From NCBI RefSeq assembly GCF_029265695.1, contig NZ_JAJUHW010000031.1:1-34295 (forward strand): a DNA stretch of 34,295 nucleotides. The letters run 5' to 3'. Shown here one piece after another: positions 1 through 34,295 of the stretch (its first letter is position 1; every line of letters begins with the position of its first letter). Under the pieces are notes generated by a model. The model was not told the origin of the DNA and did not search any database. It worked only from the letters and a program-made list of their open reading frames with translations. Source of the DNA: Gracilinema caldarium. GTDB taxonomy: Bacteria; Spirochaetota; Spirochaetia; Treponematales; Breznakiellaceae. A program made the translations under genes and the position numbers.

Positions 1-551
1 ACCGGTCGGTTCAGAGCAGGGTCGCTTGCCGCATCCCCATGGACAGAACGTACATAGGCTCTATACCGAAGGGTCGGCGAAAAAGCTGCCGCTTCATCAA
101 CATGGGTCATGACTGCATCGTCGTCTACGCAGACAATGCCCACAATATCGGCGGCTTTGCAGCGATAGACAATATCCTTTGTCGTTAAGAGGTGGGTTGC
201 GGGAATTGCAATGGCTCCCAGTTTGTGCAGAGCTAGCAGGGTGGGCCAAAACTCATAGCGCCGCTTCAGGATAAGCATGACCGGGTCCCCCTTGCGGATC
301 CCCGCATGGTGCAGCACATTGGCGCTCCGGTCTGTAAGTTCCTTTAGCTGGCCATAAGTAAAAGTGGCCTCCGCACCCCGCTCGTCGCACCAGACCAGGG
401 CAGGAGCATCGGGAGAACGGCGAGCCAATTCATCCATAACATCATAGGCAAAATTAAAATTATCTGGAATGGCAAGGCTAAAATGAGCAACAAAATCCTC
501 ATAGGAGGTAAATTCAGTTTTCGCCAGGTATTGTTCCAGGAGACTTTTCAT
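1..551 (-). CDS. Acyl-CoA synthetase (AMP-binding), N-terminal part, cut by window edge
   Basis: Reading leftward from an ATG at 549-551, the frame stays open to base 1, giving about 183 residues of an AMP-forming acyl-CoA synthetase. An AAGGA Shine-Dalgarno lies 8 bases before the start. The visible part has the FNFAYDV entry motif typical of acetyl/medium-chain acyl-CoA ligases, then a FTYGQL-type strand, the GIRKGDPVML segment and LHKLGAIAIPATH, all features of the N-terminal AMP-binding subdomain. The ATP P-loop and C-terminal lid lie outside the window, so substrate and activity cannot be judged. The enzyme would activate a carboxylic acid to its CoA thioester in the cytoplasm. It begins 19 bases after the XRE-cupin regulator stops, on the same strand, so the two form an operon in which the regulator probably controls the ligase. 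Confidence 0.88.
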   Translation of the reverse strand, partial: MKSLLEQYLAKTEFTSYEDFVAHFSLAIPDNFNFAYDVMDELARRSPDAPALVWCDERGAEATFTYGQLKELTDRSANVLHHAGIRKGDPVMLILKRRYEFWPTLLALHKLGAIAIPATHLLTTKDIVYRCKAADIVGIVCVDDDAVMTHVDEAAAFSPTLRYRAYVRSVHGDAASDPALNRP

Positions 552-570
552 GGGTGTATTCCTTTGTATG

Positions 571-1125
571 TTATAGGATTATAGCGAGAAAGCTGACCGG
601 ACTGCCGCCTAGAGCTTTCATACCATGAGGTTCAGAGGCGTCGAAATAGATAGAATCCCCCTCGCTCAGCTCTACTTCATGGCCTCCCACAGATATAAGC
701 ATTCTGCCCTGGAGTACATAATCGAATTCCTGCCCCGGATGACTGTTCAGCTCCAGAGGCCGCTGTTCCGATTCTTTTTCTATCCTGACAAGGAAGGGCT
801 CTGCCTTTCGGTGCTGAAAATTGTATGCAAGGCTCCAGTATTGATAGGGACTTCGGCGCTTTACCTCAGGGCCCTTCCCGCTGCGGGTAACACTGTACGT
901 ATGGAGCCGCGGAGCTTGCCCGGTAATAAGCTCCGTAAGATCCACCGAGAAAAGACCGGCAAGCTCATAGAGCACCCCTACGGGGAAGTCGGCGCTGCCC
1001 CCCTCCCATTCCTGATAGGTTTTTACATCTACCCCAATATGTTTAGCCACCGTTTCTACCGAAAGACCTTTAATGTCCCGGAGGGCCCTAACACGCTCGG
1101 CAATTTCCTGTATTTTTTCATTCAT
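571..1125 (-). CDS. XRE-family transcriptional regulator with C-terminal cupin domain
   Basis: A 184-residue one-component regulator. Residues about 5-65 form a lambda-repressor-like helix-turn-helix (AERVRALRDIKGLS, then VAKHIGVDVKTYQEWE). Residues about 110-184 form a small cupin barrel (HPGQEFDYVLQGRM, then ELSEGDSIYFDASEPHG). The ATG at 1123-1125 is chosen because a GAGGGG Shine-Dalgarno precedes it by about 7 bases. The frame extends upstream to 1209, but that extension lacks a ribosome site and would cover the promoter. In this family the cupin senses a small ligand and the helix-turn-helix binds DNA. The downstream acyl-CoA synthetase suggests that the ligand is an organic acid or acyl compound, which is inference. 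A perfect TATAAT and an inverted repeat lie just upstream. Confidence 0.9.
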   Translation of the reverse strand: MNEKIQEIAERVRALRDIKGLSVETVAKHIGVDVKTYQEWEGGSADFPVGVLYELAGLFSVDLTELITGQAPRLHTYSVTRSGKGPEVKRRSPYQYWSLAYNFQHRKAEPFLVRIEKESEQRPLELNSHPGQEFDYVLQGRMLISVGGHEVELSEGDSIYFDASEPHGMKALGGSPVSFLAIIL

Positions 1126-1165
1126 GACAAACCCCTCACACAAGAGATATATTTCAGAGACTTTA

Positions 1166-1209
1166 ATTATACTAAAGGATACGGCATGATGACGTAATTG
1201 TCCAGTCAT
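1166..1209 (-). promoter_or_regulatory. Promoter -10 and candidate operator of the XRE-cupin/ligase operon
   Basis: On the minus strand a perfect TATAAT occupies 1166-1171, predicting a transcript start near 1159 and a 34-base leader. No good -35 hexamer sits 16-18 bases upstream. That position is instead occupied by an inverted repeat, ATGAC at 1189-1193 and GTCAT at 1205-1209, separated by 11 bases. A repeat across the -35 fits binding by the operon's own regulator or an activator. The -10 is seen directly; the operator role is inferred. Confidence 0.5.
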
Positions 1210-1257
1210 TCTGGCATGAGGTTATTGCCACCAAGTACATAATGAAGGCCGCAGACC

Positions 1258-1902
1258 TTACTGAATAGTGCCCCGGAGCGTTCTAGCTAATTCTTTCCAT
1301 ACCACCTGGTCTGATTCTGAAAGAGCGGCAAATTGGTCCTGTTTCCCATAGGCAGAAAGATCGATGAAACGGTTCACCCGTTCAAGCAGCTTTTCAAATT
1401 TCTGTTCCTGGAACTGCTTGAGCCATAGAGGAATTTTTTTAGAAAGCCGCAGGAGGGCCTCATAGTGGGGGGCACAGAGCCCCTCTGAGGCGGTGAATTT
1501 CTTTTGTAGCTCCAATTCTTCGGGGCTCTGGCCCCTTGTCTCAGCGAGAAAACTGAGATATTCATTTTCGATTCTTTGCTGTTCCGCACAGACAGGACAA
1601 AGCGCCTTGGGTTTCCAGGCCTTGTTTTTTTTAAAAGATTCAATTCGGTCTTCTAAAATATCCCTGCCCAAGATTGCTACCGCGAGGCCGTCTCTAAAAC
1701 TGCTTAAGTTTTTAGAATGTTCCCTGCAGAAGCCGCCAGCAGAGCGGTGGGCTGCCCGGAATGGTCGGTCAGAAATATGTTCAAAGAGCATATTGTCCAA
1801 GTATCGCCAGGTCCGATCAGTTACAATCCGGCAGAGGGGACAACCCTCTTCCTGGCAGGCCTTTTCCAGTTCAAAAAAGTTGATGTGCTTGTCTATGGCC
1901 AT
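1258..1902 (-). CDS. DUF6062-like cysteine-rich protein
   Basis: A 214-residue soluble protein with no signal peptide or membrane segment. It has two paired metal-ligand-like modules: CPLC at residues 21-24 followed by FCREH near 58-62, then CPVC near 102-105 followed by LCAPH near 142-146. This alternation of CPxC with CxxH motifs matches, from memory, the DUF6062 family of anaerobes and spirochaetes, whose function is unknown. The cysteines and histidines could bind zinc or an Fe-S cluster, or be redox active; nothing in the sequence decides. The remainder is helical and charged. The ATG has an AGGA about 8 bases upstream. It starts 9 bases after rpiA ends, so it is co-transcribed with rpiA. 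Confidence 0.8.
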   Translation of the reverse strand: MAIDKHINFFELEKACQEEGCPLCRIVTDRTWRYLDNMLFEHISDRPFRAAHRSAGGFCREHSKNLSSFRDGLAVAILGRDILEDRIESFKKNKAWKPKALCPVCAEQQRIENEYLSFLAETRGQSPEELELQKKFTASEGLCAPHYEALLRLSKKIPLWLKQFQEQKFEKLLERVNRFIDLSAYGKQDQFAALSESDQVVWKELARTLRGTIQ

Positions 1903-1911
1903 ATACGTTTC

Positions 1912-2613
1912 CTAGGTTCTTGTTATGACAGTGCCGTCTGGGCGGCCAATAAAGACCTGAGGCCGTTTCTTAGTAAATAGGCCGTTCTCGACCACACCGG
2001 GAATCTGGTTTATCCGGTTTTCCATTTCTGCCGGATCGATTGGGGCAGCAAAACGAATATCCAGGAGGAGATTGGCATGTTCGGTGATGACCGGCCCTGC
2101 CTTCCGAACCGCTTCCCGGAGCGTCACTTGTGCCCCCAAGACTTCCAGGGCTCGCTGTACGGGGATGCGGGCTTCGGGAATTACCTCTATTGGTATCGGA
2201 AATTTCATACCTAACTGTTCCACGACCTTGGATTCATCAACTACTATCGCATATTCACGGGAAGCATAGGCTACAATTTTTTCTACGAGCAGGGCGCCGC
2301 CGCCGCCCTTGGTACAATAGTTTCGAGGATCCACCTCATCAGCCCCATCTATGGTCAGGTCAAGCTCACCGCCAATTTCTTTTGAGTTTAGGGTGTACAA
2401 AGGGATGCCCCACTGCTCGCAGGCAATAATAGTTTGGAAACTGGTCGGTACCGCCATAATATTTTGCAATTTTCCCTGCTGCATAAGTTCTCCTATATAA
2501 TGCACCGCCGGTATGGCGGTAGAACCCGTACCGAGCCCCAGTTTCATACCGCTGTGAACCAGGGTGTCCACAGCCCTGCGGGCCACCAGTTGTTTTATCT
2601 CTTTCTGATCCAT
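1912..2613 (-). CDS. rpiA: Ribose-5-phosphate isomerase A
   Basis: A 233-residue protein that interconverts ribose 5-phosphate and ribulose 5-phosphate in the non-oxidative pentose phosphate pathway. Family motifs are complete: GLGTGSTA at residues 26-33 (phosphate binding), TIDGADEVD at 87-95 (catalytic acids), and KGGGGALLVEK at 102-112. Length is normal for the family. The start at 2613 is chosen because GGAGG lies 9 bases before it. Two further in-frame starts upstream (to 2631) would put that Shine-Dalgarno inside or against the start. The gene leads an operon with the DUF6062-like gene. Its promoter overlaps the beginning of the divergent phosphatase gene. Confidence 0.95.
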   Translation of the reverse strand: MDQKEIKQLVARRAVDTLVHSGMKLGLGTGSTAIPAVHYIGELMQQGKLQNIMAVPTSFQTIIACEQWGIPLYTLNSKEIGGELDLTIDGADEVDPRNYCTKGGGGALLVEKIVAYASREYAIVVDESKVVEQLGMKFPIPIEVIPEARIPVQRALEVLGAQVTLREAVRKAGPVITEHANLLLDIRFAAPIDPAEMENRINQIPGVVENGLFTKKRPQVFIGRPDGTVITRT

Positions 2614-2646
2614 ATTAAGCATCCTCCACAAAAACTATCGATTTGC

Positions 2647-2675
2647 ACTATACTGTACATTGTGAATACATGCAA
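2647..2675 (-). promoter_or_regulatory. rpiA promoter
   Basis: On the minus strand, TTGCAT at 2670-2675 and TATAGT at 2647-2652 are separated by exactly 17 bases. The predicted start near 2640 leaves about 27 bases of leader containing the rpiA Shine-Dalgarno. The -10 overlaps a plus-strand TATACT (2649-2654) that could serve the divergent phosphatase gene, so the two transcripts may compete for one site. Confidence 0.5.
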
Positions 2676-3807
2676 CGACGAGTTTTTACTTGAGGCAACA
2701 AGTTATTTTGATGTACTCGAACAGATGCAGGATGGCATATTTATCGTTGACCGGGACTTTACGATCCGCTACTGGAATCCTGCTGCGGAGACTATTTTAG
2801 GGTACCCTGCGCGGGAAGTCTGCGGCTGGGCCTGTTCGACCCTGGGTCCCCTCTGCAAACGGGATGCATCTGGTAACCCGCTCTGCGGCGAAGGAATATG
2901 TCCCCTTGCTCTCTCAGTAAAGGGAGGTTATACCGGTCGTTACCCCAGCTATGTATTCATGAGAACCGCCGATGGTCGGGAAATCCCCCTCTCCCTTACC
3001 ATGAGCACTTTGAAAAACAGGGAAGGCCAGGTAGTCGGCGGAATTGGGATGTTCCGGGACATGACCGAAGAATACGGCCAGCTCAAACTGGTCAGCGAAA
3101 TACAAAAAAACATGGTGACCATTGAGCCCTTTGCGGTGGGACACCTGAGGATTAGTACATTATTTCATCCCTTAGAAGTGACTGGCGGTGATTTTGTAGA
3201 AGCTTTTAAGACCGATACGGGACTTTTAGTAGCATCCAGTGCCGATGCAACGGGGCATGGAGTATCGGCAGCCCTTTTTGCAATGATATATAAGACCCTG
3301 TTCCACAGCTGCCTCAAGAGCACCTATTCGCCTGCAAAAATGCTGGAGCTCATCAATAAGGATTTTGTCCAGACATCTACTGTCGAAGGGTACTATCTTA
3401 CCGCTTCTATTATAGTTATGGATCCCAACAAGCGGACTGGATATTTTGCCAGCGCAGGACATCCCATGGCGCTGATTTTTAGGAAACGACACGGAGTCTT
3501 TGTTCCAGAACCCATACGAGAGCGGTCTTTTATGATTGGAATGGTAGAAAATTGCAAATACCAGGAAATTCCCTTTAGTCTCGATCCGGGGGATATCTTG
3601 TTCCTTGCCTCCGATGGGGTCTACGAAGCGGAAGATGAGAACGGACTTCCCTTTGAGATAGAAGGGGTCACCGCTTTTTTTGCAGACTGGACCACCGAAA
3701 AGGAAAGAGACCTGGAGGATCTCTATAGACTGCTTAAATCTCGCAACCCTATGGGGCAGCTTGCAGACGATGTCAGCGCTCTCATGATTGAATCAGACTC
3801 GTTGTAG
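2662..3807 (+). CDS. PAS-domain SpoIIE-type (PP2C) serine phosphatase
   Basis: A protein of about 381 residues. Residues about 15-130 form a PAS domain (GIFIVDRDFTIRYWNPAAE, ending GIGMFRDMTEEY) with an internal cysteine-containing loop. Residues about 155-381 form a PP2C/SpoIIE phosphatase domain with GGDF, SADATGHGVSAALF, SAGHPMALIF, LASDGVYE and the final DDVSALMIE. Such proteins dephosphorylate anti-sigma-factor antagonists or similar regulators, with PAS as the input. The residue that is normally Asp in GGD-x-x-D is not obvious here (GGDFVEAF), but the other metal-binding Asp residues are present. The start is uncertain. GTG at 2662 is the first usable codon clear of rpiA and has no Shine-Dalgarno. 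ATG at 2725 would cut into the PAS domain. It ends 2 bases from aroDE, convergently. Confidence 0.85.
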   Translation: MNTCNDEFLLEATSYFDVLEQMQDGIFIVDRDFTIRYWNPAAETILGYPAREVCGWACSTLGPLCKRDASGNPLCGEGICPLALSVKGGYTGRYPSYVFMRTADGREIPLSLTMSTLKNREGQVVGGIGMFRDMTEEYGQLKLVSEIQKNMVTIEPFAVGHLRISTLFHPLEVTGGDFVEAFKTDTGLLVASSADATGHGVSAALFAMIYKTLFHSCLKSTYSPAKMLELINKDFVQTSTVEGYYLTASIIVMDPNKRTGYFASAGHPMALIFRKRHGVFVPEPIRERSFMIGMVENCKYQEIPFSLDPGDILFLASDGVYEAEDENGLPFEIEGVTAFFADWTTEKERDLEDLYRLLKSRNPMGQLADDVSALMIESDSL

Positions 3808-3809
3808 GC

Positions 3810-5306
3810 CTAATCAGGGTATTCCTGGCCGGTAAATAGTAAAAATTGCAGTTTCGCCTGCCGTAACAGCATATCATAGCCGTTCAAGGTTTTGCAGCCC
3901 GCTTTTGCGGCCCGTTTCAGCATCTTTGTTTCTTCGGGCTTGTAAATGAGGTCCATCACTACTTCTTTGCCTCTAAACTTATATAGTTCAATGGGGTCTT
4001 CATCTATATTAGGCTCCATGCCTACTGAGGTAGTCTGTATGATGATGTCCCTATATCTATCCATAAGTTCTATACCACGGTTATCAAGTCCAGCCCAGGC
4101 AAAATTGAGGGGTTCAGCCACTTCTTTCGCTTTATACTGGGTCCTGTTCAGAATAAGCGCCCTGCCTTTGAGCCGATACACTTCGGCAGCCACAGCTTTT
4201 GCAACCCCTCCAGCACCTATGATGGTTACCCGTTTATTCCATAGGCTTTGTTTTCCTATGAAATGCAGGAGTGAATCGGAAAAGCCCTTAGCGTCTGTGT
4301 TATATCCAGCCCATCCCTGACTGGTTTTTACGAGGGTATTACAGGACCCGATACGTTCCACTTCGGAAGATCGCTGGGAACAGTAGGAAAGCACCGTTTC
4401 TTTATGGGGAACAGTAACTGAAAGGCCTTGGATGTCTAAGGTGTCTGCCAAACTAAAAAAGGAGGGAAGATCCTGTACAGGAAAAGGAATATAGACCGCA
4501 TCTATTTTTTTCTCATCGTAGCCCCTATTATGAATCTGGGGACTCGAAGTGGCGGTTAAGGGGTAACCTATGATTCCATATACTTTTGTGTCCTTAGTAA
4601 GGGAACGGAACCGGTAGGTATCCACCAGTGTTTTTGGATCAAGCTGTCCGGGCCCTGCCACCTGGATGTCCGCATCGGAAGCGACCTCCACCAGGGGACT
4701 CGTAAAGCTAAGATGGGATCCAAGTTTTTCCGCGAGAATACGGGTGCTGACCCCATGGGGACCCATAGCGATTAAAATTTTATCTATATCCCTTGTCTGC
4801 TCAGCCACCTGATACAGTTTAGCCACATCCTCATAGCTTTGAGGCATCACCGCAGCCTTTGCTATTTCATCACCTGTTCTTCTCAGGCTCCGCAATTTCT
4901 GTTCTAGATCTGCATCGACCCCGTTGAAATTATGATAGGACCGGATAATTTTAGTACCAAAGGTTCGAGCCGCTTCCTCCAGGCTAGGCACATCCAGGTC
5001 ATCTTCCAGGTCAACATAGGCAAAGTTGCGCCGCCGGTCCGTATCGGCAAACGCTAAGCCCGCCGCGAGTAGCACTATCCGGGCACCCTCTCCTTCTACA
5101 AAATTGCCGCCGTCTATTTTTCTGCGAACAGTTAATATAGTAGGAATACCTGCCAGGGCCGGGAAGCGGCGAATATAAAAGCGTTCATCGGGATCAAGAA
5201 AATCCACCCGCAGTTCAGCTACATCAATATAGGAACGATACCGATCAACAAGCTCCAAATCCTTAAGGATAGTCCTGCCGGTAAGACATAAACAAACCTT
5301 TGCCAC
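3810..5306 (-). CDS. aroDE: Bifunctional 3-dehydroquinate dehydratase / shikimate dehydrogenase
   Basis: A 498-residue fusion catalysing two consecutive shikimate-pathway steps: dehydration of 3-dehydroquinate, then NADPH reduction of 3-dehydroshikimate. Residues 1-225 are a type I dehydratase, with ELRVD at 31-35, a His in RSYHNF (H125) and the Schiff-base Lys in AKAAVMP (K150). Residues about 240-498 are shikimate dehydrogenase, with SSPQIHN, the catalytic Lys in TVPHK (K302), GYNTDAKG with its Asp, the nucleotide loop GAGGVAKA at 364-371, and the closing GYDMLLRQA. All key residues are present. The start is GTG (5304-5306), not ATG, and is supported by AGGAG 6 bases upstream. It follows a small secreted-protein gene by 56 bases and may share its transcript. 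Confidence 0.95.
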   Translation of the reverse strand: MAKVCLCLTGRTILKDLELVDRYRSYIDVAELRVDFLDPDERFYIRRFPALAGIPTILTVRRKIDGGNFVEGEGARIVLLAAGLAFADTDRRRNFAYVDLEDDLDVPSLEEAARTFGTKIIRSYHNFNGVDADLEQKLRSLRRTGDEIAKAAVMPQSYEDVAKLYQVAEQTRDIDKILIAMGPHGVSTRILAEKLGSHLSFTSPLVEVASDADIQVAGPGQLDPKTLVDTYRFRSLTKDTKVYGIIGYPLTATSSPQIHNRGYDEKKIDAVYIPFPVQDLPSFFSLADTLDIQGLSVTVPHKETVLSYCSQRSSEVERIGSCNTLVKTSQGWAGYNTDAKGFSDSLLHFIGKQSLWNKRVTIIGAGGVAKAVAAEVYRLKGRALILNRTQYKAKEVAEPLNFAWAGLDNRGIELMDRYRDIIIQTTSVGMEPNIDEDPIELYKFRGKEVVMDLIYKPEETKMLKRAAKAGCKTLNGYDMLLRQAKLQFLLFTGQEYPD

Positions 5307-5362
5307 CCTATGCTCCTTTGGCGAATTGATGCAATCGTTTTTTATTCCTTTGCATCAACTTT

Positions 5363-5839
5363 TTAAAAATCTGGACGGTATACATATAAAGAATGTACCG
5401 TATTAGACTCAGAAAAAAGCACCCGTAAACGGAGAGGCCACCCCCGGCTCGGGAGCCTGTATACCAGATAGGTATCTTGTTGGATAAGCGGTTCACCGAG
5501 AATAGCAAGCACCGTCTCTTTAGAATCCCCCTTTTTTAAACCGAATCCCTGAGGTATACTGATTTGCCATACCCGATTTTGATACCAATATAAATCTATA
5601 CCATCATAACTAAAAACGACATCGTCCTGCCAGGGCTCCTGTCCCCGGACTGAATAGACAGCCAAGGGACTGCCAAACTGGGTAATGATACTTTGCAGGG
5701 TAGATCCGACAAGCCAGGATGGATCCTGCAGAAGATCCTGGCTCGCTCCAGAGGGAGCAGTCTGAGCAAAGAGGGCTGGATTACCGAATATCACAAAACA
5801 AGCAAGGCATAGGGCTGAAAACACAGGTTGCAATTTCAT
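5363..5839 (-). CDS. Small secreted protein, SmpA/BamE-like pattern, function unknown
   Basis: A 158-residue protein with a clear signal peptide (hydrophobic stretch at residues 6-23, cleavage likely after ALFA), so it should be periplasmic or exported. The mature part contains two related segments: VGSTLQSIITQFGSP, then KGDSKETVLAILGEP. Each is a helix ending in an FG.P or LGEP turn and is followed by an aromatic-rich strand. This duplicated helix-turn-strand pattern recalls the SmpA/OmlA (BamE) fold, but similarity is by pattern only. The ATG at 5839 is preferred because it starts the signal peptide and follows a G-rich run. An in-frame TTG at 5875 adds a non-signal-like leader. Confidence 0.7.
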   Translation of the reverse strand: MKLQPVFSALCLACFVIFGNPALFAQTAPSGASQDLLQDPSWLVGSTLQSIITQFGSPLAVYSVRGQEPWQDDVVFSYDGIDLYWYQNRVWQISIPQGFGLKKGDSKETVLAILGEPLIQQDTYLVYRLPSRGWPLRLRVLFSESNTVHSLYVYRPDF

Positions 5840-5953
5840 ACCCCCTACTCTACCCGGCAACAGGATGTACCGCAATAGGTATGCAACTTTTCCTTTACAA
5901 TTGGGTCATATGGTAGCACTATTAATATGTAGAGATACGAAGGGGTTGTTGCT

Positions 5954-7717
5954 ATGGTACATTTAGAACACAGAACGCTGACCGACCTTGTGCAGGCTTC
6001 GGCATTACAATTTTCAAAAAGGACTGCCTTTTCCCTGTTTTCAGAGGGCACACTCACCCAAATAACAACCTATAGGGAATTTGGAGAACAAAGTCTTGGC
6101 ATTGCCAGCATCCTTCAGCAGCTGGGAATAAAAAAGGGAGACCGGGTCATGCTGCTTGCCGAAAACCGGCCAGAATGGCCCATAGCGTATTTCGGAATTT
6201 CCTTAGCAGGAACAATTATTGTGCCCATATTGACCGATTTTATTGCTGAACATGTGGGGACCGTAGCAAAACATGCTGAAATTAGCGCAATTTGTGCCAC
6301 AGAAAAAACCCTCGCTAAAATACAGGCTGCAGGAATTTCCGATGAGATTCCCATAATCCATATTGATACTATAGATGGCCGGGGCATCATGGTCTCTATA
6401 GGGGGGCAAAAAACCGCTATGACATTTCAGCAGATAAGCCCCTACAGAGCCGAAGAAGAGGAAGTTGCTACCATTATATATACATCAGGCACAACCGGCA
6501 GCAGTAAGGGGGTTATGCTGAGCCACCGGAACCTTGTTTTCGAAGCCCAGGCGTGCAGAAGTATTATCAAAATATACCCCCGGGATCGTTTCCTATCGGT
6601 GCTGCCCCTGGCTCACACCTATGAATGTACTATTGGTATGATTATCGCCGTTATAAATGGTGCAAGTACCACCTACCTTGGGAAGCCTCCAACACCAGCC
6701 ATCCTCATGCCCGCGCTGGAACTGGTGCGGCCGACCATAATGCTCACCGTCCCCCTTATTATCGAAAAAACCTATCGCACCAAAATTAAGCCCGCCCTGG
6801 AAGCCCATCCTTTATATAAACTGCCTTTCACACGGCCCATAGCGATTAAAGCTGCAGGGCAGAAGCTTTTAGGAGCCTTCGGCGGAGCGGTGCGGTTCTT
6901 TGGTATTGGAGGAGCCGCCCTTGCCGCTGATGTGGAAGAATTCTTACAAAAAGCAGGCTTTCCCTATGCCATCGGCTACGGACTCACAGAGACAGCACCC
7001 CTCCTTGCAGGCGCTCCGCCCTTTAAATCGGTGCTTCGTTCTACAGGACCGGCCCTTAAAGGAGTTGAACTGCGAATAGTCGACCAGAATGGGAATATTG
7101 TAGGCGGAATGGGAGCCCCAAAGGACGCAATTGAACATGCCGAGGGAGAAATACAAGCCCGAGGACCTAATGTGATGCTGGGATACTACAAAGACCCAGA
7201 AAAAACCGCAGAGGTTTTTACCAGCGACGGTTGGTTTAAAACCGGCGACCTGGGCAGTATGGACAAAAAAGGTCGCTTATTCATTCGGGGCAGACTAAAA
7301 GCAATGATTCTTGGCCCCACAGGAGAAAACATTTACCCAGAGGAAATTGAAAGCATCCTCAATTCTTCCGGATATGTAGAAGATTCACTGGTCTATGCTA
7401 CCGAAAAAGGAGAACTAGTCGCCCTTGTCGTGCTTAATGAAAAAGCAAAAACCATGTTTGCAGCGGCTCAGGATATGATCCAGGAAACAAGTCATAACGT
7501 TGGCGATGCTATCCATGCTTTGGGAACATCGGCCCAGCATGCAGCCCAGGGAACAGTGGCAGGGGTCCAGCATCTATTGCAGGACCTGAAAAATACCACC
7601 AACAAGCGGCTTGCCGGTTTTTCTAGGATTCACCGGATAGAGATCCAGGATGAACCCTTTGAGAAAACCGCTACCCAAAAAATTAAGCGGTTTCTCTATC
7701 CAAAAAAGAAATCTTAA
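5954..7717 (+). CDS. Long-chain acyl-CoA synthetase (AMP-forming)
   Basis: A 587-residue enzyme of the AMP-binding superfamily that would load fatty acids onto CoA at the cytoplasmic membrane. Visible motifs are the P-loop YTSGTTGSSKGVMLSHRN (around residues 176-192), the A5 motif GYGLTETAPLLAG (around 340), GWFKTGDLG with the ribose-binding Asp, the hinge GRLKAMI, and the C-terminal lysine region TATQKIKRFL. Between the hinge domain and that lysine lies an extra segment of about 50 residues (about 498-548), rich in Ala, Gln, His and Leu with an amphipathic helical pattern. The ATG has AAGGGG 9 bases upstream. The stop codon is 2 bases before the next gene, so the two are translationally coupled. 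Confidence 0.92.
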   Translation: MVHLEHRTLTDLVQASALQFSKRTAFSLFSEGTLTQITTYREFGEQSLGIASILQQLGIKKGDRVMLLAENRPEWPIAYFGISLAGTIIVPILTDFIAEHVGTVAKHAEISAICATEKTLAKIQAAGISDEIPIIHIDTIDGRGIMVSIGGQKTAMTFQQISPYRAEEEEVATIIYTSGTTGSSKGVMLSHRNLVFEAQACRSIIKIYPRDRFLSVLPLAHTYECTIGMIIAVINGASTTYLGKPPTPAILMPALELVRPTIMLTVPLIIEKTYRTKIKPALEAHPLYKLPFTRPIAIKAAGQKLLGAFGGAVRFFGIGGAALAADVEEFLQKAGFPYAIGYGLTETAPLLAGAPPFKSVLRSTGPALKGVELRIVDQNGNIVGGMGAPKDAIEHAEGEIQARGPNVMLGYYKDPEKTAEVFTSDGWFKTGDLGSMDKKGRLFIRGRLKAMILGPTGENIYPEEIESILNSSGYVEDSLVYATEKGELVALVVLNEKAKTMFAAAQDMIQETSHNVGDAIHALGTSAQHAAQGTVAGVQHLLQDLKNTTNKRLAGFSRIHRIEIQDEPFEKTATQKIKRFLYPKKKS

Positions 7718-7719
7718 CT

Positions 7720-8700
7720 ATGGCAGCAGTACGGCCGCTGGAAGAACGGTTTGTCATAAAAGCCAGCCTCCGGGTTGCCCGACGGGTAGATGGTGTTTTT
7801 TCAAGTTTGCAGCATGTCCCATTTCTGCGATCCCAGGATAAGACCGAATTTCGTTACTTTAAGCAGCTTTTCCTTTCTGCGCTGGAAAAAATTGACCAGC
7901 GTATTATTTTAGGAGAAATTGAACCTTGGAGCAGAAACGAGATTAAAGCTCTGAAAGAACAAGTGGAAAGTTGCCTGCCTTGCCATGGAATAAACAAACC
8001 GATCCAGCGCTGTGTCGTCATGAACCGCCGGTGCCTCAGGATCGGTATCTTTATTGGTTCCTTTGACCCCTTTCAGATGACCCATTTGGAAACAGCTTTA
8101 CGAGCCCTGGCACGGGCAGTTCCTCCCGTGGATGTAGTATTTGCAATTCCAGAAGGTGCCTACTCTTCACTGAAACCGGGTAGATCCGACTATGATTATC
8201 GCTTTGATATTTTAAGGAGACAGATAGAGGATGCATTCCGGCCCTTTGTCATACCGGTGAATATCGGCAAAAAGGCGGATACAATAGAAATCATTAGCAG
8301 AATCATACAGATACTATGCGGATACAATCTTGAGCTTACTCACATTTTAGGTTCCGATGTTTTCCCCTTTGCGGCTCAATGGTACGAAAAAGATTTAGCC
8401 ATTTGGCAGCCTATCGCAGCTGCTCATAATGTAAACCTCCATTTTAGAGCCTTTGTGGTGAAACGAAAAAAAGAAGATCATCTTAAAAAGCACATAGCCC
8501 AGGCAATAGCTCAAGGAGTTCCCGTACAGGTAGATCCAAAACCAATCGGAACCCCCTCCTCTACCCATGTACGAGAACGGGGGGTCTTTACCATTATTTT
8601 CCCAACCCTTGATGTTATCGAAAAACTGGAAGTGGTGTTCCGATACGGCATGCACCGGCACTGGCTGACCGGCGAAGCCCAGCCAGACTATGAAATATAG
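7720..8700 (+). CDS. NadD/NMNAT-like nucleotidyltransferase with altered HxGH motif and N-terminal extension
   Basis: A 326-residue protein. Residues 1 to about 105 are a helical extension of unknown role. From residue 108 there is a nucleotidyltransferase Rossmann fold: RIGIFIGSFDPFQMTHLE (108-124), LGSD at 210-213, and SSTHVR at 280-285, which matches the ISSTxIR signature of NadD-type adenylyltransferases. The catalytic HxGH is changed: Gln (residue 119) replaces the first His and Thr replaces Gly, while the second His (122) remains. It may therefore be a divergent transferase or a ligand-binding relative rather than the cell's NadD. The gene begins 2 bases after the acyl-CoA synthetase stop without its own strong Shine-Dalgarno, so translation is probably coupled. 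It ends 6 bases from the convergent PASTA gene. Confidence 0.8.
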   Translation: MAAVRPLEERFVIKASLRVARRVDGVFSSLQHVPFLRSQDKTEFRYFKQLFLSALEKIDQRIILGEIEPWSRNEIKALKEQVESCLPCHGINKPIQRCVVMNRRCLRIGIFIGSFDPFQMTHLETALRALARAVPPVDVVFAIPEGAYSSLKPGRSDYDYRFDILRRQIEDAFRPFVIPVNIGKKADTIEIISRIIQILCGYNLELTHILGSDVFPFAAQWYEKDLAIWQPIAAAHNVNLHFRAFVVKRKKEDHLKKHIAQAIAQGVPVQVDPKPIGTPSSTHVRERGVFTIIFPTLDVIEKLEVVFRYGMHRHWLTGEAQPDYEI

Positions 8701-8706
8701 CTCGCC

Positions 8707-9735
8707 CTATTGAGTTACTTCTTCCCTCAGCAGTTCCCGGTTCAACACCGAAAGGATAAGGACCGTTCCCTTTGGAACCTGGTAAGGAACCGTAAAGGTC
8801 CCGCCGGGGTGGTTGACCGCGAGAATTCGTCTCCGCTCGCCGCTGGGAAGCAGGGCATCCAGCTTAACCTCCAGCGGATAGGGGTATTCGGGAAGCGTTT
8901 TGCTGAAAAGCCCGAAGACTTCCCCTTCAGGGACCTTAGCGGGAGCCGCCACAACCAGGTCAAGCCGGGTATTGGCGGCCACAACGGTCTGCCCCGCCGG
9001 CAGCTGCGATACCACCGTACCAGGATTTTCGCGGTTCTGGACCGGCCGAACGGAAAATACAAACCAGACACCGGATTGGCGGATGCGGTCCAGCGCATCC
9101 TGCACCGGAAGCCCTACCAGATCGGGCACCTTGATCATTGCATTTTCAGGACCGCGGCTAACGACAAATTCAAGGCGGACCGGGCCATCGATATCGGTGC
9201 CCGGCTCAGGCTTTTGTTCCAAAATAGTACCGGCGGGCTGGGATGAATAGGCGTAGAGTGGCGGCTCCCGGAGGCTCAGGAAAGACTTTGTGGAAGATGA
9301 AAACAGGGTCTGCAAATGCATTTTAACATCATCCAGATTCTGGCCGACGTAATTTTCGACCTTGTCTACCACCATGCCCCGGCTTACCACCAGTTTTATT
9401 CTCCTGCCGGCCTTAACAATAGTTCCCGGACCGGGATCCTGTTCAAGGATCGTACCTTTGTCTGAGGGGTTATTAGAATAACGGAGCTGAATCTTCGGAT
9501 ACAGTTCCTTTGCTTGCATCTCAAGCAATGCCGCAGTGAGATCCTTGCCAACTACCTGGGGAACCATGGTCTGTTCTGCACCACGGATAGCCAGCATAAA
9601 CACGGTAACCGCAACGAGGGAAATAAAAACCAACATGGCAATAACAGCGGAAACAAAGAACCGCAAATGGTTACCCACATAGGTCTCAATTGCATCAAAA
9701 TCTATATCGAGGTCGAATCGATTAAAAAGCCGCAT
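8707..9735 (-). CDS. Membrane-anchored PASTA-domain protein
   Basis: A 342-residue protein with a short cytoplasmic N-terminus, one membrane segment (about residues 27-50) and an extracytoplasmic part with three PASTA repeats: about 57-118 (VPQVVGKDL, ending VVSRG), 120-195 (VENYVGQNL, ending VVSRG) and 198-265 (VPDLVGLPV, ending LVVAA). A Pro-rich tail of about 75 residues follows. PASTA domains usually bind peptidoglycan fragments or beta-lactam-like compounds. Here there is no kinase or PBP domain, so it is a stand-alone sensor, anchor or scaffold. The start has a GGGG Shine-Dalgarno about 9 bases upstream. It is the last gene of def-fmt-PASTA, 12 bases after fmt. Confidence 0.9.
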   Translation of the reverse strand: MRLFNRFDLDIDFDAIETYVGNHLRFFVSAVIAMLVFISLVAVTVFMLAIRGAEQTMVPQVVGKDLTAALLEMQAKELYPKIQLRYSNNPSDKGTILEQDPGPGTIVKAGRRIKLVVSRGMVVDKVENYVGQNLDDVKMHLQTLFSSSTKSFLSLREPPLYAYSSQPAGTILEQKPEPGTDIDGPVRLEFVVSRGPENAMIKVPDLVGLPVQDALDRIRQSGVWFVFSVRPVQNRENPGTVVSQLPAGQTVVAANTRLDLVVAAPAKVPEGEVFGLFSKTLPEYPYPLEVKLDALLPSGERRRILAVNHPGGTFTVPYQVPKGTVLILSVLNRELLREEVTQ

Positions 9736-9747
9736 ACTGTGAACCCC

Positions 9748-10749
9748 TTATTCCAGTTTGGAACCGATAAAGTGTTTTGCGCCATTAAGAAAGGAAGCCC
9801 AGTCCAGGGCTTTCTTTGTAGCATACTGGAGCCGCTGAACCGCAAGCAGGCCCTCTCCTGTTTGTACCAATATACCAGCCTTTTTGTCTATGCCCAGCAC
9901 CGTACCAGGGATCCCCTGGCCAGGCATTACAGGCATAAGATCGGTATCCGGCATGGAGATAGGAAAAGCATCGAGAATATAGAGAACCTGACCGGCATGA
10001 TGGGTAGCGCAGAGCGGCCAGGGAGTGTAGGCACGGATTTTAGCATCAATATCGATGGCCTTTTGCTCCCAATCTATCCAGCCATCATCTTTAGAAATGA
10101 TAGAACAATAGGTTGCCTCTGCATCATTTTGGGGTCTTCTTTCCACTGTACCCTCAGCAAAGCTTCGTAAAACAGGAAGCAGCATCTCTGCCCCCCGTAC
10201 CGCAGCCCAGCGGCTTAAAGATTCGGTGGTTTCCCGGCCGGAAAGCTCTATCCGTTCCTGGGCTAGAATATCACCCGCATCCATCTGTAAAGCCAAGGTT
10301 TGTATTGTAATACCTGTTTCGTGGTCCCGGTTCAGGAGAGCCGCGGGAATAGGAGTTGCGCCGCGATATTTGGGGAGCAGAGACGGATGAATATTAACTC
10401 CACCCTTAGGAAAAAGACTTAAGAATTTGGGGCCAAAAATGTGACCATAGGCATACGAAACAAGCAAATCCGGCTGTAGAGAAGCAATCTGCTCCCGCAC
10501 CTCGCCAATAAGCTTTTCCGGCTTAAGAATCACAAAGGGAGTCTTGCCCTGTCCCCGAAGTTCTTCCTGCAATACAGATGCACGAGCACCGACCTCGGTG
10601 GGTTCCAGTGTTCCCTTGCGGCCCTTGCGGCTGTCTGGATTGGTTAATACCGCAACAAGCTCCAGGTCCTTATCGTTTATCTGGGCGTTCACCAGGGTTT
10701 CGAGGGTCGGGACCGCAATCTGGGGACTACCTGCAAACACCAACCGCAT
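9748..10749 (-). CDS. fmt: Methionyl-tRNA formyltransferase
   Basis: A 333-residue enzyme that formylates initiator Met-tRNA using 10-formyl-tetrahydrofolate. Visible features are the N-terminal FAGSPQIAVPTLE, the catalytic segment GVNIHPSLLPKYRGATP with Asn119 and His121, and the downstream Asp157 in QMDAGD. A C-terminal tRNA-binding OB-like domain (from about residue 205) completes the protein. Length is normal. It starts 2 bases after the def stop codon without a separate strong Shine-Dalgarno, so it depends on translation of def, a common arrangement because the two proteins add and remove the same formyl group. Confidence 0.96.
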   Translation of the reverse strand: MRLVFAGSPQIAVPTLETLVNAQINDKDLELVAVLTNPDSRKGRKGTLEPTEVGARASVLQEELRGQGKTPFVILKPEKLIGEVREQIASLQPDLLVSYAYGHIFGPKFLSLFPKGGVNIHPSLLPKYRGATPIPAALLNRDHETGITIQTLALQMDAGDILAQERIELSGRETTESLSRWAAVRGAEMLLPVLRSFAEGTVERRPQNDAEATYCSIISKDDGWIDWEQKAIDIDAKIRAYTPWPLCATHHAGQVLYILDAFPISMPDTDLMPVMPGQGIPGTVLGIDKKAGILVQTGEGLLAVQRLQYATKKALDWASFLNGAKHFIGSKLE

Positions 10750-10751
10750 TA

Positions 10752-11237
10752 TTAGGCCCGCATTTTCTTATCATACAGAGCGACAAGTCGGTTCCGTTTC
10801 GGTACCGACAGACGGTCTATGAATAAGATACCTTCCAAATGATCATATTCATGCTGGATGACCCGGGCGAGAAGCCCTTCTGCGTCCAAAGTAAAGGGGC
10901 GTCCCCGTTCATTCCATGCCTGTATGGTTACCTTTTCCGGCCTCGTCACATCAGCATACATTCCGGGGATGGAAAGGCAGCCCTCTTCATACTGTGAAGT
11001 TTCAGGAGAAGTCCCAATAATTGTCGGATTGATAAAGACCCGCGGGCTTTCTCCATCAATATGAACCACAAAAATTCGCTGCAAGAGGCCGACTTGGGGG
11101 CCCGCAAGCCCAATTCCCCGACCCCGGTGCATAGTTTCTATCATTTCCTGGGCAAGGGCTTTGACCGTGTCGTCTATATCCTGAAGGGGCAGCGCTTTTT
11201 GGCGCAATACGTCGTTTCCAAGTGTAACAATTTCCAT
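10752..11237 (-). CDS. def: Peptide deformylase
   Basis: A 161-residue metalloenzyme that removes the formyl group from nascent proteins. All three family motifs are present: GIGLAGPQVG at 41-50, EGCLS with metal-ligand Cys87, and QHEYDH with His129, Glu130 and His133. The usual second Ala of GLAAPQ is Gly here. It leads def-fmt-PASTA. The ATG at 11237 lacks a clear Shine-Dalgarno, and a -10-like box ends only 6 bases upstream, so the mRNA may be leaderless. Confidence 0.96.
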   Translation of the reverse strand: MEIVTLGNDVLRQKALPLQDIDDTVKALAQEMIETMHRGRGIGLAGPQVGLLQRIFVVHIDGESPRVFINPTIIGTSPETSQYEEGCLSIPGMYADVTRPEKVTIQAWNERGRPFTLDAEGLLARVIQHEYDHLEGILFIDRLSVPKRNRLVALYDKKMRA

Positions 11238-11243
11238 AACTCT

Positions 11244-11272
11244 ATATTACTTTAAAAATAAGGCACAGACAA
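11244..11272 (-). promoter_or_regulatory. Candidate def promoter
   Basis: On the minus strand TTGTCT (11267-11272) and TAATAT (11244-11249) are 17 bases apart, each matching four of six consensus bases. The predicted transcript start coincides with the def ATG at 11237. This was assigned by eye and is of moderate quality. Confidence 0.4.
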
Positions 11273-11318
11273 GGCGCTGGAGCTCAGAGACGTCCTGTGG
11301 AGAGGGCCTCAAAACCAG

Positions 11319-13760
11319 TTAGGGCTCGCTCAAAATGGCAAATTTCCGCCTTACCGCTGCTCCCGTTTCATCAACTACGGTAAGAATATGCTCTCCCAAA
11401 CCAGGACGGATCTCAATCTGATGGATTGACCGTGTAGATCCCACATATTGGTCATCTAAATGCCAAAAGAGCACCGCATCTGCCCTGCGGTGAGTGGCGG
11501 TACACACAAGCTGGCCAGGCCGGCCGTCCAGCTCTACCGGGATATAGATAGCGCTGTTAGATTCGGGGCTCACAATCGCTATTTCTGTTGATGAACGTCC
11601 ATTCTGGGAAACAGCCTGTTCCGGAGTATAGGGAGGCAGGCCCTGATAGGTAAGGTTCCATCGCTTGTAAAAATATTCTTCCGCCGGCGGTAGCACAAAA
11701 CGTTTTTCGTATTGTACTGCCTCGTTCATTCCTGCTCCTATGGCAAGACGGTGCGTTCCGTCCGCCGACAAAGCTACGGTCATACAATAGTGGCAGCTTT
11801 CTTTTCGCGGAGCAAGACGCGGGATATAGGCGAGCCGGCTTTCCTTGCAGTTTGGGCTGAGGGGAAGCCCAGACAGAGCACAGACTTCTACTGGCACCAG
11901 ATCTTCGTCGGGCCGGGAAAACCAGCTCGTCTGGGGCAAGGCGGAAAAGAGCTCCCACATAACCGGCGCAGCGGTCAAGGAGCCCTGCAGCTCAGCCCTC
12001 CCCTCGCCGGAAGCGTTGCCTATCCACACACCGACTGTATATTCAGGGGTGGTACCAATTGACCAGGCATCCCTAAAACCAAAGCTCGTACCAGTTTTCC
12101 AGGCAACCTTGCGGGAGCTGGAAAAGAGCTCCCAGGCACCGTCTTCTCCGGGCCGGTTAACCATGGAAAGGGCTTCCAGCGTAAGCCAGGCGGCTCCTCT
12201 GGAAAGGGGCTGGGATGTCGTGATTCCTTTTCTGTTATCTCTCGAATAATGGGCAGGGAAAAATGCTCCCTTCGCATCATCATTGAGTGCCCGGCGGGCA
12301 AGTCCCGCATAAACCGCCGCGCTGTCCCAGAGGGTTACCTCTGCGCCTCCCAGTACGAGAGGGAGCCCGTATTCGTCTCCGGGTCGGAACAGGGTAGAAA
12401 AGCCAAGGCTGCGCAGAAGCCGGGCAAATCGGTCTACTCCATAGATACGCAATTCCCGTACCGCCGGAATATTCAGTGAACGGGCAAGTGCCTGATCGGC
12501 AGGAAGAGCACCAAGATAGTTTTTCGTAAAGTTTTCAGGGTTATAGCTCCCAATTCTCGTTGGTATGTCGCTTACCAGTTCAAAAGGCAGCAGTTCTCCC
12601 GAATCGAGCATGGCTGCATAGAGGAAGGGTTTCAGGAGACTGCCTGAACTCCGAGGCGCGCTGATTATATCTACCGAACGGCCGTAAGCGACAGTTTCTT
12701 CGGTGGCAAACACATTGCCCACATAGGCAAGTACCTCGCCATTTTTTGTATCAAGGATAATACAAGCCCCATTCATGACCGCGTTCCGGGAAAATTGCTG
12801 GATATAACGTTCTAGAATTTCTGAAGCCCTTTGCTGCAATCGGCTATCTAAAGTACTGTATATGAGGGAACTCCCCGTTTCTCTTACCGCCCGGACTAAC
12901 AGATGGGGAGCAATCCGGGGCAGGTTTTTTGGGGGCCCAGGCAGGTTTTCTTGCAGAGCTAAATAACAGGTTTCCCGATCTATAATTCCTAGAGCTAAAA
13001 GCCGACGCAGGAGGGTATCCCGTTTTTCCTGCAGGAGTTTTCGATTCGCTCCGGGATGCACGAGGCCAGGATTATTTGGCAATACCGCTAAGGTAGCCGC
13101 TTCGGCCCACGAAAGATCCTTTGAGCCATGGGCAAACCAGCGCCAGGACGCAGCTTCCAGACCAACCACGTTGCCACCAAAGGGAGCATGGGCACTATAG
13201 AGGGCGAGAATATCCTTTTTAGAAGATGAAAACTCAAGCCGGAGCGCCAGAAGCACTTCCACTACTTTTTCCATGAAAGTCCGCGGGCGGTTCCCTCTCA
13301 TGAGACGGACCGTCTGCATGGTGAGGGTAGATCCACCGGAGACAACCCGGCCTTGTTTTATATTGATACGTACTGCCCGGAACAACGCAAGTGGATCAAT
13401 GCCTGGATGCAGATAAAATCGACGGTCTTCGAACACCCGCAGGGCAGTAGTGAATTTAAGGTTTACCGGCCCTGCCAGCGGAAGTCGCCATTGGCCGTCC
13501 GGAGCTACCTGTGCGCCCAAAAGTTCGCCGTGCCTATCATACAACACCGGTGAATAGGGTGCAGTGAAAAGCGGATCTGGCAGGGACAATAAAAAGATAA
13601 GGAAAATCGTTCCGAAAGCCGCCCAGACAACCGCAGCAGAGTATTTTTTACGGCTGTCATGGCGAATTAAACGGAGCTTGAGAGCGAAAAGGGCAATTAA
13701 GCTCCGGAGTTGTCCACCCTCCGGAGCTGCAATGCGTTTTAATACAGGCAAAAGCTTCAT
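11319..13760 (-). CDS. pbpC: Penicillin-binding protein 1C
   Basis: An 813-residue bifunctional peptidoglycan synthase. It has a cytoplasmic N-terminus of about 43 residues and a membrane anchor (about 44-60). The glycosyltransferase domain carries the catalytic Glu111 in FEDRRFYLHPG and SGGSTLTMQ at 141-149. The transpeptidase has S374-L-L-K377, S428-L-N430 and K555-T-G. The C-terminal domain (about 720-813) is the BiPBP_C Ig-like module typical of PBP1C. All catalytic residues are intact. Its ATG overlaps the stop of the alpha-2-macroglobulin gene by 4 bases (ATGA), so the pair is co-translated. In Gram-negative bacteria this pairing is thought to join repair of breached peptidoglycan with trapping of invading proteases. 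Confidence 0.95.
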   Translation of the reverse strand: MKLLPVLKRIAAPEGGQLRSLIALFALKLRLIRHDSRKKYSAAVVWAAFGTIFLIFLLSLPDPLFTAPYSPVLYDRHGELLGAQVAPDGQWRLPLAGPVNLKFTTALRVFEDRRFYLHPGIDPLALFRAVRINIKQGRVVSGGSTLTMQTVRLMRGNRPRTFMEKVVEVLLALRLEFSSSKKDILALYSAHAPFGGNVVGLEAASWRWFAHGSKDLSWAEAATLAVLPNNPGLVHPGANRKLLQEKRDTLLRRLLALGIIDRETCYLALQENLPGPPKNLPRIAPHLLVRAVRETGSSLIYSTLDSRLQQRASEILERYIQQFSRNAVMNGACIILDTKNGEVLAYVGNVFATEETVAYGRSVDIISAPRSSGSLLKPFLYAAMLDSGELLPFELVSDIPTRIGSYNPENFTKNYLGALPADQALARSLNIPAVRELRIYGVDRFARLLRSLGFSTLFRPGDEYGLPLVLGGAEVTLWDSAAVYAGLARRALNDDAKGAFFPAHYSRDNRKGITTSQPLSRGAAWLTLEALSMVNRPGEDGAWELFSSSRKVAWKTGTSFGFRDAWSIGTTPEYTVGVWIGNASGEGRAELQGSLTAAPVMWELFSALPQTSWFSRPDEDLVPVEVCALSGLPLSPNCKESRLAYIPRLAPRKESCHYCMTVALSADGTHRLAIGAGMNEAVQYEKRFVLPPAEEYFYKRWNLTYQGLPPYTPEQAVSQNGRSSTEIAIVSPESNSAIYIPVELDGRPGQLVCTATHRRADAVLFWHLDDQYVGSTRSIHQIEIRPGLGEHILTVVDETGAAVRRKFAILSEP

Positions 13761-16700
13761 TGAATCAAATTCTTTTTCCCCTTGGGCGCCTGGTTTGTTT
13801 TTTCTAGCTGCCCTGGAGCTTGATCGGCGATACGTCTTCCCGGTTCTACAGCCCGAATGCTTTCATCATACATGGCGTAAGCATGAATAGCAGGAATAAA
13901 ATAGAGGCCTCCATAGGTTCGGTTCACCCGGAATCGCACAACCTTTTCTTCCCCTGCTAATAGATCCAAATAAGAAAGGATGCGGTCGTCCCGGATATCC
14001 TGGTATTTTATAGGATTAACCGTCGGTTCTGAATCCGCATCGTACACCTTGGCAAGCCGATAATTCATGAGTTCCCAGGCAGCCGGCAGGGGATGCACCA
14101 GGGCTAGTTCTTTGAGATCTCGGCTTGTCGTGTTTTTAAGAGAAACCGCAATTTCCATATCCGAGCCTAAGGGCAGCAGTGAAGGATCTATCGGTTTACC
14201 TTCCAGGGTATAGTAGGAAACCGAAAGGGCTAAGCCCTGCCTGATTGCAGGTTCCAAGCCTTCGGCAGGAATACCCCGTGCAACGAGCCGGACGTACATA
14301 TTCTGCTTTGATGTATTTTTTACCTCCAAAGCCCCAGAATCTGCAGCATTCATACTGAGCACCAGCGTTTCTAAGGGTGTTTTAAAACTCCGGCTCCGGC
14401 TGACACCCTGGAATGAACATTCAACCGACATCGTTTCGCTGTCGCTCGTTTTACCCATAAGCGGCAGTACCGCGATGAGTGCATAGGCGGTTTCCTGGGT
14501 AGAGAGCCAGTTTTTAGACGACAGGATTTCTGCTATTTCACTTAAAAGCGAAGATGCCCGGCCGTAATCTTCGGTAATCACGAGGCTTTCCAGCATCATT
14601 GCCTTATCCCGGAAACTGGAACCAAAATTGCCGGAAAGATCCCGGTATTTTTGTACATTGAATCCCAGATTACGCATCATATTGCGGGCAATATCACGCT
14701 GTCCCGCATACCAGTAGGCCGCAGCAAGACGCCATGCCACAGGATCATCGAGCTTGTAGGTTTCCTTAAGCCGGTTCATCGATCCTAAATCAGGCTTTCC
14801 AGCCAAGGCGAGGGTATACAGCCGATAGGCCTGTTCTAACTGTTGGTCATATCCGGAAGCAGACCAGGCTATAGCCTTCTTTTTTTGGTATTCGACCCAT
14901 TTATCAATGAGATAATCAGGCACTTGGTAGCCGGAGCGACGGGCTTCTACTAAGAAGTGGCCCGCATAGTTAGTTCCCCAAGGGTTTACCTCTCCTTGGC
15001 CGGGCCAATAGGAGAAACCGCCATCGGGGGTTTGGAAGGACTGGAGCCGTTCTATACCGGCGATGACATTAGATCTCACATCAGACCGTTTCTGGCTATC
15101 GAGCTGCATAACCTGTTCCAGATAGAGCTGGGGGAATACCGCGCTTGTGGACTGCTCAATACAGCCATGGGGATACTGGATCAGGAAGGCCAGCCGATTG
15201 TCGAGACTGATCGGCGGGATCCGCGAAAGCTCTAGGCTCACCTGGTTAGTACCAGAAACACCGGGCAGTTGGACCTGTTCTTTCCAGGACTCCCCACCTT
15301 TTAGCATCTTGGTCCAAGTTTGGGTTACCGGTACGGCGGTGGAACGCACCATAAGGTCCACTTGGTGCGTCGCCAGGGGAAGTCCCGCTGCTTCCGCAGT
15401 GATCGTACATGAAAGGGGGCCTACTGAGTTCCCTGCCACAAGCTGGAAATAGACCACATTGTCGCTCGATGCCTCCAGCGTAAGCTGCTGGTCCGCCGCC
15501 CCTTTAAGACTGCCGTTCCCGCTTACCTTGCAGCGCACCGTAACCGGAACTTTACCGCTGGTATAGTTAAATACTGAAACAGGGACCGTTATTTCATCCT
15601 GAGGAGAGAGGAAACGGGGCAGCGTACCAAGAACCATCAAATCTCCCTTTACAGGGACCGACCGCTCTGCTACACCATAGGCCCCCTTGATGCCGGCGAC
15701 AACCATGATGCGCAGGGCCCCCACATACTGGGGAATTTCGAAGGTTTCGGTCCTGCTTTCTCCTGCTTTTAAAGTAACAGGGCCAAAGTAACGGACCACC
15801 GGCTTAAAGCGCTGTACCTTCCGGTTGCTGCCCCCAAACCCGTCATCGCCGCCGCCAATAGCTAACAGAGTTTGGAGACTGCCTGCATAGGCTCCGATAA
15901 CATCGTCATAAAGATCCCAGGATTTTACCAAAGACGCTTCTTTTTTATAGAAGGTTGAACGGGGATCAGGCATGGTATATCGGGTAAGCCCTAAAAGACC
16001 TTCATCTACGACGACAGCGGTGTAGGTCATCGGCCTGCCAGAAGCTTCTTTGACGGTAAAAGAAGCTGTACTCATGGGTTTCCAGGTATCATCGGAGGTG
16101 ATCAGCGGCTTAAGTATGGTAGCTGGATCTTCAACCATAACAGGAAGAACCCCATACAAGCGTATGGGCAGATCATTAATGGTCTGCAGATGTTCCTGAA
16201 GCATACTAACATGAACATATACGTTAGGCGCCATAGAGGATTCTGCCCGCAATTCGTAGGTTGTGGTACCCTTAACACAGCTAATCTGTTCTTGTTTTAT
16301 AATTTTTCCGCCCTTTTCAAGAGCCACAATCGCAGAAGCTTTTTCATTGGAGGGGAAACTCACTTTTATTGTATCGCCGACCCTGTACTGGGTTTTATCG
16401 GTGCTCAAGGTCAGCATCGCTGCAGCGCCCTGGCCATCAGCCTGAGCCCTGCCGGCCCAGCCCGGCCAATCGATATAGACGACCTTGGCTGCTGCGTGTC
16501 CCCCCTTAGGATCCTGAACGGTCACCAGATACCTGCCCCATTCAGGATATTTAACCATAAACTTCCAGGATCCCCTGCCATCCGAAATAGTTACATTAGC
16601 CTTTGTAAGAGGTATACGGGAAAGAGCTTCCTGGAAGCTAGCCGGTTCATCAGATCCCTTCTCCCACCACCAGCGCCACTTGAGTTTATAAATTGAACAG

Positions 16701-19399
16701 GTAAGGGTGACTTTTTCCTTTACCAAATTGCCGTCCTTGTCCAGAAGGACAATGTCTACCGGGTGTTCCGTGTCGGTTAGGAGCATGCCTCGGGCCGCAT
16801 CCCCCTTGGGGAGTTTTATACCCACATAACGGGAATAGGGAGAAAAATCTGCTGCAACCTGTTCCGAAGAAAAAACGCCTGTCGGCTCGAACACCCGGGT
16901 CATAAATTGGGCTTGCAATAGTCCAGGCACAGCCTCTCCCGGAGACAAGTTCACGGCAAATTCCGCCTGGGCATTTGCATCAAGCTTACCCTTAAAAAGC
17001 ATTTGCCGTTCGGAAGAAACAGTCCTGCTCGGATCCCTGAAAATGTAATCCGTATAGGTAGAAAAATTCTTTCCCGTATCTGCAAATACCACCGAGACAT
17101 CCGCATCCAGATTCGGAGCCGGAGCGCCATGCAGCCAGGCTGCGGAAAGTTTATACGTTGTTGGCTGCGTATCCAGAATGGTTTCTTTTCCTGTATTTAA
17201 GGTCATTTTAAGCCGGTTTGGCATAACCATTTCAATCTTAAGCGGTTTGGTAAAGGTACTCCCGCCAACCTTTACCCGGCTTATCCAGGTGCCGGTGGGA
17301 GCATCCTCTGCGGTCGAGGTTTGCATGGGATAAAAACCATTAACCGAGGCGGTATAGGTCTGGGTGCTGACAATACGGCCCAGGGGATCTTCTAATTCAA
17401 AAACCACCGGGTGGTTAGGCGGGAGTACTGCGTTCGGATCATGGAGAAGGAACGTGAGATAGATTGTATCTCCGGGCCGCCAAACTCCCCGTTCGCCATA
17501 TATAAAACCCTTAAAGCCCGCAGCGGGTGAATCTCCTGAAATATCAAAATGACTGACCGCCAGAGCATTACCCGGGTCCAGTTTAAGGTAACCACGGCCA
17601 GCGGCTCCTTCGGCGATTAAAAATGCCGGATCCTGCAGGGATTTCAGCATAAGCATGCCGTCAGGACCGGTTGTTCCCTTGGTAAGTTCCCTGTTCTGGT
17701 AATTAATCAGCCGGACGACCGTATTTGCCAAGGGCTTTGTGGTACGCAGGTCTGTGGCCACCACAAGCCAGGAGCTGTCTACGGACTTTTTTGCCAAAAG
17801 TCCTACATTAGAAACGAGAACATTACGGCCAGCGGTTATATTATGGTCATAAAAGGGCATATAAAAGGCTGGATGACAGGGATCCTTGCGGTAATTATAG
17901 TAGTTCTGCCGTTCTTCCCAGTCTCCTTCCCAATAATCCCAGTAACTAGATTCACCATCCGTATTCTTATCCAGAGCAGGAAGCTCATCGGTGGGGAATT
18001 TCAGGCTGGAAAAATCTTCGTGGCCAGCAGAACATTCATAGCGTATATGCTGCTTGCGGAAAGTGATGCGCAGCCGGAACAGTTCGCCCGGATAGGCCTT
18101 TGCAAGTTCGCTGACATCCAGGCCATGTCGGATCCACTTGTTTTTATCGCTGCTATTCCAGGTTAAATCTACGTTCTTAGTCCAAACAGGTTCACCAACC
18201 CGGTACAATTCCCGGTCTCCATCCATCTGGTTGACCTGCAAGAATTGGATCATATTGCTGCTATGCACCTTGTAGGCTTCCACAATAAGGCCCGCGAGGT
18301 TTTTAGTCTCTATGACTACGGTGGATCCCTGATCGGTGGGCAGGATGGTGCCCTTTCCTACAAAGCGATATTCAGGTAGATCCCAGCTATCAGAGACCGT
18401 ATATGCCACAGGCTTGGCCAAGGGGCGGCCATTTTCATCAGTAAGATCCCGAATACGGAGTTCTGTTCCTGGGGTCAGTGCTTCTGTTCCATACACTCTG
18501 GCTATATTGCCCTCAACAGCATACCGTACCTTTGTTTCCGCACCGGCCGATACCAATTGCACATAGCTTCTGAGATCCTGGCCCTTTTTAATCGGCTGCG
18601 AAAAAACCACATCCAAACCAGTTTTAGAATCTGGGATAGGACGAATATCCAATACTTCAAATTGATTTGCAGAACTAAGCGAGATAGTTTTGCTGCCCTG
18701 TACAGGGGCCCCAATGATTTTTCCATTCCAAGAAAGCCGAACCTGGGACATTTTGTCAGAACGTTTGAGCCCCTTAAATGCGAAACGATGTTCACCCTCA
18801 CGATGTTCACCCTCACGATGTTCCCACCGGATCCCGTCGAGGCCGGAATATCCTAGGCTTTGCTCAATTTTACGATTATTTTCCCCCTTATCGGTAAGAA
18901 CCGTACCGGAAACATAAACTAGCCCATCACTGGCAATACTGATAGGATTCAGCGCTACCTGATAAGCCGGCAGATCGGTTTCGAACTGGAACTGAAAGGC
19001 TTCGCCTTCCCGGGATGCGCGAGCCTCAGCAATTTTAGAACTGAGTTTGCTGGGAAACACCTGAACCGTATACCGCGTTCCGCCAGGCAAAATACGGCGC
19101 GGAGCAAATACCAGGGTATGTTCATCCTGCCAGGAAAGAGTCCCATCTACAAAGGGTTCTATTTTCATTGCATCCTGAGGGATTGGCTTGGAGGTGTCAA
19201 AGTCTGAAACGAACTCAATCCTGATACTTTCGGTACGGCCGATGGTTGGCCCTGAAAGGGCCGAAACAAGACGCGGATTGGGGGCCGAAAGAGACACAGG
19301 TTTTGCAGCACAGCCCACAAAGAGGGAAATAACAAAAACCACAATAAATTGAGGAAAGCATACTGCACGGGAGGCATCGGTTCGAGAAAGAGAAGACAT
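13757..19399 (-). CDS. Bacterial alpha-2-macroglobulin, lipoprotein with thioester
   Basis: A 1880-residue periplasmic protease-trapping protein. The signal peptide ends in the lipobox LFVGC (Cys30), so it is lipid-anchored. After a long series of MG-type beta domains, the thioester motif CIEQ occurs at residues 1413-1416 within PHGCIEQ, followed by the alpha-toroid helices (GGFSYWPGQGEVNPWGTNYAGHFL and on; shorter motif GGFSYW is diagnostic). The intact Cys and Gln predict a working thioester. The start at 19399 is preferred to an upstream in-frame ATG at 19432, because AGGAG lies 5 bases before it and the signal peptide is then of normal length. A 15-base tandem repeat occurs in frame near residue 195. 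It overlaps pbpC by 4 bases. Confidence 0.95.
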   Translation of the reverse strand: MSSLSRTDASRAVCFPQFIVVFVISLFVGCAAKPVSLSAPNPRLVSALSGPTIGRTESIRIEFVSDFDTSKPIPQDAMKIEPFVDGTLSWQDEHTLVFAPRRILPGGTRYTVQVFPSKLSSKIAEARASREGEAFQFQFETDLPAYQVALNPISIASDGLVYVSGTVLTDKGENNRKIEQSLGYSGLDGIRWEHREGEHREGEHRFAFKGLKRSDKMSQVRLSWNGKIIGAPVQGSKTISLSSANQFEVLDIRPIPDSKTGLDVVFSQPIKKGQDLRSYVQLVSAGAETKVRYAVEGNIARVYGTEALTPGTELRIRDLTDENGRPLAKPVAYTVSDSWDLPEYRFVGKGTILPTDQGSTVVIETKNLAGLIVEAYKVHSSNMIQFLQVNQMDGDRELYRVGEPVWTKNVDLTWNSSDKNKWIRHGLDVSELAKAYPGELFRLRITFRKQHIRYECSAGHEDFSSLKFPTDELPALDKNTDGESSYWDYWEGDWEERQNYYNYRKDPCHPAFYMPFYDHNITAGRNVLVSNVGLLAKKSVDSSWLVVATDLRTTKPLANTVVRLINYQNRELTKGTTGPDGMLMLKSLQDPAFLIAEGAAGRGYLKLDPGNALAVSHFDISGDSPAAGFKGFIYGERGVWRPGDTIYLTFLLHDPNAVLPPNHPVVFELEDPLGRIVSTQTYTASVNGFYPMQTSTAEDAPTGTWISRVKVGGSTFTKPLKIEMVMPNRLKMTLNTGKETILDTQPTTYKLSAAWLHGAPAPNLDADVSVVFADTGKNFSTYTDYIFRDPSRTVSSERQMLFKGKLDANAQAEFAVNLSPGEAVPGLLQAQFMTRVFEPTGVFSSEQVAADFSPYSRYVGIKLPKGDAARGMLLTDTEHPVDIVLLDKDGNLVKEKVTLTCSIYKLKWRWWWEKGSDEPASFQEALSRIPLTKANVTISDGRGSWKFMVKYPEWGRYLVTVQDPKGGHAAAKVVYIDWPGWAGRAQADGQGAAAMLTLSTDKTQYRVGDTIKVSFPSNEKASAIVALEKGGKIIKQEQISCVKGTTTYELRAESSMAPNVYVHVSMLQEHLQTINDLPIRLYGVLPVMVEDPATILKPLITSDDTWKPMSTASFTVKEASGRPMTYTAVVVDEGLLGLTRYTMPDPRSTFYKKEASLVKSWDLYDDVIGAYAGSLQTLLAIGGGDDGFGGSNRKVQRFKPVVRYFGPVTLKAGESRTETFEIPQYVGALRIMVVAGIKGAYGVAERSVPVKGDLMVLGTLPRFLSPQDEITVPVSVFNYTSGKVPVTVRCKVSGNGSLKGAADQQLTLEASSDNVVYFQLVAGNSVGPLSCTITAEAAGLPLATHQVDLMVRSTAVPVTQTWTKMLKGGESWKEQVQLPGVSGTNQVSLELSRIPPISLDNRLAFLIQYPHGCIEQSTSAVFPQLYLEQVMQLDSQKRSDVRSNVIAGIERLQSFQTPDGGFSYWPGQGEVNPWGTNYAGHFLVEARRSGYQVPDYLIDKWVEYQKKKAIAWSASGYDQQLEQAYRLYTLALAGKPDLGSMNRLKETYKLDDPVAWRLAAAYWYAGQRDIARNMMRNLGFNVQKYRDLSGNFGSSFRDKAMMLESLVITEDYGRASSLLSEIAEILSSKNWLSTQETAYALIAVLPLMGKTSDSETMSVECSFQGVSRSRSFKTPLETLVLSMNAADSGALEVKNTSKQNMYVRLVARGIPAEGLEPAIRQGLALSVSYYTLEGKPIDPSLLPLGSDMEIAVSLKNTTSRDLKELALVHPLPAAWELMNYRLAKVYDADSEPTVNPIKYQDIRDDRILSYLDLLAGEEKVVRFRVNRTYGGLYFIPAIHAYAMYDESIRAVEPGRRIADQAPGQLEKTNQAPKGKKNLIQ
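18785..18823. repeat. 15-bp in-frame tandem repeat, 2.6 copies
   Basis: The unit ACGATGTTCACCCTC occurs at 18785-18799 and 18800-18814, with a partial third copy at 18815-18823. It lies in the alpha-2-macroglobulin gene and encodes repeated EHREG on the minus strand. Because the unit is a multiple of three, copy-number change by slippage would keep the reading frame. Confidence 0.9.
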
Positions 19400-19427
19400 G
19401 ATTGCTCCTAATGTTTTAATAGAAGCA

Positions 19428-19457
19428 ATCATATCACGGGGCTAAACCATATTTCAA
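19428..19457 (-). promoter_or_regulatory. Promoter of the alpha-2-macroglobulin-pbpC operon
   Basis: On the minus strand TTGAAA (19452-19457) and TATGAT (19428-19433) each match five of six consensus bases, with an 18-base spacer. The predicted start near 19421 gives a leader of about 22 bases containing AGGAG. An inverted repeat, GATTGCT/AGCAATC (19424-19430 and 19400-19406), overlaps the -10 and the ribosome site. Confidence 0.55.
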
Positions 19458-19464
19458 ACTTTTT

Positions 19465-22400
19465 TTATTTTTTTTCGGCGAATCGGAAGCAATTGCGGCC
19501 CTCTGCCTTAGCACGGTACAGGGCTTTGTCCGCTTCTTCTACGAGAATTTTCGGATCCTCCCCCGGCTCTGGAATCGCGGTGGCGATACCAATACTTACG
19601 GTTAAAATGGGAATAACGAATGACGCCTCATGGAGAAGCTTTAAATCCCTTACATGCTGCAGAATGCTCTGGGCCATTTTTTCTGCTCCTGCCCTATCGG
19701 TATGGGGCAGCAGAATGATAAACTCCTCTCCTCCATAGCGAGCAACAAAGTCAGTGGCCCTGCCAGCCTCTTCAGAAAGCAGGCCCGCAATCGTTTTCAG
19801 AACTTCGTCGCCCTTCAGGTGCCCATACTGGTCGTTGTAATTTTTAAAACAGTCGATATCCAGCATGAGGACCGAAAGAGGCGCCCGATCCCGGCTGCAT
19901 TCAGCCACAATACGGGGCAAAAGTTCATCAAGATGACGCCGATTGGATATTCTGGTAAGACCGTCCTTCATAGAAAGGGCATCGAGCCTGAGGTTGGCAT
20001 CTTCCAGTTTTTTCTGGAGCCGTTGTAACTCCAAGACCTGTGACTTTAGTTTTTGCCTGCTGCGCATCAGGGCAAAGGTATATCCAATTGTGAGAATAAG
20101 GAATCCATAGAACAGAAAGGCCCAGGGACTAAACCATGGTGGAGATGCAACCTGGATGGGGAAATTTAAAGCACTGTCATTCCAGATTCCTTCGCTGTTC
20201 GCCGCCCGAATTTTAAGTACATAGCGCCCCCCGGGAAGGTTAGTATAAGAAGCTATATGCTCCGCGGAAGGAATGGTCCAATCTTTATCAAAGCCTTCCA
20301 ACTTATAGGAATACATGTTCCGGATTGGATCCTGGAGGTCATTGGTAGCAAACACAAAGCTGATATTATTTTGATCATAGGAAAGCCGCAGGGATGTGAT
20401 ATACGGAGGGGTTGGGTAATTAAAATCATCCCAAAGGGTTTTGCCGTTAATGCTGATGTCCGAAACAAGCAGTTCCGGCGGCTGTTTCTCTCTTACAACG
20501 GTGTTCGGATTGATTTCATAAAGTGTGTTTTGACCTCCGAAAAAGAGGTACCCGTCCCGGGTTTTCCAGACCCCGGTATGAAATTCCTTGTCCTTAAGCT
20601 CGTTAAAGAGGGAAAAGCCCCGGAAGGCAAAACCTTGCTTGTCGATATAGCCAATACCGGTAGCAGTTCCTATCCACAGATGCCCTTCATCATCTTCAAT
20701 AATGGATCGAACCGTATTGTGGGCTATGCCGTTCCTTTTTGTAAGATGTTCAAACTGGTCTGTATCTTTTATGTAACGGGAAAGGCCGCCGCCTACGGTT
20801 CCGAACCACATGGTACCTGAGCGATCCCGGTAAATATGCCTGATAGTATTGGATGATATACCCTTTATATTGTTCTTATCATACCGGTACCGAATAAAAC
20901 GGCTTCCGTCATAGCGGTCCAGGCCATTATTGTAGCCTATCCATAGATTACCCGCTTGGTCATATTCCAAGGCATACACAAGGTTATTCTGAGGATAGCG
21001 GTCATCCTTTTCGTTTGCTGGATAGTGCGTGAAGGTCCCGTTTTGAATATCCATTAAATCAAGCCCTTTGGTATAGGTGCCAACCCAGAGCTTATATCCG
21101 GGAGCTTCCTTAAGGGCGTATATGACCGAATCGGCAATAGAATCGGGCTTGGCCGGATCCGGAAGATAAGTCACAAACGAATCATTGTCCCCTTTATATC
21201 GGGCGAGTCCGTTATTTGTGGCGATCCAGATGACTCCCTTACTGTCCTCATACAGGGCATTGACAATATCATTGGGGAGGCTGTTCTTGTTCTGCGGCTC
21301 GTGCCGGTAGCGCTTAAATAAGCCCGTAGACCGGTCAAGAACATTAAGGCCGCTGCCGTATATCCCAACCCAGAGCCGCCCCATACGGTCTTCCAGAATA
21401 GAAGTAACCTTTCCAGGGGAAAGACTTTGTGGATTTTCAGCATTCGCCGTGTATGCCTTATACCGTTTTTCCCTCGGCTCAGACCGGGCAAGACCACCGC
21501 CGTTCGTGCCAATCCACAGCACCTGGTTGCTGTCAATCAGACAGGAATAGGCCACATCATTGGGAATAGATCCAGTTCCATCGCTCGACTTAATTCGTTC
21601 AATTTCACCAGTTTTTTGGGAATAAATAAATAGGCCCCCGCCCCAGGTCCCCCCATATACAAGTTCAGGGTCCTGGGCATTGATGAAATACAGCCGGTCA
21701 TCCTGAAAACGTATAGTCTTAAAATGATAGGAATTCTCATCCTCCAAAACCGAAATACCGCCGTACCAGGTTGCAAACCAGAGTTTTCCCTCCGGGTCTT
21801 CGGAAATGGACATAACATAGGGACTTGGCAGGGCTGAAGGGTTATTTTTATCCACAGGAAGCGCAATAAAAGCATCGGTGTTATCCTGGTAGAGATATAA
21901 ACCGCTTCCGCTGGTGGAAACCCAGAACCGACCTTTACGATCCAGATGCAGATCCCGGATCATCGTCTGGGGTATCCCAGTCCCGTTTGAAACGGGACCA
22001 TAATGGACAAAGGTACCCGTTTTTTCATCCATCCGATCGAGCCCCTGGGTAGTACCCACCCAGAGACGGCCCCGTGCATCCCGGGCGATGGCTACTACCA
22101 GGTTGTCCCGGAGACTAGCTGGATTTGCTGCATCATTTTGAAAACTCGTTATTTTATTGGTAGATAAATCGAGTCTATTCAAACCCCCATAGGTGCCGAT
22201 CCAAAGGATATCTCCGTCTAAAAACAGGGTTTGTACCTGGTTATGGCTTATCACATTGTCCACAAAGGGTTCATTCTCATACAACTTAAAGGTATAACCA
22301 TCATAACGAACTAAACCAGTCTGTGTTCCGATCCACAAAAAACCCTTTGCATCCTGGACTAATGCGGCAACACCCGAATTGGGGAGCCCATCCCTGGTAC

Positions 22401-22491
22401 CAATAACAGTAAAAAAGGGCCTTTCTATAGAAAATAATGATAAAGAAAAAAATACAAAAAGTAAAAATTCTGCAAAATAACGCTTGTGCAT
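19465..22491 (-). CDS. Periplasmic two-component-type propeller sensor fused to GGDEF diguanylate cyclase
   Basis: A protein of about 1008 residues. It has an N-terminal signal peptide, then many propeller repeats with the GxLWIGT or FWIGT pattern (about residues 30-680, two seven-bladed propellers' worth). A Y_Y_Y domain follows (YSYKLEGFDKDW, then YTNLPGGRYVLKIRAAN). One membrane helix (FSPWAFLFYGFLILTIGY) and a short coiled coil (about 800-840) lead to a GGDEF domain. The active site GGEEF is at 920-924, and an RATD product-inhibition site lies five residues before it (911-914). The GGDEF domain replaces the histidine kinase usual for this sensor layout. It should make cyclic di-GMP in response to a periplasmic ligand. 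The start is uncertain: ATG at 22491 lacks a Shine-Dalgarno; GTG at 22518 is the alternative. Confidence 0.93.
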   Translation of the reverse strand: MHKRYFAEFLLFVFFSLSLFSIERPFFTVIGTRDGLPNSGVAALVQDAKGFLWIGTQTGLVRYDGYTFKLYENEPFVDNVISHNQVQTLFLDGDILWIGTYGGLNRLDLSTNKITSFQNDAANPASLRDNLVVAIARDARGRLWVGTTQGLDRMDEKTGTFVHYGPVSNGTGIPQTMIRDLHLDRKGRFWVSTSGSGLYLYQDNTDAFIALPVDKNNPSALPSPYVMSISEDPEGKLWFATWYGGISVLEDENSYHFKTIRFQDDRLYFINAQDPELVYGGTWGGGLFIYSQKTGEIERIKSSDGTGSIPNDVAYSCLIDSNQVLWIGTNGGGLARSEPREKRYKAYTANAENPQSLSPGKVTSILEDRMGRLWVGIYGSGLNVLDRSTGLFKRYRHEPQNKNSLPNDIVNALYEDSKGVIWIATNNGLARYKGDNDSFVTYLPDPAKPDSIADSVIYALKEAPGYKLWVGTYTKGLDLMDIQNGTFTHYPANEKDDRYPQNNLVYALEYDQAGNLWIGYNNGLDRYDGSRFIRYRYDKNNIKGISSNTIRHIYRDRSGTMWFGTVGGGLSRYIKDTDQFEHLTKRNGIAHNTVRSIIEDDEGHLWIGTATGIGYIDKQGFAFRGFSLFNELKDKEFHTGVWKTRDGYLFFGGQNTLYEINPNTVVREKQPPELLVSDISINGKTLWDDFNYPTPPYITSLRLSYDQNNISFVFATNDLQDPIRNMYSYKLEGFDKDWTIPSAEHIASYTNLPGGRYVLKIRAANSEGIWNDSALNFPIQVASPPWFSPWAFLFYGFLILTIGYTFALMRSRQKLKSQVLELQRLQKKLEDANLRLDALSMKDGLTRISNRRHLDELLPRIVAECSRDRAPLSVLMLDIDCFKNYNDQYGHLKGDEVLKTIAGLLSEEAGRATDFVARYGGEEFIILLPHTDRAGAEKMAQSILQHVRDLKLLHEASFVIPILTVSIGIATAIPEPGEDPKILVEEADKALYRAKAEGRNCFRFAEKK

Positions 22492-22540
22492 ATCACAGAT
22501 TGTAATGCATAGATCCACAAACTTCCATGGTAACGCCTAT

Positions 22541-22601
22541 TTTGTCTTGTTGACAAATTGTTGTTAAGGCATTATCATACATTATGATATCAATATGATA
22601 T
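22541..22601 (+). promoter_or_regulatory. Strong promoter of the SPFH-RHH operon with overlapping inverted repeats
   Basis: TTGACA (22550-22555, perfect) and TATCAT (22573-22578, five of six) are 17 bases apart. Three inverted repeats overlap this promoter. TTTGTC/GACAAA (22541-22546 and 22552-22557) spans the -35. TATCATA/TATGATA (22573-22579 and 22583-22589) spans the -10 and has a 3-base spacer. TATCA/TGATA (22588-22592 and 22596-22600) has the same 3-base spacer. TATGATAT is also directly repeated with an 11-base period. This layout is typical of a repressor operator; the ribbon-helix-helix protein of the same operon is a candidate ligand, which is inference. Confidence 0.65.
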
Positions 22602-22626
22602 TATTTTGAAGACTGGAGGTTCTATT

Positions 22627-23637
22627 ATGAAGACCGAATACGAAGAGCGGGAAGCGCCCCATACCAGCGGAATGGCGGTGCTTATCATAAACAGTTTATT
22701 GATATTGGCAGCAATCGGCGGTTTTATTTTTGCAGCAATCCAGATGGACCGGGGGCCAAACATCCAGAATATCTTGCTCATGGTCATCACCGGTTTGTAT
22801 GGCTTTATTGTAGGGCCGATCTTATATGTGGGTCTCAAGGTTCTTAAACCGAATGAGGCCCTCGTATTAACCCTGTTCGGAACCTATTGCGGAACATTGA
22901 AAGGTCCGGGCTTTTTCTTTGTTAATCCCTTTGTAAGTCCCGTAGCCCCAAGCAGCCAGGAGCCTTCAACTGGCTCTGTCGGCGGTGAAAAACAGCAGGT
23001 AAAATTGGGAAACATTTCGATTCCGGCCGCTGAAAACAAACAGACCAACAAGAAAATTTCCTTAAAGGTCCTGACGCTTAACAACGAAAAGCAGAAAATA
23101 AATGACGCTTTAGGGAATCCCATTATCATTGGCATTGTGGTGGTGTGGAAAGTGGTTAACACCGCCAAGGCGGTCTTTAATGTGGATAACTACACTGAGT
23201 TTCTCTCAATCCAGTGTGATTCGGCCCTGCGGAACATAGTCCGGCTCTATCCTTATGACTCAAGCGACGAAGAAAAAGAAAAATCCCTGCGGGGCAGCAG
23301 TCAGGAACTGGCAGAGCAGCTCAAAGAAGAAATTCAGTCGAAGGTTGCCATAGCAGGCTTGGAAATCATCGAAGCCCGAATTACCCATCTTTCCTATGCC
23401 CCGGAAATTGCCACGGCCATGCTGCAGAAACAACAGGCTACCGCCGTTGTCGCAGCCCGGCAGCTCATTGTTGAGGGTGCCGTCGGTATGGTAGAAATGG
23501 CCCTGGAAAAACTCAGCACCAACAATATCGTTGACCTTGATGAGGAACGGAAGGCTGCCATGGTAAGCAACCTGCTCGTAGTCCTCTGCGGCAACCGGGA
23601 CGTGCAGCCGGTGGTCAATTCTGGAACGATTTATTAA
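22627..23637 (+). CDS. SPFH/band-7 domain membrane protein
   Basis: A 336-residue protein with two membrane segments (about residues 16-40 and 47-72). These are followed by an SPFH/prohibitin domain (about 75-310), with the conserved PNEALVLTLFG and GPGFFFVNPF entry and the EARITHLSYAPEIATAMLQKQQA signature. SPFH proteins form large membrane-associated assemblies that organise membrane microdomains or restrain proteases. There is no long flotillin coiled coil. The ATG at 22627 is chosen because GGAGG lies 7 bases upstream; an in-frame ATG at 22606 lies before the Shine-Dalgarno. A promoter at 22550-22578 precedes it, and the small RHH gene follows 27 bases after its stop. Confidence 0.92.
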   Translation: MKTEYEEREAPHTSGMAVLIINSLLILAAIGGFIFAAIQMDRGPNIQNILLMVITGLYGFIVGPILYVGLKVLKPNEALVLTLFGTYCGTLKGPGFFFVNPFVSPVAPSSQEPSTGSVGGEKQQVKLGNISIPAAENKQTNKKISLKVLTLNNEKQKINDALGNPIIIGIVVVWKVVNTAKAVFNVDNYTEFLSIQCDSALRNIVRLYPYDSSDEEKEKSLRGSSQELAEQLKEEIQSKVAIAGLEIIEARITHLSYAPEIATAMLQKQQATAVVAARQLIVEGAVGMVEMALEKLSTNNIVDLDEERKAAMVSNLLVVLCGNRDVQPVVNSGTIY

Positions 23638-23664
23638 CCAGAGTAAGCTTGCGGAGAAGATTCT

Positions 23665-23871
23665 ATGGATCAATCGGAAAACAATAGCAATGACAAGAAA
23701 AAGCAGATAATCCTCAGAATTTCTCCCAAGCTATGGAACGAACTTGCCGCATGGGCAGAGGACGATTTTCGCTCTATTAACGGGCAGATAGAATACCTGC
23801 TGACCGAATGCGTGCGGCAGCGGCGAGGGAAAAAACTGGAAAAGAACGATCCAGAGGATTCTGGAGAATAG
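23665..23871 (+). CDS. Small Arc-type ribbon-helix-helix protein
   Basis: A 68-residue protein. Residues about 13-45 match an Arc/MetJ-type ribbon-helix-helix: a strand KQIILRIS, then helix PKLWNELAAWAEDD, the turn FRSINGQ and helix IEYLLTECVRQR. Charged tails flank this core. Such proteins bind DNA as dimers through the paired strands. No toxin gene follows, and the partner is the SPFH gene 27 bases upstream, so I do not read it as an antitoxin. It may autoregulate the operon through the repeats at 22541-22601, or act by protein contact. A GGAGAAG precedes the ATG by about 7 bases. Confidence 0.8.
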   Translation: MDQSENNSNDKKKQIILRISPKLWNELAAWAEDDFRSINGQIEYLLTECVRQRRGKKLEKNDPEDSGE

Positions 23872-23924
23872 CAAACCTTAATCATTTTTTAATAGTTTTT
23901 GATGCAGCAAAGCAGTATTTTTAA

Positions 23925-23968
23925 CTAAACGGACGCCGTTTGGTCCGAAAAACCGTACAAAAACGGTA
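23925..23968. promoter_or_regulatory. Palindromic leader upstream of the ABC operon
   Basis: AAACGG/CCGTTT (23927-23932 and 23936-23941, 3-base loop) overlaps CGGAC/GTCCG (23930-23934 and 23943-23947). ACCGT/ACGGT (23952-23956 and 23963-23967) follows. AAACGG recurs at 23961-23966. The three repeats can be DNA operator half-sites or alternative RNA hairpins just before the ATPase gene. I found no convincing promoter hexamers in this 120-base gap. Confidence 0.45.
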
Positions 23969-23991
23969 ATAGTGCCAAAGAGGAGTAATAT

Positions 23992-24729
23992 ATGGCAATT
24001 ATTGAACTGCAGGACGTAAAGAAAACCTATCCACTGGGCAAGGTGCAGGTGGAAGCCGTAAAGGGTGTTTCGTTCTGTATTGAACGGGGAGACTTCATCT
24101 CTATCGCCGGTCCATCCGGGTCCGGTAAGACAACCATTCTTAATATGATCGGCCTTATCGACACGCCGACTTCAGGAGAAGTTTTTATAGAAGGCCAGCC
24201 CATTTCAGGCTTAAACGACCGGCAACTTACAACGCTCCGGCATGATACTATAGGTTTTATTTTCCAGTCCTTCAACCTTATTCCTGTATTGAATGTCTAT
24301 GAAAACATAGAATTCCCCCTGCTGCTCGGGAAAACCGCCATGAGCAAGCAAGAACGGGACGATTGGATAAAATACCTCATCAACGAAGTGGGGCTTTCCG
24401 ATTGGATCCGCCATAAACCCAACGAACTTTCCGGAGGCCAGCGGCAGCGGGTAGCTATAGCCCGGGCCTTGGTGACTAAGCCAAAGATTGTTCTGGCCGA
24501 CGAACCAACTGCCAACCTGGACTCAGCCACGGGGGAACAGATTATCGAATTGATGAAAAAGATTAACCGTGAACTGGACACAACTTTTATATTCTCCACC
24601 CACGATGCAAAAATTGTTGATATAGCCGACCATGTAATTCGGCTCAGGGACGGCCTTGTGACAGAGAACTACCGGAAAGACAGGACCCCAGCCTGCGGCG
24701 AACCTGCGGCGGCCGAAGCACGGAGCTAA
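23992..24729 (+). CDS. ABC transporter ATP-binding protein, LolD/MacB type
   Basis: A 245-residue cytoplasmic ATPase. Walker A is GPSGSGKT (residues 40-47), the Q-loop lies in FIFQSFNL, the signature LSGGQRQRVAIARAL is near 143-157, Walker B is IVLADEPT near 165-172, and the switch His is in STHD. Its close match to the LolD/MacB/FtsE branch fits the two FtsX-type permeases downstream. In that branch the ATPase drives a periplasmic pulling or extraction motion rather than substrate passage through a pore. A strong AGAGGAG Shine-Dalgarno precedes the ATG. The stop is 3 bases before the first permease. Confidence 0.95.
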   Translation: MAIIELQDVKKTYPLGKVQVEAVKGVSFCIERGDFISIAGPSGSGKTTILNMIGLIDTPTSGEVFIEGQPISGLNDRQLTTLRHDTIGFIFQSFNLIPVLNVYENIEFPLLLGKTAMSKQERDDWIKYLINEVGLSDWIRHKPNELSGGQRQRVAIARALVTKPKIVLADEPTANLDSATGEQIIELMKKINRELDTTFIFSTHDAKIVDIADHVIRLRDGLVTENYRKDRTPACGEPAAAEARS

Positions 24730-24732
24730 TAT

Positions 24733-26232
24733 ATGCCAGTCATACTGCGTATCGCTTTTCGCAATATATGGGAACACAGGGCTAAAAGCCTCATTATCGG
24801 TTCCTTTATTGCCCTGGGGGTAATCATCCTCCTGATTGGAAATTCCCTCTTAGACTCATCCAAACGGGGAGTCCAAAAGGGATTTATCGAAAATTTTACC
24901 GGCGATGTTATGATCTACGGTCCCTCTGCCACGGCGGTTTCCGTTTTTGGCGAGGGGGGCAGCGAAACCGGGGAGATACCGGTTATCCCCGATTTTGACA
25001 AAGTCCAGGCACACTTAGCCACCCTATCGGATGTAAAATCCTCGGCAAGTATGTCCGTAGCTTACGGGCTCCTTACCCTGGATGCGGCGGAGGAGATCCA
25101 GGACGTAGTCAGCTCAGAAGAAGAGCCAACAGGACCTCCCATCACTATCGTATTTGGCGTAGATGGAGACCGGTATTTTTCCATGTTTCCTTCTATAGAA
25201 TTGGAAGAAGGCTCATACCTCAAACCAGGCGAACCGGGCATAATGCTCACCCGGGGTCAAATCGAAAAACTGGAAAAGCGGTTCAAAAAACAAGTCCATG
25301 TGGGAGACAAGGTACTTGTCACCGGATTCGGCACCCAAAACTTTAAAATACGAGAGCTTCCGGTTAAAGGAATCTATAAACGGAGCCTTTCAAGCAGCCT
25401 GCCGGACTTTATGTCCTTTGCGGACATTGATACCGCCCGGGTACTGGGGGGCCTTACCGTAGGCGCGAACGAAGCAAGCCAGATCTCAGACACCGAAAAA
25501 CAGCTTTTGTCGATTGGCAACACCGATGACCTTTTCTCCGATGACATGGTGGATTCTGTCCAGACCAGCACGGTAAATCTGGATGCCATAGCACAGAGCC
25601 TGTCCAGTTCCGCCGAACGGGAACGGCTCAATCAGGCTGACACGGGAGCCTGGCACTTTATCCTGATCCGGCTGAACCATCCAGCCTTAGCGGGCCTATT
25701 TATCCAGGACTTGAATAAGTGGTTTGCCGCTGAAGGTATCGATGCCCATGCGACAAACTGGCAAGGAGCTGCGGGCACCTATGGCAAGTTTTCCGATATA
25801 GTCCGCATTGTCTTTATCATCGCCATACTCCTCGTTTCCGTGGTAGCAGTCATCATTATGATGAATACCCTGGTGATTTCGGTCATTGAACGGACCAGTG
25901 AAATCGGCACGATGCGTGCCCTGGGGGCTCATCGGAAAACAATTAAACGGCTTTTCCTGGCCGAAACCCTTTCACTCACCGCCGTTTTCGGTCTTATCGG
26001 CGCCGTTCTTTCCATGATTATCGTAGCCGTTTTAAATGCCCTCCATATCAGCGCGGGGGACAACGGCCTCTTGGTCATGCTTTTTGGCGGCGATGTATTG
26101 CACTTAAGCCCGGCGCTCCCATCATTCGTGTCCTCGGTGATACTGGTCTTTATCGTCGGATACCTGGCACACCTGTACCCCGTATCCCTAGCCCTGAAGA
26201 TCCAGCCGGTTAAAGCCATCCAGGCAGACTAG
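24733..26232 (+). CDS. FtsX/LolE-type ABC permease 1
   Basis: A 499-residue membrane protein with the LolC/E-MacB layout. It has one N-terminal membrane helix (about 18-38), then a large periplasmic MacB-like core domain (about 40-350), and three C-terminal helices forming the FtsX domain (about 355-380, 405-435, 462-487). The cytoplasmic coupling loop ERTSEIGTMRALGAHRKTI is the family signature. The periplasmic part carries a long acidic Ser/Asp-rich insertion. The GGAG at the end of the ATPase gene acts as its Shine-Dalgarno, so the genes are coupled. It pairs with the next permease to make a heterodimer, as LolC does with LolE. Confidence 0.93.
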   Translation: MPVILRIAFRNIWEHRAKSLIIGSFIALGVIILLIGNSLLDSSKRGVQKGFIENFTGDVMIYGPSATAVSVFGEGGSETGEIPVIPDFDKVQAHLATLSDVKSSASMSVAYGLLTLDAAEEIQDVVSSEEEPTGPPITIVFGVDGDRYFSMFPSIELEEGSYLKPGEPGIMLTRGQIEKLEKRFKKQVHVGDKVLVTGFGTQNFKIRELPVKGIYKRSLSSSLPDFMSFADIDTARVLGGLTVGANEASQISDTEKQLLSIGNTDDLFSDDMVDSVQTSTVNLDAIAQSLSSSAERERLNQADTGAWHFILIRLNHPALAGLFIQDLNKWFAAEGIDAHATNWQGAAGTYGKFSDIVRIVFIIAILLVSVVAVIIMMNTLVISVIERTSEIGTMRALGAHRKTIKRLFLAETLSLTAVFGLIGAVLSMIIVAVLNALHISAGDNGLLVMLFGGDVLHLSPALPSFVSSVILVFIVGYLAHLYPVSLALKIQPVKAIQAD

Positions 26233-26241
26233 GAGTAAAAA

Positions 26242-27573
26242 ATGAACAGCCTTATTTTAATGGCCTTTAGAAACTTAAGCCGCCAGAAACGGCGGAGCTT
26301 CCTTTTAGGCGGGGCCATCGCCTTTGGTATTATGATAGTAACGGTCATTACGAGCCTCGCCGGAGGACTCGTCGGCAACGTAGCAGCCAACATAGCCCAC
26401 CTCTTTGCGGGGCATGTCTTTATCGAAGGGGTCGAAAAATCCCCCAGCGGTAAAAATCTGGAAATTATCCGTGACGACAAGCTGATAAACGAGACTTTAC
26501 AGGCAGCGGGGCTTGGAGATGCGTACATCCAGAAACGGTCCGGAGCCGCCGTGACCCTTATTTTTGAAGGGAAAAAAGTCCAACAGTCCATTATTGGTGT
26601 GGATTTCGAAAAAGAACGGCTCCTGCGGGAACGGGTAACCTTTATAAGAGGTGGATTTGAGCAAGTTACCACACCCAATGCGCTATTTGTAAGCGAACAG
26701 GTTGCGCAAAGACTCAAAATTGATGTGGGGGACCGGCTCCTTGCCCAAACCAAGACCGTGACGGGCCAGTTCAACGTAGGTGAATTCCGGGTAGCGGGCA
26801 TTATGCCCAGCATGGGCCTTTTTGATCAAATGCTCGCCTATACCCCCAAGGCATACCTGAACAGTCTTATCGGCCTCGGGACCGACGAATACCAGTCTCT
26901 GGGCATTATGCTCTCAGACCTCACTAAATCAGACAAGGTAGCGGAGACCGTAAAAGCAGCCCTTAAGGCCCGGGCTCCCGTATTCGAGCTTGCCCCGGGC
27001 ACCCTGACAAGCGCAAGCAATCCCGGCCAGTCCCGGTATCAAAAGCTTGCCCAGCTCGCCCGCAAAGAAACCTGGGAAGGCACCAAGTACCGGGTCTATA
27101 CCATCAACGATACGATTTCCCAGATCGAACAGGTAGTACAAATCCTTAATACGGTAAGTACGGTCATCCTAGTGGTTCTTTTTGTTATCATTCTTGTGGG
27201 CATACTCAATACCTTTAGGATCATCATTTACGAACGGACCAAGGAAATCGGTACCATGCGGGCCCTGGGACTGCAGCGCCCGGACGTACGAAACCTCTTT
27301 ATTTTGGAAGCAGCCTTTCTGGCCCTGGGAGGTGTCCTTGCGGGTTTCGCGGCCGCAGGAATTGTGATGCTCCTCCTTTCATTCATCAATTTTGGAACCG
27401 GGACCTTCTTTGCCCTCTTTATGAAGAACGGCCACCTTTCATTTATACCCCAGATCTCCCAGTCATCACTGCATGTCATCTTAGTAGTACTGCTTACGGT
27501 CCTTGCAGCATTTCTGCCTGCCCGGCGGGCCGCAAAATTGGAACCCGCCGACGCCCTGCGGAGCAGCAAATGA
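26242..27573 (+). CDS. FtsX/LolE-type ABC permease 2
   Basis: A 443-residue permease of the same type as its upstream neighbour. It has an N-terminal helix (about 18-42), a periplasmic core (about 45-290) and a three-helix FtsX domain with the coupling motif ERTKEIGTMRALGLQRPDV. It ends in PADALRSSK, a normal FtsX end. The GGAG Shine-Dalgarno is 6 bases before the ATG, 9 bases after permease 1. It is shorter than permease 1 in the periplasmic domain, which suggests a division of roles as in LolC and LolE, only one of which contacts the carrier protein. Which of the two does so here is not visible. Confidence 0.93.
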   Translation: MNSLILMAFRNLSRQKRRSFLLGGAIAFGIMIVTVITSLAGGLVGNVAANIAHLFAGHVFIEGVEKSPSGKNLEIIRDDKLINETLQAAGLGDAYIQKRSGAAVTLIFEGKKVQQSIIGVDFEKERLLRERVTFIRGGFEQVTTPNALFVSEQVAQRLKIDVGDRLLAQTKTVTGQFNVGEFRVAGIMPSMGLFDQMLAYTPKAYLNSLIGLGTDEYQSLGIMLSDLTKSDKVAETVKAALKARAPVFELAPGTLTSASNPGQSRYQKLAQLARKETWEGTKYRVYTINDTISQIEQVVQILNTVSTVILVVLFVIILVGILNTFRIIIYERTKEIGTMRALGLQRPDVRNLFILEAAFLALGGVLAGFAAAGIVMLLLSFINFGTGTFFALFMKNGHLSFIPQISQSSLHVILVVLLTVLAAFLPARRAAKLEPADALRSSK

Positions 27574-27605
27574 GAATGAATCAAGAATACACACAGGAGT
27601 TTTAT

Positions 27606-28424
27606 ATGAGCCAGAACAGACCAAGTCTCCCAATAGAGCCCGCTAAGATTGCGCCAGCCTTCAGAACCGCAATCATGGGTATCGCTGCGGCCCTTATGTT
27701 TTTCGCAGCCCCTCAAGGGGCCCTCTTTGCCCAAACCCAGCCGGATGTAAAGGCAATCCTTGCAAAACTGGATGCCATGAACGATTTCTCCGGCCTTGAT
27801 TTTACCGGAGTCTTTACCATCGTGTCGGAAAAACCGGGTGAAAAGGCTGCCCTTACTCAGATCAGAATGTTCCGCCGGGATTCCAAGAACCAGTTCACCC
27901 TGCTCATTCAGCAGCCCGAGGCCAGCAAGGGGCAGGGTTACTTAAAAGAAGGGGACAACGTTTGGTTCTACGATCCCTCGAGCCGCAAATTCACCCATTC
28001 GAGCCTTAAAGAAAACCTGAACAATTCGGACGCCAAAAACTCCGACTTTAGCCGCCGCACCATCCTGGATGATTACGATGTCAGCGGAACCGAAGAGGGT
28101 ATGCTTGGCAAGTTCCCCGTCTGGATTATCAACCTCAAAGCAAAAAACGACAAGGTTTCCTACGATGTGAGTAAACTCTTTGTCCGCAAGGACGGGAATC
28201 TGCTCCTTAAACAGGAAGACTATTCAGTTTCGGGCAAAAAAATGCGCACCACCCTGTATCCCAAGTATGCGGACCTGGGAAACGGCAAAATGTTCCCCTC
28301 CCAGATGCTTATCGTGGACGAGTTAAATCCGGGCGAAAAGAGCCAAATCACCATGACCGAGCTTTCCACCAGCAAGCTTCCTGACAAGGTCTTTACCAAG
28401 GCTTTCCTGGAACAGGTCAATTAG
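27606..28424 (+). CDS. LolA-like outer-membrane lipoprotein-sorting (carrier) protein
   Basis: A 272-residue periplasmic protein with a signal peptide (hydrophobic TAIMGIAAALMFFAAP, cleavage after ALFA near residue 42). The mature part (about 45-270) has the LolA-like unclosed-barrel pattern of the family named outer membrane lipoprotein-sorting protein: repeated long strands such as GQGYLKEGDNVWFYDPSSRKF and the closing TELSTSKLPDKVFTKAFLE. It is expected to ferry a hydrophobic group through the periplasm. The start at 27606 is preferred because AGGAG lies 6 bases before it. An ATG at 27570 overlaps the permease stop but lacks a ribosome site and gives a poor signal peptide. Confidence 0.87.
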   Translation: MSQNRPSLPIEPAKIAPAFRTAIMGIAAALMFFAAPQGALFAQTQPDVKAILAKLDAMNDFSGLDFTGVFTIVSEKPGEKAALTQIRMFRRDSKNQFTLLIQQPEASKGQGYLKEGDNVWFYDPSSRKFTHSSLKENLNNSDAKNSDFSRRTILDDYDVSGTEEGMLGKFPVWIINLKAKNDKVSYDVSKLFVRKDGNLLLKQEDYSVSGKKMRTTLYPKYADLGNGKMFPSQMLIVDELNPGEKSQITMTELSTSKLPDKVFTKAFLEQVN

Positions 28425-28438
28425 GGAGGGCCAGGTTG

Positions 28439-30025
28439 ATGAATATATCGCGCCATTTTCATGCTTTTTCCCTTTCAGTTCTCGGCTTCCTTTTCGTGTT
28501 TGGGCCCGGCGCCGGCCCGGAGATGCTGTCAGCCCAAACGAGCACCATCATCACCGATGAGGACGCCCTCTTTGGCGATGCTGCCCCGGACACCCTGGCT
28601 CCGGGTCCGGCGCCGGCGGCCGGCGCCGCCGATGCGGCCCAATCCTCCGCGGGCGTCGTGAGTGCCGCCAGCGCTAGCAGCGCAAGCAGCGCTGGAGCCG
28701 CGTCCAGCTCCAGCGCGGTCTCGGCCTTCCTTACCAGGGATCAGGTCCGCATCGGCGGCAGCTTTACCGGTAAGCTCGGCACGAGCTTTACCTGGACCAA
28801 TCCCTGGGAGGGCAACCGGGATCCCCTGAACCCGGACAAGTCGACCCTGGATCCCGCAATCGCCTCTACCCTCTTTTTCGATGCCCGCCCCCAGGAGGAC
28901 CTGCGCTTCTACGGCAGCATCAAGACTGCCTGGCCCTTTACCAATTCAGCTACATTCCTAACAGACGCAACCTATGTAGAGCTGCCTTCACCTTCGGTTA
29001 CAACAAAATCAGCCAGTTTTTCGACGGTTAACCTCCAGGTTTTCGAACTCTTTACAGACTTTTCCTGGAACGATGCGGCCTACTTCCGTTTCGGAAAACA
29101 CACCGTAAAATGGGGCGTAGGCTATTTCTTTAGCCCCGCAGATGTCCTCAATCTTACTTCTATTGATGTTACGAATCCCACGGCCCAGCGGGAAGGACCT
29201 ATAAGTCTCAGGGCACTCCTCCCGATCCCCGGAAGCCAGAACAATCTCTGGGGCTACCTGCTCCTTCCAGGCGCTTTACCCTCGGGAAGCACCAGCGGCG
29301 AAACAGAAGCCTTTAAACCCCAGGATCTTGCCTATGCTGGCAAGGGAGAATTTCTTCTCGGCAACTGGGAGATCGGCCTCGGCGCTTATTATAAAAATGA
29401 TAAGGCGCCCCGGCTTATAACAACCGCCACCGGGTCCCTGGGCCGCTTTGACCTCTTTGCCGAGGCCGTCGCAAGCTGGGGAAACGACCGGCAGTATGTG
29501 ACGAGCTTAACTCCAACACCGGCCTTTGAAAGCCGGGATGACCGCTGGTATTTCCAGGGCACCGCAGGCTTTCTCTACACCGCCCGGGACGGCTACACCA
29601 GCATCGCCGCCCAATATTATTTTAACGGCGAAGGCTACAGCTATGAAGAGCGGGAAAATCTTATTAATCAGTATACTGCCCTCCCCCAAACGTTGCAGGA
29701 TAGCCTTGCTCCGGTTCTTGGGGGACTTCTTTATGGCGCAAGCCAGCACTATGGAGCCCTCTCGATATCCCGATCAGAGCTTTTTATAAAAGACGTAAGT
29801 GCTTCGATCCTTGTTATGGCAAACCTGGCGGACCTTTCGGGCTTTATTACCCCCAGCCTTAACTACAAGGTTTTCAAGTATATGAACCTTTCCCTGTCTC
29901 CCACCTTTGTATGGTACATCGATGCACTGTGGGGCACGGGTAAAAACAGCGAATACATCCTAGTAAACAAGGGCCCTGCCCTTACCATCAGCCTCAGCGC
30001 GGCCCTGGGCTCCGGCAGGTTCTAA
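28439..30025 (+). CDS. Predicted outer-membrane beta-barrel protein of the ABC operon
   Basis: A 528-residue protein with a signal peptide (about 1-33, ending LSAQ). An Ala/Ser/Pro-rich low-complexity linker follows (about 45-95), then a long run of amphipathic strands ending in GSGRF, the terminal-Phe signal of outer-membrane barrels. RFGKHTVKWGVGYFFSPADV near 220 recalls the GRQxxxWGxxxxxP motif of DUF1302-type barrels. The start at 28439 follows GGAGGG by 8 bases; a TTG immediately upstream is an alternative. It is the last gene of the operon, so it probably receives or inserts what the LolA-like carrier brings. Function is inferred from position and fold only. Confidence 0.8.
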   Translation: MNISRHFHAFSLSVLGFLFVFGPGAGPEMLSAQTSTIITDEDALFGDAAPDTLAPGPAPAAGAADAAQSSAGVVSAASASSASSAGAASSSSAVSAFLTRDQVRIGGSFTGKLGTSFTWTNPWEGNRDPLNPDKSTLDPAIASTLFFDARPQEDLRFYGSIKTAWPFTNSATFLTDATYVELPSPSVTTKSASFSTVNLQVFELFTDFSWNDAAYFRFGKHTVKWGVGYFFSPADVLNLTSIDVTNPTAQREGPISLRALLPIPGSQNNLWGYLLLPGALPSGSTSGETEAFKPQDLAYAGKGEFLLGNWEIGLGAYYKNDKAPRLITTATGSLGRFDLFAEAVASWGNDRQYVTSLTPTPAFESRDDRWYFQGTAGFLYTARDGYTSIAAQYYFNGEGYSYEERENLINQYTALPQTLQDSLAPVLGGLLYGASQHYGALSISRSELFIKDVSASILVMANLADLSGFITPSLNYKVFKYMNLSLSPTFVWYIDALWGTGKNSEYILVNKGPALTISLSAALGSGRF

Positions 30026-30055
30026 AACCTAAGGCCTACCTGTCTGTAAAACGCT

Positions 30056-30092
30056 GCGGCTCCCCGGCATCCGGGGAGCCGCTGTTTTTTTT
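30056..30092 (+). terminator. Strong intrinsic terminator of the ABC operon
   Basis: A perfect 12-base GC-rich stem (30056-30067 pairing with 30071-30082) with a CAT loop is followed by eight consecutive T (30085-30092). It lies 30 bases after the barrel gene stop and faces the convergent lipoprotein gene. Confidence 0.95.
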
Positions 30093-30207
30093 CAAAGTAT
30101 TTAACGTTAGGAAGATTTTTGAAATGCCTATCCTGTGTCCAGAGCACAGCATTATTAGGAACAAATACAATTCTGTTTCCGTATGTAATTACTTCAAGAA
30201 AAGTACC
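30088..30207 (-). pseudogene. Relic of a PIN-domain (VapC-like) protein C-terminus
   Basis: On the minus strand an open stretch of about 40 codons ends in AVLWTQDRHFKNLPNVKYF. This strongly resembles the end of PIN-domain ribonucleases, which typically read L(W/Y)TxDxHF-x-x-x-xGL/V, with the Asp contributing to the active site. No start codon, no N-terminal PIN residues and no antitoxin gene are present. The frame is preceded by the stop of the lipoprotein gene and runs into the T-run of the terminator. I read it as a decayed toxin remnant. Similarity is by recognition only. Confidence 0.45.
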
Positions 30208-30219
30208 AGCTTTTAGATT

Positions 30220-31842
30220 TTAAAACCGTCCGCCGATGCCGATGCCGCCGTAGATCGCGTAGCTGTAGGGGCCCCCTGCTTCAGCCAGTGCATAGGCGGT
30301 GAAATTGATTGGACTTTTGGTATATACACTCAGTTCTGCCCCTAATGAGAGGGGAAGCTGCAGGGTTAATGAGCCCTTGTTGAGCGGATCGCTTTTCATG
30401 GCCGCCGAAAGGGCGAGCCGCACCGGGTTGGAGATCCGCAGCTCTGCGCCGAGCCTCAGGGTAGACCAGATGAAGAGGTCCGGTGTTGACCAGCGGTCAT
30501 CGGTCCAGTAGGGATAAAAGGTGGAAACCTGGAGTTCTGGAGCGGCAAAAAGTCTCAAGGGGCCGTCGCCATATTCAAGGGGAACAGAGATCGATAGTCC
30601 ATCGTAGTTGGCAAGTCCGTCCCAGGCAGGGGGAATGTATGGGGTGCTTTCTTCCGAGGAGCTATCGCTTGTAAAACTGCGGAAAGAGCCCCGGATACCA
30701 ACCGCGGCAGAAAAGGGACTTTGGGCCTCAGTAAGCTTCAGTTTGGCCGTTGCGGTAAATCCAATCCAGTCGGTACTAATATCGGACACCAGAGGCCGGC
30801 CTACATAGGTTACGAGCATACCTGCTTCCGCATATTCACTCAGAGCAAGCCTCAAGGATGAAAGAGAAACCAGAGTGGAACCTACTGGCTCAGCTGGGGA
30901 TGCTAGATGAGAAACAAAGGCCGTAGAAAGAGACCAGGAGCTATCATGCAAGACCTGCGCATCAGGAACAAAAAAGGGCTCAGAAAACCCAGAACCACCG
31001 AGCCAGGTCCGCAGCGTGAGGCCGCTTTTTACATACACATAATGCCGAAATTCCTCTCCCATTGGCTGAGCAGCCCCGTTAAGGCCCTGAACCACCAAGG
31101 TGTATCTTCCCTTTGGGACCATGCGGCCCTGGCTATCGGTGCCGTCCCAGAAAACATCCTGGGCTCCCTTGGTTATTTCATAGGGACCGAGAGGCCTGAC
31201 AAGCCGATTCTTCTGATCCAGCACCTGCAGGCTGACGGACCCCGGGGCGGTCACATATACGGTAAGCCGTGCAGCACCAAAATATCCCAGATTGTCCGGA
31301 TTCAATGAACTACTTTGCATTTCTACATCGATGATACGAAAGTCTGCCGGAACAAGTTCTACTCTGAGTACAACGGTACTATCTTTATTAATTTGAACAG
31401 TATCTTCCCAGACTTCAAATCCAAAAACCCGCACTTCTATATGGTGCGTACCGGGAGACAGATCAAAGGTGTTGCCGATACGGGGATCTCCGTCTATAAT
31501 TACCGGCGATCCATAGGGGAATCCAAGCAGTTTTAACGTTCCATGGGGCGGAACTTCCCTGACTATGATGACGGTGTTGGAAGTCTCCCACCCTGAGTTA
31601 TAGGGATCCGAAGCGTTCCAGGAGCTGTTTCCCGTCGAAGTGCCGCTTCCTCCTGATGTACTATTGCCTGAGGTTCCGGAATTCTTTTCCTGGGCAGCCC
31701 TGTTCCTGCGGGCCGCTTCCTCATCAGCATTTACAGAGCGTGAATAGGTGCTGCCGGAACTGGTAGTACAGGAAAGGAACAACAAGGAGACTGAGCCGAA
31801 TAAAAACAACCAAGTAAATATGACTTTCTGATTCATTTTCAT
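30220..31842 (-). CDS. Outer-membrane lipoprotein with PEGA, FlgD-like and beta-barrel regions
   Basis: A protein of about 540 residues. The signal peptide ends in the lipobox LLFLSC (Cys near residue 25). A Ser/Gly/Asn-rich linker (about 30-75) follows. A PEGA-like beta domain is next (about 95-155; GSPVIIDGDPRIGNTFDLSPG). Then comes a FlgD-like Ig domain with VFWDGTDSQGRMVPKGRYTL (about 215-250). The remainder alternates amphipathic strands and ends in GIGGRF, as outer-membrane barrels do. Function is unknown; it may be a surface or periplasm-spanning structural protein. The start is ambiguous among several in-frame codons between 31842 and 31860, none with a Shine-Dalgarno. It is divergent from the aldo/keto reductase. 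Confidence 0.8.
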   Translation of the reverse strand: MKMNQKVIFTWLFLFGSVSLLFLSCTTSSGSTYSRSVNADEEAARRNRAAQEKNSGTSGNSTSGGSGTSTGNSSWNASDPYNSGWETSNTVIIVREVPPHGTLKLLGFPYGSPVIIDGDPRIGNTFDLSPGTHHIEVRVFGFEVWEDTVQINKDSTVVLRVELVPADFRIIDVEMQSSSLNPDNLGYFGAARLTVYVTAPGSVSLQVLDQKNRLVRPLGPYEITKGAQDVFWDGTDSQGRMVPKGRYTLVVQGLNGAAQPMGEEFRHYVYVKSGLTLRTWLGGSGFSEPFFVPDAQVLHDSSWSLSTAFVSHLASPAEPVGSTLVSLSSLRLALSEYAEAGMLVTYVGRPLVSDISTDWIGFTATAKLKLTEAQSPFSAAVGIRGSFRSFTSDSSSEESTPYIPPAWDGLANYDGLSISVPLEYGDGPLRLFAAPELQVSTFYPYWTDDRWSTPDLFIWSTLRLGAELRISNPVRLALSAAMKSDPLNKGSLTLQLPLSLGAELSVYTKSPINFTAYALAEAGGPYSYAIYGGIGIGGRF

Positions 31843-31887
31843 ACTTATCATCATTGACACAGAAGAAGCAGGTTTTCAATAAATAAA

Positions 31888-31920
31888 CCAATTGTCCCAA
31901 TTGTACAATCGTTGTACAAT
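31888..31920 (+). promoter_or_regulatory. Aldo/keto reductase promoter with tandem palindromes
   Basis: TTGTCC (31892-31897) and TACAAT (31915-31920) are 17 bases apart and lie 6 bases before the ATG. TTGTACAA, a perfect palindrome, occurs at 31901-31908 and 31912-31919, 11 bases apart. CCAATTGT is directly repeated at 31888 and 31897. Palindromes one helical turn apart across the -10 suggest a repressor operator, which may also affect the divergent lipoprotein gene. Confidence 0.55.
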
Positions 31921-31926
31921 CATCCT

Positions 31927-33072
31927 ATGAAATACAGAACATTCCCCAAAATGCCAGAACTGCCGATTTCCGCCTTGGGGCTAGGCATGATGCGCCTCCC
32001 TACCAGGGACAGTGATCCCGCCCATATTGATGAAGCAGCGACGGAACAGCTTTTTTTAGCCGCCGTCGAGCGGGGTGTTACCTATGTGGATACAGCCTAC
32101 CCCTACCACAACGGGGCAAGCGAAATTGTTACCGGCAAGCTCATCAATAAACATGGACTCCGGAACAAAGTACAACTGGCGACCAAATGCCCCGTGTGGC
32201 TTGTCCGGGAAGAAACGGACTGGGAAAAGCTCCTTTCGGAACAGCTTGCAAAACTCGATACGGACCATATCGACTTTTACCTGCTCCATGCCCTGAATGC
32301 GGAGCGCTGGGATACTATTCAGAGACTCCGGGGACTAGAAGCCCTCGAACGGGCAAAAGCCCAAGGGAAAATCCGCCACATTGGGTTTTCCTTCCATGAT
32401 TCACGGGATGTCTTTACCCGGATCATCGATGGATACAATAACTGGGAATTCTGCCAGGTCCAGTACAACTATCTGGATACGGACTTTCAGGCGGGGCTCC
32501 AGGGTATCCGCTATGCAGCAGAACGGAATATTGGGGTCATTGTGATGGAACCATTGCGGGGCGGCGCCCTGGCAAAGGTCCCCGAAGCGGTCGAACGCCT
32601 TTTTGCGGCCACAGGGCAGAACCGGAGCCCCGCCGAATGGGCCCTCCGCTTCGCCCTGGACAGGCCCGAGGTGGTTACGGTTCTTTCTGGTATGGGGTCC
32701 GCCGAACAAGTTATAGAGAACACCGCTGTTGCGGGCTCTGGGGCAGCACAAAGCCTCACTAGCCAGGAACTTGCGGCTTACTCGGGGGCAGCGGCATATT
32801 TTCACGAGAAAATGCCCGTTCCCTGTACGAGCTGCGGCTATTGTATGCCCTGCCCCAACGGGGTAGCCATACCGGATGTCTTTGCCATTTATAACTCCGC
32901 CGTCGCCTTTGACGAGCGGGAGGGCAACTCTAAATGGTACCAAAAGGGCTATGTCTCATCCGGCAAGGGGGCCGACTCCTGTATTGCCTGCGGCGAGTGT
33001 CTGCCCAAGTGTCCCCAGCATATTGATATCATCAATTCACTAGCAGAGGCACACCGGGCTCTTACATATTGA
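31927..33072 (+). CDS. Aldo/keto reductase with C-terminal double 4Fe-4S domain
   Basis: A 381-residue protein. Residues 1 to about 290 form an aldo/keto reductase barrel with the catalytic Asp and Tyr in VDTAYPY, Lys in ATKCP and His in LLHAL. Residues about 295-381 carry two cysteine motifs, CTSCGYCMPCP and CIACGECLPKCP, each with the four-Cys spacing of a 4Fe-4S cluster. Fusions of this kind are common in anaerobes and presumably pass electrons between an NAD(P)H site or ferredoxin and the barrel; the substrate is unknown. The ATG at 31927 has no Shine-Dalgarno. A TTG at 31912 is possible but lies inside the palindrome, and a -10-like box 6 bases before the ATG suggests a leaderless mRNA. 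Confidence 0.93.
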   Translation: MKYRTFPKMPELPISALGLGMMRLPTRDSDPAHIDEAATEQLFLAAVERGVTYVDTAYPYHNGASEIVTGKLINKHGLRNKVQLATKCPVWLVREETDWEKLLSEQLAKLDTDHIDFYLLHALNAERWDTIQRLRGLEALERAKAQGKIRHIGFSFHDSRDVFTRIIDGYNNWEFCQVQYNYLDTDFQAGLQGIRYAAERNIGVIVMEPLRGGALAKVPEAVERLFAATGQNRSPAEWALRFALDRPEVVTVLSGMGSAEQVIENTAVAGSGAAQSLTSQELAAYSGAAAYFHEKMPVPCTSCGYCMPCPNGVAIPDVFAIYNSAVAFDEREGNSKWYQKGYVSSGKGADSCIACGECLPKCPQHIDIINSLAEAHRALTY

Positions 33073-33189
33073 GTGCACAAAGCAGGTAAATAGGGATAGA
33101 TGCAAAATGCTGTTGGAGTCCTCCGTGGTATTCACCTGAAATGCTTGGTTTATTGTCGCTGATGAATCTTCCCGAACCAGTCTGCCTAA

Positions 33190-33236
33190 GCCGGGTACAT
33201 CCTGAAGTGCATAAGCTACTTCCAGAAGCACCCGGC
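33190..33236. other. Long imperfect hairpin beside the GGGtGRT gene
   Basis: GCCGGGT (33190-33196) pairs with ACCCGGC (33230-33236). An inner stem (33202-33210 with 33215-33225) has an ATAA loop and two single-base bulges, giving about 16 base pairs. It begins about 7 bases after the stop codon of the minus-strand GGGtGRT gene. No T-run follows on either strand, so it is a 3-prime stability or Rho-related structure rather than a classic terminator. Confidence 0.5.
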
Positions 33237-33243
33237 CCAGAAA

Positions 33244-34242
33244 TTATTTTAAGACCTCAGAAAGGGCTACCGCCACGGCAACAGAAGCACCGACCATGGG
33301 GTTATTACCCATACCAAGGAAACCCATCATTTCCACATGGGCAGGGACCGAAGAAGAACCAGCGAACTGGGCATCCGAATGCATCCGTCCCATGGTATCG
33401 GTCATACCATAGGAGGCAGGCCCAGCTGCCATATTATCCGGGTGCAGCGTCCGGCCCGTACCGCCGCCAGAAGCGACGGAGAAATACTTTTTGCCCTGCT
33501 CAATGCACTCTTTCTTATAGGTACCCGCAACGGGGTGCTGGAACCGGGTAGGATTGGTGGAATTTCCGGTAATAGAAATATCAACCTTTTCCTTGTGCAT
33601 GATAGCAACCCCTTCCCGCACATCGTCAGCGCCATAACAGCGGACCTGTGCCCGTTCACCCTTAGAATAGGGAATGACGTCCACAACCTTTAGCTCGCCG
33701 GTGTAATAATCAAACTGGGTCTTTACATAGGTAAACCCATTAATGCGGCTGATAATCTGGGCCGCGTCCTTACCAAGACCGTTTAGAATAACCTGCAAAG
33801 GCTTTTTCCGTGCCCGGTTAGCGCTTTTCGCGATACCGATAGCCCCTTCTGCGGCAGCAAAAGACTCATGGCCCGCGAGGAAGCAGAAACAGCCGGTCTC
33901 TTCAGACAGGAGCATGGCTGCAAGGTTTCCATGGCCAATACCAACCTTCCGGTCATCAGCGACGGAACCGGGAATACAGAAGGCCTGGAGGCCCTCACCA
34001 AGGGTACGGGCAATGTCCACCGCGGAGCTGGATCCCTTCTTTATAGCAATAGCAGCACCGACTATATAGGCCCAGACTGCGTTGTCAAAACAAATTGGCT
34101 GTATGCCCCGTACAATACCAGGAATATCGAGCCCCTTGGATTCACAGAGGGACTTTGCTTCTTCCAGAGAGTTAATACCGTATTTTTTCAGGACCGGAAG
34201 AATCTGCCCGATCCGACGTTCGTAGCTTTCGAATAATGCCAT
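33244..34242 (-). CDS. GGGtGRT-family protein
   Basis: A 332-residue soluble protein of the conserved family named for its motif, here GGGTGRT at residues 259-265. Other conserved-looking blocks are GNSTNPTRFQHPVAGTY near 226-242, GIGHGNLAAMLLSEETGCFCFLAGHESFAA near 101-130 and MGRMHSDAQFAGSSSVPAH near 284-302; a stretch of Gly and His residues suggests nucleotide or metal binding. Family function is unknown. From memory, its genes often lie beside an Fe-S scaffold gene. The ATG has AGGAGG-type bases just upstream, 11 bases after the stop of the preceding gene, so the two are an operon. A hairpin lies downstream. Confidence 0.9.
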   Translation of the reverse strand: MALFESYERRIGQILPVLKKYGINSLEEAKSLCESKGLDIPGIVRGIQPICFDNAVWAYIVGAAIAIKKGSSSAVDIARTLGEGLQAFCIPGSVADDRKVGIGHGNLAAMLLSEETGCFCFLAGHESFAAAEGAIGIAKSANRARKKPLQVILNGLGKDAAQIISRINGFTYVKTQFDYYTGELKVVDVIPYSKGERAQVRCYGADDVREGVAIMHKEKVDISITGNSTNPTRFQHPVAGTYKKECIEQGKKYFSVASGGGTGRTLHPDNMAAGPASYGMTDTMGRMHSDAQFAGSSSVPAHVEMMGFLGMGNNPMVGASVAVAVALSEVLK

Positions 34243-34253
34243 GCTGTTCCTCC

Positions 34254-34295
34254 TTACTCATGCCGGGGGTCAATAATTTTAGCCGCTTCTGCAAA
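34254..34295 (-). CDS. C-terminal end of a gene upstream of the GGGtGRT gene
   Basis: The last 13 codons of a minus-strand frame (ending IIDPRHE, stop TAA at 34254-34256) run to the window edge, 11 bases before the GGGtGRT start. The GGGtGRT Shine-Dalgarno lies in this gap. Too little is present to identify the product. An Fe-S scaffold (NifU-like) protein would fit the neighbourhood usual for this family, but that is inference. Confidence 0.6.
   Translation of the reverse strand, partial: FAEAAKIIDPRHE

Follow-up and report, generated by a model that had tools for sequence, protein, structure and literature searches.

A Lol-like operon of Gracilinema caldarium with a peptide common to a permease loop and the tail of a predicted outer-membrane barrel: a candidate docking tag for a periplasmic carrier

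How does a periplasmic lipid carrier distinguish its loading site from its unloading site outside the Lol system of E. coli, and how do several paralogous carriers in one cell avoid crossed wires? Spirochaetes such as Borrelia possess rich lipoprotein coats and few known machines for delivery to the outer membrane. For Borrelia, no LolB has been identified (PMC13078400). An operon at positions 23992-30025, + strand, of a 34,295-nucleotide stretch of the Gracilinema caldarium genome (contig NZ_JAJUHW010000031.1; hereafter the window) touches both questions. Its five closely spaced, head-to-tail genes encode an ABC-transporter ATPase, a pair of FtsX-type permeases, a carrier of LolA fold and what is predicted to be an outer-membrane barrel:

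23992-24729, + strand: ATPase, 245 aa, LolD/MacB-type ABC-transporter ATPase
24733-26232, + strand: permease 1, 499 aa, FtsX/LolE-like
25525-25545, + strand: permease 1 motif, residues 265-271 (DDLFSDD), in the periplasmic loop
26242-27573, + strand: permease 2, 443 aa, FtsX/LolF-like with MacB-type periplasmic core
27606-28424, + strand: carrier, 272 aa, LolA-fold, periplasmic, with signal peptide (...LFA-QTQ)
28439-30025, + strand: barrel, 528 aa, predicted outer-membrane beta-barrel with signal peptide and C-terminal F
28556-28579, + strand: barrel motif, residues 40-47 (DEDALFGD), in the N-terminal tail
30056-30092, + strand: intrinsic terminator closing the operon, 12-bp stem with 11 GC pairs, then TGTTTTTTTT

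Purine-rich, ribosome-site-like sequence lies upstream of all five starts. The carrier starts at the ATG at 27606, preceded by AGGAG, and a longer frame from 27570 is less probable; the barrel starts at the ATG at 28439, with a TTG at 28436 as alternative. The initial annotation, made from the sequence alone, had described five tightly packed genes with ribosome sites and a strong terminator, and we recovered all of its frames, sites and the stem-loop.

In Pfam, the ATPase matches ABC_tran (PF00005, 4.6e-35) and both permeases match FtsX (PF02687; 3.4e-16 for permease 1, 2.2e-17 for permease 2), permease 2 additionally matching MacB_PCD (PF12704, 1.4e-9). The ATPase's top NCBIfam match is LolD (TIGR02211), its 236.7 bits falling short of the equivalog cut-off of 307.75, and on the LolC/E equivalog model TIGR02212 the permeases score 55.5 and 97.3, under the cut-off of 362.45. 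Profile searches against the PDB matched permease 1 to MacB and LolE and permease 2 to LolF (3.9e-22), and hydropathy bounds a large periplasmic domain of permease 1 by hydrophobic segments 15-43 and 349-388. The pair displays traits of Type VII ABC transporters: both have an FtsX C-terminal domain, and one large periplasmic domain follows on the first transmembrane segment (Pfam, hydropathy, PDB profiles). The carrier belongs to LolA_like (PF17131; 4.7e-39, 134.4 bits versus a curated cut-off of 30), lies below the cut-offs for LolA proper (PF03548, 17.1 versus 23.6; TIGR00547, 16.8 versus 112), and matches 3buu in the PDB by profile (8.7e-36). The AlphaFold2 model of an orthologous carrier (locus L095) has a LolA fold. 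Its nearest match is LolA3 of P. gingivalis (PDB 9tp6, Z 18.3), a rank shared with DUF1329 and NE2245 (all at about Z 18).

The AlphaFold2 model of the last gene product (pLDDT 81, pTM 0.77) predicts a porin-like barrel of the OprD/MOMP/AlgE type, which bears out the earlier prediction of a beta-barrel rather than a soluble protein. Among the fold matches listed, OccK (OccK2), MOMP and AlgE are best, at Z 17-19, and Omp85 is absent. The N-tail of the window's barrel is disordered up to residue ~93 and stays below pLDDT 50 throughout when the barrel is modelled alone. The barrel matched no Pfam family, its sequence has no lipobox cysteine after the signal peptide, and no solved relative was found by sequence in the PDB. 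The GKxxxxWG motif, previously called DUF1302-like, is present as GKHTVKWG and conserved (G219, W225 and G226 are invariant among 50 barrels), whereas the kinship with DUF1302 (PF06980) that the name implies is weakly supported: the window's barrel gives no match up to E=1, and only 2 of 22 relatives match (best E 0.0032).

The gene set is kept across Treponematales. With the barrel as query, 35 of 40 loci hold all five genes adjacent, the other five comprising three contig ends, one permease 2-carrier fusion and one split set; with the carrier as query, 75 of 79 loci have the barrel next, and of the remaining four at least one has a barrel encoded at another site of its genome. Of two seeming barrel losses (L109, L110), the genome of L110 holds the barrel relocated by ~25 kb. 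The barrel is present in nearly all homologous operons, and the neighbourhood survey finds the five genes conserved, with joint absence of barrel, orthologous carrier and permease 1 in a same-genus genome (G176). Judged by sequence comparison, the five-gene arrangement is no chance assembly, since the order of all five genes recurs among proteins merely 30-50% identical. The term 'self-contained' used in the initial annotation stands as an approximation, two relatives having their barrel gene moved away. Among the neighbours surveyed, no recurrent cargo gene lies beside the operon; recurrent neighbours, read by eye, are a flavodiiron-like protein, a YchF-like GTPase, a peptidyl-tRNA hydrolase-like protein and a UvrA-like protein. 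These look unrelated, and we rejected the neighbouring genes as a guide to the cargo.

New in this analysis, at the level of sequence, is the same peptide, [D/E]xLF[G/S], in the periplasmic loop of permease 1 and in the disordered N-tail of the barrel. Both proteins carry it in 74 of 80 loci (shuffles: mean 3.1, maximum 9), and the strict core occurs 111 times in permease 1 loops and 149 times in barrel tails, versus 4.2 and 4.0 in composition-preserving shuffles, all counts coming from loci that are kin to each other and not independent. The strict pattern alone was used, a permissive motif score having been discarded after controls passed it too. Among the other operon proteins, permease 2 carries the motif in 9 of 80 loci, the window's own copy lacking it, and the carrier in 1 of 80. 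F268 of the permease 1 motif is invariant in 21 relatives, within a gap-rich alignment stretch; across 50 barrels, F45 of the barrel motif never varies and L44 and G46 hardly do. Tandem motifs occur, with up to about five LF cores per barrel tail. Both motifs are also kept where the set is split, in G312 (both halves present, 1.4 Mb apart; SEDDLFSDD / LEDELFGGD) and G317 (halves ~25 kb apart; NPEQSLFDD / DFDTLFEEE). Cognate pairs are in excess within clades; this excess reaches significance when the clades are drawn coarsely (p 0.0025-0.0035) and not when they are drawn finely. A strict DNA pattern search of the genome, which was over-strict and missed permease 1, returned the window's barrel as sole match. 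When carrier and barrel tail are modelled together by AlphaFold2, only the motif (SDIDALFG) exceeds pLDDT 50, a modest gain, to ~55, in a read-through construct of a relative.

We consider it rather probable that the operon encodes an accessory Lol-like trans-envelope shuttle in which [D/E]xLF[G/S] recruits the carrier at either end, the system being accessory because the genome holds a separate canonical LolA and a LolCDE-like locus. ATPase and permeases would lift a hydrophobic cargo, perhaps a lipid, glycolipid or lipoprotein, from the outer leaflet of the inner membrane at the expense of ATP and hand it to the soluble carrier, which would cross the periplasm and unload at the barrel; the barrel would insert the cargo or pass it on. 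With at least one copy in the permease 1 loop and at least one in the barrel N-tail, the common peptide may be a docking tag read by the carrier at donor and acceptor alike. The gene set, its conservation, the folds and the shared motif are computational results; from them we infer the direction of transport, the cargo class, the receiver role of the barrel and the carrier as common partner. The initial annotation had proposed a Lol-like system with a barrel as outer partner, and this proposal is supported in part, having come through on the three points that it had exposed, namely the occurrence of the barrel in relatives, its predicted barrel nature and the fold of the carrier. Some barrels of the same fold, OprD and MOMP, import solutes, which counts against the shuttle.

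Other readings of the operon have to be weighed against such a shuttle. If the operon were simply the usual machinery by which this cell sorts lipoproteins, equipped with a diverged receiver, that would agree with LolD as the ATPase's best NCBIfam match, the LolE/LolF matches of the permeases and the LolA fold of the carrier. This reading is quite improbable and already disfavoured: (i) the genome has its LolA on contig C22 and a LolC-D-E-like locus on contig C37 (99223-102483) with the ATPase between the permeases, (ii) the C37 permeases, likewise under the TIGR02212 cut-off of 362.45, outscore those of the operon on that model, (iii) ATPase, permeases and carrier miss equivalog cut-offs, and (iv) the set is absent from G176. 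We regard as unlikely a MacAB-like export in which a small molecule or peptide is pumped, with the barrel serving as exit or being an unrelated porin and the carrier acting as a binding protein. Neither a MacA-type adaptor nor a TolC-type protein is found among the operon products, and the carrier fold is of the lipid-carrier type, even though permease 2 matches MacB_PCD, the barrel resembles solute porins and the RND-driven counterpart AmeABCD protects against monoterpenes (PMC6394551).

The peptide itself might be read otherwise. It is doubtful that it binds another partner, such as a folding chaperone or peptidoglycan, or mediates direct contact of loop and tail in place of carrier docking. 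SurA-like chaperones favour aromatic stretches, the peptide's binding partner is putative, and the tandem motifs recall self-associating FG repeats; yet a chaperone of outer-membrane proteins leaves the copy in the permease loop unexplained, the strongly acidic character of both stretches (mean net charges -11 and -12) disfavours self-association, and model confidence for the motif rises when the carrier is next to it. Simple charge attraction between carrier and acidic peptide is unsupported, because most carriers are mildly acidic (mean net charge -3.9). It is hardly credible that the motif merely comes with acidic linkers of low complexity: both stretches are indeed acidic, disordered and rich in D/E/S/T, but shuffling that preserves this composition yields some four copies versus 111-149 and three loci versus 74, and the F is invariant in both alignments.

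The initial annotation knew of no worked-out system of this exact composition. Close precedents do exist (Borrelia BBJ23-29, PMC13078400; AmeABCD, PMC6394551), and it is the peptide match that is new. BBJ23-29, described computationally in 2026, is likewise a spirochaete cluster of ABC ATPase, FtsX/MacB-type permease, LolA-like carrier and outer-membrane barrel; it differs in a single permease gene proposed to act as homodimer and in two TPR genes, and its barrel is of Omp85 type (PMC13078400). The window's operon has two permeases, a barrel predicted to be porin-like and the shared peptide, and no TPR gene occurs either inside it or among those flanking genes that were scanned. Around Treponema homologues of the Borrelia barrel no adjacent cluster was reported (PMC13078400). 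AmeABCD of Castellaniella defragrans combines a periplasmic LolA-superfamily DUF1329 protein, a DUF1302 outer-membrane protein and an inner-membrane energiser in one cassette, but its energiser is an HAE3-family RND protein, not ABC plus FtsX, it has an additional periplasmic AmeC, and it serves monoterpene tolerance (PMC6394551). With LolABCDE the operon shares ATPase, two FtsX-type permeases and LolA-fold carrier; a predicted barrel takes the position of the lipoprotein LolB, and where the periplasmic Hook of LolC recruits the carrier (PMC10865981), recruitment would here rely on a linear peptide that recurs on the acceptor. According to the accessible text of its report, P. gingivalis LolA3 binds LolB very weakly, is presumed to have a separate function, and has no identified outer-membrane partner (PMC13103446).

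Whether a LolA-fold lipid or lipoprotein carrier reads one short linear motif on donor and acceptor, the motif changing in concert, the arrangement having arisen in company with either of two unrelated energisers, ABC/FtsX or RND, and each paralogous carrier thereby having its own address, we hold to be evenly balanced. If true, a peptide on donor and acceptor would constitute a simple address code, orphan carriers and barrels could be assigned to their pumps from sequence, and the docking peptide would offer a small target for inhibitors. Spirochaete RND-carrier-barrel sets, which resemble AmeABCD more directly than the window's operon does, share between pump loop and barrel tail peptides that differ from [D/E]xLF[G/S]: SFFDD/SFFDD, FGFGDD/FGFGDD, PPLGFD/PPLGFE and DDWGS/DDWGS. 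At p<=0.05, a shared peptide occurs in 10 of 22 long-RND loci, versus 3 of 22 for a control region, and in 0 of 12 loci that pair a carrier with a short RND-like protein (765-840 aa). The same genome holds two paralogous sets, which, like the RND-driven counterparts and the permease 1-barrel peptide, goes beyond the initial annotation.

The operon at 23992-30025 comprises five genes arranged head to tail on the + strand; the five successive genes and the strong terminator described in the initial annotation are confirmed by the reading frames, the Pfam families and a terminator located at 30056-30092:

23992-24729, +, ATPase (Pfam ABC_tran)
24733-26232, +, permease 1, 499 aa (Pfam FtsX)
26242-27573, +, permease 2, 443 aa (Pfam FtsX, MacB_PCD)
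27606-28424, +, carrier, 272 aa (Pfam LolA_like, PF17131)
28439-30025, +, barrel, 528 aa
30056-30092, strong terminator closing the operon

For the carrier, 27606 is the most likely start, rather than 27570, where a longer frame begins; the reference for family searches with the carrier ran in frame from 9 bases upstream of 27606, which leaves these searches unaffected. A Pfam search of the window barrel matched no family. Its AlphaFold2 model (pLDDT 81, pTM 0.77) predicts a barrel from about residue 104 to 527 preceded by a disordered tail (21-93); among solved structures, its fold comes nearest to those of OprD/Occ channels, MOMP and AlgE (Z 17-19). The carrier was modelled as its orthologue from a relative (L095) and not as the window protein; the model has a confident core and matches P. 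gingivalis LolA3 (Z 18.3), a DUF1329 protein (18.2) and NE2245 (17.7), with LolA and LolB folds more distant (about 9-10). These models thus bear out the earlier prediction of a LolA-like carrier and a β-barrel. For LolA3, the reported binding to LolB is very weak (PMC13103446). Best matches are MacB and LolE for permease 1, and LolF for permease 2. Upstream of the operon, window positions 22606-23871 encode a membrane protein of the SPFH/Band 7 type together with a small protein that resembles ribbon-helix-helix proteins; an upstream gene of similar size was seen only in L007 and L008, the window's closest relatives.

A neighbourhood survey bears out the conserved five-gene set. The window barrel finds matches in 77 of 149 genomes searched from the order, and among 40 loci fetched out of these 77 genomes all five genes are adjacent and ordered in 35, the others being three contig-end cuts, one permease 2-carrier fusion and one lone barrel (genome G312, where the barrel lies 1.4 Mb from the remaining four genes). 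With the carrier as query, 80 named loci were fetched (the best 80 of 211, hence no census, nearly all spirochaetal and partly from the same genomes as the barrel-query loci), and a same-family barrel follows the carrier in 75 of the 79 with a separable carrier; of the four exceptions, two reach a contig edge, and in L110 the barrel lies ∼25 kb off. Genome G176, of the same genus, was searched and has neither the barrel nor an orthologous carrier or permease 1, which fits joint loss. In the identical sequences L018:2700-4790 and L093:2700-4790, permease 2 and carrier form a single 696-aa reading frame, in which the carrier's signal-peptide-like stretch comes after the last permease segment; this could be a tether of natural origin or a misassembly affecting one MAG. 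Probable cases of contamination or misassignment (L118 and L119; L112 and L115) are a contig labelled Smithella sp. SCADC, whose operon proteins are near-identical to their Rectinema subterraneum counterparts, and two MAGs under a Bacillota label that carry this spirochaete-type operon.

Permease 1 and the barrel share a short peptide, [D/E]xLF[G/S]: the window has DDLFSDD in the periplasmic loop of the former and DEDALFGD in the tail of the latter. When 80 non-redundant loci were scored for the pattern [D/E]x(1-2)[L/M/F]F[G/S/A/N/D], it was found in 78 permease-1 loops, in 75 barrel tails and in both proteins of 74 loci, as compared with a mean of 3.1 and a maximum of 9 loci under composition-preserving shuffles. 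A stricter core occurs in 111 copies in the loops (4.2 shuffled) and 149 in the tails (4.0 shuffled), and is almost absent elsewhere (permease 2, 9; carrier, 1; barrel body, 4). All of 21 permease-1 sequences and 50 barrel sequences have the motif phenylalanine, within stretches that are otherwise variable and have gained or lost residues. Several tails carry tandem copies; about five, of the form DDDLF/DDDMFG, are seen in the barrels at L123:9805-11385 and L125:7429-8913, which suggests multivalent capture. In some clades the likeness of cognate loop and tail extends past the core (L038 has SDDDLFGAPETV in both). Permutation of partners gave p 0.0025-0.0035 inside coarse clades, no excess inside fine clades, and p 0.08 to 0.0002 between clades; the signal may be partly due to shared descent. 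In the searchable literature, from which subscription journals and preprints are excluded, no account was found of a peptide common to a transporter and a barrel.

PF17131 is present in 118 of 149 genomes sampled across the phylum, and many of its carriers adjoin instead a large protein, assigned as RND-type from size, sequence and position rather than by a family search, often together with a barrel; this is the arrangement of AmeABCD of Castellaniella defragrans (PMC6394551). At loci that combine a long RND-type protein with a carrier and a barrel, the tail peptide recurs, for the most part within a periplasmic loop of the RND protein around residues 500-620 (pairs SFFDD/SFFDD, FGFGDD/FGFGDD, DDWGS/DDWGS, PPLGFD/PPLGFE and SFFEE/SFFEE). 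Sharing at p≤0.05 was obtained for 10 of 22 long-RND loci and for 0 of 12 loci with a short RND, and a control region gave 3 of 22; the test is partly post hoc since the loop region was picked after the first examples had been seen. Because RND and FtsX proteins are unrelated, this recurrence speaks for a functional reason. The 1.14 Mb, Treponema pallidum-sized genome G056, which shares its genus label with G312, has kept the RND-type and carrier pair alone (L050), with no adjoining barrel gene; orthologues of the window operon's carrier and permease 1 are absent from it.

Barrel aside, the carrier is the only product common to the ABC and RND arrangements. When the L095 carrier was modelled with its reading frame continued into the barrel tail (stop codon as Gly), only residues 269-276 of the appended stretch, SDIDALFG, exceeded pLDDT 50, as a short helix, with the signal peptide and remaining tail staying low; in the window barrel modelled alone the entire tail is below 50, the two models being of different species. 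This fits, if weakly, docking of the motif on the carrier. The analysis establishes the gene set, the folds, the conservation and the motif in common; we infer the peptide's partner, the direction, the cargo class and the role of the barrel. In the best reading, the permease pair would extract a hydrophobic cargo, driven by ATP, and hand it to the carrier, which the peptide would hold near permease 1; the carrier would then diffuse and be caught at the barrel tail, again through this peptide, with unloading at the barrel. The E. coli solution is a LolC Hook that recruits LolA and inserts into the LolA cavity (PMC10865981); a peptide that recurs on the acceptor would solve the same problem differently.

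The initial annotation knew of no worked-out system with this exact composition. The operon does differ from Borrelia BBJ23-29, which has an Omp85 barrel, TPR proteins and one permease (PMC13078400), and from AmeABCD, which is driven by RND rather than ABC proteins, but its composition is a variant of these known kinds. By curated cut-offs it is not a member of the Lol system. Since the same genome encodes a separate LolA on contig C22 (PF03548 above its cut-off) and a LolC-D-E-like locus on C37, the operon is accessory and not the sole Lol-like system of the cell. PF17131 occurs at three loci of this genome, namely the window operon and two paralogous sets. That on C73 (L005:4243-9055; permease-permease-carrier-barrel) has no ATPase and may borrow one; it has its own variant of the shared peptide (IDDIFNSAQDIVN / IDELFSDTQDIIN). 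The set on C86 (L004:4045-9473; ABC-permease-permease-carrier-barrel) is without the peptide. Upstream of the latter, at L004 520-2172, a probable TolC-like outer-membrane factor gene was recognized by eye.
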